Assembly (NCBI GenBank): GCA_028713125.1
Contig: JAQTOU010000008.1
Location: 1 to 64,000 of the forward strand
Source: Elusimicrobiales bacterium
GTDB lineage: Bacteria; Elusimicrobiota; Elusimicrobia; Elusimicrobiales; UBA9959
Direction of reading: 5' to 3'
Length of the DNA stretch: 64,000 nt
Shown here: piece by piece, positions 1 through 64,000 of the stretch
Layout: every line of letters starts with the position of its first letter
Position numbering within the stretch: position 1 is the first letter of the stretch
The notes under the pieces: generated by a model
What the model was told of the DNA's origin: nothing
The model's input: the letters and a program-made list of their open reading frames with translations, nothing else
Databases searched by the model: none
Made by a program: the position numbers and the translations under genes

Positions 1-720
1 ACTTGGCGCCGAGTGTGGTAACTATCGCCTGGGTGGAAGTTATGATGTTCTGCAGCGAGGAACCATCACCGTTAGGTGCGAGGTAGTTAGTCCCGGCAAC
101 CAAAGGCGCCTGATAATGAGTACCCGCCAGGAAGTTGCCGGAGTCATACTTCGAACCCAGTGTGGTAACTATAGCCTGGGTGGAAGTAATGATGTTCTGC
201 AGCGAGGAACCATCGCCGTTAGGAGCGAGATAGTTAGTCCCGGACACAAAATTGCCGGAGTCATACTTTGAGCCCAGGGTCGTAACGATCGACTGTGTTG
301 AGGTAATGATGTTCTGTAGGGCCGAACCGTCGCCGTTGGGGGCGAGGTAGTTAGTCCCGGCAATCAAAGGCGCCTGATAATGAGTACCCGCCAGGAAGTT
401 GCCGGAATCATACTTCGAACCCAGTGTGGTAACTATAGCCTGGGTGGAAGTAATGATGTTCTGCAGCGAGGAACCATCGCCGTTAGGAGCGAGATAGTTA
501 GTCCCGGACACAAAATTGCCGGAGTCATACTTCGAACCCAGTGTGGTAACTATAGCCTGGGTGGAAGTAATGATGTTCTGTAGAGCTGACCCATCACCGT
601 TGGGCGCGAGATAGTTGTTTCCGGCCACAAAGTTGCCAGCGTCATACTTACCGCTAAGCGTGGTAACGATAACTGCGGTGGAGGTTATGATGTTCTGCAG
701 TCCCGAGCCGTCGCCAGTGG
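1..720 (-). repeat. Coding repeats of 117/147 bp arranged in a 264-bp higher-order unit
   Basis: The anchor string gttctg recurs at 47, 194, 311, 458, 575 and 692, giving spacings of 147, 117, 147, 117 and 117 bp. The units encode 49- or 39-residue repeats (NGDGSSLQNIITSTQAIVTT, then LGSKYDSGNF); the 49-residue form adds a 10-residue THYQAPLIAG-like insert. About 82-270 is nearly identical to 346-534, with about two differences, which indicates recent duplication of a 264-bp (88-residue) block. Confidence 0.9.
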
Positions 721-3700
721 GCGACAGTTTCGTGGAAAGCCCGGAGTCTATGTAAGCCTTAGCCGCTTTCTGGGAAGCTACCTTAACGTCCGAGTTAGTC
801 GCAAGCGCGGTATCGGTATCGAGGTAGGAAGCGGGAAGCTGCGCTACGTTGGAAACATTCCCGAGACCTACCATGGAGGCGGTAACGCCGCCGACAGTGC
901 CGGTGAAGGTAGGGGAAGCCAGGTTGGCCTTAAGGTCCAGCGCAGTCTGCTGCGCGGTAGAGACAGGCTTGTTAGCGTCAGAGGTATTGTCCACATTGCC
1001 AAGACCAATCATGGAGGCCGAGATTCCGCCAACGGTTCCAGTGAAGGTTGGTGAGGCAAGGTTAGCCTTTAGATCAAGGTCAGTCCTCAAAGTGGAAGTA
1101 GCCAGGCGAACATCCTCGTAAACTGCTTTAGCGTTAAGCGCGGTAAGTTGGGCTGACGATACAGGCTTGTTCGCGTCAGAAGTATTATCCACATTGCCAA
1201 GACCGACCATGGAGGAGGTGATGCCGCCAACGGTTCCGGTGAAGGTGGGTGAAGCAAGATTGGCCTTGAGATCGAGGTCAGTCCTCAAAGTTGAAGTAGC
1301 CAGGCGAACATCCTCGTAAACGGCCTTGGCGTTAAGCGCTGTAAGCTGGGCTGAAGAGACAGGCTTGTTAGCGTCGGAGGTATTATCCACATTGCCAAGT
1401 CCGACCATGGAAGCTGAAATTCCGCCGACGGTACCAGTGAAGGTAGGCGAAGCTAGATTAGCTTTAAGATCAATGGCGGTCTGCTGTGGGGTAGACACGG
1501 GTTTGTTCACATCAGAGGTGTTGTTGACATTCCCCAGGCCGACCATGGAGGCGGTGATGCCGCCGACAGTGCCGGTGAAAGTGGGGGAAGCGAGTGAAGC
1601 CTTAAGGTTAAGGTCAGTTCTCAGAGTGGAGGTAGCCAGGCGGACATCCTCGTAAACAGCCTTTGCGTTAAGTGCGGTAAGCTGCGCCGAAGAGACAGGC
1701 TTGTTTGCGTCCGAGGTGTTATCCACATTGCCAAGTCCGACCATGGAGGCTGAGATGCCGCTGACGGTTCCGGTAAAGGTAGGTGAAGCAAGATTAGCTT
1801 TCAGGTCGATCGCGGTCTGCTGCGCTGTAGATATGGGTTTATTCGCATCGGAGGTGTTGTTAACATTCCCAAGGCCTACCATAGAGGCGGTAAGGCCGGT
1901 AAGCGAGGAGCCGTTGAGATTTGATATATATGTGCTGTTAAGAGCCGGTATCCTGCCTGTCGTGTCCACTATCCCGACGTTCCCGGAGCCGGCCGTTATA
2001 CCGCCGGAAACCTTGAGCGCGTCGGCGGCCGTGCTGGTCATGGTCACCTTATCCGTGGCAGCCACCAGCGAAACGGTGCCGCTGCCGCCGCCGGTCCAGG
2101 GGCTGGCGCCGCCGGCCGCTAAAGCCGTCCAGGTCGAGCCGTTCGAATACCGGAGGAGGCCGTCGGAAGTGTCGTAATAGATAGCGCCTGTGCCGGCGTT
2201 GGTGGAGGGGCTGCCGTTAAAGTTTCCTAACCTGAACTGCGAGGCGGAGACCACAACGTTCGTAGAGAACGAGATCGGCCCTCCGGAGGCGGAGCCGAAA
2301 GTCAGCGCGGACGAATAGGCCCCGGAAAGCCTGTTGTCCGGCAAAGTGCCGGAGAGCAAATTGGAGGCGTTGAGGTTGGCAAATTCGGCGGCGACCGTGG
2401 ACAGATTTATCTTGCTGGTATCCAGGCTGGTTATCCAGGCGGGGTTGGCGTAAGCGCCGTTGGTATAAACGCCGTTAGCCACGGAGGCGGCCTGCGCGCC
2501 GGCATCAAGCTTGCCGCCGAGCGCGGCAGTCACGGTCGAGAGATCGATAAGCGCGGGCGAAACTGTCGCCGCGTTGGATAGTCTTCCTGAGAGCGCGGCG
2601 GTGACGGTGGAGAGGTCGATCTTGCTTGTGGCCAGGCTGGTGATCCAGGCGGGATCGGAATAGGAGCCGTTGCTGTAGATGCCGTTGGAAACGCTTGCGG
2701 CGTTACCGAGTATGCTGATGTTATACGAGCCGGGTTGCACGCTGTCAGGATAAACGGCGCTGACGGCGACGGAGGACGCTATAACGTCGGAGGAAAGCGG
2801 GCCGGCCGTTATCTGCCCGGCGCTTATGCCGCCGGCGGTTATCCGGCCGGAGTTGTCCACCGTGAACCTGTCGACCCCGCCTTCCTGGAAGGTCATGAAA
2901 TTCCCGCCGCCGGTGTCGTTGACGTAAAGAGAGGCGTTGCCGGAGGCGTCATTGAGCGGCGAGGCAGGGGCAAGGGTGAAAGTCCCTGTAGTTCCGCCCT
3001 GGTCAGGTCCGCAGATCCAGAGCGTGTTCGCGATGTTCCTGCGCAAAACTTCGTCGGGACCGCAGTTGTTCAGCCCGATCTTCGCGAAAGAAAGCGCGCC
3101 GTCCTGTATGCTTGCGGCATAAACGCTGTTTACCGCCAGGGAAGAGGCGACTACGGCGGGCCCCAGCTTTCCGGAGGAAATGTTCGCAGCGGTTATGCCG
3201 GTCAAGGCGGCGCCGCTTCCGTTAGTGGAAAGTTTTCCGGCTAAAGCAGCGGTGACGGTGGAGAGATCGACCAGGGCCGTAGGCACGGTAACGGTGCTGG
3301 AGAGTCTTTCTGCCAGGCCCGAGCTTAAAGCGGCGGCATCGGCCTTCGTCGAAAGTCCGGTGTCGATATAGGTCTTGATCGCTTTCTGCGAAGGCACTTT
3401 TACGTCGGAGTTGGCGGACATGGTTCCATCCGTATCCAGGGAGGAAGCCGTTAGCTGCGCTACATTCGAGACATTGCCGAGCCCTATCTGCGCGGCGGTG
3501 ATGCCGGTGAGGGCGGAGCCGTTCCCGGCGATATCCAGTTTGCCGGCCAGCGCCGCGGCAACTGTGGACAGGTCGACTAAATTAGCCGGCACGGCGACCG
3601 TGTTGGATAATTTTCCTGCCAGGCCCAGGGTCAAAGCGCTTGCAGAGGCTTTCCCGGCCAGCGCCGCCGTCACCGTGGAGAGGTCGATAAGGTCGGACGG

Positions 3701-5356
3701 CACGGTGGCGGTATTCGACAGCCTTTCCGCCAGCGCCGCCGTCACGGTGGAGAGATCTATAAGATTGGAAGGTATGGGCGCCGCGGCTGATATCTTTCCG
3801 GCCAGCGCCGCAGTGACGGTAGAAAGGTCGACCAGGTTAGCCGGGACAGGGGCCGTGTTGGATAATTTACCCGCCAGGGCCAGGGTCAAAGCGCTCGTGG
3901 TGGCTTTTCCGGCCAGCGCGGTTGTAACGGTGGAAAGGTCTATCAAACCCGGCGGGACTCCGGCGGTATTTGATAATTTGCCGGCCAGTCCTACGGTTAA
4001 AGAGCCTGTCGTGGCTTTCCCGGCCAGCGCCGCGGTAATGGTGGAAAGGTCGATCAGGCCGGCGGGGACGGTGGCGCTGTTTGACAGCACTGAGGCCGAG
4101 TCGGCCTTAAGCGCGAGCGCAGCGGCGACCGTGGAAAGGTCAACCAGCCCCTGCGGTATCGATGCGCCGCCGGATATTTTCCCGTCCAGCGCCGCGGTGA
4201 TGGTCGAGAAGTCCAGCAAAGAGGGGGGGACAGTGGCGGCATTCGAAAGTTTACCGTCGAGAACCGCGGTCACGGTCGAAAGATCTATCAGGGAGGAGGG
4301 GACGGTTTGCGAATTTGAAAGCTTCCCGGCCAGCGCCGCGGTTACCGTGGACAAGTCTATCTTGCTTGCGGCCAGTCCCGTCAGCCAGGGCGGATTATTA
4401 TACGTGGCGGTGGTGTAGACCCCGTTAGTAACGGTACCCGCGTTCCCGAATATGCCTATATTATAAATCCCTGACTGCAGGTTGGCTGGATACACCGCGC
4501 CGGCCGCCAGCGAAGAAACAATTACCCCTGAATTCAGGCTTCCCGCCTGGACCTGGGCGGCAGGGAGCAGGACGCCGGAGACAAATGTCCCAGGCTGGAC
4601 GGTAGCGGCGCTCACGCTGCCCGCCGCTACATTGATAAGCTGCGAGCCGTCGATGGCCGGCAGTTTGCCGGAAGCGTCCACCAGCACAAGCTGCCCCGCG
4701 CCGTTGAAAGAGTTTCCGCGTTTCGTGACCGAGGAGGTGTCCAGCGAGGAATTTGGCACGGCGTTCGCGAGCTTGGTGGCGTCGAGAAAGCCCGCCGCGG
4801 TAGTTACCAGGTTCCCCTGCAGGTTTATCCGCCCGGAGCTCAGGTAGACGTCGGATGAGATCGTAACCTGGCCGAGGAAAGCAGTCTGCCCGGAGAAGGT
4901 TTTGGCGCCGGAGATCGCCTGCGCCGTGTTGGTGGTGACCAGGGTGTCATAAGCCTTGCCGTTGAAGGTCTGGGCGTTCATGGCGTAAGGGACGGACAGC
5001 AGGCGCTGCCTGGGCGCAAGGGTGGTTCCGTTCACCGTTATTTCGAGGTAGCGCTGCGCCGAGGCGAAGACAGTCTCGGCGATAGGCGTGACGGAGCCCA
5101 GCTCCGCCGTAAGCACGCCGTTCGCCACGGTCACTCCAAGCTGGGTCTCGTTCCAGAGAGGAGAGCCGCCGGTCGGCGTTGCGTATATGGCGAAGTCGAA
5201 GTTGTAGCTGCCTGCCAGCGGGTTGTTAAGGTTATCCGTCAGGCGTCCCTGGAAACTTATTATCGAAGGGGTGGTCTGTGCGGCCGCAGTAAGGTTAAAA
5301 CTTAGGGCGCAGGCTGCGGCCAGCGCTAAAAAGCCGAATATTCTTTTAGTGTTCAT
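1..5356 (-). CDS. Giant secreted modular repeat protein (3' end beyond window)
   Basis: One frame is open on the minus strand from the ATG at 5356 to the window edge, about 1785 codons without a stop, so the C-terminus is missing. Residues 1-27 form a Sec signal peptide (MNTKRIFGFLALAAACALSF, then cleavage near AAAQ). Residues 28-145 match the N-terminal module common in bacterial tail-fiber-like secreted proteins: SFQGRLTD, GSYNFDFAIY, YLEITVNG, then RQRLLSVPYAMNA. The rest consists of three classes of degenerate repeats (listed separately), rich in Thr, Ser, Ala and Asn and almost free of Cys. Its ATG overlaps the kinase TGA (ATGA), so translation is coupled to the sensor upstream. Proteins of this build often end in a Peptidase_S74 self-cleaving chaperone, but that end cannot be seen here. 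A surface fibre or adhesin role is inference. Confidence 0.85.
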   Translation of the reverse strand, partial: MNTKRIFGFLALAAACALSFNLTAAAQTTPSIISFQGRLTDNLNNPLAGSYNFDFAIYATPTGGSPLWNETQLGVTVANGVLTAELGSVTPIAETVFASAQRYLEITVNGTTLAPRQRLLSVPYAMNAQTFNGKAYDTLVTTNTAQAISGAKTFSGQTAFLGQVTISSDVYLSSGRINLQGNLVTTAAGFLDATKLANAVPNSSLDTSSVTKRGNSFNGAGQLVLVDASGKLPAIDGSQLINVAAGSVSAATVQPGTFVSGVLLPAAQVQAGSLNSGVIVSSLAAGAVYPANLQSGIYNIGIFGNAGTVTNGVYTTATYNNPPWLTGLAASKIDLSTVTAALAGKLSNSQTVPSSLIDLSTVTAVLDGKLSNAATVPPSLLDFSTITAALDGKISGGASIPQGLVDLSTVAAALALKADSASVLSNSATVPAGLIDLSTITAALAGKATTGSLTVGLAGKLSNTAGVPPGLIDLSTVTTALAGKATTSALTLALAGKLSNTAPVPANLVDLSTVTAALAGKISAAAPIPSNLIDLSTVTAALAERLSNTATVPSDLIDLSTVTAALAGKASASALTLGLAGKLSNTVAVPANLVDLSTVAAALAGKLDIAGNGSALTGITAAQIGLGNVSNVAQLTASSLDTDGTMSANSDVKVPSQKAIKTYIDTGLSTKADAAALSSGLAERLSSTVTVPTALVDLSTVTAALAGKLSTNGSGAALTGITAANISSGKLGPAVVASSLAVNSVYAASIQDGALSFAKIGLNNCGPDEVLRRNIANTLWICGPDQGGTTGTFTLAPASPLNDASGNASLYVNDTGGGNFMTFQEGGVDRFTVDNSGRITAGGISAGQITAGPLSSDVIASSVAVSAVYPDSVQPGSYNISILGNAASVSNGIYSNGSYSDPAWITSLATSKIDLSTVTAALSGRLSNAATVSPALIDLSTVTAALGGKLDAGAQAASVANGVYTNGAYANPAWITSLDTSKINLSTVAAEFANLNASNLLSGTLPDNRLSGAYSSALTFGSASGGPISFSTNVVVSASQFRLGNFNGSPSTNAGTGAIYYDTSDGLLRYSNGSTWTALAAGGASPWTGGGSGTVSLVAATDKVTMTSTAADALKVSGGITAGSGNVGIVDTTGRIPALNSTYISNLNGSSLTGLTASMVGLGNVNNTSDANKPISTAQQTAIDLKANLASPTFTGTVSGISASMVGLGNVDNTSDANKPVSSAQLTALNAKAVYEDVRLATSTLRTDLNLKASLASPTFTGTVGGITASMVGLGNVNNTSDVNKPVSTPQQTAIDLKANLASPTFTGTVGGISASMVGLGNVDNTSDANKPVSSAQLTALNAKAVYEDVRLATSTLRTDLDLKANLASPTFTGTVGGITSSMVGLGNVDNTSDANKPVSSAQLTALNAKAVYEDVRLATSTLRTDLDLKANLASPTFTGTVGGISASMIGLGNVDNTSDANKPVSTAQQTALDLKANLASPTFTGTVGGVTASMVGLGNVSNVAQLPASYLDTDTALATNSDVKVASQKAAKAYIDSGLSTKLSPTGDGSGLQNIITSTAVIVTTLSGKYDAGNFVAGNNYLAPNGDGSALQNIITSTQAIVTTLGSKYDSGNFVSGTNYLAPNGDGSSLQNIITSTQAIVTTLGSKYDSGNFLAGTHYQAPLIAGTNYLAPNGDGSALQNIITSTQSIVTTLGSKYDSGNFVSGTNYLAPNGDGSSLQNIITSTQAIVTTLGSKYDSGNFLAGTHYQAPLVAGTNYLAPNGDGSSLQNIITSTQAIVTTLGAK
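850..1900 (-). repeat. Coding repeats of 138/198 bp (46/66 residues)
   Basis: The ccatgg-type anchor recurs at 871, 1009, 1207, 1405, 1543, 1741 and 1879, giving spacings of 138, 198, 198, 138, 198 and 138 bp. Each unit encodes ASMVGLGNVDNTSDANKPVS followed by LKASLASPTFTGTVGGI. The longer form adds 20 residues around AVYEDVRLATSTLRTDL. The GLGNV/NTSDANKP wording is typical of phage tail-fibre and bacterial fibre repeats. Copies are more diverged than those in the 1-720 block. Confidence 0.88.
3230..4370 (-). repeat. Array of short LxDLSTVTAALAGK repeats
   Basis: Roughly a dozen or more copies of a 23-24-residue unit, VPxxLIDLSTVTAALAGKLS with small variations, run from about residue 330 to 705 of the giant protein. 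Some copies are lengthened to about 39 residues by an ALTLxLAGK insert. Isolated copies recur near 2510-2660. The hydrophobic/polar spacing suggests a beta-solenoid or trimeric fibre shaft, by inference only. Confidence 0.8.
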
Positions 5357-6708
5357 ATAAGTTCTCCCGAAACCCCTTTCGGCAGCGAAACGGTGAAAGT
5401 GGAACCTTTGCCTTTTTCGCTCTCAACCGAGATCTTTCCGCGGTGAAGCTCTACCGCCTGCCGGGTTATGGCGAGCCCCAGGCCCGAGCCGGGGATCTTT
5501 GTCCTTTTCCCGTCGGCGCCGCGCGTCCTGTAAAACTTCGTGAAAAGCTGCTCCTGGTCCTCTTTGCTTATGCCGTAGCCGGTATCGGTTACCGAAAACT
5601 CCACCGCGCCTTCCTTCTCGCGCGCCATTACCGTAATCGAGCCGCGCTCAGGCGTGTATTTCAGAGCGTTCGAGACCAGATTGATTATGACCCTGCGCAG
5701 GAGCTTCTTGTCGGCCATCAGCGTCAGGCTTTTTTCCGGGACCAAAAGTTTAAGGTCTATATGATTGGAGCGGGCGACGGGTCCGTAAAGGCTTATTACC
5801 TCGCGCGTCATATCCGCGAGATCCACCATTTCCGGGTCCAGGTCGGGCTTGGCCGAGGTCCTGAATAATTCAAGGGCATTGGAAAGGATGAGTTCCATCT
5901 GCTCGACGGCGTTGGCCATGGTTTCATAAGCCTGGAAGGTGTCCTGTATCGTGGAAACGCGCCTTGGATCGCGCAACAGGGCTATATAGGCCTTAAGGCC
6001 GGCCAGCGGGTTGTTAAGTTCGTGCGTGAGCGTGCTCAGCAGGTCTTCCTTGGCTCTTACGGATTCCCGGATATTTCCCGCCATGCGGTTAAAGGCGAGG
6101 CCGAGCGTGGAGATCTCGTCGGAGCCCGCCACGGCCACGGAAGTTTCCAGCGCGCCATTTCCCAGCTTGTCCGCCGCCTCTGAAAGCTCCGAAACCGGCT
6201 TGGCCAGTTTGCGGCTCATCAGCAGGGAGCCGGCAAACCCGAGGCCGAGCCCGATCAGCGCCACGCTCAGGACCGCGGTCAGGGTTTCATTCCTTCTCAT
6301 GCGCAGCCTGTCCTCCCAGGCCTTTTTCGAAAAGCCGACCTGTACGGTCACTGATTCGGCCGGCTGGGAGGATCGGGAATTCAAAGTCTCGGTTATCGTA
6401 TGGTAATCCAGCTCCCCTTTAACTTCCCCGAGGATAGTGGTATAGCCGCTCTTGGTCACCAGGCAGACGTCTATTTCATTGGACTGCCTGATCTTGAAGC
6501 GGAGATAGCTTAAAAGCATCAGGTCGTCGTGCAGGCTGAGGGATTCCTTCGCTTCCCTCGTAATGTTGTCCATCAGGGTAGACACCCTTTCCCGTTCAAG
6601 CCGCGCTACCTGGCGGTGCTCAAGCGCCACCAGGGTAATTATCATGCCGCCCACCACCGAAGCGATGATGGCCGTCATAAGAAGCATTATCCGGGTCTGT
6701 ATCTTCAT
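5353..6708 (-). CDS. Membrane sensor histidine kinase (HAMP-HisKA-HATPase)
   Basis: This 451-residue inner-membrane kinase has a first membrane segment at residues 7-29, a periplasmic sensor region of about 110 residues, a second membrane segment at about 143-164, a HAMP linker to about 215, and a dimerisation/phosphoacceptor domain with the H-box THELNNPLAG (His229). The ATP-binding domain has N-box NLVSNALKYTP, G1 DTGYGI and G2 GSGLGLAI. It starts at the ATG 4 bases after the upstream stop, preceded by a GAGGT ribosome site, and ends in an ATGA overlap with the giant repeat protein. The likely partner is the CheY-like protein at the head of the same operon; that pairing is inferred from position. 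The ligand is unknown. Confidence 0.93.
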   Translation of the reverse strand: MKIQTRIMLLMTAIIASVVGGMIITLVALEHRQVARLERERVSTLMDNITREAKESLSLHDDLMLLSYLRFKIRQSNEIDVCLVTKSGYTTILGEVKGELDYHTITETLNSRSSQPAESVTVQVGFSKKAWEDRLRMRRNETLTAVLSVALIGLGLGFAGSLLMSRKLAKPVSELSEAADKLGNGALETSVAVAGSDEISTLGLAFNRMAGNIRESVRAKEDLLSTLTHELNNPLAGLKAYIALLRDPRRVSTIQDTFQAYETMANAVEQMELILSNALELFRTSAKPDLDPEMVDLADMTREVISLYGPVARSNHIDLKLLVPEKSLTLMADKKLLRRVIINLVSNALKYTPERGSITVMAREKEGAVEFSVTDTGYGISKEDQEQLFTKFYRTRGADGKRTKIPGSGLGLAITRQAVELHRGKISVESEKGKGSTFTVSLPKGVSGELI

Positions 6709-6712
6709 AAAA

Positions 6713-8689
6713 TTACCTCAGCTCCCGCTGTATGCGCTTAATAGCGTTGGCGGCTGGCACATTGCCCGGGTCGCCCTCAAGCACTTTATTGAATACCGCT
6801 CTCGCTTTTTCAAGCTCTCCGGCGCTGTAAAGGTCCAGGCCTTCCCTGTAAAGTTTCTGCGCCTGGGCGCCGTCCGTTTTCGCGGCTTCCGGCTTCGCGG
6901 TTACGGTGACGGCGGGCTTGCGCTTCTGCTGCTTGATAACTTTCTCCACTGAGTCGAGCTGTGAATTTATCATGGCCTGCCTCGCCCGGCTCGGCTCGAG
7001 CGTATAGGCCTTTTTCCAGGCTTCGATCGACTTCTTGTAGCTGCCAAGGGCGAAATGAGCTATGCCCAGGTTCTCGAGCGCCGTCAGGTTCCCTGGCTGG
7101 TTCTTCAGGACCGCTTCGCTCATGTAGACCGCCTCTTCATAGCGGGAATTCTCGATAGCCTCCGCCGCCATCGTCAGCAGGCTGTCGACTTTTATCGCGG
7201 CTTCGGGCGTCAGTTCCGTCTTCCTGCTCTTCAGGCCGGTTCTCTGCTCGAGCTGGGCCAGGTAGGCGCCAGTGTTCCCGGCGCCGGGCCGCAGGCTCAG
7301 GGCGTTGCCGGCCTGGTCGACGGCTTCCTCGTCGGAGCCGTTGAGGTAGGCTATGGCGGAGCGGTACAGGGCCGATTGCACCGCGTCGGTTTTATAGGAG
7401 TCAAGGCGGCCGAGCCGGGCGGCCGCGAAATCCAGGCGGTCCTGGTGCCTGAGCAGCTGGGCGTCCTGCGGGTTAAGCTCCAGCGCCTTTGAAAGTTCTT
7501 CGGAGGCCTCCGGGAAGCGGCCCTCGGTTTCCATGAAGCGGATGCGGTTCAGGCGTTCGTTCACGGCTGTATTCAGCGCGGGGGAAACCAGGCTGGCAGC
7601 TTTAAGCTCCGGGGCTTTGCCGGTCTTCAGCCTGCGCATCGCCTCGAGCACCAGCTTAACCGATTCCTCCTCCTCTTTGGCGGGCCCGAAGCGTATGGAG
7701 AAGCTCAGGCGGTGGGAGCCGGAGGTGGAAGCGATGCTGTTTATCGGCATGGCGAAGCCGTAGTCGACGCCTACGCGGCCCGACCTGTAGGAAAGTCCCG
7801 CCGTAGCCTGGCGGAATTCGCGGCTGCCCACGCTAAGGGCGGCGCGGACGCCGATATTGCCGACCAGCAGCCAGGGGAACCATCTTTCCATGGCCATGGT
7901 AACCCTGTGGTCGCGGGTCCCTGTAGGGGCGGTGAGGGTTTCGTACTGGGCCACTATATTGGAAAGCAGGCTGTTATAGCTCAGGCCGAGTTTCGCGTGC
8001 AGCGGCAGCTTGTCCGTATCGGCGGATGAAAAAGCCATATTGGGCTGTGTCAGGTGCATCAGCTCCAGGCCGGCGGTGTAATTCCTGTTAAGCTTGTACA
8101 GCAGGCCGAGATCGGCGTCGAAAGCGTTTACCGCGCTTTTCCCTGAAAGCACCGGGTCGGCCACTCCGGTGGCGGTCATACCGCTGTAGGCGCTGGAGGC
8201 TTCCGGCAGGCTGCCGAAAGAGCGGCGCAGGTTCTTGAGGTTGAGCCCCCAGTAGAAGTCGTACAGGCCCAGGCTCGCGGGGGCTTCCCTGCCGTAGGAA
8301 AGATAGAAGGCCTGCTCGCTGTAAAAGCTCCCGTCTATGCTGAAGCTCTGCACGCCCGCGGCGATGGTGCCCTTGTCGTACATCAGCGGGTGCGCGTAGC
8401 CGAGGAAGGAGGTGTTGATGCCGGAGCCGTCGGAGAGGCCGGCGAGGTGCTGGGTATGCGACGCGGCCAGTTCGGGCCGCTGGAGCTGCGCCAGCCCGGC
8501 GGGGTTGTAGTAGATCGCGTAGACGTCGTCGGCGATCGCGGTGAAGGCGTTGCCCAGGCCGGGGCCGCGGGCGCCGGCGCCCAGGTCCTCGAAAGCGGCG
8601 CGGGCGGTTCCGGCGAAAAGGAGGAGGGCGGCCAGGAGGGCCGTTCCAAAGGCTTTAGCAAGCCGTTCTTTTCCGCCGTTCATGTTCAT
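6713..8689 (-). CDS. PorV/PorQ-like outer-membrane protein with C-terminal TPR repeats
   Basis: About 658 residues starting at the ATG at 8689, chosen because it makes an ATGA overlap with the upstream gene, has GGTGAT before it, and puts a signal peptide (KAFGTALLAALLLFAGTARA) at the N-terminus. Residues after cleavage, FEDLGAGARGPGLGNAFTAI then DDVYAIYYNPAGLA, are the hallmark of the UPF0164/PorV-PorQ barrel family, which in Bacteroidota acts with type IX secretion. The barrel spans roughly residues 30-340. The C-terminal half has several TPR units (for example AIEAWKKAYTLEPSRA) and a final TPR pair. The barrel-TPR fusion and its position directly after a protein with a T9SS-like C-terminal domain suggest a role in export or anchoring of surface proteins; this is inference. 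Confidence 0.82.
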   Translation of the reverse strand: MNMNGGKERLAKAFGTALLAALLLFAGTARAAFEDLGAGARGPGLGNAFTAIADDVYAIYYNPAGLAQLQRPELAASHTQHLAGLSDGSGINTSFLGYAHPLMYDKGTIAAGVQSFSIDGSFYSEQAFYLSYGREAPASLGLYDFYWGLNLKNLRRSFGSLPEASSAYSGMTATGVADPVLSGKSAVNAFDADLGLLYKLNRNYTAGLELMHLTQPNMAFSSADTDKLPLHAKLGLSYNSLLSNIVAQYETLTAPTGTRDHRVTMAMERWFPWLLVGNIGVRAALSVGSREFRQATAGLSYRSGRVGVDYGFAMPINSIASTSGSHRLSFSIRFGPAKEEEESVKLVLEAMRRLKTGKAPELKAASLVSPALNTAVNERLNRIRFMETEGRFPEASEELSKALELNPQDAQLLRHQDRLDFAAARLGRLDSYKTDAVQSALYRSAIAYLNGSDEEAVDQAGNALSLRPGAGNTGAYLAQLEQRTGLKSRKTELTPEAAIKVDSLLTMAAEAIENSRYEEAVYMSEAVLKNQPGNLTALENLGIAHFALGSYKKSIEAWKKAYTLEPSRARQAMINSQLDSVEKVIKQQKRKPAVTVTAKPEAAKTDGAQAQKLYREGLDLYSAGELEKARAVFNKVLEGDPGNVPAANAIKRIQRELR

Positions 8690-10953
8690 CTTATCACCAG
8701 GAGCGTTCCGTTGAAAGTTTTTTCTTCGGCCCTTATCTGGTACACATAAGCCCCGCCGGAGACCGGGCGTCCGTTGGCCTTGCCGTCCCACTGCAGGGTA
8801 TTGTCCGTCGGGCCGGGGGCCATAGCGGCGACGAAAGCGCCGCTCAGGTCGAAGATCTTGCCGGAGAAGGCTGAGTCGCGCGGGTTGTCAAAAATAAAGA
8901 CCGCGGTATCGTTCAGCCCGTCGCCGTTGGGGGTTATCGCCCTGTTGGTCAGCCCGGAAATGTCGAAATGCACTCCCAGGTCGCGGTAGATTCCGCGTAT
9001 CTGGTAGTTGCCGGTCATGGCCGTCTTTACGCTGACCAGCTGGTTGACCGTGTCCACTTTGCCGTAGAGCTTCACGTATTTCTCGCCGTTGTTCCAGTAG
9101 AGGCCGAGGCGCTGGGCCGCGTCGCCCGCCGAGATCTGCCCCTGCGGGCTGAAGGCCGAGGGGGTGATATTGTTGCCGGAAACCTCGTAGCGCACCGCGA
9201 CGGAAAGCCCGGGGCGGGAGAACTTGAAGCCGTCCAGGACCTCGCCGGTGTGGTTCTTTACCGCTTCGAAGCGCACGGAGCTGAAGATGTTCTTCGGCGC
9301 GTCGGAGCCTTCGTCCACGGCGCGTATCAGGACGTCGGAGCCGGAGGGATTGTTGGCCGCGAGCAGCTCGCCGCTGAGGTCCGACGGGATCTCAAGCCTC
9401 GCCACCTGGTCGGGGGAGAAGACGTACATGCCCTGGGCGGTGTCCACGCCCATCGCGCTTTCTTCCGCGCCCAGCGAGTCTATCGCCGAGACCCTGTAGA
9501 TATAGGCGGGGTCGCCCGGGTTTACCGCTTCGGTATAGGTCTGCGCGTTTATCGGCAGGGTGGAGACGGTTATCCAGGAGGGCGCGCCCACCGAGGAGGA
9601 CTTCTCTATGCGGTAGTGCGACAGCTCGGCCGCCATCGGGGAGCCGGCCGCCCTGAACCCGGAGCCGTCGGTGTTGGTCGTGACCGGCTTCCAGCTGAGG
9701 GTCACCGCCGTGCGGGCGGGATTCAGCGCGGCGGTAAGGCCGGCGGGAGCCATCGGCGGCAGGTCCAGGAATACTTCGGTGGAAACCCCGACCGAGTAGA
9801 GCGCGCCGGTATACTTGGCCATGAGGTGGTAGAAGAAAGTCGTGTCCAGCGTAAGGCCGGAATCGTTAAGCGAAGCCGCGGCCTGCGTGGATTTCACTAC
9901 GGAGCCGTCGGCCAGGATCTGGCCGGGGGAGACTTCCGTGCCGTCGGCGATCCCGGCGGAGGCGGCGCTGGTGCTGAGCATGACCACTATGCCCTCCGGC
10001 GAGGGGCCCGACGGGTTCAGCCAGGTGAGGGAAATGGCCCGCGACCGGGCATTGCCGGCGGCGCTCAGGTCGGAGACGCCCGGGAGGCAGGTCCCGGACC
10101 GGGTAGTAGTTGTTATCAGCGTGGTGAAATTCTTTTCCCCCTGCCAGTTGAGGCTGGCTACCCTGAAGAAGTAGCTGGTGAGGGGGGAAAGCCCGCTTAT
10201 CGTCAGGCTGACCTGCAGGCCGTTGGGCGTGGAGGCGGTCTTTATCGAGCCGCCAGGAGAAAGTATGCCGAAGCTGGTAGTGGAAGCGTCGGAGCTGTAG
10301 CCGGCGGCGCCGCCGGAGGGAAGGAGCCAGCTGATAGTGGCTTTGCAGGCCGAGACCGCCGAGAAGTACGGGTTTACGGGCAGGTCGGAGATGGTGGATT
10401 CAGCGCTCAGGGCCGAGTTCGCGGCCATTACTTTCTCCGCGTCGCCCAGGTAGATCCTGGTGTAATAGGTGGTATTGGGCTGAAGCCCTTCTATAGCCAG
10501 CTGCTGGGCCTGCCCGGGAACGACCGAGGTGGAAAATTCGGTTTTGAATACGGTAGGCCCGAAAGCGTGTGCCTGGTCGCTGGAATAATCCAGGCGGTAG
10601 ACCCCGTTGCCCACGGAGCCAAGGAAGCCGTCGGCCCCGGGCGCCGCCCAGGCGAGTTCGAGCGTGCCTGTGCTCTTTGAGACGGCGGTTATCGAAACCA
10701 CGCTGCCTGGCTGCGCCGCCAGCTTTATGTAGCCGGGGTTCACCGAGAAGCCGGCGGCGGAGACGCTCGAGAACGCGGCTTCGCCGATGGAAGTGTTAAG
10801 CGAGAAGCCGCCGCCGGAGCTCACCTGCCCCTGGGAGTTGCCGGCCCAGCGCGCCACGTTCATTGAACCGCCGCTCATTTCCCCGACGGCTTCCGCCCGC
10901 TGCCAGTTGGCGGCGAGCGAGAAAGCGAGGAAGAACAGGGCGGCTCTTTTCAT
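8686..10953 (-). CDS. Secreted fibronectin type III surface protein with FlgD-like/T9SS-like C-terminal domain
   Basis: This 755-residue exported protein has an N-terminal signal peptide (MKRAALFFLAFSLAANW). It carries about three to four fibronectin-III-like domains between residues 80 and 470, seen as repeated strings such as LAWAAPGADG, GLQPNTTYYTRIYLG, GLSPLTSYFFRVAS and LSWKPVTTN. The last 95 residues contain ITPNGDGLNDTAVFIF, IFDLSGAFVAAM, WDGKANGRPVSGGAYVYQI, the gliding-motility-associated/FlgD-Ig-like module found at the C-terminus of many type IX secretion substrates. It overlaps the PorV-like gene by 4 bases, which fits a cargo-receptor pair. The actual ligand or surface role is not deducible. 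Confidence 0.82.
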   Translation of the reverse strand: MKRAALFFLAFSLAANWQRAEAVGEMSGGSMNVARWAGNSQGQVSSGGGFSLNTSIGEAAFSSVSAAGFSVNPGYIKLAAQPGSVVSITAVSKSTGTLELAWAAPGADGFLGSVGNGVYRLDYSSDQAHAFGPTVFKTEFSTSVVPGQAQQLAIEGLQPNTTYYTRIYLGDAEKVMAANSALSAESTISDLPVNPYFSAVSACKATISWLLPSGGAAGYSSDASTTSFGILSPGGSIKTASTPNGLQVSLTISGLSPLTSYFFRVASLNWQGEKNFTTLITTTTRSGTCLPGVSDLSAAGNARSRAISLTWLNPSGPSPEGIVVMLSTSAASAGIADGTEVSPGQILADGSVVKSTQAAASLNDSGLTLDTTFFYHLMAKYTGALYSVGVSTEVFLDLPPMAPAGLTAALNPARTAVTLSWKPVTTNTDGSGFRAAGSPMAAELSHYRIEKSSSVGAPSWITVSTLPINAQTYTEAVNPGDPAYIYRVSAIDSLGAEESAMGVDTAQGMYVFSPDQVARLEIPSDLSGELLAANNPSGSDVLIRAVDEGSDAPKNIFSSVRFEAVKNHTGEVLDGFKFSRPGLSVAVRYEVSGNNITPSAFSPQGQISAGDAAQRLGLYWNNGEKYVKLYGKVDTVNQLVSVKTAMTGNYQIRGIYRDLGVHFDISGLTNRAITPNGDGLNDTAVFIFDNPRDSAFSGKIFDLSGAFVAAMAPGPTDNTLQWDGKANGRPVSGGAYVYQIRAEEKTFNGTLLVIR

Positions 10954-10962
10954 GGTTTTAGC

Positions 10963-11343
10963 CTAAAGTTTGAAGCTCCGCTTAAGGATCCCGCTCACGC
11001 GGGCTACAAGTTCGTCGGTTATGAAGGGCTTGAGCACATAATCCTCTGCGCCGTTCTCTATCCCTTGCACTTTATTATCTACGGAGGTGGCGTCCCCTGT
11101 AAGCAGTATTACAGGGATGTGTTTTATCCGCGGGTTTTCCTTCATCCTGCGGCACAGGTCCAGGCCGGTGCCGTCAGGCAGGTTAACGTCAAGAATAATT
11201 ATGTCGGGCAATTCTTTGAGGCAGGCCTTAAATCCGTCCTCGGCGGTTTTCGCATTCTTCACCTCATATTTTTCGGCGGTAAAGATGCGGTTAAGTATCG
11301 AGGACATAATGTGGTCATCGTCTATTACAAGCATTTTGTTCAT
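10963..11343 (-). CDS. CheY-like single-domain response regulator
   Basis: This 126-residue receiver domain has no output domain. The acidic pair is in MLVIDDDH, the phospho-acceptor is Asp52 in IIILDVNLPDG, the switch Thr is in VILLTGDATS, and the conserved Lys is in YVLKPF. It is the first gene of the minus-strand operon, 9 bases ahead of the fibronectin-III protein, with GGGAGAA before its ATG. With no DNA-binding domain it must act by protein contact, perhaps with the kinase three genes downstream (inferred). Confidence 0.93.
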   Translation of the reverse strand: MNKMLVIDDDHIMSSILNRIFTAEKYEVKNAKTAEDGFKACLKELPDIIILDVNLPDGTGLDLCRRMKENPRIKHIPVILLTGDATSVDNKVQGIENGAEDYVLKPFITDELVARVSGILKRSFKL

Positions 11344-11416
11344 AAAATTCTCCCAAGTGTATTTATAACCTCAGTTGCTTTATGAAAATAGTATACAGAA
11401 CGGATTTTGCAGTCTT

Positions 11417-11455
11417 TTGTCATTCTTTTGACATTTTCTTGTCAAAATCTTGTCA
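11417..11455 (+). promoter_or_regulatory. Four direct TTGTCA boxes at exact 11-bp spacing (Pho-box-like operator)
   Basis: TTGTCA (11417), TTGACA (11428), TTGTCA (11439) and TTGTCA (11450) repeat with a strict 11-bp period, separated by AT-rich 5-bp spacers. Direct repeats of this type and spacing are how OmpR/PhoB-family winged-helix regulators bind DNA side by side on one helix face. The boxes read toward the OmpR-type gene at 11476 and end 8 bp before its -10 region. This suggests autoregulation or control by another PhoB-like protein. Confidence 0.75.
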
Positions 11456-11469
11456 CGGTTTGATATAAT
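11439..11469 (+). promoter_or_regulatory. Promoter with extended -10 (TGATATAAT), probably leaderless
   Basis: A perfect TATAAT lies at 11464-11469, preceded by TG at 11461-11462. TTGTCA at 11439-11444 would be a -35 with a 19-bp spacer and is also the third operator box. Start of transcription about 7 bases past the -10 falls on the ATG at 11476, so the mRNA would have essentially no leader; no ribosome site is visible. Confidence 0.65.
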
Positions 11470-11475
11470 TCCGGA

Positions 11476-12186
11476 ATGGCTTACAACTTATGTCTGGCCG
11501 GCAATGCCGAAGCTGCAAAAAATATGCAGCAGGTGGGGGATGAGTTTGCCGTAGAGTCTTTCGGTACCGCTCATCAGTTGCTTGAAAGGCTGCGCTCCGG
11601 GTCGGCCAATCTTCTTCTGCTTGATTCCGACCTGCCTGATATGCCGGGAATGGAGCTGCTGCGCGTGATACGGGAAACCGCCTACGGCAGGGAGCTTCCC
11701 GTGATCTTCATCTCTCAGAACAAGTCGAAAGAGGCCCTGGCCGCGGCTTTCGGGCTTGGAGTAGACGACTTTATTCAGAAGCCTTTCGATATAAGGGAGC
11801 TCCGGGTGCGTATCCGGGCCGTGCTCCGCCGCCGTTTCGAGGCCATGGAGCACTGGGGGGGGCCGCTTGCCCTGGGCGGGATCGAGATCGATCCCAGCCA
11901 GCGGCGCTGCCTCGTGGACGGGATAAGGGTAAATTTGCGGCCGCTTGAATTCGCGGTGCTGGAAATCCTGATGCTTAAGGCGGGCCGGGTTTTGAGCCGG
12001 AACTACCTGCTTAACAATATCTGGAACTCGACCACCTCGGCCGATATCCGCGCGGTCGACACGGTGGTCAGCCGCCTGCGCAAGGCGCTGGGCAGGCATG
12101 CTAAAATGATCGAGACGGTTTCAAAGATGGGATACTACTTTGCTCCGCCTCCGGAGAACGGGCGGAAAAGCGGCTCCAGGGAGTGA
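11476..12186 (+). CDS. OmpR/PhoB-type response regulator with atypical receiver
   Basis: The protein has 236 residues. Residues 1-120 are a receiver domain with Asp50 (LLLLDSDLPDMPG), Ser in VIFISQNKS and Lys in DDFIQKPFD. The N-terminal acidic pair that binds magnesium is absent: the first strand reads MAYNLCLAGNAEAAK. Residues 130-225 form a trans_reg_C winged helix (LRPLEFAVLEILM, then SRNYLLNNIW, AVDTVVSRLRKALG, IETVSKMGYYF). It may therefore act without classical phosphorylation. Four direct repeats fitting this protein family sit just upstream. The next gene starts 5 bases after its stop. Confidence 0.9.
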   Translation: MAYNLCLAGNAEAAKNMQQVGDEFAVESFGTAHQLLERLRSGSANLLLLDSDLPDMPGMELLRVIRETAYGRELPVIFISQNKSKEALAAAFGLGVDDFIQKPFDIRELRVRIRAVLRRRFEAMEHWGGPLALGGIEIDPSQRRCLVDGIRVNLRPLEFAVLEILMLKAGRVLSRNYLLNNIWNSTTSADIRAVDTVVSRLRKALGRHAKMIETVSKMGYYFAPPPENGRKSGSRE

Positions 12187-12191
12187 CGACT

Positions 12192-14306
12192 ATGCAGGAC
12201 CCAAAAAGCGAAAAAAACGAGGTCGGGGCCGGCTTTGAAAAAGCGGTCGAGCCTATCCACGGCATCATAGACCGCATCCACGCGCTTCACCACCCGGACT
12301 GGGAGCAGAAAAACGAAGATATCAGCTCGATAAAGGCCGCGCTCGCGCGCTATTCCTCCGACCTGGAGCATTTGAAATACAGGTATGACGCCCGCGGCGC
12401 GGAGCTGGAAAAATTAAAAGCCCAGTACATGGAACTGGAACATAAATTCCTGATGCGGCCGGACGCAATGAGGCGCGCCGGGGAAATGGAAGTGACCGAG
12501 CTGGTAAAACAGAAGCACGACCTTGTGGCCCTGGAGAATTCCCTCGAAAGGGACAGGCATGAACTGGGAAGGGAGAAAGAAAGGCTCGCCGCCCGGGCGG
12601 AGGGGACGGTTTCGGCGCGGCAGGCGGAACTTGAAAAGGAGTACGCCGCCAAAGCCGCCCTGCTGGCCAGCCGCGACGAGAAATGCGCGCTCAGGGAGAA
12701 GGGCGTCGCCGAGGCGGAAAAACATTTCAAGGAACAGGTGGAAGAGGCGCGCAGGGCTACCGCCGAAGAGCTTTCCGCTTCGTTCGAGCATGAAAGAGCG
12801 GCTTTCCGCAAAGAAAAAACTATTTTAGCGGCCGACCTGGAGAAGTGGAGAGTCAGGGCCGAAGAATTGCTCTCCCAGCAGGCTTTAGCGAGGAAAGCGG
12901 CGGAAGATCTTGAAAGCGCGGCGGAAAACGCGAAAGAAGCCGCAGCGGAAGCCCGGCAGAAATGCAAGCTGGCCGAAATGGAAAAAGACGCTTTGGCCGG
13001 AGAATCCGGGAAGTGGAAGCTGAAGGCCGAGGAATCGCTGGCCCAGCTCGCCCAGGCCAGGACGGCGGCCGCCGGACTTGAAAGCGCCCTTGAATCCTCT
13101 AAGGAGGCCGCCGCGGAAGCAAGGCAGAAAACCAGGCTGGCTGAAATGGAAAAAGCGGCCCTGCTCGAACGGCTGGAAGAATGGGATGCTAAAGGCCCGG
13201 AGTTCGATAAATGGCGCTCTGAATTATCGGCCCGCGAGGAAGCCTGCAGGCGCCTCGAGGAGCAAGCGCGCGCCGAGGCGCAGCCGCTGCGCGAGCGGAT
13301 AGCCGCCCTGGAGGACGGGCTGCGGCAGGAAAAGCGCGAGGCCGAAAAATGGCGTCTTAAGTCCGAAGAATCCTTGTCCCGGTCGGCCGGCTCTAAACAG
13401 GCGGCTGAAGACCTTGAAAGCCAAAAGGAGGCCTTGAACGAGGCCGCGGCGGAGGCAAGGCAGAGGACGAAAATGGCCGAGATGGAAAGAACGGCCGCTC
13501 TCAAACGCCTTGAAGAATGGGAAAAAAAGGGGCCGGAGCTGGAGAAATGGCGGTCGGAACTCGCGGCCCGCGAGGAAAACTGCAAGCGCATAGAGGAAAA
13601 CGCGGGAAAAGAAGCGCAGCCTCTCCGGGACCGCATTGCGGCTCTTGAGATCCTTGCGCGGGAAAATGAAAAGCTGGCCGCGCAGGCTAAATCACGCTAT
13701 GCGATCGAGATCCCTGAATTCGAAGAGAAGTTCAAGCTGGAGAGCGCCCGCGCCGCTTCATTGAAAGAGGAGCTTAAAGGCGCCAGGGAGCACCTGGACA
13801 AAGTGCTGAAGGACTGCGCCGCCCTGGAAGAGGAGCTGGTCCTGGCCAGGGAAAAGCACCTTAAAACCGAAACGGAAAAAGACGCCGAGCGGTCAAAAAA
13901 AATGGAAAGCCAGCTCGCGGAAATAGAGCAGAAAGAAAAAGAGATGGAGGAAGCCTGGACCCGCAGGCACAAAGCGCTGGAGGCCGAGCAAAAAGGCTAT
14001 CACGCGGAGTTCGAGAAAAGGCAGCTGGCTATTCTCGAGGACCTGCGCGCGAATTCGGCCGGCATCGACAAGCTTTACGCGCAGAAAGAGGCTAAACTGG
14101 TGGAGCTTAACAAGCGGCTTATAGATGAGTTCCAGGACAGGGAGGCGAAGGCCCGGACGGTGGAGGAAGAGCTCCGCGGACAGGCCGCGAACCTGGCCGC
14201 GTCCGCGGGGGAACTCGCGAGGGATTATGAAGCTAAAAGGTCGGAACTGGAAGGCCTGAAGCGGAAGCTCCTCGCCGAGATCGCCGGCCAGAAGCCGCAG
14301 AATTAG
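12192..14306 (+). CDS. Long cytoplasmic coiled-coil protein
   Basis: About 704 residues starting at the ATG at 12192; a GTG at 12183 overlaps the previous stop but has the GGGAG ribosome site on top of it, so ATG fits better. The sequence is highly charged (Glu, Lys, Arg, Ala), almost without Pro or Gly, and forms heptad coiled coil from about residue 55 to the end. A block of about 110 residues is internally duplicated: AEMEKxALLERLEEW.KGPE, KWRSELxAREE, then EAQPLRERIAALE occurs at about 320-380 and again at 430-490. No enzymatic motif is visible. Such proteins often act as spacers or cytoskeletal scaffolds; the role here is unknown. It sits between an OmpR-type regulator and a membrane-anchored protein, all closely spaced. 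Confidence 0.85.
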   Translation: MQDPKSEKNEVGAGFEKAVEPIHGIIDRIHALHHPDWEQKNEDISSIKAALARYSSDLEHLKYRYDARGAELEKLKAQYMELEHKFLMRPDAMRRAGEMEVTELVKQKHDLVALENSLERDRHELGREKERLAARAEGTVSARQAELEKEYAAKAALLASRDEKCALREKGVAEAEKHFKEQVEEARRATAEELSASFEHERAAFRKEKTILAADLEKWRVRAEELLSQQALARKAAEDLESAAENAKEAAAEARQKCKLAEMEKDALAGESGKWKLKAEESLAQLAQARTAAAGLESALESSKEAAAEARQKTRLAEMEKAALLERLEEWDAKGPEFDKWRSELSAREEACRRLEEQARAEAQPLRERIAALEDGLRQEKREAEKWRLKSEESLSRSAGSKQAAEDLESQKEALNEAAAEARQRTKMAEMERTAALKRLEEWEKKGPELEKWRSELAAREENCKRIEENAGKEAQPLRDRIAALEILARENEKLAAQAKSRYAIEIPEFEEKFKLESARAASLKEELKGAREHLDKVLKDCAALEEELVLAREKHLKTETEKDAERSKKMESQLAEIEQKEKEMEEAWTRRHKALEAEQKGYHAEFEKRQLAILEDLRANSAGIDKLYAQKEAKLVELNKRLIDEFQDREAKARTVEEELRGQAANLAASAGELARDYEAKRSELEGLKRKLLAEIAGQKPQN

Positions 14307-14309
14307 AAA

Positions 14310-15419
14310 ATGGGCTTTAAAGAAAGGAAAAAAAAGACGGTTAAAGAAGGCAAGGACGCGCTGCTGGAAAAATATTCCGCGCTCCTTGCCGGGGTAAAGC
14401 TGCGCCCTCCCGCGCTGCCGCGCGTCCTGGCGGATCTCCCCGGGAAAGAGGCGCGCAAATATCCGGTCCTGCAGGAGCTGGCGGCGGCGCGGCAGGATAT
14501 TCAGGATGAATTCTCGAAGCGGCAGCTGGAGCTGCTGGATATAAAATCCAGGATAGAGGAAGATATCGCGGCCGTTTCAAAGAGCCGGCCGGCGCAGCCG
14601 GCTCCGGAGCTTTTCAAGGAGCCCGCCGCCGCCGGCGTCCCGGCGGAGCGGGCGGCGCAGCCGGAGTCGGAGCCGGAGTTGCAGCCGGGCCCCGGCCCGC
14701 GCCGCTTTCCGGCGTGGTTTATCGCCGCTGCCGCCGTTTGCGCTGCCGTCTTCGGGCTGTACAAGTATTACGCCGGCCTGGATAAATTTTCGCTGCAGCT
14801 GCCTTTCAGCAGCGCGGTCGGCCTTTGTCTCGACCCCGAAGGCGGGCGTGTTTTCCTCGTCGACCCGCAAAGGCAGGTGCTGCTTACGGTCGTGATCGCT
14901 GAAAATCGTATAAAAGCTATGCAGTCTTTTCCTTCGGAGGGCCTTAAGGCGCTCGCTTTCGACGGTTCATCCTTCTGGAGCTCCGACGGGGATGTCATAC
15001 GGCGGCACGGCCCGGCCGGGGGCTATGCCGCGCTCTCCGCTTACAAGCCGTGGCAGAAGGTTTCCTTCCTCTGCTGGGACGGGAACCATCTCTGGGCCGC
15101 CTCCTCGGCGGGCGAATTGACGCGCTATATAGCGGGCCAGGCCCTGAAGCCGGAAGATATCTTCTCTATGCCTAAAACCGAGACCGTAGGCATTTCCATC
15201 TCGGGCGAGAAGCTCTGGCTGCTCGACCCCGAGAGCGGGAAATTGTCCTCCTACAGGCTGGGCCTTAAGCCGGAGCCGCTGAACTCGGCCGACGTAAAAG
15301 CCCTTCTGCCGCGCGGCGCCGTAACGGGCTTCGCCATAAACGGGGAATATCTCTGGGTCCTGACCGCGGCCCCGGCGGAATTGTCGCGCATAAATCTTAA
15401 GAACGTCAAGTTATATTGA
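14310..15419 (+). CDS. Single-pass membrane protein with extracytoplasmic propeller-like domain
   Basis: The protein has 369 residues. An N-terminal cytoplasmic region with a short coil (about 50-92) is followed by an acidic Pro/Glu linker, one membrane segment at about 134-152 (AWFIAAAAVCAAVFGLYKYY), and a C-terminal domain of about 210 residues. In that domain, strands with the pattern LCLDPEGGRVFLVD, ALAFDGSSFWSSDG, FLCWDGNHLWAASS, GISISGEKLWLLD and GFAINGEYLWVLT repeat about every 45 residues, like NHL/WD-type propeller blades. It starts 3 bases after the coiled-coil gene, suggesting the two work together; no family was recognised. Confidence 0.8.
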   Translation: MGFKERKKKTVKEGKDALLEKYSALLAGVKLRPPALPRVLADLPGKEARKYPVLQELAAARQDIQDEFSKRQLELLDIKSRIEEDIAAVSKSRPAQPAPELFKEPAAAGVPAERAAQPESEPELQPGPGPRRFPAWFIAAAAVCAAVFGLYKYYAGLDKFSLQLPFSSAVGLCLDPEGGRVFLVDPQRQVLLTVVIAENRIKAMQSFPSEGLKALAFDGSSFWSSDGDVIRRHGPAGGYAALSAYKPWQKVSFLCWDGNHLWAASSAGELTRYIAGQALKPEDIFSMPKTETVGISISGEKLWLLDPESGKLSSYRLGLKPEPLNSADVKALLPRGAVTGFAINGEYLWVLTAAPAELSRINLKNVKLY

Positions 15420-15426
15420 GCATTAC

Positions 15427-17445
15427 ATGGCAGGCAAATTTAAACTTGTGGCTCCATTTAAGCCCTCCGGGTCGCAGCCGGCGGCGCTCGACGCTCTTAG
15501 CGCCGGGATAAAGGCCGGCAAAGCCAACCAGACCCTGTTGGGCGTTACCGGCTCCGGCAAGACCTTCACTCTGGCCGCGCTCGTCGAGCGGCTGCAGCGC
15601 CCGGCGCTTATCATCTCTCCCAATAAAGTTCTTGCCGCCCAGCTTTATTCGGAATTCAAGACTTTCTTCCCGGAGAACGCGGTCGAATATTTCGTTTCTT
15701 ATTACGATTATTACCAGCCGGAGGCCTATATTCCGGCCAGCGATACTTACATCGAAAAAGACGCCTCGATAAACGACCATATAGACAAGCTGCGCCTGAA
15801 GGCCACCACGTCGATCCTGACCAGGCCGGATACGCTGGTGGTGGCTTCGGTTTCCTGCATTTATAATATCGGGTCGCCGAAAAATTTCGCGGAGAAGTGC
15901 GTGTACATAAAGAAGGGGCAGAAAGCGGACAGGAAAGCGCTGACGACTTCCCTCGTGCATATTCATTACGAGCGCAACGAGACGGAGTTCGCGCGCGGCG
16001 CATTCCGGATGCGCGGGGCGAACCTGGATATTTTCCCCGGCGACGGCGAAACGGCCTGGCGGGTGGAGCTCGGCGACGTCGTGGAGTCCATCAGGGAGAT
16101 AGACCCGCTGACGGGAGATACGATAAAAGAGATGCCGGAAATCTGGGTCTTCCCGGCCAAGCATTTCGTGTCCACCGCCGGCGAGATAGAGACGGCGGCC
16201 AAGGCTATCGAGGTCGAGCTGGCCGGGCGCCTGGCTGACCTGAAGGGCAAGGGGAAACTGCTTGAGGCCGAGCGCCTGGGCCAGCGCGTGCGCTACGACC
16301 TGGAGATGATACGCCAGACAGGCTACTGCAACGGCGTTGAAAATTATTCGCGCCACCTGGCTAACCGGGCGCCGGGCAGCCGGCCGGACTGCCTGTTCGA
16401 CTATTTCGGGAAGGATTTCCTGCTTTTTGTCGACGAGTCCCATGTGACCGTGCCGCAGATCCGCGGGATGTACGCGGGCGACCGCGCGCGCAAGCAGACG
16501 CTGGTGGATTTCGGCTTCCGGCTGCCGTCGGCGCTGGACAACCGGCCGCTCAAGTTCGACGAGTTCGAGGCGCTGCGGCCTTCCACTATTTTCGTGTCGG
16601 CTACGCCGGGGCCGTATGAACTGGCAACTTGCAGGAAAGAGGACGTTGTCGAACAGATCATCCGCCCGACCGGGCTGGTGGACCCGGAGATCACCATATT
16701 GCCGGTGACGGGGCAGATAAAAGCTTTGACAGCGGAGATCGAGAAGCGCGCCGCCAAGAAAGAGCGCACGCTGGTGCTGACGCTGACGAAGAAGACGGCG
16801 GAGGACCTGAGCGCCTACCTGGGGGAGAAAGGGCTGAAGGCGCGGTATATGCATTCTGATATGGATACGCTCGAGCGGCTTGATATTCTTTCCGCTTTCC
16901 GGAAGGGGGAGTTCGACGCCCTGGTGGGCATCAACCTGCTGAGGGAAGGGCTGGATATTCCCGAGGTTACTCTGGTCGCTATTCTGAACGCGGACAATGA
17001 AGGTTTCCTGCGCAGCGAGACGACGCTGATACAGATCTCCGGGCGCGCGGCGCGCAATCTTTGCGGCGAGGTCATTCTTTTCGCGGACCGGATCACGGGA
17101 AGCATGGCGCGGGCGATCGCCGAGATGAAGCGCCGCCGCGAGCAGCAGGTGGCCTACAATAAGAAGCACGGTATCGAGCCGAAAACCATCATTAAGAAAT
17201 TTGTGGAGTTCGAGGAACTTCGCACGCAGGCGAAGCGCCAGGGCCTCTCCGTCGCCGAGCCGCTCCCGCGCTGGGACGCTCCCAAGTCCTCGATAAAAGC
17301 TATGGCAGTGGAAATAGAGCAGCGTATGAAAAGCGCCGCCGACAACCTTAATTTCGAACTGGCCGTGGAACTCCGCGACCGTCTCTTCGAGATCCGCGAA
17401 ATGGCCGGCATAAAAGTAAAAACCCTCCGCTCTAAAAAGAAATAA
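15427..17445 (+). CDS. uvrB: Excinuclease ABC subunit B
   Basis: This 672-residue DNA helicase-like subunit of nucleotide excision repair loads UvrC at lesions. Landmarks are Walker [11 protein letters not shown] near residue 40, the beta-hairpin region [12 protein letters not shown], the DEAD-like box [18 protein letters not shown], motif [17 protein letters not shown] and QISGRAARN, and a C-terminal UVR motif ([19 protein letters not shown]) that contacts UvrC. Length and motif order are normal. It starts 7 bases after the previous stop with a weak ribosome site. Confidence 0.98.
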
Positions 17446-17472
17446 GACCGCAAGATGCGTAGTCGGGGCCTA

Positions 17473-17589
17473 CCGCAGGGGCAGGAACGAAAAACACGTT
17501 CGGCCACACCGTGGCCTCACTCGGTATTCGCCCGCCGGGCTATGCAACCGGCGGGCTCAACGACGGTTTTTCTTATCCTGCCCCTGCGG
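17473..17589 (+). repeat. Palindromic intergenic element, copy A
   Basis: An outer perfect 14-bp inverted repeat (17473-17486 with 17576-17589) is extended by GAAAAAC/GTTTTTC (17489-17495 with 17566-17572) and CGTT/AACG. It encloses two hairpins: GGCCAC-ACC-GTGGCC at 17502-17516 and a perfect 9-bp stem at 17530-17556 with loop gctatgcaa. It starts 28 bp after the uvrB stop. There is no T-run, so it is not a simple terminator. See the family finding. Confidence 0.85.
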
Positions 17590-17652
17590 TCTCCCCTTCG
17601 TAAAACTTCCTTAGATGTATTTTGTCCACGACACGCCCTTGTCGGGTTGGTG

Positions 17653-17695
17653 TGCTATGCTGTTTTTAAGTAATGAGGGGGAGAGCCCTCTTAAA
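17653..17695 (+). promoter_or_regulatory. Possible promoter and leader hairpin before mtaB
   Basis: TGC-TATGCT at 17653-17661 resembles the extended -10 used elsewhere in the window; no good -35 was found. Immediately after it, TTTAA (17665-17669) pairs with TTAAA (17691-17695) and GAGGG (17675-17679) with CCCTC (17686-17690), forming a hairpin whose loop side carries GGGGGAGAG. This ends 9 bases before the start codon and could hide a ribosome site. Tentative. Confidence 0.35.
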
Positions 17696-17704
17696 TTGTA
17701 AAAT

Positions 17705-18949
17705 ATGACTGTGAAAGTTTATTTTAAGACCGTGGGGTGCAGGGTGAACCAGGTGGAGACGGAGAGTCTCCGCGAGAAATTCATGGCGCTGGGGCACACC
17801 GCGGCGGCGGAGCCGGAAGACGCCGACCTGGTGGTCGTCAATACCTGTTCCGTGACTGAAAAGGCCGACCGGGACTGCGTCGCTTTCCTGCGCAAAACGG
17901 CGGCCGCGAACCCGAAGGCTTCTATAGCCGTGACCGGCTGTTTAGCTACCCTTGAACCCGATAAAATCCTTGCCGCCGCGCCCGGCGCGACCCTGTTCAC
18001 CAACAAAGAAAAAGGGAATATCCCGGCGCAGTTCTGCGGCTCGGCGCCGTCGGGAGATTTCTTTCCGGTAACCAAATTTCACGGTAAGACGAGAGCTTTC
18101 GTCATAGTGCAGGACGGGTGCAATCTCAAGTGCGCTTACTGCCTTGTGAACCTGGCGCGCAGCGAGCTGAAATCCAAGCCGGTCGAAGCGGTAGTGGACG
18201 AGATCAAAAAGCTTATAGATTCCGGTTTCTCCGAGATAGTCCTCTGCGGCACGCGGCTGGGGATATACCGCTGTCAGTCCGGCGCTACGCTGGCGGACAT
18301 GGTGAAGAGACTGTTCGCCCTGGACGGCGATTTCCGGATCCGCTTTTCTTCGATTGAATCCGAAGAGTTGACGCCCGAACTCCTGAAAGTTTTAAAAGCC
18401 GCCGGTCCTAAATTCTGCGACTATCTTCACCTGCCGCTGCAGGCGGGCTCCGACCCCGTGCTTAAAGCGATGGGCCGGCTTTACGATACCGCGAAATATA
18501 AGGCTAAACTCGAAGAGCTGCGGGCAATTTTCCCCGGCGTGGGGATCTACGCGGATATAATCGCCGGCTACCCGACTGAAACGGAAGAGGATTTCGCGGC
18601 CGCCGTTAAATTCGTCCGGGACTGCGCCCTTTCCGGGCTGCACGTTTTCAGCTTCTCCGGCAGGCCCGGCACAAAGGCGGCGGCGCTTAAATCTCTGCCG
18701 CAAAAGACGGTAGCCGCCCGCTCGGCGGCGCTGCGCGCTCTCGACGGAGAATTGCGCGCCGCTTTCGCCGCCTCCATGCTGGGGAAAACGTACACGGGGC
18801 TGGTCCTGAAGAGCAAGGACGGCCGCGCGCTGGCCCTGGCTTCCAACTTTGTAAATATCGAGCTGCCGGGCCCGCAGAAAACGGGGCGCCTGGTGCGCTG
18901 CCGCATTACGGCGGCGCGCGACGGCGCCTGCCTGGCGGAAGTTATATGA
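17705..18949 (+). CDS. mtaB: tRNA t6A37 methylthiotransferase (MtaB-like)
   Basis: This 414-residue radical SAM enzyme of the MiaB/MtaB group probably adds a methylthio group to t6A37 of tRNA. The N-terminal UPF0004 domain has cysteines in KTVGCRVNQVE, VVNTCSVTE and VTGCLA for the auxiliary cluster. The radical SAM motif is QDGCNLKCAYC. A C-terminal TRAM-like region follows (YTGLVLKSKDG onward). GCRVNQxE and QDGCN favour MtaB over MiaB or RimO. The canonical RG after the third radical SAM cysteine is replaced by CLVNLARSE, a mild deviation. It overlaps the next gene by ATGA. Confidence 0.88.
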   Translation: MTVKVYFKTVGCRVNQVETESLREKFMALGHTAAAEPEDADLVVVNTCSVTEKADRDCVAFLRKTAAANPKASIAVTGCLATLEPDKILAAAPGATLFTNKEKGNIPAQFCGSAPSGDFFPVTKFHGKTRAFVIVQDGCNLKCAYCLVNLARSELKSKPVEAVVDEIKKLIDSGFSEIVLCGTRLGIYRCQSGATLADMVKRLFALDGDFRIRFSSIESEELTPELLKVLKAAGPKFCDYLHLPLQAGSDPVLKAMGRLYDTAKYKAKLEELRAIFPGVGIYADIIAGYPTETEEDFAAAVKFVRDCALSGLHVFSFSGRPGTKAAALKSLPQKTVAARSAALRALDGELRAAFAASMLGKTYTGLVLKSKDGRALALASNFVNIELPGPQKTGRLVRCRITAARDGACLAEVI

Positions 18950-19899
18950 AAAAGTGTCCCTCCTGCGGCTACGGAAATCCCGATACGGGCGCTAAATGCG
19001 GCATATGCTCCAAAGATATTACCGCTGTCCGGATAAAGTCCGACCCGGTCCAGGAAAAAGAATCAGGCCGCCCGAGCCTGATGGTCCTCTCCGGCCTGCT
19101 GCTCCTGCTCTGCGGCGCCGTGGTCTTTTTCATGGAGAATTCGCCCTGGAAAAAGGAGGCGCCGCTCCAAAGCGGAGAGGACGCTTTTACGGACGAGAAC
19201 TCCTTTACTTACGAAGGCGTGCTTTACGGCCTGGATAAAATGGCCGCGATGCGCTTCCTGCCCGAGGCCGATAAACGGCGGGTGCTTCCGCTGCTTTCAA
19301 GCCCGGAGGACAAAGTGGCCTACGCCGCGGCCAAGCTGCTGGGCGAGTGGTCGCGCTCCGACACCGACGCGGCGCTCAGGCGGCTCTGGTTCGAAGCGCT
19401 TCTCGGCGCCGTTTCCACCGGCCGACCCGTGGTCCGCCGGCAGGCCGCGCTGGAGGCCGGTTTCGCCGCGGCTTTCGGCTTCCCCGTCCAGCCGTACCTG
19501 GAGCGGGTGAGGCAGGCGGCGGCAGGGCTTGCGGCTCAGAAAGAGCCGGAACTTAAAGCCGCTGGTTTTTTCCTTTCATCTATGGCCGGCCTGGAAGACC
19601 TTTCAGGCCTGATGTCTGAGACCTTGTTGTCCGACCCTTCCACAAGCGCCAAGCTTTACGCGGCGTGTTCCCTCTCCCGCCTGGGCCATGCCGAGGGCCA
19701 CGCGTATATTCTCCAGGCCGCCGCGGGAAAAGATCCGGACCTCAGGAGCGAGGCGCTCTTTTGCCTGTCTTATTCCGCCTCGCCGGAGGCCGGCCGCCTC
19801 CTTCTTTCCGCCTCAAAGGACAGTTTTGACGCCGCCTCGGCCGAGGCCGCAAAAAGAGGGATAAAATTACGCGAACAACTTGCTATAATTAAAAAGTAA
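18946..19899 (+). CDS. Zinc-ribbon membrane protein with HEAT-like repeats
   Basis: The protein has 317 residues. The N-terminus is a zinc ribbon (CPSCGYGNPDTGAKCGIC, four cysteines in two CxxC pairs) in the cytoplasm. One membrane segment follows at about residues 46-62 (MVLSGLLLLLCGAVVFFME), then an extracytoplasmic alpha-helical region of HEAT/armadillo-like repeats (SSPEDKVAYAAAKLLGEW, DPSTSAKLYAACSLSRLG, DPDLRSEALFCLSYS). It overlaps mtaB by 4 bases, so translation is coupled. No enzyme activity is apparent. Confidence 0.8.
   Translation: MKKCPSCGYGNPDTGAKCGICSKDITAVRIKSDPVQEKESGRPSLMVLSGLLLLLCGAVVFFMENSPWKKEAPLQSGEDAFTDENSFTYEGVLYGLDKMAAMRFLPEADKRRVLPLLSSPEDKVAYAAAKLLGEWSRSDTDAALRRLWFEALLGAVSTGRPVVRRQAALEAGFAAAFGFPVQPYLERVRQAAAGLAAQKEPELKAAGFFLSSMAGLEDLSGLMSETLLSDPSTSAKLYAACSLSRLGHAEGHAYILQAAAGKDPDLRSEALFCLSYSASPEAGRLLLSASKDSFDAASAEAAKRGIKLREQLAIIKK
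19881..19889 (+). promoter_or_regulatory. Extended -10 element TGCTATAAT
   Basis: TGC plus a perfect TATAAT lies inside the 3' end of the HEAT-protein gene, 51 bases before the ATG at 19941. There is no clear -35, but an extended -10 can act alone. It is the probable promoter of the scaffold/AAA/kinase cluster. Confidence 0.5.
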
Positions 19900-19940
19900 C
19901 GCGCGAATATAGTTATATTTGGCCCGGGGGGCGGTTTATC

Positions 19941-22082
19941 ATGGACAATAAATACGATAAGAAAAAAGAGTCTATAGACGAAATACTTTCAGACCTTAAC
20001 GGGCTGCTCAATAAAATGCCGTCCATCCTTGACGGTATCAAGATGCCCGAGATGCAGCCGGCGGAATACGTGAAACCGGCCGAGGTTCCGGAGCCGCAGG
20101 CCCCCAGGCCGGAGCCAAAAAAAGATATCCCCGCGGAACCCTTTGACGCGGATAAAACAGTGGTCCTTGAATCTTTCTCGGGTCTTTCCGAGGGCGCGCA
20201 AGTCCCTGAAGAGCTCCCTTCTTTTGAGGCGGGCGATGCCGACGCCCCTGCCGAAGAGGAGAAACCTTTGGTTATAGAATCTTTTCCCGAGCCGCAGGAA
20301 GCCGCTCCCGCCCAGGGGCAGGAAAAGCTGGCGGTGCAGAGCCTCGGAGATTTTATGTTCGGCGAGGAAGCACAGGCTGAAAAGCCGGCGGCCGCCGGGC
20401 CCGTCAAGCTTTCAGGCGCCCCGCTCGAACCTCCTTCGGAAGAGCCCGTCAGAAACGTCGCGAGCGGGCCTTCGCTTTCAATTTCCGAATTTACCCCGCC
20501 CGCGCCAGAGGCGAACGCTCCTGCCGCCGAGGTTTCCGGCGCCGAAGCGCCCGTCTCCGCTTTCCCGGAGGCCGGCCTTCCCGGGATCCCGGAACCCGCC
20601 CCGGACGATATGACTTTCAACCGGGATAACGAAGAAGCGCAAGCCGTGGCCGGCGACGCTTCCGCGTCCTCCGGCCAGTTGAATGACCTGGCGCCCGCCG
20701 CATTTAACGCCGGAGAAACCGCGCCGGAAAAACAGCCGGCGCCCGCATCTTTTGAGTCTTCTCGCGACTTCGGCATCCCGGACATAGACGTTCTCATGCA
20801 GATGTCGGAGGTGGAGAAGCCCGCGGCCGGGCCGTCGGGCCAGCCGCTTCCCGAGGCGGGGCTCAATCCGGGGGCGGCCCCGGAAACGGACGGCCCGCCC
20901 CTTGCCGGCGGCTTCCCGGAAGCCTTTGACGCCGCTTCCGCCCAGGCAGAGCCGGAGCTTCCTGCCGCCGTGGAGCAGGCCCCGGCCGCAGCCGAGCCTG
21001 AAATGGAAAAAAGCGGGATGGAGCAGCCTGAAGCGGCTCCTGCCGCGATGGAGCCCGGTGACTTCGTGATAGAGCCTGAAGCGAAGCCCGAAGAGAAGTC
21101 CGAAAATTCTTTTGAAGCTTTTACCTTTGACCCCGCGTCCCCCGAACCAGCGTCCGCCCAGGACGGGGGGGAGACCTTGAGGCTGGAGCCCGCGCCGGAG
21201 GCTCCGGAGACGCCTGCCGCGGAGCCGCAGCCCGCGGAAGCCCAGCCCGCCGAGCCGGAATTCGCGGCTTTCGCCGAGCCGGCCGCTGAGCCTAAACTGG
21301 AAGCGGGGCCGGAGATCCAGTTCGGCGCGCCCGCCGAGCCTGCGGCTGAACCCAATTTAGAGGCTGAACCCAAGCTCGAAGTTGAACCCAAGCTCGAAGT
21401 TGAACCCAAGCTCGAGGTAGGAGAGGGGATACAATTCGGGTCAGCCGCGGAACCGGCCGCCGGTTCCGGGATCGAACTGTCGCCCGGCATAGAGCTTGGC
21501 GGAGGCAGCCCGGTGTCCTTCGGCAATCCGGACGAGACCCTGCCTGGCAGCACCCCGGCGCCGCAAACTCCTTCGGGAGACGAGACTTTAGTCATCGCCC
21601 CCAGGGCGGGCGCCGAGGGCGAAGAGGAAAAAACCGTTATTTTCCAGGCCAGCCCGTCGTCAACCGCCAGGGCGCAGGCCAGCGACCTCGCCTCGCTTTC
21701 CGCCAGGCAGCAGCCGGAAGGAATTCCGCCCGAGCGCATGCGCTCAATAGCGTTCCTCTACTCCCAGGGGGACGAGACGCTCTGCGCCAGCGTGCTGGCG
21801 GAGCTGGACGCGATCTGCCTCAAGTCGGCCGCGAAGCCGATGTATATAAAGCGCGCTTACGTCAAGGTTTGCGAGACCGACGCCAACGCCAACTTCGTCA
21901 GCCAGTCGGTAACCGACTCCGGCGCGATCGGGCTCGTCTGCGTGGGGGCCATACCGCAGGATAAGGTTTATGAGATCGAGAACGCGCTGACTTCGGCGGG
22001 CGGCTTCTTCAGGTATTTTGACTCCTCCTCCTTCAACCATTCGTCGGCGCTCGACCTGGTGGCGGACCTGATAATCCGGTAA
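19941..22082 (+). CDS. Ala/Pro/Glu-rich scaffold-like protein with conserved C-terminal domain
   Basis: The protein has 713 residues. An N-terminal helix (residues 1-35, SIDEILSDLNGLLNKMPSIL) is followed by about 540 residues of acidic Ala/Pro/Glu low-complexity sequence, probably disordered, with tandem EPKLEV units at about 21364-21417 and four scattered motifs of the form DKTVVL, KPLVIE, DETLVI and EKTVIF. The last 115 residues form a folded domain (MRSIAFLYSQGDETLCASVL, YIKRAYVKVCE, GAIGLVCVGAIPQ, GGFFRYFDSSSF). It is not recognised. It lies 4 bases before the DnaA-like ATPase gene and probably forms a complex with it. The Thr motifs resemble phospho-Thr/FHA docking sites, by inference. 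Confidence 0.8.
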   Translation: MDNKYDKKKESIDEILSDLNGLLNKMPSILDGIKMPEMQPAEYVKPAEVPEPQAPRPEPKKDIPAEPFDADKTVVLESFSGLSEGAQVPEELPSFEAGDADAPAEEEKPLVIESFPEPQEAAPAQGQEKLAVQSLGDFMFGEEAQAEKPAAAGPVKLSGAPLEPPSEEPVRNVASGPSLSISEFTPPAPEANAPAAEVSGAEAPVSAFPEAGLPGIPEPAPDDMTFNRDNEEAQAVAGDASASSGQLNDLAPAAFNAGETAPEKQPAPASFESSRDFGIPDIDVLMQMSEVEKPAAGPSGQPLPEAGLNPGAAPETDGPPLAGGFPEAFDAASAQAEPELPAAVEQAPAAAEPEMEKSGMEQPEAAPAAMEPGDFVIEPEAKPEEKSENSFEAFTFDPASPEPASAQDGGETLRLEPAPEAPETPAAEPQPAEAQPAEPEFAAFAEPAAEPKLEAGPEIQFGAPAEPAAEPNLEAEPKLEVEPKLEVEPKLEVGEGIQFGSAAEPAAGSGIELSPGIELGGGSPVSFGNPDETLPGSTPAPQTPSGDETLVIAPRAGAEGEEEKTVIFQASPSSTARAQASDLASLSARQQPEGIPPERMRSIAFLYSQGDETLCASVLAELDAICLKSAAKPMYIKRAYVKVCETDANANFVSQSVTDSGAIGLVCVGAIPQDKVYEIENALTSAGGFFRYFDSSSFNHSSALDLVADLIIR

Positions 22083-22086
22083 AACT

Positions 22087-23895
22087 ATGCTTAAAAAGTG
22101 GGACGTCGCCCCGGCGCCTAATGAGAAAAATCCGGGCCGCCATAAGCTCCTGATAAAAGGGGAGATGAAAGACATCTTCCTGATCGTCAAGAAGCTCGGC
22201 AGCCTGTGTTCCCGGCCGGAAAAAACTTCAGGCGAATTCGACTTTATCATCTACTTGTCCAAGCTGGAAATGGACACGATGAAGAAGCTGAAGGCTATTA
22301 CCTCTGAGCTCAGCGCCCCGGCGCCTGCGGCCGAGGCCGACGACGCTTTCGGCGGAGAGCCTGCGCCGTTCGATTCCCCAAAACCCAAGCTTAAGACCGG
22401 CCCCGCCCCCGCGGAGCCTCCTCCCGCGGTCCAGCCTGCGCCCGCGCCGCAGCCGGCCCCCAGGCCCGTGGAGCAGCCCAGGCCGGAACCTGCGCCTCAG
22501 CCCGTTCCGAGGCCCGCGCCCGAGCTCCCGGCAGCCGCCGCCAAAGCGCCGCCCCCGGTGCAGCCCCACGTAACTGGCAGGCCTACCGGGAACTTCGTCC
22601 CTTCCGCCGCCTCGCGCCCGAAAAAAGAAGAGGCCCCTGCGGCTGCCGCCCCTGCTCCCGCGCCGGCCGCCTCCGCGCCGTCCATTTCCTCCAGGATAAA
22701 AGCGCGGTGGTCGATGGAGCTGCCGCTTATCCCCACCTACAGCTTTCAGACCCTTTTAGCCGGTTCGCATAACCGCTTCGCGCACGCGGCCGCCATGGCC
22801 GTGGTGGAAAACCCGGGAGTTATTTACAACCCGCTGCTTGTTTTCGGCGTGCCGGGCACCGGGAAGACCCATTTTATCAACTCTATCTCCTACGGCCTTT
22901 CCGCCTCCATCGGACAAAGCAATATCTTCGTCACCGACGGAATAAAATTCTCCAAGGGAGTGGAGCTGGCCATAAAGGAAGGCAGCGTCGCCCGCCTGGA
23001 AGAGCTCCTGGCCAAGGTAAAGGTGCTGATAATCGACGATGTGCACCTGCTGATGGTCTCCGAGGCCAATAAAAAATATATTTCAAAGTGGCTCAACGAT
23101 TTCGTGGCGCAGAACAAGCAGGTCGTCGTGAGCTCGGTCTTCCCTCCCAAGTCCCTGGCCGGCCTCGAGGACGCCGTCGGCTTCCAGTTCACGCAGGGCT
23201 GGATGGTCGACCTGAAGATGCCGCAGGCCCAGGCCTATAAAGCCATCCTCAACCAGCTGATGCAGGGGCTGGATATCAAGCTGTCAGACGAGGAAGCCAA
23301 TAATATTTTCGCCGGCAGCTCCGTCCCGTTCAGCGAAGTCGGGAAGACCCTGGAGAACATGAAGAAGCTTGAAAAGTTCGTGATAAGCTCCATGCCCAGC
23401 GTAACGCACGCCCAGCTGCTGGATATGATCCTGGGTTTCGGGGAAACCCCGGTGCCCGCGGCCATAACCGAAGAGGATACGCACCACGTCTCGGCCTGGA
23501 GCCCCACCCTGCAGGATTCGGCCTTTTTCAAGTGGGGGATCTTCCATCCCAAGGCTATGCGCAGGGAGGCGGACTTCGCGCTTTTCACCCTGCACGAGAG
23601 GGCCAAAGAGCTGGGGCTTAACCCGGAGTGGAGCCAGATCTTTATCGAGGAGTACGACTCGGACGAGCTTTATGGCATCCCTTTCAAGATAGGCAATTAC
23701 GCCAGCGAAAAAAATGTGAACGGCGTGATAATACTAGGCCCGCAGCCCACTTCGGCGCTGGGCGCCCAGGAGTCGGAATTCCGGCATATCACTTTCAAGA
23801 TACTGGACAGCTACCTGGTGAAGGGCGCCTGGCTGGCCGGCGAGAAGCTTAAATCCAAGGCGGCTTACACTAAAATTCTTATGGACCTGGTCTAA
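22087..23895 (+). CDS. DnaA-like AAA+ ATPase with Pro/Ala linker, no DNA-binding domain
   Basis: The protein has 602 residues. Residues 1-75 are a small folded domain (KLLIKGEMKDIFLIVKKLGS), and 76-205 are Pro/Ala-rich linker. Residues 215-440 form an AAA+ module of DnaA/Hda type: YSFQTLLAGSHNRFAHAAAMAV corresponds to the DnaA FxxFVxGxxN entry, Walker A is GVPGTGKTH (about 254-262), and Walker B is VLIIDDVH (313-320). A C-terminal domain of about 150 residues replaces the DnaA helix-turn-helix DNA-binding domain (no DHTTV motif). It is therefore unlikely to be the replication initiator. It is flanked at 4-base spacing by a scaffold-like protein and a GAF kinase, which suggests a signalling or positioning machine (inferred). 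Confidence 0.83.
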   Translation: MLKKWDVAPAPNEKNPGRHKLLIKGEMKDIFLIVKKLGSLCSRPEKTSGEFDFIIYLSKLEMDTMKKLKAITSELSAPAPAAEADDAFGGEPAPFDSPKPKLKTGPAPAEPPPAVQPAPAPQPAPRPVEQPRPEPAPQPVPRPAPELPAAAAKAPPPVQPHVTGRPTGNFVPSAASRPKKEEAPAAAAPAPAPAASAPSISSRIKARWSMELPLIPTYSFQTLLAGSHNRFAHAAAMAVVENPGVIYNPLLVFGVPGTGKTHFINSISYGLSASIGQSNIFVTDGIKFSKGVELAIKEGSVARLEELLAKVKVLIIDDVHLLMVSEANKKYISKWLNDFVAQNKQVVVSSVFPPKSLAGLEDAVGFQFTQGWMVDLKMPQAQAYKAILNQLMQGLDIKLSDEEANNIFAGSSVPFSEVGKTLENMKKLEKFVISSMPSVTHAQLLDMILGFGETPVPAAITEEDTHHVSAWSPTLQDSAFFKWGIFHPKAMRREADFALFTLHERAKELGLNPEWSQIFIEEYDSDELYGIPFKIGNYASEKNVNGVIILGPQPTSALGAQESEFRHITFKILDSYLVKGAWLAGEKLKSKAAYTKILMDLV

Positions 23896-23899
23896 TATC

Positions 23900-25846
23900 A
23901 TGACGGGAGAACTTATCGGGGCCGGGGTCCTGGGCGCCGCGGGCGCTTTCGGGGCCTATTGGTATCTTAAATTCCGCGACGTGCTGCCGATGGAAAGCTC
24001 GCTGCACGCCTCCAGGAAAGCCCTGGCCGATTTTACGGTCTTCGCCCGGGAAACCATGGAGCGGGCCTTCGCCCCCGAACAGCCGGAGCATTACGGGGAT
24101 ATCACCAGCTACTACCTGATGAAGCTGCACAAGTCCTTCCCGGACAGCTCCATCCTTCTTTTCGAGAAAGGGGCCGGCCAGTGGCTCCTGGTCAATTACC
24201 TGAAGTATTTCAAGGCCGAGCCGAAGCTGCTCACCTCCTACAAGTGGAGCGCTTTCGACCGCAGCTCCATCGAGGGGGAGCTGCTGCGCTTCGACGACGT
24301 CCACGCCGGCGACTACCAGGGCGTGGAAGAGCTGTTCTCCGCCTTCGGGATAAAGTCCGCGCTGATGTGCCCTTTCAGGGCCGCCGCCGGCGCCCCGGAG
24401 CGCCTGATCCTTTTCGGCGCCGCGGGCCCGTCCTTTTTCGACGCCGCCCTGCCCTACCTGCGCTTCGTCGCCTCGCAGCTCTCCTCCATCTCCAAGGTTT
24501 CGGACAAGGTCTTTTCCCTGAAAAAAGAGACGGACCAGCTGAAGAACGAAGTGAACGCCGTGGTCAAAGAGCTCGACGTGGCCGGCTCGCGCCTGATCCA
24601 GCGGGCGCGCGAGCGCAAAGCGCTTTACGAGGTGGTCACGAAAGTCACCGGGCCCGGCGGCGACGCCCAGAACGGCTGCTCGGCCATTCTCAATATCGTG
24701 GCCAAGATGGTGGAAGGCGACGTGGTGGCCTGCCTGCTCTTCGACGAGGCGAAAGGGGAGCTGGTAGTGAGCCCAGGCGCCTACGGCATCCCGGACGAGG
24801 ACCGCATGTCCTACAGCATCCCGGTCAGCAACCACTCCAGCGCGTCCGTGCGCACCTTTCTCAGCCGCAAGCCCTTTATAACCGACGACGCGCAGAGCGA
24901 TCCCGACGTGATCTCCCGCTACGCCAAGCTCTGGGAGATCCACTCCCTGATGATAGTTCCGATCTCGCTGCACGACCGGATCATCGGCGTCATGCGCGTC
25001 GGCAGCCGCCGCAAAGATTTCTTCACCCCCGACCAGCTCGAGTTCCTGACCATCATCGCCGACGAGCTGGCGATCATCATAGAGATGGTCACGCTCTACG
25101 AGAACCTCTCGAAGACCGCCGAAGAGCTGGCCCAGATGAACAAGCTCAAGGACGAGTTCCTCGCCACGGTCAGCCACGAGCTGAAGACCCCGCTGACCAC
25201 GATAAAAGGTTTCGTTTCCGTGATCCTGAGCGGCGAAGTAGGGCCGCTGAACGAGCAGCAGATAAATTTCCTGACGGTCACCGATCAGTCGGTGAACCGC
25301 CTGACGCACCTTATCTCGGACCTCCTTGACCTCTCCAGGCTGAACGGCAAGGTGGAGATGGAGTTCCAGAGCGTAAGCCTTGTCGAGCTGGTGCGCAACT
25401 CCATTTCCTCGATGCATCTTAAGGCCACGGAAAAGAACGTTTCCATTGCAAATGAAACCTTGAAGGACCTGCCGCCCGTGCACGCCGATACGAGGTGGAT
25501 AGGCCAGGTCGTGGATAACCTCCTGATAAACGCGATAAAGTACGCCGGGGCCGGAGCCAGCGTGAAGGTCACCGGCAGCGACAAGGGCGAGGCCGTGGTC
25601 ATCTGCGTGGAGGATAACGGGCCGGGGATACCCCTGGAAGAGCAGAAGATGATCTTCGACAAGTTCTACCGCGGCAAGGCCAGCGCCAGCACCGTGCCGG
25701 GCACCGGCCTGGGCCTCGCGATCTCTAAATCGGTGGTGGAAAAGCACGGCGGGAAGATCTGGCTGGAATCGAAGCCAGGGAAGGGCTCCAGGTTCTGCTT
25801 CGCCCTGCCGATCGCCAAGCTGCAGGGGAATACGGACGGGCGCTGA
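23900..25846 (+). CDS. GAF-domain histidine kinase
   Basis: The protein has 648 residues. One N-terminal membrane segment (residues 4-22) is followed by a degenerate GAF-like region at about 60-195, a coil, and a second GAF domain at about 240-395 (VVTKVTGPGGDAQNGCSAIL to FTPDQLEFLTIIADELAIII). HisKA has His426 in ATVSHELKTPLTTIKGF. HATPase has NLLINAIKYAG, DNGPGIP and GTGLGLAIS. It starts 4 bases after the AAA+ gene. No response regulator is adjacent, so its partner may be one of the stand-alone receivers in the window or something elsewhere. Confidence 0.92.
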   Translation: MTGELIGAGVLGAAGAFGAYWYLKFRDVLPMESSLHASRKALADFTVFARETMERAFAPEQPEHYGDITSYYLMKLHKSFPDSSILLFEKGAGQWLLVNYLKYFKAEPKLLTSYKWSAFDRSSIEGELLRFDDVHAGDYQGVEELFSAFGIKSALMCPFRAAAGAPERLILFGAAGPSFFDAALPYLRFVASQLSSISKVSDKVFSLKKETDQLKNEVNAVVKELDVAGSRLIQRARERKALYEVVTKVTGPGGDAQNGCSAILNIVAKMVEGDVVACLLFDEAKGELVVSPGAYGIPDEDRMSYSIPVSNHSSASVRTFLSRKPFITDDAQSDPDVISRYAKLWEIHSLMIVPISLHDRIIGVMRVGSRRKDFFTPDQLEFLTIIADELAIIIEMVTLYENLSKTAEELAQMNKLKDEFLATVSHELKTPLTTIKGFVSVILSGEVGPLNEQQINFLTVTDQSVNRLTHLISDLLDLSRLNGKVEMEFQSVSLVELVRNSISSMHLKATEKNVSIANETLKDLPPVHADTRWIGQVVDNLLINAIKYAGAGASVKVTGSDKGEAVVICVEDNGPGIPLEEQKMIFDKFYRGKASASTVPGTGLGLAISKSVVEKHGGKIWLESKPGKGSRFCFALPIAKLQGNTDGR

Positions 25847-25876
25847 AGACCTTCCGTGTAGTAGAGGGGATAAATA

Positions 25877-26980
25877 ATGAAGACTTTTGAAAAAATCATA
25901 TTCACGGCCTCGCTGGCCGCGGCGGCCGCCTGCGCCCATGCCCCGGCGCCTGGATCTTTCAAGGCCGCGCCGGAGCCGCTTACGGTAGAAGGCTCCGCCC
26001 CCTTCGACGCGCGCAACCCCGGCGCTTCCAGCGAGCTGGCCGTTCTCGACGCCGAGAAAAACGCGGTGCGCCGCGCCGCCGAGCTTTTTATGGATGAGGA
26101 TTCCAGGGCCGATAATTACGGCGCGCTCGAGATAGGCCTCCTGAGGACGACCCAGCTTTATACGGCGAAGCGCAAGATACTTTCCGAGGGACAAGACGGC
26201 TCCTCCTACCGCGCGCGGGTAAGGGTCTGGGTCTACCATGACAAGATAGCCTCCGCGCTGCGCGGCATGAATCTCGCCGGCTCCGGCACGCCCGGGACGG
26301 TGGCCGCTTTCGTGCAGCGCGGCGCCGCGGACAAAGGTTTCGCCGCGGCTTTCCGGGAGGCTTTCTCCAGGCGCTCGCCTATCGCTATTAAGGATTTCCC
26401 TTTCGCTTCCGACGAAGCCCTGCTTTCCGGGCCGGAGCCTCGCCTGCTCGAGGCGGCCGCTTCAGCCGGAGCGGACCTGCTCTTTTCGGCCACGGCCGCG
26501 GCGGCTTCCTCCGGGGCGGGGCTCAGCACCGGCTTTTATCCCTCGCGGGCCGAAGCCTCTCTGAAAATTTACGACGTTAAGACCGGCGCCGAGCTCCTCG
26601 CTCTTTCCAGCCAGTCCAACGCCATAGATTCCTCCATAACCGCCTCTTTCGGCAAGTCCCTCGCCTCCGCAGGGGAGCTCCTGGCGCAGGCCGCCGTCGG
26701 AAAGACCGACCGCCTTGTGAAGCAGGAGACCCCGATAAAAGTAAAGGTTCTCGGGCTGGGCGGTCTCGAGGTGCTCGAAAAACTTAAGGCGCAGTTCCTG
26801 CGCATGGACCTTAAGGGTCTGCGCCTGGAGAGCTATTCGGAAGGCGCGGCGGTCTTCGTCGCGGTGCCGCGCCGGTCCGATCCCCAGGAATTCGCCAGCA
26901 CCGTTCTGCGCGGCGACACGCTGGGCCTTGAGCTGGACGGAACGGGGGCGCAGGAAGTTGTCTTTTCCCTGCCCAGGTAG
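25877..26980 (+). CDS. Outer-membrane lipoprotein, FlgT/LPP20-like
   Basis: The protein has 367 residues. A lipobox signal peptide (KIIFTASLAAAAAC) cleaves before Cys18 or Cys19. Residues 35-120 look like an FlgT N-terminal/LPP20-type domain: VEGSAPFDA, SSELAVLDAEKNAVRRAAELF, then YRARVRVWVYHDKI. A central domain (SAGADLLFSATAAA, AEASLKIYDVKTGAELL) resembles CsgG/FlgT-M lipoproteins that sample paralogous stress-type signals. It is first of three consecutive lipoprotein genes. Confidence 0.75.
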   Translation: MKTFEKIIFTASLAAAAACAHAPAPGSFKAAPEPLTVEGSAPFDARNPGASSELAVLDAEKNAVRRAAELFMDEDSRADNYGALEIGLLRTTQLYTAKRKILSEGQDGSSYRARVRVWVYHDKIASALRGMNLAGSGTPGTVAAFVQRGAADKGFAAAFREAFSRRSPIAIKDFPFASDEALLSGPEPRLLEAAASAGADLLFSATAAAASSGAGLSTGFYPSRAEASLKIYDVKTGAELLALSSQSNAIDSSITASFGKSLASAGELLAQAAVGKTDRLVKQETPIKVKVLGLGGLEVLEKLKAQFLRMDLKGLRLESYSEGAAVFVAVPRRSDPQEFASTVLRGDTLGLELDGTGAQEVVFSLPR

Positions 26981-26984
26981 CCGG

Positions 26985-27602
26985 ATGACTTTTCGCCGTC
27001 GCCTAGGGGCCTGCGCTTTCCTGCTCGCTTTCGCCGGCGCCTGCGCCGGCGGGGGGGCGTACCTGGTTTCGCCGTCGCTGCGGACCGCGGCCGATCTCCG
27101 CGTGGCCGTGCTGCCTTTCGACAACCAGAGCACGGACGTCGGCGCGGCCGACATAATGCGCGGGCTGGCCGCGGAAGGTTTTGAAAAGAGGGGCTATCCG
27201 TACCTGCCTCTCGCCGAAGTGGACGGGAAGCTGTCGGGACTGGGCGTTTCGGAGGGAGGGCAGCTGCCCGGGCTCAAGCCCGCCGACATAGGCCGGGCTC
27301 TCGGAGCGGACCTGCTGTGCTACGGGGATGTGGAGGATTTTACCTTCCAGAACCTGGGCTTCGTGGTGCGCAAGTCGGTGATACTGCGCGTTAAAATAGT
27401 TTCAGCCTCCAGCGGGGAGATTCTTTACGAGGGCACAGGTTCCGGCAAGGACATAAAGGTCTATTTCAACAAGGACGAGGCCAAGGCGGCCTTCGTGGAG
27501 CAGCTGGCGGAGAAACTGGTGCAGAACCTGCTGAAGATCCCGCTTAAGCGGGAGGCGGAAGCCGCGGCCTGGAAGGCGCTCGACAGGCTGCCGCGCAGGT
27601 AG
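26985..27602 (+). CDS. DUF799/GNA1162-like lipoprotein
   Basis: 205 residues from the ATG at 26985, chosen because it gives a clean lipobox signal peptide (ACAFLLAFAGAC) 4 bases after the upstream stop. The mature part reads RVAVLPFDNQSTDVGAADIM, YLPLAEVDGKLSGLG, DIGRALGADLLCYGDVEDF, VILRVKIVSASSGEILYEG, the pattern of periplasm-facing lipoproteins related to CsgG and GNA1162. It sits between the FlgT-like and CsgG-like genes, so the three may form one envelope complex. Confidence 0.75.
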   Translation: MTFRRRLGACAFLLAFAGACAGGGAYLVSPSLRTAADLRVAVLPFDNQSTDVGAADIMRGLAAEGFEKRGYPYLPLAEVDGKLSGLGVSEGGQLPGLKPADIGRALGADLLCYGDVEDFTFQNLGFVVRKSVILRVKIVSASSGEILYEGTGSGKDIKVYFNKDEAKAAFVEQLAEKLVQNLLKIPLKREAEAAAWKALDRLPRR

Positions 27603-27654
27603 GGGGCGGGAAGCAAAGATAGCTCAGGACCTATAAAAGAAACCGGAGGATAAT

Positions 27655-28596
27655 ATGAAAAAAAACAAATTGATGATAGCCGCCGCGGCGGCTTTGCTGG
27701 CCTCGGCCTGCGCGCCGTCGAAGACGGTAAAGCAGCAGCAGGCCACCAGCGTGAACGAGACCGAGCTGGTCGCTTCGAAGTATACCGGACCCAAACGCAG
27801 GATAGGCGTGGTGGAATTCGAGAATAAATCCGCTTACGGCCAGGGCCGCCTCGGCGGGGCCGCCTCGGATATACTTGTGACCGAACTGGTGAAGTCCGGC
27901 AAGTTCATAGTGGTGGAGCGGGACCGCATGAACAAGATAATGGAGGAGCAGAAGTTCCAGGCCCAGGGCATGACCGATCCCCAGACCGTCGCCAAGATGG
28001 GGCAGATACTTGGTTTAGAGGCCATAGTGGTCGGCTCGGTTTCGCAGTTCGGCGTGAAGAAAGAGGGCTCCGACTACCTGCTGACGCAGTCAAAGCGCCA
28101 GGTAGCCGACGTTACCGTGGACATACGGCTGATAGACGTGCAGAGCGGCCAGGTGATACTCGCCGACTCCGGCAAGGGCATGGCCAAGTCCACCAAGGCT
28201 TCTTTCCTCGGCATGGGGACCAAGGGCGGCTACGACGAGACCCTGGAGGGCGAGGCCCTGCGCGCCGCGCTGGTGCAGTTCGTGACCAATATCGCGAGCC
28301 AGCTTAACAAGAAGCCGTGGTCCTGCATGATAGCGGCGGCCTCCGCCGACCAGCTCTATCTTAACGCCGGCCAGGATTCCGGGGTTACCAGGGGCATGAA
28401 GCTCGATTGCTACAGGCTGGGCGCCGAGATCCGCGACCCGCGCTCGAACCTGGTCATAGGCCACGTAGAGGAGACGCTGGGGAGGGCCGAAGTGACCGGT
28501 GAGTGCGGAGATTCCGGGGACTGTTCCAAGGCCCAGTTCACGAAGGCTTCCGGCGGAACGCCCAAGGCCGGCGATATCTGCCGGCTTTCAAAGTAA
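27655..28596 (+). CDS. CsgG family lipoprotein
   Basis: The protein has 313 residues. Its lipobox is AAAALLASAC. The CsgG domain reads RRIGVVEFENKSAYGQGRLGGAA, DILVTELVKSGKFIVVERDRM, IMEEQKFQAQG, ILGLEAIVVGSVSQFGV, VDIRLIDVQSGQVILADSGKG. CsgG proteins form oligomeric outer-membrane channels or peptidoglycan-synthesis cofactors. The last 90 residues add a domain (SCMIAAASADQLYLNAGQDS, then GVTRGMKLDCYR) with cysteines in GECGDSGDCSK, probably a disulfide after export. A strong ribosome site (CCGGAGGATAATATG) precedes it. No curlin-like subunit gene is present nearby. Confidence 0.88.
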   Translation: MKKNKLMIAAAAALLASACAPSKTVKQQQATSVNETELVASKYTGPKRRIGVVEFENKSAYGQGRLGGAASDILVTELVKSGKFIVVERDRMNKIMEEQKFQAQGMTDPQTVAKMGQILGLEAIVVGSVSQFGVKKEGSDYLLTQSKRQVADVTVDIRLIDVQSGQVILADSGKGMAKSTKASFLGMGTKGGYDETLEGEALRAALVQFVTNIASQLNKKPWSCMIAAASADQLYLNAGQDSGVTRGMKLDCYRLGAEIRDPRSNLVIGHVEETLGRAEVTGECGDSGDCSKAQFTKASGGTPKAGDICRLSK

Positions 28597-28638
28597 ATTC
28601 AGCCGGCGGTCTTAGCGCCGGGCGGTATCGGCGGATTT

Positions 28639-30174
28639 ATGTTATCCAAGCTGAACACATTATGCCTTAAAGGCATAGACGGGCGGGAGGTCCTGGCCGA
28701 GGTTTATATCGCCTCGGGCCTGCCCGCCTATTCCGTCGTCGGCCTGCCGGACGCGGCCGTGAAAGAGGCCAAGGACCGCGTGGTAGCCGCGGTGCGCAAC
28801 TCGGGCTTCGACTTCCCGGCAAAGCGCATAACCGTAAACCTCGCCCCGGCTGAAATTAAAAAGGCCGGGACCCACTTCGACCTGCCCATCGCCCTCGGCG
28901 TGATAGCGGCTTCTGGCAAGCTCGGTAAAAAGCCTCCCGCCCGATTCAGCGACACTTATTTCATCGGAGAACTCGCCCTCGACGGCGCGCTGCGCCCGGT
29001 GGCCGGGGTGCTGGCTATGCTGCTCGCGCTCAAAGGCCGCGGAGTCACGGCCGTGGTTCCCGCCGGCAATTCGGCCGAAGCCGCCATTTCAGGCGTGAAT
29101 TCCCTCGAGGCTTCCAGCCTTAAGGAAGTAGCCTCCTGGCTGGCGGGGGAAACCGAGCTTAAGGCCTGCTCGGCTGCGGCGACGGTCCGGACCTCTTCCG
29201 GTTCGGGCAATGATTTCTCCGAGGTAAAAGGCCAGCCCTTCGCAAAGCGCGCCCTCGAAATAGCCGCGGCTGGCTTCCATAACGTTCTGCTCGTCGGGCC
29301 TCCGGGCGCCGGCAAGAGCATGCTCGCCCGCCGCTTCGGGGCCCTGCTGCCCCCGATGACCTTCGACGAATCCCTCGAGACCACGAAGCTTTACTCCGTA
29401 AGCGGGCTGGCGGTAACTGGCCGCCTTATCGGGGAGCGTCCCTTCAGGGAGCCGCACCATACTATCTCCGACGCCGCGCTTATCGGCGGCGGTTCGAGCC
29501 CCAGGCCCGGCGAAGTCTCGCTGGCGCATAACGGCGTGCTTTTCCTGGACGAGTTCCCCGAATTTTCCCGTCCCGCCATAGAAGCCCTGCGCGAGCCGCT
29601 TGAGGCCTGGAAGGTTACGGTCTCGCGGGTCAGGGAAAGCGTGGCCTATCCTGCCCGGTTCCTTATGGTGGCCGCGATGAACCCCTGCCCCTGCGGCTAC
29701 CTGGGCCATCCTACGCGTGAGTGCGCCTGCACGCCGCTGCAGGTGCACAAGTACCGCGCCAAGGTCTCCGGCCCGATTCTGGACCGCATCGACCTGCAGG
29801 TGCAGCTCTCGGCCGTCAAATACGCCGACTGGGAGGCCCTGCCCAGGGGCGAATCCTCCGCCGAGATAGCTGGGCGCGTCCTGAAGGCGATAGAGATACA
29901 GAGAAAGCGCTTTAAGGGCGGGGCAAAAGCCAACGCCTTTATGGCCGGCGCCGAGCTGCGGCGGCACTGCGCGCTGCCGGAGGGCGCTTCGGCCGTGCTC
30001 GAAACGGCCATGAACAAACTGGGCTTCTCGGCCAGGTCGCTGGACAAGATCCTGAAGATCTCCCGCACTATCGCCGATCTGGAAGGGGCTTCCGGCATAA
30101 AGCGGGAACACATCATCGAAGCCGTGCAGTACAGAATGCTTGATAAAGCCGCCGCGCTTGCGGCCGGTTTTTAG
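28639..30174 (+). CDS. comM: ComM/YifB-family Mg-chelatase-like AAA+ ATPase
   Basis: 511 residues, normal family length. The N-terminal Lon-protease-like ChlI domain (residues 1-170, GLPDAAVKEAKDRV, FPAKRITVNLAPAEIKKAGTH) is followed by the AAA+ core with Walker A VGPPGAGKSMLARR near residue 220 and Walker B VLFLDEFPEF. Next come the MNPCPCGY and CACTP cysteine signatures and the C-terminal lid (LGFSARSLDKILKISRTIADLEG). In naturally competent bacteria ComM is a branch-migration helicase that extends recombination of incoming DNA. dprA lies two genes downstream, supporting a competence link. Confidence 0.94.
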   Translation: MLSKLNTLCLKGIDGREVLAEVYIASGLPAYSVVGLPDAAVKEAKDRVVAAVRNSGFDFPAKRITVNLAPAEIKKAGTHFDLPIALGVIAASGKLGKKPPARFSDTYFIGELALDGALRPVAGVLAMLLALKGRGVTAVVPAGNSAEAAISGVNSLEASSLKEVASWLAGETELKACSAAATVRTSSGSGNDFSEVKGQPFAKRALEIAAAGFHNVLLVGPPGAGKSMLARRFGALLPPMTFDESLETTKLYSVSGLAVTGRLIGERPFREPHHTISDAALIGGGSSPRPGEVSLAHNGVLFLDEFPEFSRPAIEALREPLEAWKVTVSRVRESVAYPARFLMVAAMNPCPCGYLGHPTRECACTPLQVHKYRAKVSGPILDRIDLQVQLSAVKYADWEALPRGESSAEIAGRVLKAIEIQRKRFKGGAKANAFMAGAELRRHCALPEGASAVLETAMNKLGFSARSLDKILKISRTIADLEGASGIKREHIIEAVQYRMLDKAAALAAGF

Positions 30175-30189
30175 TTTTGGAGGAACTTA

Positions 30190-31452
30190 ATGAAAAAAAT
30201 ATCCCTGCTTACTCTCGCTTTGATCGTCCCCGCGCTGCTTTGCGCGCAGGAAGCCAAACCGGTCGACCCTGAATTTCCCGAGGAATACGTCGGGTCCGTA
30301 AAAGCCGCGGCGCCGGCGAAAGCCGAGAAAGCCGCGGAATCTAAAGTGGCGGCTACGCTTGAGCCGGTCGCGGCTAAAGCTCCAGCGAAGCCAAAGGCGG
30401 TAAAAAAGACCGAAGTCAAAGTGCCTGCCGCCCCGGCGGCTGCGAAAGCCAAGGCGGCCGCTGCTGCAGTGGTTTCTTCCTCCTCCGTAAAAGCGGCCGC
30501 CAAGCCGGTGGAAGCTAAGGCGCCGGCGAAGGCAAAGGCCGCAAAAACCGCCGCCGTTAAAAAAGCGCCCGCTCCCAAGCCAGCGGCCCCGGTCGGACCG
30601 GGGAATCCCGCCAAGCCGGGGGACAGGCTGGTGCTGCCTAAGCAGGACCCGGCGTCCCAGGTCGTTTCAAAAGAGTTTGCCGCAGTTTCGGGGATCCCCC
30701 GTGAAGCGCTGGAGTCGGGAGGGTTCGTGGTCGGCAAGATGTATTCTGTTGTAAGGGGGGATACTCTCTGGGACCTTTCCGGCAAGTATTATAATAATCC
30801 TTTCCTCTGGGGGAAGATCTATAACGCCAATTTCAAAACCGTGGCGAACCCTGACCGCATAAATCCCGCGCAGGAGCTGATCATACCGGACATTAACGAT
30901 ATCGTGATCCCTTACCGCCGCGCCGAGGCGGCTGAGTCTGAAACGCTTGCCGCGGCAGAAGATTCCGAGTTCGGAGAAATTTCATCCTCTTCCGGCAGGC
31001 GGCCCGCCCCCGCGCAAGTGAGCCGCGCGGAGCTGGCCGCACCCGGCGAGATACTCAAAGATTTTGACCAGGCTTTCTTTTCCGAGGAGATGCCTGAGGA
31101 CCAGAAAGAATGGTCGGACGGGCTGAAGATCGTCCCCGACAGCTGGAGCGAGGACGGCGAGATTACGGCCAAGCTAAAGGGAAGTACCGACAGCATGGAT
31201 GAAAGTTTCTCCCTCAGCGGCGAAGAGATAGAAATTTCAATGTCCGGCTCCGGGATGGTGAAGCCCGGCGACTACCTGGCCATTTATCTTAAGGGCGGAG
31301 ACGCTTATTCCAAATCAGGGCAAAGGCTGGGCCGCGAACTGCAGCCCGCCGGGCTGGCCGAGGTCGTAAGCGTCCGCGGCTCCGAAGTAAAAGCCCGCGT
31401 GATCGACGCTGTCACGGCCATCGCGAAAGGCTATATAGTCAAGAAAAAGTAG
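30190..31452 (+). CDS. Secreted LysM-domain protein with Lys/Ala/Pro-rich region
   Basis: The protein has 420 residues. The signal peptide is MKKISLLTLALIVPALLCAQ. Residues 35-140 are Lys/Ala/Pro-rich low complexity, probably an extended spacer. A LysM-like module at about 183-240 (MYSVVRGDTLWDLSGKYY, NPFLWGKIYNAN, NPDRINPAQELIIPD) should bind peptidoglycan. The C-terminal 180 residues are acidic, with a beta-rich end (GSGMVKPGDYLAIYLKGG, LAEVVSVRGSEVKARVIDA). GGAGGAAC ribosome site 6 bases before the ATG. It is probably a cell-wall-associated structural or tethering protein. Confidence 0.87.
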   Translation: MKKISLLTLALIVPALLCAQEAKPVDPEFPEEYVGSVKAAAPAKAEKAAESKVAATLEPVAAKAPAKPKAVKKTEVKVPAAPAAAKAKAAAAAVVSSSSVKAAAKPVEAKAPAKAKAAKTAAVKKAPAPKPAAPVGPGNPAKPGDRLVLPKQDPASQVVSKEFAAVSGIPREALESGGFVVGKMYSVVRGDTLWDLSGKYYNNPFLWGKIYNANFKTVANPDRINPAQELIIPDINDIVIPYRRAEAAESETLAAAEDSEFGEISSSSGRRPAPAQVSRAELAAPGEILKDFDQAFFSEEMPEDQKEWSDGLKIVPDSWSEDGEITAKLKGSTDSMDESFSLSGEEIEISMSGSGMVKPGDYLAIYLKGGDAYSKSGQRLGRELQPAGLAEVVSVRGSEVKARVIDAVTAIAKGYIVKKK

Positions 31453-31470
31453 GGCTTTAACGGGGGGAGT

Positions 31471-32601
31471 ATGGGGGCTAAAACAGAAACGGAAAAGCTG
31501 GCCCGGGTGCGGCTTAATTTTTTCGCCTGCCACAAAAGCGACTGGCTCCTGCGCCTTATGGACCTGTGCGGCGGGGCGGCGGAGCTTTTAAAGCGGCCCG
31601 CCGCGGAGATCGCGGCCGAGGGCGGCGTGATGATGGAAACGGCCGAGAGGCTGGTCGCGCAGACCAAAGAGGCCGACCCGGACCAAGAGCTGCTGGCCGC
31701 GGAGAAAGCCGGCGTAACAGTCCTCACCGTCCTGGATGAGGCTTATCCTGAACTGCTTAAGAAAATTTACGACCCGCCGCTGGTGATCTATGTGCGGGGG
31801 GACTTGAAGTCCGTTCCGGCGGCTGCCATCGTGGGCACGCGGAAAGCCACGCCTTACGGCCTGCGCACCGCGGCGCGCCTGGCGGGAGAGCTTGCGGCTT
31901 CCGGCGTGGCGGTGGCGAGCGGGCTGGCCCGCGGTATAGATACCGCCGCGCACCAGGCGGCGGTCGAGGCCGGGGGCGTCACCTGGGCGGCGCTCGGTAC
32001 CGGGCTTAACGATATTTATCCGTGGGAAAATAAAAAGCTGGCGAACAGGATCGTGGAGGCGGGCGGGGCGCTTATCTCGGAGTTCCCGATGGACAAGGGC
32101 CCGCTTCCGGCGAATTTTCCGAGGCGCAACCGGATAATTTCCGGGCTTTCCCTGGCCACGGTGGTCGTGGAGGGCGGCTTCGAGTCGGGGGCGCTGATCA
32201 CGGCAAAGTTCGCGCTCGACCAGGGGCGGGAGGTTCTGGCTGTGCCGGGGCCGCTGGATTCCCCGATGAGCCGCGGTCCGAACCACTTTATAAAGAACGG
32301 GGCTTATCTCGCCGAGAATGCGGCGGATATCGTGGCCTGCTTCCCTCCGGAATATTTGTTCGGGCTGAAACCGTTCGCCGCTGAAGCCGTTAAGGGCCCC
32401 GAGGCCTCCGCCCTGAGGGCGCTTTCTCCCGACGCGCTCGAGGCCTACAATATTATCGCGGCGGCGGAGGGGGGGCTGAACGCGGACGAAGTTACGGCGA
32501 AGCTGGCCTGGCAGGTGCAGAGGGCGGCGGCGGCGCTGTTCGAGCTTGAAATTTCCTCCCTGCTGGTCTCCCGCGGCGGCCGCTACTGCAGAGCGGTATA
32601 G
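31471..32601 (+). CDS. dprA: DNA-processing protein DprA
   Basis: 376 residues. The N-terminal helical domain is followed by the Rossmann-like SMF domain: AIVGTRKATPYGLRTAA, SGLARGIDTAAHQAA, ALGTGLNDIYPWENKKL, SEFPMDKGPLPANFPRRNRI, VVEGGFESGALITAKFA, GREVLAVPG. A C-terminal winged-helix domain is present (LNADEVTAKLAWQVQRAAAAL). DprA loads RecA on incoming single-stranded DNA in transformation. GGGGGGAG lies just before the ATG. Confidence 0.96.
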   Translation: MGAKTETEKLARVRLNFFACHKSDWLLRLMDLCGGAAELLKRPAAEIAAEGGVMMETAERLVAQTKEADPDQELLAAEKAGVTVLTVLDEAYPELLKKIYDPPLVIYVRGDLKSVPAAAIVGTRKATPYGLRTAARLAGELAASGVAVASGLARGIDTAAHQAAVEAGGVTWAALGTGLNDIYPWENKKLANRIVEAGGALISEFPMDKGPLPANFPRRNRIISGLSLATVVVEGGFESGALITAKFALDQGREVLAVPGPLDSPMSRGPNHFIKNGAYLAENAADIVACFPPEYLFGLKPFAAEAVKGPEASALRALSPDALEAYNIIAAAEGGLNADEVTAKLAWQVQRAAAALFELEISSLLVSRGGRYCRAV

Positions 32602-32633
32602 GCTTTCACTTAACTTACGGTTTGGTCGGGCCT

Positions 32634-32754
32634 GGCAAGGGTATGGGCCCGTCGGGCGCGCTATCGGCCACACCGTGGCCGCGCTCACCCCTCGGCCTCC
32701 GCTCTTACGTAAGCTCCGGCCTGCGGGAAGGCCCGCCGAACCCATACCCTTGCC
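32634..32754 (+). repeat. Palindromic intergenic element, copy B
   Basis: A perfect 14-bp outer inverted repeat (32634-32647 with 32741-32754, arm GGCAAGGGTATGGG) encloses a GGCCAC-ACC-GTGGCC hairpin at 32666-32680 and a second hairpin at 32694-32721 (GGCC...CTTAC/GTAAG...GGCC). It starts 33 bp after the dprA stop. The outer arm is the same as in copy D but different from A, C and E. Confidence 0.85.
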
Positions 32755-32839
32755 GTCCCTCCGGGCGCGCAAAAACTCTCCGGCTTTTAAGCGTAATTTG
32801 CCTGTCAGGCTCCCCGACTTTTGCCTTATAAGGATAAAA

Positions 32840-32845
32840 TATAAT
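32840..32845 (+). promoter_or_regulatory. Possible -10 TATAAT for topA
   Basis: A perfect TATAAT lies in a strongly AT-rich 30-bp patch 16 bases before the topA ATG; no convincing -35 at normal spacing. Low confidence. Confidence 0.35.
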
Positions 32846-32861
32846 ATTATAGATATCTATT

Positions 32862-35081
32862 ATGGCTAAAAAACCTACGAAAGCTGTTGCGGCAGAAACG
32901 CCCAAAGTCGCGGCTGAGGAAGCTCCCAAGCCCGCGGCCGAGAAAAAACCTAAAGTCTCCAAAGCCGGGACGAAGCACCTTGTTATTGTCGAGTCTCCTA
33001 CCAAGGAGAAGACGATAAGCCGCTTCCTCGATTCCGATTATATAGTGCGCAGCTCTTTCGGGCATGTGCGCGACCTCCCGAAGGAAGAGCTTGGCGTGGA
33101 TGTGAAAGACAAGTTCGCGGCCAAGTATGTCTTAGTGGAGCGCGCGAAGAAAATTATCGCGGACCTTAATATGATCGCGAAGAACGCGGACGTCATTTAC
33201 CTGGCGACCGACCCTGACCGCGAGGGAGAAGCTATCAGCTGGCATCTTAGGGAAGTGATAAAGACCGACGCGCCGTTCAAGCGCATCAGCTTCCACGAGA
33301 TCACCAAGACCGCCATCGCTGAATCTTTGAAGAGCCCGCGCGACCTGGACATGGCGCTGGTGAACGCGCAGCAGTCCCGCCGGATAATAGACCGCATAGT
33401 GGGCTACAAGCTTTCCCCGCTTCTCTGGAACAAGATCAAGAGCGGGCTTTCCGCCGGGCGCGTGCAGTCCGTCACCGTGCGCCTGATAGCGGAGCGCGCC
33501 AAGGAAATAGCCGCCTTCAAGGAAGAGGATTACTACACCGTAGACACGAAGCTGGCCAAGGGCGATTCTAAGGATTTCGACTCCAAGCTGGTGCGCTGGG
33601 AATCCGCGCCCGTGGAGCAGACGGTCACGCTTAAGCTTTTCGCCGAGGACTACCGCTACAAGACCTCCGTCTTCAAGAAGATAGAGGATACGGTGGAAGC
33701 AGCCACGTACCTGCGCAATTCCACGCTGAAGGTTTCGAAGGTGGACGCCAAGGCGGTCCGCCAGAAGCCTAAGCCGCCCTTCATCACCAGCACGCTCCAG
33801 CAGGACGCCTACAACAAGCTGGGTTTCTCGTCGGACCGCACGATGAAGGTCGCCCAGAGCCTCTACGAAGGCGTGGATATGGGCGGCGAGCGCTCGGGTC
33901 TTATTACCTACATGCGTACCGACTCTTTCAATGTGAGCGCGGACATGCAGAAAGAGGCCGCCAAGTTCATCGCCGAGATCTACGGCGCGGATTTCTGCCC
34001 GGCCAAGCCGCCTACCTACCTTAAGAAGGTGAAGGGCGCGCAGGAAGCCCACGAGGCTATCCACCCGACCTCGGCCTATAAGCGGCCCGAGGAAATGGGC
34101 AAGTTCCTGAGCGCCGACCAGGCCAAGCTTTACGACCTGATCTGGCGCCGCTTCATGGCCAGCCAGATGGAAGAAGCCATCTTCGACTCGCTCAGCGTGG
34201 AATTCTCCGACGAAAACGGCCGCTCGGTCCTCCGCACCAGCGGGCGCACCGTGAAGTTCGAAGGCTACTTGAAGATCTACATGGAGGAAAAGGAAGAAGA
34301 AGTGTCCGGCGAGGACGAGGAAGGCTCCGCCGCCCTGCCCCCGCTCAAGGAAGGGGACATCGTGACCCTCAAGGACGTCTCCACCAAGCCGCACCGGACC
34401 AGCCCGCCGCCGAACTATAACGAAGCCAGCATCATCAAGACGCTGGAAAAGCACGGCATCGGCCGCCCCTCGACCTACGCCGTCATCATAAAGAACGTCG
34501 TGGACCGCGGCTACATCAACCGCGAAAAGGACAGGAAGCTCCTGATCACCGAGCTGGGCGCGCTGGTCACGGAGAAGCTCAAGGATTTCTTCAAGGAGAT
34601 CATGGAGATCTCCTACACGGCCTCCATCGAGGACAAACTCGACGATATAGCCGACGGCAATATGGACTGGGTCAAGTTCATGCAGGAATTCTACACCCCG
34701 TTCGCCGCGGACCTGGCCACGGCCGAAAAGGACATGACCAAGTCCCGCCCGAACGTGATCAAGACCGATGAGAAGTGCCCGCTCTGCCTCAGCCCGATGG
34801 TGCAGCGCGAAAGCCGCTTCGGCAAGTACCTGTCCTGCTCGCGCTTCCCGAAGTGCAAGGGCAAGGTCCCGCTGGACAAGGAAGGGAACAAGCAGGAATA
34901 TTTCTCGCCGATAAAAACGGAGAAGACCTGCACCAAGTGCAATAAGAACGCGATGCTGCTGCGCAAGAGCGCGCGCGGCTACTTCCTCGCCTGCTCCGGT
35001 TTCCCCAAGTGCCGTAACATAGAGCAGCCCACTCCGGAAGAGGTGGAGCGCCTGACAGGAGTGAAGAACAAGCCGGCCTGA
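32862..35081 (+). CDS. topA: DNA topoisomerase I (type IA)
   Basis: 739 residues. After a 35-residue Lys/Ala/Pro-rich N-terminal extension, the TOPRIM domain begins (KHLVIVESPTKEKTI; acidic triad in YLATDPDREGEAISWHL). The active-site tyrosine is Tyr350 in GLITYMRTDS. The central domain contains KIKSGLSAGRVQSVTVRL and HEAIHPTS. Two C-terminal zinc fingers follow (CPLC...CSRFPKC and CTKC...CSGFPKC). It relaxes negative supercoils. The low-complexity N-terminal extension is not typical of the E. coli enzyme. A strong terminator follows. Confidence 0.97.
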   Translation: MAKKPTKAVAAETPKVAAEEAPKPAAEKKPKVSKAGTKHLVIVESPTKEKTISRFLDSDYIVRSSFGHVRDLPKEELGVDVKDKFAAKYVLVERAKKIIADLNMIAKNADVIYLATDPDREGEAISWHLREVIKTDAPFKRISFHEITKTAIAESLKSPRDLDMALVNAQQSRRIIDRIVGYKLSPLLWNKIKSGLSAGRVQSVTVRLIAERAKEIAAFKEEDYYTVDTKLAKGDSKDFDSKLVRWESAPVEQTVTLKLFAEDYRYKTSVFKKIEDTVEAATYLRNSTLKVSKVDAKAVRQKPKPPFITSTLQQDAYNKLGFSSDRTMKVAQSLYEGVDMGGERSGLITYMRTDSFNVSADMQKEAAKFIAEIYGADFCPAKPPTYLKKVKGAQEAHEAIHPTSAYKRPEEMGKFLSADQAKLYDLIWRRFMASQMEEAIFDSLSVEFSDENGRSVLRTSGRTVKFEGYLKIYMEEKEEEVSGEDEEGSAALPPLKEGDIVTLKDVSTKPHRTSPPPNYNEASIIKTLEKHGIGRPSTYAVIIKNVVDRGYINREKDRKLLITELGALVTEKLKDFFKEIMEISYTASIEDKLDDIADGNMDWVKFMQEFYTPFAADLATAEKDMTKSRPNVIKTDEKCPLCLSPMVQRESRFGKYLSCSRFPKCKGKVPLDKEGNKQEYFSPIKTEKTCTKCNKNAMLLRKSARGYFLACSGFPKCRNIEQPTPEEVERLTGVKNKPA

Positions 35082-35094
35082 GCCCGGCAGGATG

Positions 35095-35127
35095 AAAAAG
35101 CCCGGGCGCTGAACCCGGGCTTTTTTT
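35095..35127 (+). terminator. Rho-independent terminator after topA
   Basis: AAAAAGCCCGGG pairs with CCCGGGCTTTTT around a 7-base loop, followed by a run of seven T. A-rich on the 5' side, so it may work in both directions. Confidence 0.93.
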
Positions 35128-35201
35128 CGCCCTGACATGCTCCGCGGGAAGAGGGGTGACCGCAGGCGGCCGGCGCAGGTTTCCGCGGCGCAAGCGACCA
35201 A

Positions 35202-36626
35202 ATGAAGATACTTATAGTCAGCGTGAACCGTAACCGCCAGCCCGGTCCCGTTATCCCGTACGGCGCCTGCGTGGCCGCCCAGGCCGCGCTTTCCTGCGGC
35301 CATGAAACGCGCTTTCTCGACCTGATGTTCGTAAAAGATCCCGCTGAAGCCCTTAAGCGGGCCTGCCGCGGGTTCCGCCCCGACCTGGCCGGGTTTTCGC
35401 TTCGCAATATAGATAATAACGATATGAGGAACCCCGTCTCGTATACGGCCGAGGCGGCCTCGCTCATGGCCGCGGCGCGCCTGGCGGGCTGCGCGAAGCT
35501 GGTACTGGGCGGGGCGGCGGCGGCGATAATGCCGGAGGCCCTTCTGCGGCGCACCGGCGCGGACTGGTGCGTGCTTGGCGACGCGGCCGCGGCTTTCCCT
35601 CGCTTCCTGGCGGCGCTGGAGGCGGGGGACGATCCTCTTTCCGTCCCCGGCGTGTGCGCGGTCGTGAACGGGGAGTTTTCCGCCAACCCGCCTGACTTTT
35701 CAGGAGCGGCGGGAGAGGGGCTCTTTCCTGAATTCGGCCGCTGGATAGACCTTCGCGCTTACTCCCGGCAGATGGTCTCCGTCCCTTTGAAAACCAAGCT
35801 TGGCTGCCCTTTCGGCTGCGTTTACTGCACCTATCCTTCCGGCGAGGGAGCCGGCTACCGGCTCTGCCCGCCGGAAACGGCTTTGCGGGCCGTGCGGGAC
35901 CTGGCGGCCTCGGGAGTGCGCGATATAGAATTCGTGGATAATGTTTTTAATTCCCCGTACGCGCACGCGATGGAACTTTGCGGCCTTCTGGCCGCGAACC
36001 GCACCGGCGCGCGCTTTCATACCATGGAACTTAACCCGGAATTTACCGACGAGCCGCTACTGGAAGCGATGGAGCGGGCCGGCTTCGCCGGCATCGGGAT
36101 AACGGCCGAGAGCGCCGACGACGCGGTGCTGGCCTCGCTCGGCAAGAACTACGATTCTTCGCACCTGGAAAGGGCCGCGGCGGCCGTGGAGAAACACGAT
36201 ATCCCCTGTATGTGGGTATTCCTGCTCGGCGGTCCCGGCGAGACCAGGGACACGGTGCGGCGCACGCTCGATTTCGCCCGTCGCCGCGTGCGGTCTTCCG
36301 ATACGGTCTTTTTTAACGCCGGGGTTCGGCTGTACCCCGGTACGCCGCTTGAAGCCGCGGCCAGGCTGGACGGCTCGCTCACTGTGCCCCGGGCGGAGAT
36401 GCTCGAGCCGGTTTTTTATCTGTCTCCCGACATGGACAAAGAGTGGCTGCTGGGTACCTTGGCGGCCGCGACCAGGGATAATATGAATTTTATCGCTTCC
36501 GATACGCTGGCGCTCCCTTTTCTTTCCGGACTTTGCGGACTGGCTCATTTCACGGGAGTTAGGCAGCCGCTGTGGAAGCATACCCGTTTCATAAGGCGGG
36601 GACTGCGCTGCATAGGGGCGAATTAA
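35202..36626 (+). CDS. B12-binding-like radical SAM enzyme
   Basis: 474 residues. The N-terminal 150 residues form a Rossmann-like cobalamin-binding-type domain (KILIVSVNRN, FRPDLAGFSLRNID, AKLVLGGAAAAIMPEAL, GADWCVLGDA), but without a clear DxHxxG B12 histidine. The radical SAM core has Cys202, Cys206 and Cys209 in KLGCPFGCVYC, then IEFVDNVFNSP, GIGITAESADD and WVFLLGGPGET. Its stop overlaps the ATG of the type III polyketide synthase (TAATG), so it almost certainly modifies that product or its precursor. Methylation or a C-C bond step would be typical; the specific reaction is unknown. Confidence 0.87.
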   Translation: MKILIVSVNRNRQPGPVIPYGACVAAQAALSCGHETRFLDLMFVKDPAEALKRACRGFRPDLAGFSLRNIDNNDMRNPVSYTAEAASLMAAARLAGCAKLVLGGAAAAIMPEALLRRTGADWCVLGDAAAAFPRFLAALEAGDDPLSVPGVCAVVNGEFSANPPDFSGAAGEGLFPEFGRWIDLRAYSRQMVSVPLKTKLGCPFGCVYCTYPSGEGAGYRLCPPETALRAVRDLAASGVRDIEFVDNVFNSPYAHAMELCGLLAANRTGARFHTMELNPEFTDEPLLEAMERAGFAGIGITAESADDAVLASLGKNYDSSHLERAAAAVEKHDIPCMWVFLLGGPGETRDTVRRTLDFARRRVRSSDTVFFNAGVRLYPGTPLEAAARLDGSLTVPRAEMLEPVFYLSPDMDKEWLLGTLAAATRDNMNFIASDTLALPFLSGLCGLAHFTGVRQPLWKHTRFIRRGLRCIGAN

Positions 36627-37684
36627 TGAAAACTCAGGATTGTTTCGTGGACGGGGTTTCTACGGCGCTTCCGCCGCTGGCCATAGCGCAGGAGGCGGGC
36701 TCCGCCTTCCTTAAGGAGAATTATTCCGGCAGGCTCAGGCCGGGCAGCATAAAGCTGATGGAGAAAGTTTTCGCGCACCCGTCGGTAAAAAGCCGCCGTT
36801 TCGCCTTTACGGACCTCGGTTCGCTGGTGGACGAGGACCCGGACAAGAGAGCCGAACGGTTCACGCGCTGGGCGCTGAGGCTATCCGCCGAGGCCGGCCG
36901 GGCCGCGCTTAAGAAAGCCGGCCTGGAGGCCCGCGATATTTACGGGCTGGTGGTGAACACCTGCACCGGTTACCTCTGTCCCGGTATCTCTACCTATCTT
37001 ATCGAGGAAATGGGGCTGGTCCGCTCCGTCAGGGCTTATGACCTGGTGGGGAGCGGCTGCGGCGGCGCGGTCCCCAATTTGCAGCTGGCCGGCGCCCTTG
37101 CCCGTGAAAACCCCGCCGGCGCGGTTCTCAGCGTGTCTGTCGAGATCTGCAGCTGCACTTTCCAGATGGGCGACGAAGCTAGCCTGATAATCTCCAACGC
37201 TCTCTTCGGGGACGGGGCGGCGGCCGCCGTGGTGCGGGCCAGCCCCGGCGGCTTCGCCATGGTGGACTCGGCTTCGCGCTTCGCGCCGGAATACCGGGAG
37301 GACATACGGTTCGTTCACAAGGACGGCCAGCTCCACAACCAGCTTTCAGCCAGGCTCCCCGGCCTGGCCGCGGAAACGGCGGGCTCTCTGGTCGAGGAAC
37401 TCCTGGCGTCCAACGGCCTTAAGAGCGGCGATATAAGCCGCTGGGCAGTGCATCCGGGCGGCGAGAACGTTGTCAGCGCCGTGCAGGGAAGATTGGAACT
37501 GTCCGATGAGGATATGCGCTGCACGCGGAAGGTGCTTTCCGGGTTAGGGAATATGTCTTCGGCCACGGTCTGGTTCATACTGGAGGAAATGACGCGGGAA
37601 GGCCTGCGCCCCGGCGAACTGATAGTGATGCTGGCCTTCGGGGCCGGGCTGTCCGCCCACGCTTTCCTGCTCAGGAAGGTCTGA
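36626..37684 (+). CDS. Type III polyketide synthase (chalcone/alkylpyrone synthase-like)
   Basis: 353 residues from the ATG at 36626, which overlaps the previous stop by one base. The thiolase fold carries the type III PKS triad: Cys145 in LVGSGCGGAVPN, His276 in WAVHPGGE, Asn309 in LGNMSSATVWFILEEM. NTCTGYLCPGIS and GDGAAAAVV also fit the family. GNMSSA and HPGG distinguish it from FabH. Such enzymes condense an acyl-CoA starter with malonyl-CoA to pyrones, resorcinols or phloroglucinols, often membrane lipids. It forms a two-gene operon with the radical SAM enzyme. Starter and product cannot be read from sequence. Confidence 0.92.
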   Translation: MKTQDCFVDGVSTALPPLAIAQEAGSAFLKENYSGRLRPGSIKLMEKVFAHPSVKSRRFAFTDLGSLVDEDPDKRAERFTRWALRLSAEAGRAALKKAGLEARDIYGLVVNTCTGYLCPGISTYLIEEMGLVRSVRAYDLVGSGCGGAVPNLQLAGALARENPAGAVLSVSVEICSCTFQMGDEASLIISNALFGDGAAAAVVRASPGGFAMVDSASRFAPEYREDIRFVHKDGQLHNQLSARLPGLAAETAGSLVEELLASNGLKSGDISRWAVHPGGENVVSAVQGRLELSDEDMRCTRKVLSGLGNMSSATVWFILEEMTREGLRPGELIVMLAFGAGLSAHAFLLRKV

Positions 37685-37702
37685 ATAGTTCAGAATTGGA
37701 AA

Positions 37703-37711
37703 TGCTAAAAT
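37703..37711 (+). promoter_or_regulatory. Extended -10 TGCTAAAAT, probably leaderless promoter
   Basis: TGC-TAAAAT ends 6 bases before the ATG at 37718, so transcription would begin at about the start codon. No ribosome site is visible and no -35 is clear. Confidence 0.5.
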
Positions 37712-37717
37712 TTCACT

Positions 37718-38626
37718 ATGAAACTGCTGGTGGACCAATTCCTGCTGCACCTGAAGGCGCAGCGCAACTTCGCCCGCAATACGATCAAGGCCTACCAGTT
37801 CGACCTTACCGAGTTTAACGCTTACGCCGCCGCCAACAGGGCGGCCGCGCCCGCGAGCCTGGACCGCCTGCTGATGCGTGGCTATATAGCCTCCATCAGC
37901 GACAGGAAGGTTTCTCGTAATACGCTGCTGCGCAAGATCTCCGCCGTGCGCTCTTTTGTTCACTACCTGCTCGAGACCGGACAGCTGGAGACAGATCCTT
38001 TCGACCTGATCACCATCCCCAAAAAAGAAAAGCGCCTGCCTCGCTTTATGACGGAGGGGGAAGTGGGCCGGCTGCAGGACCATAACCGGCCCGAGGAAAT
38101 TAACGCCAGGGAGAAAACTTATTTCCATTCTCTCCGCGACTACGCCCTGTTCGAGCTGGTCTACTCCAGCGGACTGCGCCGCTCCGAGGCCTCGGGGCTG
38201 AATATCGGGGACCTGGACCTGTATTCCGGCTTCGCGCGGGTGATGGGCAAAGGCTCGCGTGAGCGCCTGGTTCCAGTCGGGGATAAGGCCCTGACGGCGA
38301 TAAGGGAATACCTTGATACCAGGCCGAAGCCGCTGGCCCACGGCCTGCCGCTTTTTTTGAACCATAAGAATAGCCGCCTGACCGGAGCCGGCATCGCGCT
38401 GATATTCAGGAAGATGGCGAAGCGGGCGCGCTTTGTCAGGCCGATGAACCCTCATTCGGTGCGGCATTCCTTCGCCACGCACATGCTTGACCACGGCTGC
38501 GATCTGAAGTCACTGCAGGAGATGCTGGGGCATAAGAACCTGCAGACCACTGAAATTTATACGCATGTCTCGCTCGAGCGCCTGAAAGAAGTCTACGACA
38601 AGGCGCATCCGAGATCCAAGAAGTAA
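37718..38626 (+). CDS. xer: Tyrosine recombinase XerC/XerD
   Basis: 302 residues, normal for chromosomal Xer. The N-terminal SAM-like core-binding domain spans about 1-95. Catalytic residues are Arg154 (SSGLRRSEASGL), Lys178 (VMGKGSRER), His246/Arg249 (NPHSVRHSFATHML), His272 (LGHKN) and nucleophile Tyr281 (EIYTHVS). Xer recombinases resolve chromosome dimers at dif with FtsK. XerC and XerD cannot be separated with certainty, and no dif site was identified. There is no integron-type additional domain. Confidence 0.93.
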   Translation: MKLLVDQFLLHLKAQRNFARNTIKAYQFDLTEFNAYAAANRAAAPASLDRLLMRGYIASISDRKVSRNTLLRKISAVRSFVHYLLETGQLETDPFDLITIPKKEKRLPRFMTEGEVGRLQDHNRPEEINAREKTYFHSLRDYALFELVYSSGLRRSEASGLNIGDLDLYSGFARVMGKGSRERLVPVGDKALTAIREYLDTRPKPLAHGLPLFLNHKNSRLTGAGIALIFRKMAKRARFVRPMNPHSVRHSFATHMLDHGCDLKSLQEMLGHKNLQTTEIYTHVSLERLKEVYDKAHPRSKK

Positions 38627-38681
38627 TCGGGAATAGATGATAGGGAAACCTGGCGTTGAAACTGGAATGAGAAAATAATTT

Positions 38682-39599
38682 ATGGCTTTCGACCCTGAGC
38701 TTGATATAGCCCCGCAGCTGCTGGCGCGCGCGGCCCGCGCTGCGGGCTCGCGCCCGGACCTGACGCAGGGGGGCGGGGGGAACGTTTCGATAAAGATCGG
38801 CGCAGAGCGGATGCTGGTGAAGGCTTCAGGCGTGCAGCTCAAGGATATCACGCCGGCCGGCGGCTATGCTCTTGTTAACTACGGGAATATCCGCCGCCGG
38901 ATCGCCGCCGGCCCGGGCGGCGAGAACGAATTCGCCGATTTTATCTGCGCGCAGGCGCTGCCGGTGAAGGGGGTCAGGCGGGCCGATCCCTCCATAGAGA
39001 CGGGCTTTCACGCGCTGCTGAACACGGTGGTCATTCATACGCACTCGGTATACGCCAATATCCTGAACATGAGCGCCGAGGGGCACGCGCTGGGCCGGGA
39101 AATGTTCCCGGGCGCGGAGTTCCTGCCTTACAAGTCGCCGGGGCCGCAGCTCTGCTCGGCGATAAACGACAGGGCGCGGGCTTCGGGGCCGCAGACTTTT
39201 TTTCTCGGGAACCACGGGCTGGCGGTGGCCCACGCCGGGACGGAGGGCGCGCTCGAGCTGAACGAGCGGGTGAACGAGAATATCCGCCGCGGCCTTTCTC
39301 TTCCGCCTTATCCAGTGGTAAAGCCTTCGGCCGGGCTCTCCGAGCATAATGCCGCCCGCCTGGCCCATTACGGCAGGGATTTTATCCTTGAAAATGTTCT
39401 TTCGCCCGACCAGGCGCTTTACTGCGGGCCTGCGGACCTGGACGGGAAGGGCGGGATGGACGCGGTCAACGAGGTGCTTACGGCCCTCTTCTATATCCTG
39501 GACTGCATCAAGCTTCTTAAATTCACTCCGAGATTCCTCACTAAATCCGATGTCGCTTACTTCGACACTATGAAGAGCAAGCGCTACAGCAGAAAATAA
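38682..39599 (+). CDS. Class II aldolase/adducin-family protein
   Basis: 305 residues. The fold is recognised by TQGGGGNVSIKIG, LVKASGVQLKDI, the zinc-binding VVIHTHSVYANIL, GPQTFFLGNHGLAVA with its third His, and the terminal Asp/Tyr region. Family members include rhamnulose- and fuculose-phosphate aldolases and decarboxylases. The C-terminal 90 residues are longer than in plain aldolases, similar to sugar isomerase/aldolase fusions truncated after the aldolase part. Substrate unknown; no sugar-utilisation genes are adjacent. Confidence 0.85.
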   Translation: MAFDPELDIAPQLLARAARAAGSRPDLTQGGGGNVSIKIGAERMLVKASGVQLKDITPAGGYALVNYGNIRRRIAAGPGGENEFADFICAQALPVKGVRRADPSIETGFHALLNTVVIHTHSVYANILNMSAEGHALGREMFPGAEFLPYKSPGPQLCSAINDRARASGPQTFFLGNHGLAVAHAGTEGALELNERVNENIRRGLSLPPYPVVKPSAGLSEHNAARLAHYGRDFILENVLSPDQALYCGPADLDGKGGMDAVNEVLTALFYILDCIKLLKFTPRFLTKSDVAYFDTMKSKRYSRK

Positions 39600-39616
39600 G
39601 CGAACTCATATCCCGA

Positions 39617-39751
39617 GCGTATGCCGGCCTGGCCGGAACGCAAAAACGTTGTCTCGCACACCGTGCTCGCAACTCCCGCTCTCGCCCTCCGCGCTTACGC
39701 AAGCGTCGGGCTCCGAGAGGGTTTTGCTAACCCGGCCAGGCCGTCATACGC
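39617..39751 (+). repeat. Palindromic intergenic element, copy C
   Basis: A 20-bp outer stem with one mismatch (39617-39636 with 39732-39751) continues with GCAAAAAC (39640-39647) against GTTTTGC (39721-39727). It encloses GCAC-ACC-GTGC (39656-39666) and the hairpin CTCTCG...CGAGAG (39679-39719) with inner CGCTT/AAGCG. It fills the gap between two convergent genes, starting 17 bp after one stop and ending 26 bp before the other. Confidence 0.87.
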
Positions 39752-39777
39752 AGTCGTATGGTGTCGCAGAAAACGAT

Positions 39778-40701
39778 TTAAAACTCGAGGTTGGGGCGGA
39801 GGATGAATTGGAAGCTGTTGGGGGTTTTCATGCCGGGGGCGGCGTTGGAGAGGGGGCCGGTGTATTTTTTGTCGGCGGTCCAGACGAAGCCGAGGCCCAG
39901 CGTGAAGGCGGCGCGGGATTTTTTGAAGGGGAATTTTTTATCCACTACGAGCATGTGGCGGATGGGTTCCATCTTTTTCTGGGAGAAGTCCGAGACGTAT
40001 TCGAAGCCGCTGTTGTGGAGCCAGAAATTGCCGCCGGTCTCCTTGAAGTCTGTGCGGCTGCGGCGGAAGCCTATGAAGAAAGAGTCGGCGATATAGCGGT
40101 TCGCGTGGAACTTGGCGCCGCCGCGGAAGCTCCACCGCAGGCTCCTGTCGGAGAGGATCTGTTCGCCTTTGAGCTTGCCTTCCATCTGCACCCAGTTGTC
40201 GTGCACCAGCGCGTTGTCCTTGATATGGTAGTTTCCGACGTCTATAAGTAGGCCGGAATAGCCGTTGCGCTTGCCCTGGAAGGATTTGTTTATGGTGTCG
40301 AAGGAAACGACGTTGCCGAAGAAGAAGGAAAGGGCCCACGGCTCTTCGAAGCCGGCCGTGACGGCCTGCACGACGTTAAGGTTGCTGGCCCACTGCATAT
40401 CCTTGTAAAACCCCGGCTGGTGCTGCTTTATGAGGGTGCCCGCGTAGGGGAGGGGGTTCAGGCTGGCTTCGATTATAAAGGTGCGCGGTTTGTAGAAATT
40501 GCTTATCAGCTCTTTGTAGATCTCGAGCTCGGAGTCGACTTCCAGGTGCGGGATGGGCTTGCCGGTAAGGCTGTTGTAGACGCCTATGGCGGAATAATAC
40601 GGGTCCAGCTCTATTTCTACGGTGGTTTTCTTTTCCGGCGGTTCTTCGGCGCGGACAAAAGCGGGGGCAAGGACCAGGGCGGCGGCTAAAAGAAGCTTCA
40701 T
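39778..40701 (-). CDS. Outer-membrane protein, unrecognised beta-barrel-like
   Basis: 307 residues from the ATG at 40701; a second ATG at 40710 directly abuts the -10 element, so the downstream one is preferred. The signal peptide is MKLLLAAALVLAPAFVRA. The mature protein is rich in alternating aromatic/hydrophobic strands (TFIIEASLNPLPYAG, ALSFFFGNVVSF, LRWSFRGGAKFH, SFFIGFRRSRTDF, AFTLGLGFVWTAD) and ends with FILRPNLEF. The terminal Phe is the usual outer-membrane insertion signal. No family assigned. Divergent from dacB with 44 bp between start codons. Confidence 0.78.
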   Translation of the reverse strand: MKLLLAAALVLAPAFVRAEEPPEKKTTVEIELDPYYSAIGVYNSLTGKPIPHLEVDSELEIYKELISNFYKPRTFIIEASLNPLPYAGTLIKQHQPGFYKDMQWASNLNVVQAVTAGFEEPWALSFFFGNVVSFDTINKSFQGKRNGYSGLLIDVGNYHIKDNALVHDNWVQMEGKLKGEQILSDRSLRWSFRGGAKFHANRYIADSFFIGFRRSRTDFKETGGNFWLHNSGFEYVSDFSQKKMEPIRHMLVVDKKFPFKKSRAAFTLGLGFVWTADKKYTGPLSNAAPGMKTPNSFQFILRPNLEF

Positions 40702-40710
40702 AAGAACCAT

Positions 40711-40738
40711 AATTTAGCATTTTTTGATTTGCTATACT
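40711..40738. promoter_or_regulatory. Back-to-back extended -10 promoters, both near-leaderless
   Basis: Plus strand: TGC-TATACT at 40730-40738, 7 bases before the dacB ATG (40746). Minus strand: TGC-TAAATT at 40719-40711, 9 bases before the ATG at 40701. Both genes would have leaders of 0-4 bases, and the two polymerase sites must overlap, so firing is probably mutually exclusive. Confidence 0.55.
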
Positions 40739-40745
40739 TTTCCCT

Positions 40746-42179
40746 ATGAAAACAACTGTGCTGGCGGCGGCATTATTCCTGTTTCCCGGCGCCCTTCGGG
40801 CCGCGGATATAAAAGCTGCTGTAAGCCGGATCGCGGCTTCTCCCGGGATCAAAAACGCTTCCTGGGGGCTCAGCGTAAAAGACGCCGTGACCGGTAAGAT
40901 CATAGTTGAGCGCGACCCGCGCCTTAACCTTATCCCGGCCAGCATACTAAAAGTTTTCGTGACGGCCGCTGCCCTCGACAGGCTGGGCCCGGAAAAAACA
41001 CTGGCGACCCGCCTTTATTACGACGGCGCCGTCTCCAACGGTTTTCTTAACGGCAATATCTATATCAAGGGCGCCGGGGATGCTTCCCTCGGTTCGGCGC
41101 TCGTCAAGGAGGCCGCCCCCGCGGAGGAAGTGTTCAAGGCCTGGGCGGCAGCCGTAAAAGGGGCGGGGATAAACGTAATAAACGGCTCCGTGGTCGGCGA
41201 CGACTCCGCTTTCGAAAGCGTTCAGCCCGGCTCCTGGGACTGGGAGGACATCGGGAACTACTACGCGGCCCAGCCTTCGGCGCTTACCTTCGGCGATAAC
41301 CTGTATAAAATTTATTTCAGACCGTCGGACACCGTGGGCGGGGAGGCCGCGGTGCTGCGCACCGAGCCGTATCTCGCCGGACTGCGCTTCGACAACTATA
41401 TGAAGACCGGTCCGAAAGGCTCCGGCGACAACGGCTATGTCTACGCTTTCCCCGGCCAGGACCTGGCGGTACTGAGGGGGAGCATTCCGCAGGGGACGAC
41501 TGAATTCGCAATAAAAGGGGCGCTGCCGGACCCCGCTCTTTTCACCGCGCAGAGTTTTAATTCCTACCTGATGAAGGCGGGCGTGAACTCGAATAAAAAA
41601 CCGTACAGGGGCGCGCCGGCCGCCGGGGCAAAACTTGTTCTCATAGACGAGACAGTTTCAGCGCCTCTTAAAAGCGTGGTAGGCGTGACCAATAAGCGGA
41701 GCTTCAATCTTTACGCAGAGCTCCTCCTGAGGCTGCTGGGCGGCGGCAAACCCGACGCCGGCCTGGCGGAGGTGCGCTCTTTCGTCGCGGGCTCGGGCAC
41801 GGACGTTTCCGAGCTGGACCTGGCGGACGCCTGCGGGCTTTCGACCAGGGACAAGGTCAAAGCGGAGACTTTTACGGACGTGCTGAGGCTGGTCTACGGG
41901 AAAAAATATTTCCCGGATTTTTACGGCTCGCTTGTTTCCCCCGGCGACCCGGACGCGACCGGCCACCTGAAAAGAATGGGGAACGGAACGGCGCTGGAAA
42001 AGAACCTGAGGCTGAAGTCCGGCTCCCTGAGCGGCGTGCGCGCCTATACAGGCTACCTGAAGACTAAAAAGGGGAAAACCCTGGCTTTCACTTCCATCAT
42101 GAACAACTACTCCGCCCCCGCCGCCTCCCTGGACAAGCTCCACGAGGACCTCCTGCTCGAGCTATACAAAAATTATTAG
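40746..42179 (+). CDS. dacB: D-Ala-D-Ala carboxypeptidase/endopeptidase (PBP4 family)
   Basis: 477 residues. The signal peptide is MKTTVLAAALFLFPGALRAA. Catalytic motifs of peptidase S13 are Ser66-x-x-Lys69 in IPASILKVFVTAA, SFN in NKRSFNLYAELLLRLLG, and KSG in LRLKSGSLSGVRAYTGYL. It acts in the periplasm on peptidoglycan, removing terminal D-Ala or cutting cross-links. No ribosome site is seen, in keeping with the leaderless promoter just upstream. Confidence 0.93.
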   Translation: MKTTVLAAALFLFPGALRAADIKAAVSRIAASPGIKNASWGLSVKDAVTGKIIVERDPRLNLIPASILKVFVTAAALDRLGPEKTLATRLYYDGAVSNGFLNGNIYIKGAGDASLGSALVKEAAPAEEVFKAWAAAVKGAGINVINGSVVGDDSAFESVQPGSWDWEDIGNYYAAQPSALTFGDNLYKIYFRPSDTVGGEAAVLRTEPYLAGLRFDNYMKTGPKGSGDNGYVYAFPGQDLAVLRGSIPQGTTEFAIKGALPDPALFTAQSFNSYLMKAGVNSNKKPYRGAPAAGAKLVLIDETVSAPLKSVVGVTNKRSFNLYAELLLRLLGGGKPDAGLAEVRSFVAGSGTDVSELDLADACGLSTRDKVKAETFTDVLRLVYGKKYFPDFYGSLVSPGDPDATGHLKRMGNGTALEKNLRLKSGSLSGVRAYTGYLKTKKGKTLAFTSIMNNYSAPAASLDKLHEDLLLELYKNY

Positions 42180-42190
42180 CTATCCCAGGG

Positions 42191-42318
42191 GATGGCAAGG
42201 GTATGGGCCCGTCGCTCACGGGCTCTCGCACACCGTGCTCGGCCCTCCTCTCTCGGCCTCCGCGCTTACGCAAGCGTCGGCCTCCGAGAGGTCGCTCCGA
42301 ACCCATACCCTTGCCATC
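42191..42318 (+). repeat. Palindromic intergenic element, copy D
   Basis: A perfect 17-bp outer stem (42191-42207 with 42302-42318) encloses GCAC-ACC-GTGC (42228-42238, closed further by GGGC/GCCC) and the hairpin CTCTCGG...CCGAGAG (42250-42290) with CGCTT/AAGCG. A short direct repeat GTCGCTC lies on both sides of the hairpins (42211 and 42291). It starts 12 bp after the dacB stop and ends 9 bp before the convergent macB stop. Confidence 0.9.
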
Positions 42319-42327
42319 CTGACTCCT

Positions 42328-44285
<1,958 letters not shown>

Positions 44286-44286
<1 letters not shown>

Positions 44287-45245
44287 TAGTGGGAGACGCT
44301 GAAGCCGGAGCTTTCTTTGGCGATGCCGGTGGAATAGTAGACCGTGTCGCTGTCGGAGAGGCCGGAGGTCACCTCTACGGAGCTTTCATTGGTCGCGCCG
44401 ACTACGATCTTTTTCTCGGTCAGCTTGTCCGCGGCGGAAGTCTTTACCGACACCAGGGCGTCGCCGTCGCGGTATTTGACGGATTTCCTGGGGATGGTCA
44501 TGACATTCTGTTTGCTGCCGGTGATAACCAGCACGTCGGCGGTCATGCCGGAGCGCAGCACGGGGATCTCGCGCGAGGGAAGTATCTTGACTTCGTAAAC
44601 TATAACGCCGTCCTTAAGCGTGGATTCATGGGAGATGGCCAGCACGCGGCCCTCGTATTTGTCTTTCGGGAATGCGTCCAGGTAGAAATCGGCCTTCTGT
44701 CCCGCTTTTACGGAGCCTATATCAGTTTCATCCACGAAAGTTTTGACGATAAGGCGGTCGGAGATCACCGCCAGCTCCTTGGCCGCGCTGACCGACTGGC
44801 CAGGCTCCACGGAGCGCTTAACCACCATCCCGGCGATCGGGGCCACTACGGGGGTGAGGTTATAGGCCTCCTCGACCATCTTTTTTTCGGCCGGGGTGGA
44901 GTCGGACATTTTGAGGGAGTCCAGCAGCGCGGTGCGCTCGCCGGAGCTGACCCAGGCCAGGAGCTGGCCCTTCGCGACCACCTGGCCTTCCGTAAAAAGG
45001 ACCTCCTCCGCGCGGCCGCCGACGGACGGCGTGACAAGCACGCGGTTTTCCGGTTCGATGTTCCCGGTGGCCTGGGTTTTAATTACCAGGACGCCGCGCA
45101 CCGGCCTGACGGGCGAGAGCTCGCTTACGCGCTTCGCTTCGGTTTTGGCCCTGGCCTGCTTTACCAGGAGCCAGCCGCCGCCGATGACGGCGATGGCGAT
45201 GAAGGCGAAAATGAATTTTTTGGTCTTGTAAAATGGTTTCTTCAT
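44286..45245 (-). CDS. macA: MacA-like periplasmic adaptor protein
   Basis: 319 residues from the ATG at 45245, preceded by GGAGAA inside the end of the TolC-like gene. Membrane anchor KKFIFAFIAIAVIGGGWLLV is followed by the HlyD/RND adaptor folds: PVRGVLVIKTQATGNIEPEN, lipoyl half-motifs, a very short hairpin region, VVAPIAGMVVKRSVEPGQSV, and a beta-barrel domain (AGQKADFYLDAFPKDKYEG). The coiled-coil hairpin is shorter than in E. coli MacA. It bridges the MacB-type pump and the TolC-type channel. Confidence 0.9.
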
Positions 45246-45250
45246 TAAAA

Positions 45251-46483
45251 TTATTCTCCAAGGGCCTGCGTAAAGGCCGCGTGGCTCGTTATGAGGCCGC
45301 GGCCCGCCGCCAGGTACTGGTTCTGTTCGCTTATAAGCTGCTCTTCGACGTTGCGCCATTCGAAATAGGAGGTCTGCCCGGCCAGGTATTGTTTTCTGAC
45401 AAGCCAGGCCCTGGCCTCGGCCGCGTCGAGGGAGCTCTTCGCCACGTCCATGTAGGCGCTGGCTTCGCGCCAGGAAAGAAAGGCGTCCTCGGCGTTCAGG
45501 TTAATTTCGTCCCCGGCGTTCTTCAAGTCGGCCTCCGAGGAGCGGAGAGCCGTTTTCGCGGCGGAAAGATCGGCGGACAGGCGCCCCCCGGAGAAGAGGG
45601 GGAGGCTCAGGCTCGCCCCGAGCGACCAGCTGTTGAGCGAGGCCGGCCAGTCCGCTCCGGACCAGCGGTAACTTCCCGAAGCGGAGGCGTCCGGCAGCCT
45701 CGCGCCTTTGGCCCCGGCCAGGGAGGCGGCGGCGGAGTCGACCGCGGCGCGCGCCGAGCGCAGGGCGTGGTGATTTTCAAGGCGCTGCGCGAATACTGAA
45801 AAGTCTTCGGGCGGCCCGGGCGTCGGCTCCAGCGCCAGTTCCGGCGCCGGAGACTGCGCGGGGCGGCCGAGAAGGCGGTTAAGCTTCCGCTCCAGCAGGC
45901 GGAGATTTTTCCTGTATCTTTCGTGCTGCCACTGCGCGGTCTTAAGGACCGCTTCGGTTTCAAGCAGCGCGGCCTTGTTTTCGCGGCCGGCCTGGTACTT
46001 CAGGCGTATCAGCTCGAGGTTCTCGGCGCGGCGCTTCAGGGTTTCCGCGGAGAGCTTCAGGGTCTCGCGGGCGTTCAGGATGTCGGCGAAGGCGGATTTG
46101 AGCTGGAAGCGCAGCGCGGAGGCCGTCCGGTCATAGGCGGCTTCGGTCATGCGCAGCGAAGCTTTGGCGGAACTGAGCGCCGCGGGCACGGAGGGGGCGA
46201 ACAGCGGCTGGGAGCCTGAAAAGCCGTAGCCGTAGGAGTCGCCGGCCGGCAGGCCCTGGGAGCCGGAACGGCTATAGGAGGCGCTGGCGGAGAAACTGGG
46301 GTAGAACCCGGCGCGGGCCGCAGTCACTCTTAAGCGCGCGGCTTCCAGGTCCAGGGAGGCCGACGCCGCCTGCGGATTGGCGGCGAGCATGGCTTTTTCG
46401 GCTTCTTCGAAGGTGAGCGCGCCGGCGGCGCTGGAAAGGGAAGAGAAGCAGAGCAGAAGGGCCAGGATTCTCGGCGGCGGCAT
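45251..46483 (-). CDS. tolC: TolC-family outer-membrane efflux protein
   Basis: 410 residues. The signal peptide is RILALLLCFSSLSSAAGA. Two OEP repeats are visible, each with a helix pair rich in Ala/Leu/Arg (AEKAMLAANPQAASASLDLEAARLRV as a shortened hallmark; LKNAGDEINLNAEDAFLSW in the second) and beta-barrel segments (YPSFSASASYSRSG, SLGASLSLPLFSGGRL). It starts 18 bases after the CheC-like gene. Gene order TolC, adaptor, pump within one tight operon supports a complete tripartite system. Confidence 0.92.
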   Translation of the reverse strand: MPPPRILALLLCFSSLSSAAGALTFEEAEKAMLAANPQAASASLDLEAARLRVTAARAGFYPSFSASASYSRSGSQGLPAGDSYGYGFSGSQPLFAPSVPAALSSAKASLRMTEAAYDRTASALRFQLKSAFADILNARETLKLSAETLKRRAENLELIRLKYQAGRENKAALLETEAVLKTAQWQHERYRKNLRLLERKLNRLLGRPAQSPAPELALEPTPGPPEDFSVFAQRLENHHALRSARAAVDSAAASLAGAKGARLPDASASGSYRWSGADWPASLNSWSLGASLSLPLFSGGRLSADLSAAKTALRSSEADLKNAGDEINLNAEDAFLSWREASAYMDVAKSSLDAAEARAWLVRKQYLAGQTSYFEWRNVEEQLISEQNQYLAAGRGLITSHAAFTQALGE

Positions 46484-46501
46484 AAGCGTATTTCCCCGAC
46501 G

Positions 46502-47095
46502 TCAAGCTTTAGTCCGCTCCAGGGCCTGGGCCATCTCTTCCGGGACCAGGGCGAGCACTTTGCTGATGCTGTTGCGGTTGTCGCACTGAATAGCCAGAGT
46601 GGAGGCCACTATCCGGAAGGTCACTCCGGCCCCGGCGACGGCCCTGATGCTCTCCGCGATCCGGACGGCGTCTCCGGCGACGAATTGCGGCACCGAGGGC
46701 ATGAAGCTCTGGCCCAGGGCGTTGAATACGGAATTGCTCAGGGAATTAAGCACTATGTTGCCGAGCTCGAGCAGCATCACCTCGTCTGAAGCCGAGATGC
46801 CTCCCTGCTTGGGGAAGGAATATCCCAGGAAACACTTGGAGATGCAGTCTATGTCCGCCGGGTCGAAGATCATGAGGGAGGTCATGGGAAACTGCCCCTT
46901 GATGTCGAAATAAACCGCGGCGGCCGGCAGTTTGCCGAAATTATATTGGCCGACCGCGGTGCCGGGCGTGCCGCTTAGCTCCGTGGTATCCACCAGCTGC
47001 CAGGTTCCGGCGGAAACCTTGGAAAGCCGGACCAGGCATTTTTCAAGACTTAGCGCCGCCAGGCGGCCCACTACCGTGTTCTCTGTAGGATTCAT
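46502..47095 (-). CDS. CheC/CheX-like phosphatase domain protein
   Basis: 197 residues. A CheC-type signature is present in SDEVMLLELGNIVLNSLSNS, where Glu and Asn occupy the catalytic E-x-x-N positions of CheC/CheX CheY-P phosphatases. Only one such motif is visible, so it resembles CheX or a half-active CheC. It starts 12 bases after a CheY-like gene, its likely substrate. No other chemotaxis gene (cheA, cheW, mcp) is in the window. Confidence 0.75.
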   Translation of the reverse strand: MNPTENTVVGRLAALSLEKCLVRLSKVSAGTWQLVDTTELSGTPGTAVGQYNFGKLPAAAVYFDIKGQFPMTSLMIFDPADIDCISKCFLGYSFPKQGGISASDEVMLLELGNIVLNSLSNSVFNALGQSFMPSVPQFVAGDAVRIAESIRAVAGAGVTFRIVASTLAIQCDNRNSISKVLALVPEEMAQALERTKA

Positions 47096-47107
47096 AAATT
47101 TCCAGCC

Positions 47108-47461
47108 TTACGCGAGACGGTTGATGGCTTTTTCAAGCTCATCGCAGGAGAACGGCTTGCGGATGATGGCGGCCGCGCCTTTTTCAAAGATCATTTTATC
47201 TATCCCGTCCTGCTCTACGGCCGTGATGACTATCACTTTGGCCGCGGGATCTATTTTGCGTATTTCTTCCAGCGCTTCCAGGCCCGACTTGCCCGGCATC
47301 ACCATATCCATCAGCACCAGTTCCGGGCGCAGGGCGATAAAAGACTTTATGGCGCCGTCTCCGTTCTCTTCTTCGCCCAATATCTCATGCTTTAATTGTT
47401 CAAGGAAAGTCTTTATAACTTCCCGCATCATATCGTTGTCGTCCACTATAAGCACTTTCAT
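47108..47461 (-). CDS. CheY-like response regulator
   Basis: This 117-residue receiver-only protein has acidic pair MKVLIVDDND, phospho-acceptor Asp52 in LVLMDMVMPGKSG, Thr in VIVITAVEQ and Lys in IIRKPFS. It heads the minus-strand operon that continues with the CheC-like gene and the TolC/MacA/MacB set. Confidence 0.93.
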   Translation of the reverse strand: MKVLIVDDNDMMREVIKTFLEQLKHEILGEEENGDGAIKSFIALRPELVLMDMVMPGKSGLEALEEIRKIDPAAKVIVITAVEQDGIDKMIFEKGAAAIIRKPFSCDELEKAINRLA

Positions 47462-47624
47462 AAAGCATTCTCCATTATAACCGCGCGGTTCAGCACTTCG
47501 ATATCAAAGAGAGTTTAGCACAGAGTCACATTTTGTCAAGGCTATCCCTGTGCCGTAACAAGCGCTATGTGCATCAGACGGCCAGATGGCCGGACGGCCA
47601 AGTCTCCGGCCGTGCCGCCCTTTT

Positions 47625-48539
47625 TCAGCCAAGGATATTCTTCAGGAATCCACGGGCCTTCTTTATGCGGCCGGCGGCCTTCGCCCTTGAGACACCAAGG
47701 CGGGCCATCACTATGGCCGTCTTCACGTCGTTGCCGGTAAGGTCGAGCAGCCGGCGCGCCTCGCCCTGGTCCACGCCGCCCACGATGGCGGTTATCCTCT
47801 CGGCGCGGTGCACAAGTTTTTTAGAGGTGGTTTTCACGTCCACCATCCAGTTGCGGTAAACCTTGCCGGAAATTATCATCGAGGACGTGGAAAGCATGTT
47901 CAGGGCAAGCTTGGTAGCCGTGCCGGATTTCATGCGAGTGGACCCGGAGACCGGCTCGGGGCCCACGTCGAGCGCCACGCGGATGGAAGCCTCTTTGGCC
48001 TTCTCGCGCGGGTTGCAGGTGACCAGCACCGTCACGGCGCCGGCTTTTTTTCCCGCGGCCAGGCCGCCCTGCACGTACGGCGTTATGCCGCTTGCGGCTA
48101 TGCCTATGACGGTGTCGCCGCGGCGGGCAAGGCGCGAAATTTCTTTTTTGCCGTTCTCGAAAACGTCCTCGGCGCCCTCTTTGGAGTGGAACACGGCCAT
48201 CTGTCCGCCGGCCATCAGGGCCGTGAAGATCTCCGGCGCCACCCCGTAGGTGGGGGGGATCTCGGCGGCTTCCAGCACGCCCAGCCTGCCGCTGGTCCCG
48301 GCTCCTATGAAATAGATCCTGCGCCCGGCCAGGTAGCTTTTCGAGACCGCCCTCGCCGCTTTTTCTATCTGCGGTATCGCCGCGGCCACGGCGCGGTGGA
48401 CCAGGCTGTCCTCGTAATTCAGCTTTTCAAGCACGCGCCGCAGCGGCACCCGGTCCAGGTCGCGCGTGCGCGGGTTGCTCTGCTCGGTGGGGAGCTTCGA
48501 ATACTTCGTGAAAGCGTCGCTGTTCTTTCTATTATTCAT
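47625..48539 (-). CDS. murQ: N-acetylmuramic acid 6-phosphate etherase
   Basis: 304 residues, the normal length, from the ATG at 48539; longer upstream readings would overlap the hydrolase gene out of frame. It belongs to the SIS-domain family: TEQSNPRTRDLD near the start, then FIGAGTSGRLGVLEAAEIPPTYG with the catalytic Glu, HSKEGAEDVFENG, VIGIAASGITPYVQGGL and SGSTRMKSGTATKLALNMLST. It cleaves the lactyl ether of MurNAc-6P during peptidoglycan recycling. It overlaps the hydrolase stop by 8 bases. Confidence 0.96.
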   Translation of the reverse strand: MNNRKNSDAFTKYSKLPTEQSNPRTRDLDRVPLRRVLEKLNYEDSLVHRAVAAAIPQIEKAARAVSKSYLAGRRIYFIGAGTSGRLGVLEAAEIPPTYGVAPEIFTALMAGGQMAVFHSKEGAEDVFENGKKEISRLARRGDTVIGIAASGITPYVQGGLAAGKKAGAVTVLVTCNPREKAKEASIRVALDVGPEPVSGSTRMKSGTATKLALNMLSTSSMIISGKVYRNWMVDVKTTSKKLVHRAERITAIVGGVDQGEARRLLDLTGNDVKTAIVMARLGVSRAKAAGRIKKARGFLKNILG

Positions 48540-49413
48540 TGGTATAGTCCGGCATCGTTCCCGGCTCTTCCGGGGCGGTTTCGGCCTGCCCTGTGGTCCC
48601 CGGGGCGAGCCCGGAGGCCGCGGCGGTGGAAAAGTCCACGATCTCGGGGAGGCGCGGGTTGAGTATCCAGTCCAGGACCCGGCGCACATTGTACTTGTTC
48701 ACCAGCCCCGGGCCGAAGCCTTTGGCCTCTACGATCACCGACGTGTTTTCTTTGCCGCAGGCTATTTTCGCGGTGCTGTTGAGGATCTGGAATTCGGTGT
48801 ATTGGCGGGCCCGGTCGGCCCCCGCTATAAGGAGCAGCGGCCTCCTGCCGTAGGCGCGCAGGGGGTTTACCGACAGTACCGCGTTCACGTTGAGGACCGG
48901 CGAGATGGCTACTACCATCGCTACTTCCGGGTGTATGGCCGCGGCCTTGATCGCCAGGTTGGCGCCCAGCACGGAGCCGGCGAGCACCGTGCTTTCGGGG
49001 GCTACCGAATGCGTGGAGAGGTAGACCAGGGCCGCTTCCACGTCGCGCAGCATCTTGTTGTATTCATTGTCCTGCCCGTCCACGGCGAAAGCCCGCCAGG
49101 TGGTGGTGGAGCCGTCCGGCCTCACGAAGCTGTTGCCGTGCCCGCGCAGGTCCATGGCCAGGTAGCCGAAGCCGTAGCGCTTCAGGGGCTTGAACCAGGC
49201 GTCCCATTCGGTCAGGTCGCTTTTCTGGGTGTGTATGAGCACCACCGTAGGGGCGCCGGCGGCGGCTTTCAGGTAGCGCGCTCCGAGGTTCCAGCCGTCC
49301 TCGGTGGCAAGCGTGACGCGCTCCTCCTCGCGCTCCGCCTGAGCGGCGGCGCTCACCGGGAAGAGCGCGGAGCAGAGAGCTAAAACGGCGGCAAAAGCCG
49401 CGATCAACCTCAT
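48532..49413 (-). CDS. Exported alpha/beta-hydrolase-fold protein
   Basis: 293 residues from the ATG at 49413, which exposes a signal peptide (MRLIAAFAAVLALCSALFPV); a TTG at 49443 is possible but weaker. The fold shows VVLIHTQKSD, MDLRGHGNSF and the nucleophile elbow LAGSVLGANLA (Ser in GSVLG). The acid is probably Asp in IAGADRARQ. At the usual catalytic-His position the sequence reads KGFGPGLVNK with no His, so catalysis may be impaired or use another residue. It overlaps murQ by 8 bases; substrate unknown. Confidence 0.83.
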   Translation of the reverse strand: MRLIAAFAAVLALCSALFPVSAAAQAEREEERVTLATEDGWNLGARYLKAAAGAPTVVLIHTQKSDLTEWDAWFKPLKRYGFGYLAMDLRGHGNSFVRPDGSTTTWRAFAVDGQDNEYNKMLRDVEAALVYLSTHSVAPESTVLAGSVLGANLAIKAAAIHPEVAMVVAISPVLNVNAVLSVNPLRAYGRRPLLLIAGADRARQYTEFQILNSTAKIACGKENTSVIVEAKGFGPGLVNKYNVRRVLDWILNPRLPEIVDFSTAAASGLAPGTTGQAETAPEEPGTMPDYTNE

Positions 49414-49532
49414 TGGTGAAGCATCGTCCTTTAGATAAATCAAAGAATTATTCTACATTGTTTGGCCGTCCGCTGACCAGAGGCCCCGGCCTGCCGCGGG
49501 GCATGGCTCCTGGCGCGGCGATTTGAAGATGC

Positions 49533-49562
49533 TTGTCCTCTTCGCGCTATTTCTTGTAAAAT
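49533..49562 (+). promoter_or_regulatory. Promoter TTGTCC-18-TAAAAT
   Basis: The -35 TTGTCC at 49533-49538 and -10 TAAAAT at 49557-49562 have an 18-bp spacer. This gives a leader of about 55 bases before the response-regulator ATG at 49625. It is the likely promoter for the whole lysS-lol-mcs run. Confidence 0.55.
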
Positions 49563-49624
49563 AAATGATTATATTAATGGGCCGCCGGCGGTCCGGAATC
49601 TGTGTCGGAGCCTACAGGAGATTT

Positions 49625-50008
49625 ATGTCCAAAGTACTGGTTGTCGATGACGAGAAAGACGTAGTGTACCTGATAAAAGTGCTTATGGAGCGCGAAAAGC
49701 TGGAAGTGCTTGAGGCCTATAACGGCCTTGAGGCTTACAATAAACTCACGGCCAAGGATCCCAACAAGATCATTCCCGACGTGATAATCCTGGATATCAT
49801 GATGCCGGAGATGGACGGCTACACGCTGCAGTCGAAGCTGCAGGAGATCGAGGAACTCAGCCATATCCCTATAGTGATACTCACCGCCAAAGGGCAGATG
49901 AAGGACCTGTTCGAGCTGGCTTCCAATATCTTCGCCTTCGTCGAGAAACCCTTTGAGCCCAAGAACCTGGTAAAAATAGTAAAGGATGCGATAGCTTCAA
50001 AAAAATGA
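49625..50008 (+). CDS. CheY-like response regulator coupled to lysS
   Basis: 127-residue single receiver from the ATG at 49625 with AGGAGA before it. Acidic pair VLVVDDEKD, Asp57 in VIILDIMMPEMDGY, Thr in VILTAKGQ, Lys in FVEKPFEP. Its TGA overlaps the lysS ATG (ATGA), so the two are co-translated, an uncommon neighbour for a receiver. No kinase is adjacent. Confidence 0.93.
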   Translation: MSKVLVVDDEKDVVYLIKVLMEREKLEVLEAYNGLEAYNKLTAKDPNKIIPDVIILDIMMPEMDGYTLQSKLQEIEELSHIPIVILTAKGQMKDLFELASNIFAFVEKPFEPKNLVKIVKDAIASKK

Positions 50009-51504
50009 CTACAACCCCTAATTCCGGCATCAATGAAATAGTCGCCAACAACTACGCGAAAATAAAAGCGATAAGGGAAAAGGGCATCGACCCCTTTCCG
50101 CACCGTTTCAAGCTGACCCATAAAATAGCGGAGGCCGCGAAGTGCCCCGCCGAGACCCCGGTGATCATAGCCGGGCGCATGATGCTCATGCGCGTCATGG
50201 GCAAGGCCACCTTCGCGCACCTGAAGGACGGCACCGGCAAGATCCAGATCTACGTGAAGAAAGACGCCGTAGGCGAGGAAGCCTACGACCTGTTCAAGAA
50301 GCAGATGCACGTTGGCGACTTCCTGGGCGTGGAGGGGAAACTGTTCGTGACGCATACCGGCGAGCTGACCGTCAGCGCCGAGAAGCTCACCGTCCTGTCC
50401 AAATCCGTGCGCCCGCTGCCGGAAAAATTCCACGGCCTGACCGACGCGGAAGCCCGCTACCGCGAGCGCTACCTTGACCTGATCTCCAACGAGGAGTCCC
50501 GCACTATCTTCATCCGCCGCACCCGGATAGTGGCCGCTATCCGCGACGTGCTCAATAACGACGGCTACCTGGAAGTGGAGACCCCGGTGCTCTGCTCGCA
50601 GGCCGGCGGCGCCTCGGCCCGCCCCTTCATAACTTTCCACAACGCCTACAAGTACGAGCTGTACATGCGCATCGCCACCGAGCTGCCGCTCAAGAAGCTC
50701 ATCATCGGCGGCTTCGACGGGGCCTACGAGATAGGCCGCGTCTTCCGCAACGAGGGCGTCGACACCCGCCACAACCCGGAATTCACCACGCTGGAGGCTT
50801 ACAAGGCCTACTCGGACTATAACGGCATGGCGGAGCTGGTGGAAAGCGTTTTCGAGAAATGCATCGGCATCCTCGGCGCGGACACCATAGATTATAACGG
50901 GATGAAAGTGAACCTGAAGCCGCCGTTCAAGCGGCTCTCCCTGCCCGACGCCTGGAAAGAGAAGACCGGCGAGGATATCCATAACGTTCTCAATGGCAAA
51001 GCCTTCAACAAGGAAAACCTGAAGAAGCTGGCGGCCAAGCTCGGGATCGGCTTCGGCGCCGACACGACCCCGGCCAAGCTCTTCGACAATATCATGGACG
51101 AGAAGATCATCTCGGAGCTGGAGCAGCCCACCTTCGTGATGGATTATCCCACCGCCGTCACGCCGCTGGCCAAGTGCAAGGCCGGGGACGAGTCCCTGGT
51201 GGAGCGCTTCGAATTCTTTGCCGGCAAAGAAGAGATAGCCAACGCTTACTCCGAGCTGAACGACCCGGAAGACCAGAAGAGCCGCCTCCAGGAACAGCTG
51301 CGCCAGAAAGAAGAAGAGAACAACGGCGAGGCGGATATCCTGGACAAGGATTTTATCGAGGCGATGGAATACGGGATGCCCCCGATGGGCGGCATCGGCA
51401 TAGGCATCGACCGCCTGGCCATGCTGATCTCCGGCAAGCCGTCCATCCGCGAAGTCATCCTTTTCCCGCTGCTGCGCCCAGCCGATACCGAAGCTGCGAA
51501 GTAG
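50005..51504 (+). CDS. lysS: Lysyl-tRNA synthetase, class II
   Basis: 499 residues. The N-terminal OB-fold anticodon-binding domain includes GRMMLMRVMGKATFAHLKDG. The class II core has motif 1 (YLEVETPVL), motif 2 (EIGRVFRNEGVDTRHNPEFTTLE) and motif 3 (GIGIGIDRLAMLI). It charges tRNA-Lys in the cytoplasm. Length and motifs are normal. Confidence 0.98.
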   Translation: MTTTPNSGINEIVANNYAKIKAIREKGIDPFPHRFKLTHKIAEAAKCPAETPVIIAGRMMLMRVMGKATFAHLKDGTGKIQIYVKKDAVGEEAYDLFKKQMHVGDFLGVEGKLFVTHTGELTVSAEKLTVLSKSVRPLPEKFHGLTDAEARYRERYLDLISNEESRTIFIRRTRIVAAIRDVLNNDGYLEVETPVLCSQAGGASARPFITFHNAYKYELYMRIATELPLKKLIIGGFDGAYEIGRVFRNEGVDTRHNPEFTTLEAYKAYSDYNGMAELVESVFEKCIGILGADTIDYNGMKVNLKPPFKRLSLPDAWKEKTGEDIHNVLNGKAFNKENLKKLAAKLGIGFGADTTPAKLFDNIMDEKIISELEQPTFVMDYPTAVTPLAKCKAGDESLVERFEFFAGKEEIANAYSELNDPEDQKSRLQEQLRQKEEENNGEADILDKDFIEAMEYGMPPMGGIGIGIDRLAMLISGKPSIREVILFPLLRPADTEAAK

Positions 51505-51511
51505 TAACCTC

Positions 51512-51645
51512 CCAGGCGGCACGGGGACCGGGTTAGCAAAAGCCCCTCGGAGGCCGAGGCTTGCGTAGCGCCGAGGCCGAGAGCGGCAGGCGCGCGCACG
51601 GTGTGCGCGACGCCGGTTTTGCGTTCCGGTCCCCGCGCAGCCTGG
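51512..51645 (-). repeat. Palindromic intergenic element, copy E (inverted orientation)
   Basis: A 20-bp outer stem with 18 matches (51512-51531 with 51626-51645) continues with GCAAAA (51536-51541) against TTTTGC (51617-51622). It encloses CTCGG...CCGAG (51546-51581) and CGCGCAC-GGT-GTGCGCG (51593-51609). Read on the minus strand it aligns with copy C, including the GGAACGCAAAA arm and the CACACCGTG core. It occupies most of the lysS-lolC gap. Confidence 0.85.
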
Positions 51646-51671
51646 TCAAAGGGGTTAAGCTTCCAAACTAT

Positions 51672-52895
51672 ATGTCCACAGAATTCTTTATCGCCCGGCG
51701 TTATCTGCTGGCAAAGAGGAAGGGCCTCTTCGTCATGATAACCACCTTTATAGGCGTGGCCGGCGTGGCGCTGGGCGTCGCCGCGCTGATAGTGACGCTG
51801 GCCATCATGGACGGGTTCCAGTCGGACATCAAGAAAAAGATCGTGGACGCGCAGGCGCATATCAATATCTATGGCCGCATCCAGCAGCGCGACCTCGAGG
51901 TGGTCCGCGCCGCACTCGAGCGCGACGGGCGCCTGGCCGCCGAATCCCCTTTCGTGCTCGGGCAGGCCATCCTTACTTTCGACAACCGCTCCTCCGGAGT
52001 GGTGGTGAAGGGCTTCAATACCGCCTCCGAATTCAATGTGAATAACCTGAAGAATTCCCTCACGCGCGGGGCATGGTGGGAAGAAAACCCGGCCAAGGGC
52101 GCTCTCCCGTCGCTGGTCCTCGGCGAGGAACTGGCCAAGAACCTCGGGCTCTGGGTCGGGGACGAGGCCGTGCTGGTCTCGCCGCAAGGCGCTTCCACGG
52201 GGATGGGGATCCTTCCTAAAATGAGAAAGTTCAAGGTAACCGGCCTTGTGCGCACCGGCTATTATGAATTCGACAATACCATGGCCTACTGCTCCATGGG
52301 CGCCGCCGGGGATTTCTTCGGGCTCGGCGGCGGGGCTAACGGCGTCGGCGTCCGCCTCAAAGATATAAATCTGGCTCCCGCGGCCGCCGCCGACCTGCGC
52401 AAGACGCTGGGCTTCTCGTACACGGTGAAAACCTACGCCGATATGAACCAGACCCTTTTCGCGGCGCTGAAGCTTGAAAAATTCGTGATGTCCCTGGTGC
52501 TTGCCCTGATAATCCTGGTGGCCACTTTCAACATAGCTTCCAACCTTCTGATGATGAGCGTGGAGAAATTGCGCGACATCGGCATCCTGCGCGCGCTGGG
52601 GGCCGGGCCGGGCTTCATCAGGCGCGTATTCTTCTGGGAGGGCAATTTGATCGCGCTTACGGGTATAACCCTGGGCGTGCTGCTCGGCGTGGGGATCTCC
52701 GTTTTTATTTCTGTTTACCCGGTGGTGGAGCTGCCGGCGGACATCTATTACGTCACGAAGGTCCCCGTCGAGCTTAAGCTCTGGAACATCCTGGCCACCG
52801 CCGCGGTCAGCTACGCGCTGTGCATGCTCAGCTCCGTTTACCCGGCGCTCCGGGCTTCGAAGGTCAGCCCGATCGACGCGATACGCTATGGATAA
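51672..52895 (+). CDS. lolC: Lipoprotein-releasing ABC transporter permease (LolC/LolE)
   Basis: 407 residues from the ATG at 51672; upstream codons belong to the palindromic element. The N-terminus FFIARRYLLAKRKGLFVMIT and first helix TFIGVAGVALGVAALIVTLA are characteristic. A MacB-like periplasmic domain (about 60-250) is followed by three C-terminal helices (VLALIILVATFNIASNLLMM, GNLIALTGITLGVLLG, ILATAAVSYALCMLSS). It transfers lipoproteins from the inner membrane to LolA. Only one permease gene is present next to lolD, so the complex may be a homodimer. Confidence 0.94.
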   Translation: MSTEFFIARRYLLAKRKGLFVMITTFIGVAGVALGVAALIVTLAIMDGFQSDIKKKIVDAQAHINIYGRIQQRDLEVVRAALERDGRLAAESPFVLGQAILTFDNRSSGVVVKGFNTASEFNVNNLKNSLTRGAWWEENPAKGALPSLVLGEELAKNLGLWVGDEAVLVSPQGASTGMGILPKMRKFKVTGLVRTGYYEFDNTMAYCSMGAAGDFFGLGGGANGVGVRLKDINLAPAAAADLRKTLGFSYTVKTYADMNQTLFAALKLEKFVMSLVLALIILVATFNIASNLLMMSVEKLRDIGILRALGAGPGFIRRVFFWEGNLIALTGITLGVLLGVGISVFISVYPVVELPADIYYVTKVPVELKLWNILATAAVSYALCMLSSVYPALRASKVSPIDAIRYG

Positions 52896-53556
52896 GATCA
52901 TCGAGATCTCCGGGCTGAGCAAGGCCTACACGCAGGGCCACGAGCAGATAATCGTGCTCGAGGAGCTCGACTTCTCCATTTCGAAAGGGGAGTTCGTTTC
53001 CATCGTGGGCCCGTCGGGCTCCGGTAAGTCCACCTTCCTCAATATCATCGGCCTGCTGGACGACACGTACAGCGGGGAAATAAAGCTTTTCGGCCGGAGG
53101 CTGGAAGACCTGGACGAGGCCGAGCGGGCCGTGCTGCGCCTTAAGAATATCGGCTTCGTTTTCCAGTTCGATTCGCTCCTGCCCGAATTTACGGTGCTTG
53201 AAAATATAGAGATGCCGGCCCGGCTGCTGGGCGGGGACGTGCCCGGCAGCGGCCTGGAGCTGCTGGCGCGCTTCGGCCTTGAGGTCATCGCGCATAAATT
53301 CCCGATGGAGATCTCCGGCGGGGAAAAGCAGCGCGCGGCCATGCTGCGGGCGCTGCGCAACGGCCCGGCCCTGCTGATCGCCGACGAGCCGACGGGGAAC
53401 CTGGACCGGCATAATTCAGGCGTGATCCTGGACGACCTGAAGCGCGCGGCCGGCGAGGGCTCAGCGGTGCTGATGGTGACGCATAACGAAGAGGCGGCCC
53501 GCCGCGCGGACAGGATGCTGCGCATGGGCGGGGGGAAGCTGACAAATGCTGTGTGA
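52888..53556 (+). CDS. lolD: Lipoprotein-releasing ABC transporter ATPase
   Basis: 222 residues. Walker A VGPSGSGKSTFLNIIG, Q-loop FVFQFDSLLPE, signature ISGGEKQRAAMLRAL, Walker B ALLIADEPTGNLD, H-loop VLMVTHNEE. The signature starts ISGG rather than LSGG. It overlaps lolC by 8 bases and mcsA by 11. Confidence 0.95.
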   Translation: MDKIIEISGLSKAYTQGHEQIIVLEELDFSISKGEFVSIVGPSGSGKSTFLNIIGLLDDTYSGEIKLFGRRLEDLDEAERAVLRLKNIGFVFQFDSLLPEFTVLENIEMPARLLGGDVPGSGLELLARFGLEVIAHKFPMEISGGEKQRAAMLRALRNGPALLIADEPTGNLDRHNSGVILDDLKRAAGEGSAVLMVTHNEEAARRADRMLRMGGGKLTNAV

Positions 53557-54067
53557 AGAATGCCGCGAGAAGAACGCGGTCGTTTTCCTGAAGCTCGCAG
53601 TAAACAACAAGGTAACGGAGCTGCACCTCTGCCCGGCTTGCGCCGCGAAGAAAGGTATGGGCTTCGGCCTCGAGACCGGCGCCTTCAATATCTCCGACAT
53701 AGTCGGGAATATGAGCGGCTATTTCAAGGATTTCCTGCCGCCGGAAAAAAAGACCCTCCGCTGCGGCGCCTGCGGCCTCAAATATTCGGAATTCAAAGAG
53801 ACCGGCCGCCTGGGCTGCCCCGACTGTTACCTCAGCTTCGAGGCGCAGCTCGGCGAGCTGATGTCCAGGATCCACGGCGCCTCGCAGCATTCGGGGCGCG
53901 TTTATCAGGGCGGCCCTGCGCTTAAGCTTTCAAAGGCGGAGAAAGCGCGGCGTCTCGAGGAACTCCGCGGCGCGCTGCACGACGCCGTGGCTAAAGAAGA
54001 TTTCGAGGGAGCGGCCCGGCTGCGGGACGCTATGAGGCAGCTGGAGGCGCCGCGTGGACGCGATTAA
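53546..54067 (+). CDS. mcsA: McsA, zinc-finger activator of protein-arginine kinase
   Basis: 173 residues. Two four-cysteine zinc modules are present: MLCEEC with CPAC, and LRCGACG with GCPDC. The C-terminal UVR motif is in the last 40 residues (RRLEELRGALHDAVAKEDFE, then GAARLRDAMRQLE). McsA binds and activates McsB. It overlaps both neighbours. Confidence 0.92.
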   Translation: MLCEECREKNAVVFLKLAVNNKVTELHLCPACAAKKGMGFGLETGAFNISDIVGNMSGYFKDFLPPEKKTLRCGACGLKYSEFKETGRLGCPDCYLSFEAQLGELMSRIHGASQHSGRVYQGGPALKLSKAEKARRLEELRGALHDAVAKEDFEGAARLRDAMRQLEAPRGRD

Positions 54068-55103
54068 AACCTTCCGCCCCTACGTGACCTGGGCCAATGC
54101 CCGCGGCGCGTGGCCCGACATGATCTTTTCCACCCGGGTGCGCTTCGCCCGCAACCTGGAGGGCTTTCCATTTCCCAACCGCGCCGAGCCGCGCCAGCTG
54201 GCGGAAATACGCCGCCTGGCCCTGGCCGCCGCGAAGAGGACCGGCCTGTTCCCGAAAGGCCATTATTTCAAGATAGAAGCTCTGGGCCCGCTCGACAAGC
54301 GCTTCCTCGTGGAGAGGCACCACGTCTCGCACGCGCTGGCCTCGGCCGTGCTGCCCGCGGGGGCGGTGGTGGCTAACGACGAGGACCTCTCGGCGATGAT
54401 AAACGAAGAGGACCACCTGCGCCTGCAGTGCCTCAACGCCGGCTTCGCCATCGAAGAGGCGTTCAAGGCCGCCCTTAAGCTGGATGAGGCGCTGGGGAGG
54501 GAACTGCCTTTCGCTTTCCGCCCCAGGTTCGGCTTCCTTACCGCCTGTCCTACGAACACCGGCACCGGGATGAGGGTTTCCTGCCTGGCCCACCTGCCCG
54601 CTCTTTCACGCTTGGGGCAGATGCCGCAGGTGCTCGAAAGCCTCTCCCACCTGGGTGTAACGGCGCGCGGGATCTACGGGGAGGGCACTTACGTGCTGGG
54701 CGATTTCTACCAGATCTCCAACGCCACCTGCCTCGGGCGCAATGAAGAGGATTTCTGCAATAATATCGACCGCGTTATACGCAATTTGATACGCCAGGAG
54801 ATCTCCGCCCGGGAGACGCTGCTGAAAGCCCCGCTGAAGCTTAAGACGGAGGACACCGTCTTCAGGGCGCTGGGCCTGTTGAAGCACGCCCGCACGCTCT
54901 CCTACGAGGAATTCATGCAGAATATCTCGCTCGCCCGCATGGGCGCCGCCATGGGCTGGAACATGGGGCTGGATTTCAGCACTTTCAACCAGGTGACGCT
55001 TCTGATGCAGCCGGCGCATATCCAGGCCGCGGCCGGGCGGGAGCTCAACCCGGCGGAGCGCGACGCTTTCCGGGCGGACTACCTCAGGAAGAAGCTGGGG
55101 TAA
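54054..55103 (+). CDS. mcsB: McsB protein-arginine kinase
   Basis: 349 residues starting at GTG (54054), overlapping mcsA by 14 bases. It has the ATP:guanido phosphotransferase domain: FSTRVRFARNLEGFPFPN, INEEDHLRLQ, FGFLTACPTNTGTGMRVS, RNEEDFCNNIDRVI. McsB phosphorylates arginine residues and marks proteins for ClpCP. Neither clpC nor ctsR is in the window, so regulation differs from the Bacillus ctsR-mcsA-mcsB-clpC operon. Confidence 0.93.
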   Translation: MDAIKTFRPYVTWANARGAWPDMIFSTRVRFARNLEGFPFPNRAEPRQLAEIRRLALAAAKRTGLFPKGHYFKIEALGPLDKRFLVERHHVSHALASAVLPAGAVVANDEDLSAMINEEDHLRLQCLNAGFAIEEAFKAALKLDEALGRELPFAFRPRFGFLTACPTNTGTGMRVSCLAHLPALSRLGQMPQVLESLSHLGVTARGIYGEGTYVLGDFYQISNATCLGRNEEDFCNNIDRVIRNLIRQEISARETLLKAPLKLKTEDTVFRALGLLKHARTLSYEEFMQNISLARMGAAMGWNMGLDFSTFNQVTLLMQPAHIQAAAGRELNPAERDAFRADYLRKKLG

Positions 55104-55122
55104 GGCCTTTCCCGTTCGGCCC

Positions 55123-55150
55123 TTGACATTACTCCAAAATCTGCTAAAAA
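55123..55150 (+). promoter_or_regulatory. Promoter TTGACA-16-TAAAAA with TGC extension
   Basis: A perfect -35 TTGACA lies at 55123-55128, TGC at 55142-55144 and TAAAAA at 55145-55150. Transcription would start a few bases before the GGTAAGG ribosome site of the amylase gene. Confidence 0.6.
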
Positions 55151-55160
55151 TTAGGTAAGG

Positions 55161-56405
55161 ATGAGAAAGAACTTCCTTGCCGCCTTTTTGCTTTTAACCG
55201 GCCTGGCTTTTAGCCAGTGCGTCCCTTTGTTTGCCGCCAAGAGCGGGGAGTCCACCGTGATGATACAGGGCTTCCACTGGACTTCCTGGAAGACCGCACC
55301 CTGGTGGGGCGAGGTCGGGAAGCGCGCCGGCGAACTCTCGAAGGCCGGCATCGACCTGGTCTGGCTTCCTCCCTCTTCGGACTCGCTTTCCCCGGAGGGC
55401 TATATGCCCCGCAAGCTGGAAGTGCAGGATTCCAGCTACGGCACGGCGGCGCAATTGAATTCGGCGGTTAAGGCGCTGCATTCTTCCGGGATAAGGGTTA
55501 TAGCCGATATAGTCGCGAACCACCGCGTGGGCGTGAAAGGCTGGGCGGATTTCGCCGCGCCGGCCTGGAGCCCGGACTCGGTCTGTTCCGACGACGAGTG
55601 GGGCCAGGGAACAGGCGCGCCCGATACCGGCAAAGGTTTTCACGCCGCGAGGGATATCGACCATACCAAGCGCTATGTCCAGGACTTCTACAAATCCTGG
55701 CTTCCGGGCCTCAAGAACAGCCCAGGCTACGACGGGTGGCGCTACGATTACGCGCGCGGCTTCTCCCCGGCCTACCTGCTGGCCTACAACAGGGCCAGCG
55801 CGCCTTCTTTCGCCGTGGCCGAGATCTGGGACGACTTCGACCTGAACAATACCGACGCCCACCGCCAGGCCTCAATAGACTGGATCGATTCCGTTAACGG
55901 CGAGATAAAGGTTTTCGACTTTACCACCAAGGGCATACTGCAGGCCGCCGTAAGCTCAGGCGAATACTGGCGCCTTTCCGACGTCAACGGGCGCCCCTCC
56001 GGCCTTATCGGCTGGTGGCCGTCCAACGCCGTGACCTTTATCGACAACCACGACACCGGGCCGAGCCCCCGGGGGAAGCTGAAGGACAAAGCCTGGCCTT
56101 TCCCCTCGGACAAGGTGATGGCCGGCTACGCCTACATACTTACCCACCCGGGCGTCCCCTGCGTTTACTGGCCCCATTTCTTCGACTGGGGGCTCAAGGA
56201 GCCTCTTTCGGCGCTGATAAAGATACGCCGCGGGGCCGGGATAACTTCCTCCAGCGCCGTAGGCATCGTGAAAGCCGAGCAGGGGCTCTACGCCGCTTTT
56301 ATCGACGGTAAGGTCGCGGTCAGACTGGGAGACAGAATGTGGGATCCCGGGGCGGGCTGGAAAACAGCGGCCGAGGGGCAGGGTTATTCGGTCTGGGTCA
56401 GATAG
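55161..56405 (+). CDS. Secreted alpha-amylase, GH13 family
   Basis: 414 residues with a signal peptide (KNFLAAFLLLTGLAFSQC). The (beta/alpha)8 barrel shows all GH13 regions: DIVANHR (Asp116, His121), GWRYDYARG (nucleophile Asp196), VAEIWD (acid/base Glu221) and FIDNHDTG (Asp298). MIQGFHW at the start and the short C-terminal beta domain resemble plant-type GH13_6 amylases. An unusual feature is Tyr after the nucleophile (RYDY rather than RFDF or RLDA). Its own promoter and terminator make it a single-gene unit. Confidence 0.93.
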   Translation: MRKNFLAAFLLLTGLAFSQCVPLFAAKSGESTVMIQGFHWTSWKTAPWWGEVGKRAGELSKAGIDLVWLPPSSDSLSPEGYMPRKLEVQDSSYGTAAQLNSAVKALHSSGIRVIADIVANHRVGVKGWADFAAPAWSPDSVCSDDEWGQGTGAPDTGKGFHAARDIDHTKRYVQDFYKSWLPGLKNSPGYDGWRYDYARGFSPAYLLAYNRASAPSFAVAEIWDDFDLNNTDAHRQASIDWIDSVNGEIKVFDFTTKGILQAAVSSGEYWRLSDVNGRPSGLIGWWPSNAVTFIDNHDTGPSPRGKLKDKAWPFPSDKVMAGYAYILTHPGVPCVYWPHFFDWGLKEPLSALIKIRRGAGITSSSAVGIVKAEQGLYAAFIDGKVAVRLGDRMWDPGAGWKTAAEGQGYSVWVR

Positions 56406-56430
56406 CTGAAGCCGGCGAAGATAAGGGGCG

Positions 56431-56452
56431 GCCGCGGGAGCGCGGCTTTTTT
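56431..56452 (+). terminator. Rho-independent terminator after the amylase gene
   Basis: GCCGCG-GGAG-CGCGGC stem-loop followed by TTTTTT, 25 bases after the amylase stop. Confidence 0.88.
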
Positions 56453-56511
56453 CTTTTTCCGGCGCTTTTGCTTTCTTGCTTTCCGGCCCCATATATATTT
56501 AAATATCTTTT

Positions 56512-57309
56512 ATGTACCAGAAGCATTGGAACCTGAAGAAACTTCCTTTCGAGAATACCCCGGATACCGAATTTTTCTTCGAATCCGAGAACCATGAGGA
56601 AGCTTTCTCGCGGCTTTCCTACGTCGTGGAGGAGAAGAAGGCCTGCGCGGTCATTACCGGGGCTTACGGCACCGGGAAGACCCTCATCCTGAAGGCCCTG
56701 GAGCGGCAGTTCAGGAAGAAGGGCTATGTTTTTTCCTTCGTGCAGAACCCGCGCCTGGACGACCTGGGGCTGCTGAAGATAATCCTCCATAATTTTACCG
56801 GCTATAATGTCCCCGCCAGGAAGGAAGACGTGCTGATGGGGATCGAGCGCTTCCTCCAGGACACGATGCACGACGGCAAGCACGTCGTGGTCGCCATAGA
56901 CGAGGCCCAGCTGATAGGCGACGAGAACGTTTTCGAGGAACTGCGCCTGCTGATGAACTTCCAGACCGAGACGCGCTTCCTCCTGACGCTGATCCTGAGC
57001 GGCCAGCCGGAGCTGAAGGAGAAGCTGGACTCCAACAAGCAGTTCAGCCAGCGCGTGACGCTCAGCTACCACCTTAAGCCGCTTAATTACGAGGAGACCG
57101 TGAAATACATCACGCACCGGCTCGAAGTGGCGGGCCTTGTCGGGAATATTTTCACCGAGAGGTCCATGGAGCTGATCTATGAGCGCTCCGGCGGCATACC
57201 TCGGTGGATAAATAATATCGCCAACATGAGCATGCTGGCGGCCTTCTCCAAGGGCGAGCACGAGATAACGGAAGCCCTGGTGACGGAAGGCGTGGAAAGC
57301 AGCAGGTAA
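56512..57309 (+). CDS. ExeA/GspA-like AAA+ ATPase
   Basis: 265 residues. The N-terminus YQKHWNLKKLPFENTPDTEF and FFESENHEEAFSRLSYVVEE is typical of ExeA-type proteins. Walker A is ITGAYGTGKTLIL and Walker B is VVVAIDEAQLI. LILSGQPELKEKL is sensor-1-like, and SGGIPRWINNIAN is the lid motif. No C-terminal membrane or peptidoglycan-binding domain is present, so it is shorter than ExeA. Similar ATPases serve secretin assembly, type IV pilus or polysaccharide export; the genes downstream favour surface polysaccharide (inferred). Confidence 0.88.
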   Translation: MYQKHWNLKKLPFENTPDTEFFFESENHEEAFSRLSYVVEEKKACAVITGAYGTGKTLILKALERQFRKKGYVFSFVQNPRLDDLGLLKIILHNFTGYNVPARKEDVLMGIERFLQDTMHDGKHVVVAIDEAQLIGDENVFEELRLLMNFQTETRFLLTLILSGQPELKEKLDSNKQFSQRVTLSYHLKPLNYEETVKYITHRLEVAGLVGNIFTERSMELIYERSGGIPRWINNIANMSMLAAFSKGEHEITEALVTEGVESSR

Positions 57310-57333
57310 CTCCTGCGGGAAGACCCTGAACTT

Positions 57334-57960
57334 ATGAAAATACTCGGAATCGGCGCGCACCCCGACGACCTGGAAATAGGCTGCGGCGGTACTTTTTACA
57401 AGCTGGCCCGGAAGGGCCACAAGATACACATGCTGGTCATGACCTGCGGCTCCGTAGGCGGGGACCCGCAGCTGCGCAAGGCCGAGCAGGAGCGCTCGGC
57501 CGCGATGCTGAAGGCGAAACTGCACTGGGGCGGCTTCGAGGATACCGGCGTAACCCTGAACCGGGAACTTATCCGCGCCGTAGAGGAGCGCATAGAGGCT
57601 ATAAAGCCGGACCTCGTTTTTGTGAACCACTCCTCCGACACGCACCAGGACCACCGCAACGTGGCCCTGGCGGTGGAGACCGCGGCGCGCTACATGAAGA
57701 ATTTGCTCTTCTATGAAGTGCCCACGACCATGGATTTCAACCCGGGTATTTTCACGGATATCGGCCCGGTCATCGCTAAAAAAGTGGCGCTTCTGAAATG
57801 CCATAGTTCCCAGGTCTACAAGACCCGGGTGAAAAATCTCTCCATCGTGGAAAGCGCCAAGGCCGCGGCCATCTTCCGCGGCTACCAGGACAGGGTGAAA
57901 TACGCGGAAGGCTTCGTCTCCCGCCGCCTGCTCCTGGACCACCTCCTGGGCTGCAAATGA
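57334..57960 (+). CDS. PIG-L/LmbE-family deacetylase
   Basis: 208 residues. Zinc-binding motif ILGIGAHPDDLEIGCGGT, then VNHSSDTHQDHRNVALAVETA with the second His. Such enzymes deacetylate N-acetylglucosaminyl lipids or nucleotide-linked sugars. It overlaps the WecA-like gene by ATGA, and the pair could act on the same GlcNAc-lipid intermediate (inferred). Confidence 0.93.
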   Translation: MKILGIGAHPDDLEIGCGGTFYKLARKGHKIHMLVMTCGSVGGDPQLRKAEQERSAAMLKAKLHWGGFEDTGVTLNRELIRAVEERIEAIKPDLVFVNHSSDTHQDHRNVALAVETAARYMKNLLFYEVPTTMDFNPGIFTDIGPVIAKKVALLKCHSSQVYKTRVKNLSIVESAKAAAIFRGYQDRVKYAEGFVSRRLLLDHLLGCK

Positions 57961-59102
57961 TACGGCGAGAGGGAGGCGTTTTCTCCTTTGTCGTCCTGGC
58001 GCTGCTGCTTGCGCTGCTCCCGCCCGGCGGCTTTTCGGCCTGGACCTGGACCGAGGGCCTGCGCTGGTCCTATCTTTTCCTCATCGCGATGTCTTCCGTC
58101 TTCCTGCTGACCCCCGGCAGCGCCTGGCTGGCCGGGCGCATCGGGGCCATCGATATTCCCAGCGCCCGCAAAATGCACGTTTCCCCGGTTCCGCGCATCG
58201 GAGGCGCGGCGGTGTTCCTTGGTTTCATGGCCGCTATAATCCGCAACCAGCAGTTCTCCAGGGAAATTTACGGGATCATGCTGGGCGGGACCATAATTTT
58301 CGTCCTCGGCTTCTTCGACGACTGGAAGGGCCTTTCCGCCCGGACCCGTCTTTTCTGGCAGACGGCGGCCGCGCTCGCGGTAACCTTTTTCGGCCTGCAC
58401 CTCAGCCTGCCGACGAAGCTGCCATTCGGGTTGGCCATTTCCACCGTTCTTTCCGTGATCTGGCTGGTCGGGATAGTGAACGCTTTTAATTTTATGGACG
58501 GGATAGACGGGCTGGCCTCCACCATGGGCGCGGTCTGCGCGCTTCTGTTCCTGGGGATAGGCTGGAAGTCCAACCAGTACCCGCTTTCCTTTATCTCGGC
58601 GGCGCTCGCCGGGGCCTGCTTCGGCTTTCTGCGCATGAACTGGCGGCCCGCGCGCGTCTTCCTCGGCGACTCAGGCTCCACTTTTATCGGCTTCATCCTC
58701 GGCTGCCTCGCGCTTTACGGCAGCTGGGCCACCGACAATCCCGCCGTTTCCATTTCCACCCCGCTGCTGATCCTGGGCATCCCTATTTTCGACATCATCT
58801 ACACCACTATCTCCCGCGTGCGCAACGGCAGCGTGAGAAGCGTGAAGGAATGGCTGGAGTACGCCGGCAAGGACCATTTTCATCACCGGCTGATGAAGCT
58901 CGGCATGAGCGTGGAGCAGACGGTGGGCTTTATAGTCGTGCTTAATATCTGCCTCGGGCTGGGCGCCTGGAACATACGCCATACGGCTTCCACCGCCGGG
59001 ACCTGGCTGCTGCTGGCGCAGAGCGTGCTTATTTTCCTGATAGTGGTCGCGCTGATGATACTGGGCCGCGAAGTCACGGGCGGCAAGGAAAAAACTTTAT
59101 GA
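57957..59102 (+). CDS. wecA: WecA/TagO-like polyprenyl-phosphate sugar-1-phosphate transferase
   Basis: 381 residues, about 10-11 membrane helices. Family motifs: KMHVSPVPRIGGAAVFLGF, GFFDDWKGLSARTRL (Asp pair binding magnesium), NFMDGIDGLAS, FLGDSGSTFIGFILG and KDHFHHRLMKLG (the HHR loop that favours GlcNAc-1-P transferases of the WecA group over MraY). It starts surface glycan synthesis on undecaprenyl phosphate. Confidence 0.93.
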   Translation: MIRREGGVFSFVVLALLLALLPPGGFSAWTWTEGLRWSYLFLIAMSSVFLLTPGSAWLAGRIGAIDIPSARKMHVSPVPRIGGAAVFLGFMAAIIRNQQFSREIYGIMLGGTIIFVLGFFDDWKGLSARTRLFWQTAAALAVTFFGLHLSLPTKLPFGLAISTVLSVIWLVGIVNAFNFMDGIDGLASTMGAVCALLFLGIGWKSNQYPLSFISAALAGACFGFLRMNWRPARVFLGDSGSTFIGFILGCLALYGSWATDNPAVSISTPLLILGIPIFDIIYTTISRVRNGSVRSVKEWLEYAGKDHFHHRLMKLGMSVEQTVGFIVVLNICLGLGAWNIRHTASTAGTWLLLAQSVLIFLIVVALMILGREVTGGKEKTL

Positions 59103-60184
59103 AAGACTCCGTTATAAAAAAGTTTTCGGTGAGGGAGTTCGACGCCGAGCTCTTTACTCCTTTCACGATCTCGAGCGGCAGCCACCGCAGCCTTGAGAAC
59201 GTGCTCTTCACTCTCGAGGCGGCCGGGGGGATAAAAGGCTTCGGCGAGGCCGCGATCGCCACGCATATCACCGGGGAAACCCGCGCGCGCACCGTCAAGA
59301 GCCTGCGCAGGGCGGGTGAGCTCCTCGCCGGGCGCGACGCGGCCAACTACCTGGGCGCGATGTGCCTGCTGGAGGGCGCGCTGGATGGCAACAGGGCCGC
59401 CCTGGCCGCCGCGCAGATGGCCTTGCTCGACCTGGCGACGCGCCTGCAGGGCGTTCCGCTTTATAAATTTTTCGGGGGGAAAGCGCCGCGCCTCAAGACG
59501 GACATCACCGTGGTGATAGGCGGCGCGGCCGCGGCCTACGACTTCACGCTGAAGATGCGGCGCGGCGGCTTCCGTATCTTCAAGGTGAAGACCGGCTCCG
59601 ACATGGACGAGGATTTCAGGCGCCTCGAAGCGGTGAAGAAAGCGGCGCCGGGCTGCGCTATTTACCTCGACGCGAACTGCGCCTACGGCGCGCGCGAAGC
59701 GGAGAAATTCATAAAGGACCTGGCGCGCCGCGGGATACGCCCGGAGGTGCTGGAGCAGCCGGTGCCCAAGGACGATATCGACGGGCTGGCCTGGCTTTCG
59801 AAGCGCCTGCCCATGCCGGTCTGCGCGGACGAGTCGGCCTATTCCCTCGACGACGTCTTCAACCTGGTCCGGAAAAAAGCCGTGACCGCCGTGAATATAA
59901 AGCTCACCAAGCTGGGCTTCCTGCGGGCGCGCGAGGTCTGGGCGCTGGCCCGCGCCTCGGGCATCAAGCTTATGATGGGTGAGATGCTTGAGAGCGAACT
60001 CGCCTCCGCGGCGGCGGCGCATTTCGCCGGCGGGCTGGGCGGCTTCGATTTCATAGACCTGGATACGCCCTTCTTCATAAAAGACAGCGGGATGCGCGGC
60101 GCCTCCTTTCTTTCGAAGGACGGGGTTTACTCCCTCGACCGCGTGAAAGCCGGGATAGGCGTAGTGCCCGGGGCGGGCAGATGA
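59099..60184 (+). CDS. Dipeptide epimerase (enolase superfamily)
   Basis: 361 residues. Enolase-superfamily MLE subgroup: IFKVKTGSD (acid/base Lys), IYLDANCAY, VLEQPVPKDD and VCADES (the three metal ligands), VNIKLTKLGFL (second Lys), GEMLESELA. This pattern fits L-Ala-D/L-Glu epimerase or a related dipeptide epimerase acting on murein peptides. It overlaps both neighbours by ATGA. Confidence 0.88.
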   Translation: MKDSVIKKFSVREFDAELFTPFTISSGSHRSLENVLFTLEAAGGIKGFGEAAIATHITGETRARTVKSLRRAGELLAGRDAANYLGAMCLLEGALDGNRAALAAAQMALLDLATRLQGVPLYKFFGGKAPRLKTDITVVIGGAAAAYDFTLKMRRGGFRIFKVKTGSDMDEDFRRLEAVKKAAPGCAIYLDANCAYGAREAEKFIKDLARRGIRPEVLEQPVPKDDIDGLAWLSKRLPMPVCADESAYSLDDVFNLVRKKAVTAVNIKLTKLGFLRAREVWALARASGIKLMMGEMLESELASAAAAHFAGGLGGFDFIDLDTPFFIKDSGMRGASFLSKDGVYSLDRVKAGIGVVPGAGR

Positions 60185-60813
60185 GACTGCTTCTGGCCCT
60201 GCTTCTGGCCGCCTGCGCCCTGCCGGCCGGCGCACAGAACCTCCCCGACCTGGGGGACCTGCCGGAGCCGACCCGCTACCTCGCCGGCTATATTTCCGGC
60301 GGCTATGGCTGGTCGCTCCCTTTCGGCGGGCACTGGGGGGATACGGAAGCGGGTTTCAAGCCCTCTCATATCGCCAGTCTCGCGGCTTCCAAAAGGATCG
60401 ACGCCCTGCTGAGCCTGGGGGTGGAGTCCTCCTATGCGATGAGCCACCGGCACCGGGTCATGAGCGACTTGAAGGTGAAAGTTTTTTCCCTCACGCCTTT
60501 TTTGAAAGCATCCTTCCCGCAGGGGAACAAACTTTATTACGGCATACTTGGCGCGGGGATCTACCAGTGGAAGCAGCAGCCTTTCACCTCCGCGGGCGTC
60601 CGGTACGGTTCTGATTCCGGCTCAAGCGGCGGGATCAATCTGGGCGGGGGGGTCTCGTACCCCTTCTGGTGGGAAACCATGGCCGGCCTGGACCTGCGCT
60701 GGCATCATATTTTCAATATGAAAGGGACCAATCTTAGCCTGGATTCGGCGGACAGCTTTAACATTATGTTCGTGGTCACTTACGGCGTCTGGAAAGATAA
60801 GAAAGCCCCTTGA
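60181..60813 (+). CDS. Small outer-membrane beta-barrel protein
   Basis: 210 residues. The signal peptide is MRLLLALLLAACALPAGAQ. The mature part has alternating amphipathic strands with aromatic girdles (YLAGYISGGYGWSLPFGGHW, KLYYGILGAGIYQWKQ, WWETMAGLDLRWHHIF, FNIMFVVTYGVW). It resembles OmpW/OprF-like small barrels but no family was assigned. Its stop codon overlaps the -35 box of the next promoter. Confidence 0.75.
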   Translation: MRLLLALLLAACALPAGAQNLPDLGDLPEPTRYLAGYISGGYGWSLPFGGHWGDTEAGFKPSHIASLAASKRIDALLSLGVESSYAMSHRHRVMSDLKVKVFSLTPFLKASFPQGNKLYYGILGAGIYQWKQQPFTSAGVRYGSDSGSSGGINLGGGVSYPFWWETMAGLDLRWHHIFNMKGTNLSLDSADSFNIMFVVTYGVWKDKKAP

Positions 60814-60838
60814 CAAGTCAAGGTTTGCCTGCTACAAT
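60810..60838 (+). promoter_or_regulatory. Near-consensus sigma-70 promoter
   Basis: TTGACA (60810-60815), 17-bp spacer, TACAAT (60833-60838) with TGC extension. The strongest promoter match in the window. Confidence 0.85.
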
Positions 60839-60844
60839 ATGTTC

Positions 60845-60928
60845 GGACGTCAGCCATAGGCGACCTCCAAAAAAAACTCCCCGTAATCTGGGGAAGCGAA
60901 AACCCGCCAAAAGCGGGTTTTCGCTTTT
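60845..60928 (+). ncRNA. Candidate 84-nt structured small RNA or terminated leader
   Basis: From the predicted start near 60845 there is no ribosome site or ORF. Three hairpins are visible: GTC-A-GCC/GGC-GAC (60849-60864), then an A8 tract, CCCC/GGGG (60879-60893), and the 12-bp terminator stem at 60896-60924. It could be a free-standing sRNA, or a riboswitch or attenuator for ftcD 92 bases downstream. It does not match 4.5S RNA, 6S RNA, tmRNA or common riboswitches I know. Confidence 0.6.
60896..60928 (+). terminator. Strong rho-independent terminator
   Basis: Perfect 12-bp stem GCGAAAACCCGC/GCGGGTTTTCGC with loop CAAAA, then TTTT. Confidence 0.92.
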
Positions 60929-61019
60929 GAATGGCCCCGGTCTTTCCGTCCTCCTCACATTTTAGTTATAATTATCTATATTATACGGGTTTTACCGAGC
61001 CCGCGCTTACGGAGGTTCT

Positions 61020-62534
61020 ATGGGAAAATTTGTGGAATGCGTGCCTAACTTCAGCGAAGGCCGCGACCTCTCTAAAATAAATGCCATAGTGGAAGCCGCC
61101 AGGTCGGTTCCCGGCGTGCTGGTCCTTGACGTGGAAAAAGACGCCGACCATAACCGCACGGTGCTGACTTTCATCGCCCCGGTGGAGACCGCCGCGGACG
61201 CAATGTTCGCCGTTACTAAAAAAGCGGCCCAGCTTATCGACCTTAATCACCATAAGGGCGAGCACCCGCGGATGGGCGCCACCGACGTGGCCCCTTTCAT
61301 ACCGATAATGGATTCCACCATCGAGGACTGCATAAAGCTGGCCGAAACCGCCGGCGAGCGGATAGGCCGCGAACTGAACATCCCCGTGTACCTTTATGAC
61401 AGGGCCGCCCGCAATGAGAACAGGCGCGACCTGGCCAAGGTCCGCAAAGGCCAGTTCGAGGGCCTGCGCGAGGACATAGGCAAAAACCCGGAGCGCGTTC
61501 CCGACTTCGGCCCCAACCATATCCACCCCACCGCCGGCGCCATGGCCGTGGGCGCCCGCAACCAGATCATAAATTTCAACGTGAACCTGGCCACCACCGA
61601 CATGGAATTCGCCAAGGGCCTGGCCAAGAAGATCCGCACTTCCGGCGGCGGCCTGCCCGCCCTGCGCGCAAAGGAAATTTTCCTCGAATCGAAGGGCCAG
61701 GTGCAGATGTCCACCGTGCTGACCGACTACCGGACCACCTCGGTAAAGCGCGTGATGGACGAAATGGCCAAAGAGCTCACACCTAAAAACATATCGGTAA
61801 CCGGCACGGAGCTGATCGGCCTGACCACGCAGGACGCGCTTACCGACTACGCCGTGGAAGCCCTCCAGGTTAAGGATTTTAAAAAGGAAGAGCAGGTGCT
61901 TGAAACCAAACTGCTGAAGCTGCTCAGCTCCTGGCAGGGGGCGGCCAATATTTTTGTGGACGCGCTGGCCACCACCGACCCTACGCCCGGAGGCGGCTCC
62001 GCGGCCGGCGTTAACGGCGCGATGGGCTGCGCCCTCGGCCAGATGGCCATCGGCATCACGCTCCGCGGCAAGAAGCTCGACGAGGCCAAGCGGCCCGCGC
62101 TGCGCTCCCTGCTCGAGAGCCTTGGCGGGCATAAAGCCGCGCTGCAGGGCTGCGTCGCAGAAGACGCGGCTTCCTTCGACGGCTTCATGGAGGCCATGAA
62201 GATCCCCAAGGACAACCCGGAGCGCAAGGTAAAGATGCAGGCCGCGCTGAAGCACGCCGCCGAAGTCCCTCTTAAAACGGCCCGCCTTGCTTCCGAGGCA
62301 CTGGCGGGGCTCAGCGTCTGCGGCGGTTCGATCTCGAACCACGTGGCGTCGGACTACCGCAGCGCCCGCTACCAGCTGGAGACCGCCATCCGCTGCGCGG
62401 CCGAGAACGTTTTTATAAACGCCGAGGGCCTTGAGGACAAGGCCTTCGCCGAAAAAATACTGGCCGAGATAAAAGGTTATCTCTCCTGCTGCGAAGCTAT
62501 GCAAGTGCCGTATCAAAGGGCTATGCCCCTCTGA
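61020..62534 (+). CDS. ftcD: Bifunctional glutamate formimidoyltransferase / formimidoyl-THF cyclodeaminase
   Basis: 504 residues. Residues 1-300 are the formiminotransferase (FVECVPNFSEGRD; catalytic His in LNHHKGEHPRMGATDVAPF; FGPNHIHPTAGAMAVGAR). Residues about 310-500 are the cyclodeaminase helical domain (DPTPGGGSAAGVNGAMGCAL). It moves the formimino group of histidine-derived formiminoglutamate to THF and releases ammonia, giving methenyl-THF. No hut genes are adjacent, so a one-carbon role is possible. A GGAGGTTC ribosome site precedes it; TATAAT at 60967-60972 may be its own -10. Confidence 0.95.
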   Translation: MGKFVECVPNFSEGRDLSKINAIVEAARSVPGVLVLDVEKDADHNRTVLTFIAPVETAADAMFAVTKKAAQLIDLNHHKGEHPRMGATDVAPFIPIMDSTIEDCIKLAETAGERIGRELNIPVYLYDRAARNENRRDLAKVRKGQFEGLREDIGKNPERVPDFGPNHIHPTAGAMAVGARNQIINFNVNLATTDMEFAKGLAKKIRTSGGGLPALRAKEIFLESKGQVQMSTVLTDYRTTSVKRVMDEMAKELTPKNISVTGTELIGLTTQDALTDYAVEALQVKDFKKEEQVLETKLLKLLSSWQGAANIFVDALATTDPTPGGGSAAGVNGAMGCALGQMAIGITLRGKKLDEAKRPALRSLLESLGGHKAALQGCVAEDAASFDGFMEAMKIPKDNPERKVKMQAALKHAAEVPLKTARLASEALAGLSVCGGSISNHVASDYRSARYQLETAIRCAAENVFINAEGLEDKAFAEKILAEIKGYLSCCEAMQVPYQRAMPL

Positions 62535-62567
62535 CGGCCGAAGCAGTGAAAATATAAGGAGCAATTA

Positions 62568-64000
62568 ATGGCAAGCATGGACACTATTTCACGCAACCTG
62601 ATGCTGGACAGCCTTAGGGAATACGCCAAGCGGCGGATCCCCTTCGACCTGATCCGGGAGCTCGACGAGAAGAACGAATGCCCCACCGCGATCCTCAAGG
62701 AGATGTACGACAAGGACTCCCTGGGCGTGCACCTTCTGATGATCCCCGAGGAGTACGGCGGGGTCTCCGGCGGCACATTCGACATCTACCGCATCTGCGA
62801 ACTGCTGGCCCGCATCGACCTCGGCATCGCCACCGGCGTTTTCGCCACCTTCCTGGGCACCGACCCGCTCAACCAGGGCGGCACTACGGAGCAGAAGGAG
62901 AAGTGGCTCAAGCGCATCGCCTCCGAGAACCTCCTGGTGGCTTACGGCGCCACCGAGCCCGACGCCGGTTCCGACCTGGTGAACATGCGCACCCGCGCCG
63001 AACACGTGGTGAAGAACGGCAAGATCGCCGGCTACCGCATAACCGGCAACAAGCAGTGGATCTCCAACGGCGGCATAGCCGATATGCATACCATTCTGGC
63101 CATGGCCCCGGGCGGCCCGTCCTGGTTCATCGTAGAGACCAAAATGGAAGGCTTTTCCGCCAACAAGCACGAGGACAAGCACGGCATCCGCCTCTCAAAT
63201 ACCGCCGGGCTTTCGCTGGACAACGTTTACGTTCCCGCCGAGAACCTGATCGGCCTCGAAGAGGGCAAAGGCCTCCTGCAGGCGCAGGCCGTTTTCGGTT
63301 ATACCCGCGTGATGGTGGCCGCTTTCGGCCTGGGCTGCGGCCTCGAGGCCCTGGAGCACGCTATCCGCTACAGCCAGCAGCGCATACAGGGCGGCGGGCC
63401 GCTTTCCGAAAAGCAGGGCTACACCCACAAACTCCTGGTTCCGAACTATGTGCGCCTCGAAGGCGCACGGGCTTATATCGAATATACCGCCCTCAAGCTG
63501 GACTCCGGCGAGCACGGCCTCCAGACCGAGGGCGCGATAGCCAAGTACGGCGCCTCCGAATGGGGGAACAAGGCCGCCGACGACGCCATCCAGGCGCTGG
63601 GCGGCTACGGCTTCACCAAGGATTTCCCGGTGGAGAAGATCAAGCGCGACGTAAAGATCACCTGCATCTACGAGGGGACCAGCGAAGTCCTCGAGATGAC
63701 CATCTACCGCGGCCGCTGGCAGGAGCACCTGAAATCGCGCGGCAGGTATTACCTCGACATGGCCGACCAGCTCGACCAGCTCCACGCCAATGAGCCGAAG
63801 GTCGGCGCGCACGCCTCGGCGCTGGGATTGCGGGCCCTTGCCGCGATCCTGGAAGAATGCCGGGTGCACAAACTCACCCGCCACCAGCATGTCACTTTCA
63901 CGCTGGGCAGGCTTATCTGCGCGGCCGAGACCGCCTGGAACTTTTCCATAGCCGCCGCCGCTCCGAAGTACAGCGAAACTATCCGCTTCGACCGCGAGGG
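62568..64000 (+). CDS. Acyl-CoA dehydrogenase (3' end beyond window)
   Basis: About 477 codons are present from the ATG at 62568 (AAGGAGC ribosome site) to the edge, so it is longer than the usual 380 residues and has a C-terminal extension. Family motifs: IPEEYGGVSGGTFD, AYGATEPDAGSDLVNMRT (FAD/substrate), ITGNKQWISNGGIADM, QALGGYGFTKDFPVEKIKRD, and CIYEGTSEVLEMTIYRG with the catalytic Glu. It is a FAD enzyme of fatty- or amino-acid oxidation; the extended form resembles the FadE/AcdA long-chain type. No electron-transfer flavoprotein gene is visible. Confidence 0.92.
   Translation, partial: MASMDTISRNLMLDSLREYAKRRIPFDLIRELDEKNECPTAILKEMYDKDSLGVHLLMIPEEYGGVSGGTFDIYRICELLARIDLGIATGVFATFLGTDPLNQGGTTEQKEKWLKRIASENLLVAYGATEPDAGSDLVNMRTRAEHVVKNGKIAGYRITGNKQWISNGGIADMHTILAMAPGGPSWFIVETKMEGFSANKHEDKHGIRLSNTAGLSLDNVYVPAENLIGLEEGKGLLQAQAVFGYTRVMVAAFGLGCGLEALEHAIRYSQQRIQGGGPLSEKQGYTHKLLVPNYVRLEGARAYIEYTALKLDSGEHGLQTEGAIAKYGASEWGNKAADDAIQALGGYGFTKDFPVEKIKRDVKITCIYEGTSEVLEMTIYRGRWQEHLKSRGRYYLDMADQLDQLHANEPKVGAHASALGLRALAAILEECRVHKLTRHQHVTFTLGRLICAAETAWNFSIAAAAPKYSETIRFDRE

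Follow-up and report, generated by a model that had tools for sequence, protein, structure and literature searches.

A conserved array of five phased half-sites as a candidate bidirectional operator of a pseudo-receiver OmpR/PhoB-type regulator in Elusimicrobiota

Stand-alone receiver and OmpR-type regulator genes lie divergently in the 64,000-nucleotide stretch of Elusimicrobiales DNA analysed here (referred to below as the window), the former on the minus strand (10963-11343) and the latter on the plus strand (from 11476). The intergenic region between them carries five head-to-tail half-sites that together occupy positions 11405-11455, and this array is framed by two -10 hexamers, neither of which has a normally spaced -35. 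The array is probably a local, bidirectional, activating operator of the presumably phosphorylation-independent OmpR/PhoB-type regulator encoded at 11476. At the sequence level, this reading draws on the array itself, its conservation, its restriction to this gene, its fixed spacing to both -10 hexamers and the lost phosphorylation pocket of the regulator. To our knowledge, Elusimicrobiota is a phylum for which little regulatory knowledge exists, and the array provides a concrete candidate operator, together with a likely regulator, for a module of surface proteins that many of its members possess.

The features of the region are as follows; G047 is a congeneric genome that carries a second, extra array.

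2-5356, minus strand: large repetitive surface protein of at least 1785 aa, running off the window; its G047 counterpart has an array of its own
5353-6708, minus strand: HAMP-containing sensor histidine kinase (domain searches)
6713-8791, minus strand: TPR-containing outer-membrane protein resembling PorP/SprF and PorV, with an uncertain start codon (NCBIfam matches below cut-offs)
8686-10953, minus strand: surface protein with fn3 domains and a C-terminal T9SS-type (CHU_C / type B) sorting-like domain (domain searches)
10963-11343, minus strand: stand-alone receiver protein (REC) with all catalytic residues (Pfam Response_reg; canonical pocket)
11390-11395, minus strand: predicted -10 (TATACT) for the divergent operon of REC and surface-protein genes, at a distance of 9 bp from box 0
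11405-11411, plus strand: box 0, TTTTGCA, in register (four orthologs have these letters, the fifth has GTTTTCA and the extra G047 array has TTTTGCG)
11417-11422, plus strand: box 1, TTGTCA (sequence, shuffles, ortholog comparison)
11428-11433, plus strand: box 2, TTGACA (sequence, shuffles, ortholog comparison)
11439-11444, plus strand: box 3, TTGTCA, the same letters in all six arrays
11450-11455, plus strand: box 4, TTGTCA in five of six arrays and TTGGCA in the sixth
11461-11469, plus strand: regulator promoter, extended -10 (TG A TATAAT), 8 bp beyond box 4 and 6 bp ahead of the ATG
11476-12186, plus strand: OmpR/PhoB-type regulator with a degenerate receiver and a winged helix (Trans_reg_C) (Pfam; PhoB nearest)

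Position and phasing of the array

In the window sequence, boxes 1 to 4 start at 11417, 11428, 11439 and 11450 and read TTGTCA, TTGACA, TTGTCA and TTGTCA, that is, they follow each other in exact 11-bp steps with a single base differing among the four hexamers. The original prediction had described precisely this period and had placed the boxes between two divergent regulator genes, and both points are borne out by the sequence and the gene annotation. Its count of four half-sites was incomplete, the fifth and weakest (box 0) being found one 11-bp step upstream of box 1, in register and conserved. Half-sites are thus repeated head-to-tail at about 11 bp, as in an operator of a dimerizing regulator of the PhoB/PhoP type, to which the phased direct repeats had been likened; the larger number of half-sites, which had been considered an oddity, is not unusual for the OmpR/PhoB family (PMC4415409, PMC3264566).

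No match to three consecutive boxes was found in 100 dinucleotide shuffles of the window. When the complete 3.48-Mb genome was scanned for three or more phased hexamers, as had been proposed, the array region at 11405-11455 was the only such place: perfect and two-mismatch matches were confined to it, and the sole other match was a single three-mismatch site on another contig. Neither the motif scan nor a profile search revealed a further such array in this genome, and two-box matches elsewhere were no commoner than those of a reversed-pattern control. A structured RNA leader was also considered and dropped, the segment 11300-11520 having no match in Rfam.

Close orthologs of the 11476 regulator, with 88, 82, 82 and 73% identity, are encoded by four further congeneric genomes. 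Five in-register half-sites are kept upstream of all five orthologs, the window included, although these orthologs are mutually related and the co-occurrences do not count as independent. Loss of the phasing in close relatives with both genes had been named in advance as an outcome that would speak against the original prediction, and the phasing is retained at all five genus-level orthologs.

Two promoters flanking the array

The -10 on the regulator side is of the extended type (TGATATAAT). It is separated from box 4 by 8, 8, 8, 8 and 7 bp in the five orthologs and from the start codon by 6-7 bp, and the regulator mRNA is probably leaderless, as had been proposed; given that TATAAT ends 6 bp before the ATG in the window this proposal was sound, the start site itself being a predicted one. 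Box 3, which had been singled out as the best -35, is indeed the best match but lies 19 bp from TATAAT, outside the normal spacing of a -35. The left operon is faced by another -10, the minus-strand hexamer TATACT at 11395-11390, which had gone unmentioned. Similar minus-strand hexamers occur exactly 9 bp from box 0 in five of five orthologs and at both extra arrays; they match TATAAT at 4-6 of 6 positions, and in two of the five orthologs at only four. There is no -35 at 17 bp from the divergent TATACT, and no sigma-70 pair with 16-18 bp spacing is present in the region, which rules out a sigma-70 promoter with a proper -35.

In the arrangement that we favour, the pseudo-receiver product of the 11476 gene would bind the five head-to-tail half-sites and take over the -35 contact of RNA polymerase, thereby activating both promoters. 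The right-hand target would be the regulator's own leaderless promoter, with the last half-site 8 bp from the extended -10, and the left-hand target would be the operon encoding REC, the CHU_C protein, the PorP-TPR protein, the histidine kinase and the giant repeat protein, with the first half-site 9 bp from TATACT. The outcome would be a local positive-feedback switch for surface proteins. Both the binding of the array by this regulator and the activating rather than repressing sense of the binding are what we infer from the sequence features listed above. Activation in both directions is favoured because the HP1043 and Bacillus subtilis PhoP activators occupy the same position, with a site just upstream of the -10 that replaces the -35 (PMC5253667). 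Against it stands the polarity of direct repeats, since one array that activates in both directions is less usual, and occupancy of positions -21 to -70 could instead repress.

The main rival to two-way activation is negative autoregulation, in which the bound regulator would cover and shut its own promoter and activate the divergent surface-protein operon only. This alternative, which we consider rather unlikely, is consistent with the location of box 4 between the -35 and -10 positions of the regulator promoter, with the ability of an extended -10 to work without a -35, and with the extra array in front of the G047 surface-protein gene, which serves the divergent-type orientation only. However, the lack of a well-spaced -35 in the regulator promoter fits dependence on an activator, and the well-studied atypical family member that binds in the same position is a presumed activator (PMC5253667).

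The regulator and its receiver pocket

The 11476 protein has the OmpR/PhoB-type architecture, a receiver followed by a winged helix, with both Pfam matches (PF00072 and PF00486) above cut-off. Its receiver lacks the phosphorylatable pocket (DD, D, T/S, K), the acidic pair being replaced by A-G-N. The acidic pair is non-canonical in nearly all of 33 aligned regulator homologs, and D, T/S and K are each lost in several of them. The protein therefore fits the pseudo-receiver group as defined in PMC12632262 and would act independently of phosphorylation; the simplest reading of its signalling is a concentration-driven action with local feedback. In the stand-alone receiver encoded on the other side of the array, by comparison, (E/D)D, D, T and K are intact in essentially all of the 29 sequences examined.

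With this combination, the locus lends itself to the question of whether a pseudo-receiver protein can be steered by a separate receiver. We tentatively propose, as an idea more likely wrong than right, a split response regulator: the kinase would phosphorylate the canonical stand-alone receiver, which would in turn control the pseudo-receiver DNA-binding protein by contact, one polar array of five half-sites would drive both directions, and paralogous modules would be kept apart by half-site letters (TTGTCA vs TGTAAC). For such a split regulator, the REC need not be encoded at the locus, because relatives without a linked REC exist.

In favor of the 11476 protein as the binder, the nearest solved structure for its DNA-binding domain is that of PhoB (E 4e-14), which recognizes the half-site CTGTCAT in E. 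coli (PMC4415409). PhoB Arg201, which contacts guanine (PMC3973317, PMC3264566), is kept in the 11476 protein according to the alignment, and the other base contacts are changed (Thr194 to Ala, Val197 to Thr and Arg219 to Ser). Because Arg201 is the sole base-contacting residue retained, the match between boxes and protein is not predictable from PhoB.

Conservation and genomic restriction of the array

In pairwise comparison of the five ortholog arrays, the boxes are 89% identical and the linkers 55%. For a motif-free comparison, the self-similarity of the 200 bp upstream of the regulator gene was measured at a given lag in four groups of homologs, with 200 shuffle sets for each. At lag 11, the five orthologs gave z 5.7, the homologs from two other genera of the family 4.8, those of a second subfamily 6.8, and a set of 18 further homologs within the class 8.8; the observed value was reached by none of the 200 shuffle sets in any group, and lag 11 was the outlier in all four, with lags 10 and 12 at background level. 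Throughout this Elusimicrobiota class, most homologs have a strong signal in their upstream region, and only a few homologs outside the genus are without a clear array. Outside the genus-level orthologs, the letters drift while the 11-bp phase persists (e.g. TGTAACA TGTAACA, or TGTGACA TTTGTCC TATGACC TGTAACC TGTAACA). Conservation of the array in related bacteria suggests that it switches on both the regulator and the surface genes. One regulator family with a constant phase, drifting letters and paralogs within one genome also forms a natural series for following the change of DNA specificity in pseudo-receiver OmpR-type proteins. In a single-protein search of the genome contigs, one close ortholog was retrieved (an Elusimicrobiota MAG, L063, 88% identity, apparently the G049 contig), the other matches being distant OmpR-type proteins.

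An array profile built from six arrays (those of the five orthologs and the extra one in G047) was searched in 32 congeneric genomes. Matches with E <= 1.1e-11 were found beside the five orthologs and at the second array in G047 only; the six source arrays match their own profile by construction, and the informative part is the absence of others, the best match beyond them (in G054, E 0.01) covering 22 of 51 positions. The extra G047 array (4242-4292) comprises five boxes, precedes the gene for the large repetitive surface protein belonging to this locus, and has a 9-bp gap to a perfect TATAAT and no regulator-side -10.

This distribution bears on the identity of the bound protein. Another OmpR-type regulator, for example a PhoB-type phosphate regulator recognizing a Pho-box-like site, might be envisaged given that TTGTCA resembles the Escherichia coli PhoB box CTGTCAT (PMC4415409) and that dozens of OmpR-type paralogs are encoded. 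We regard this as quite improbable: the array occurs only where an ortholog of 11476 occurs among the 32 congeneric genomes, the phased repeats track the homologs of this regulator across the class despite the drift of their letters, and the genome itself lacks the further sites that a Pho regulon would need. Since OmpR-type paralogs were found in every genome searched and the array lies beside the orthologs only, a conserved paralog such as PhoB is an unlikely binder. A Pho regulon site in particular is ruled out by the genome scans, in which the site did not recur and two-box sites stayed at the control level. Finally, a chance or structural AT-rich repeat (a bending element or a relic of replication slippage) with no dedicated regulator, to which the T-rich appearance of the intergenic region by eye might point, is hardly credible in view of the zero shuffle matches, the prominence of lag 11 over lags 10 and 12, the conservation of boxes against changed linkers, and the two arrays of G047, which differ far more in linkers than in boxes.

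Two further sites were noted. A weak array-like site in another congeneric genome (G051:C34:20416-20466, or L203 1501-1551; E 0.08) precedes a 56-codon frame with a 9-bp gap to TATACT, and is a possible third target. The genomes G049, G051 and G047 (L060, L061 and L062) carry a second, paralogous version of the module (45% identity), in which the 11-bp repeats are of the TGTAAC type instead of TTGTCA.

Comparison with known regulators

Several elements of the proposed operator are already known, namely 11-bp direct repeats, multiple half-sites, autoregulated atypical OmpR-type regulators and replacement of the -35. A close parallel is HP1043 (HsrA) of Helicobacter pylori, an orphan OmpR/PhoB-type regulator with a degenerate, phosphorylation-independent receiver, as predicted for 11476; its six-base half-sites are 5 bp apart (TTTAAG-N5-TTTAAG), like the boxes described here, its site takes the place of the -35 immediately ahead of the -10, in some promoters with an extended TG, and its own promoter is among those bound, in that case on the non-coding strand (PMC5253667). 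HP1043 differs in using two half-sites at many targets genome-wide, whereas here five half-sites occur in one local region, next to a divergent stand-alone receiver and a surface-protein operon. ChxR of Chlamydia trachomatis, an atypical OmpR/PhoB regulator for which phosphorylation is not needed, likewise occupies several sites in its own promoter, made up of direct repeats with 5-bp linkers, but its half-site is TCGATCA / TAGATAA, its predicted regulon is broader, and in the parts of the ChxR report consulted its sites are not described as one continuous array common to two promoters (PMC3960148).

Among canonical regulators, the Pho boxes bound by PhoB/PhoP in E. coli, B. subtilis and Streptomyces resemble the present array in their 11-nt direct repeat units, head-to-tail binding, variable number of units and location upstream of the -10 (PMC4415409, PMC5253667). 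Those regulators are phosphorylated and control global regulons, whereas there is no sign in this genome of a Pho regulon around the array. The KdpE site also consists of 6-bp half-sites with a 5-bp AT-rich linker (PMC3264566), but only two of them, bound by a canonical phosphorylated regulator, in contrast to five and a pseudo-receiver here. What is not described in the literature consulted is a conserved five-half-site array between two -10 hexamers that is associated, as here in Elusimicrobiota, with a pseudo-receiver regulator, a canonical receiver and an operon for surface proteins.

The surface-protein operon and neighboring genes

The left operon (REC, the fn3/CHU_C protein, the PorP/PorV-like TPR protein and the histidine kinase) keeps its synteny with the regulator in the related loci that were compared, and in the window the start of the giant repeat protein overlaps the stop codon of the kinase gene. 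Neither G047 nor G051 has the REC gene at the locus; there the regulator is immediately opposed by the CHU_C operon, with the array still in place, and the closest REC homologs of these genomes are encoded at unlinked loci without such an array. The REC gene can thus be ruled out as the target of the array, which is retained between the regulator and the CHU_C operon. In G047, the surface-protein gene is separated from the kinase and has its own five-box array. Control of the surface-protein operon to the left, originally raised as a possibility, gains strength at the sequence level from the synteny, the REC-less loci and this second array.

Some neighboring genes deserve separate mention. The GTG start listed for the PorP/TPR frame (6713-8791) implies an overlap of about 100 bp with the end of the CHU_C gene, and the true start probably lies further in. 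A search for SprA_N, a marker of the T9SS translocon, gave no matches, and its controls were equally silent. Downstream of the regulator, a coiled-coil protein and a second protein without a Pfam match are encoded in the same direction (12183-15419, plus strand); G051 and G047 have neither in this place, the coiled-coil protein has an ortholog in G049, and both have orthologs in G029. Within the left operon (6713-10953), a CHU_C / T9SS type B sorting-like protein adjoins a PorP/SprF- and PorV-like TPR protein, here in an Elusimicrobiota genome.
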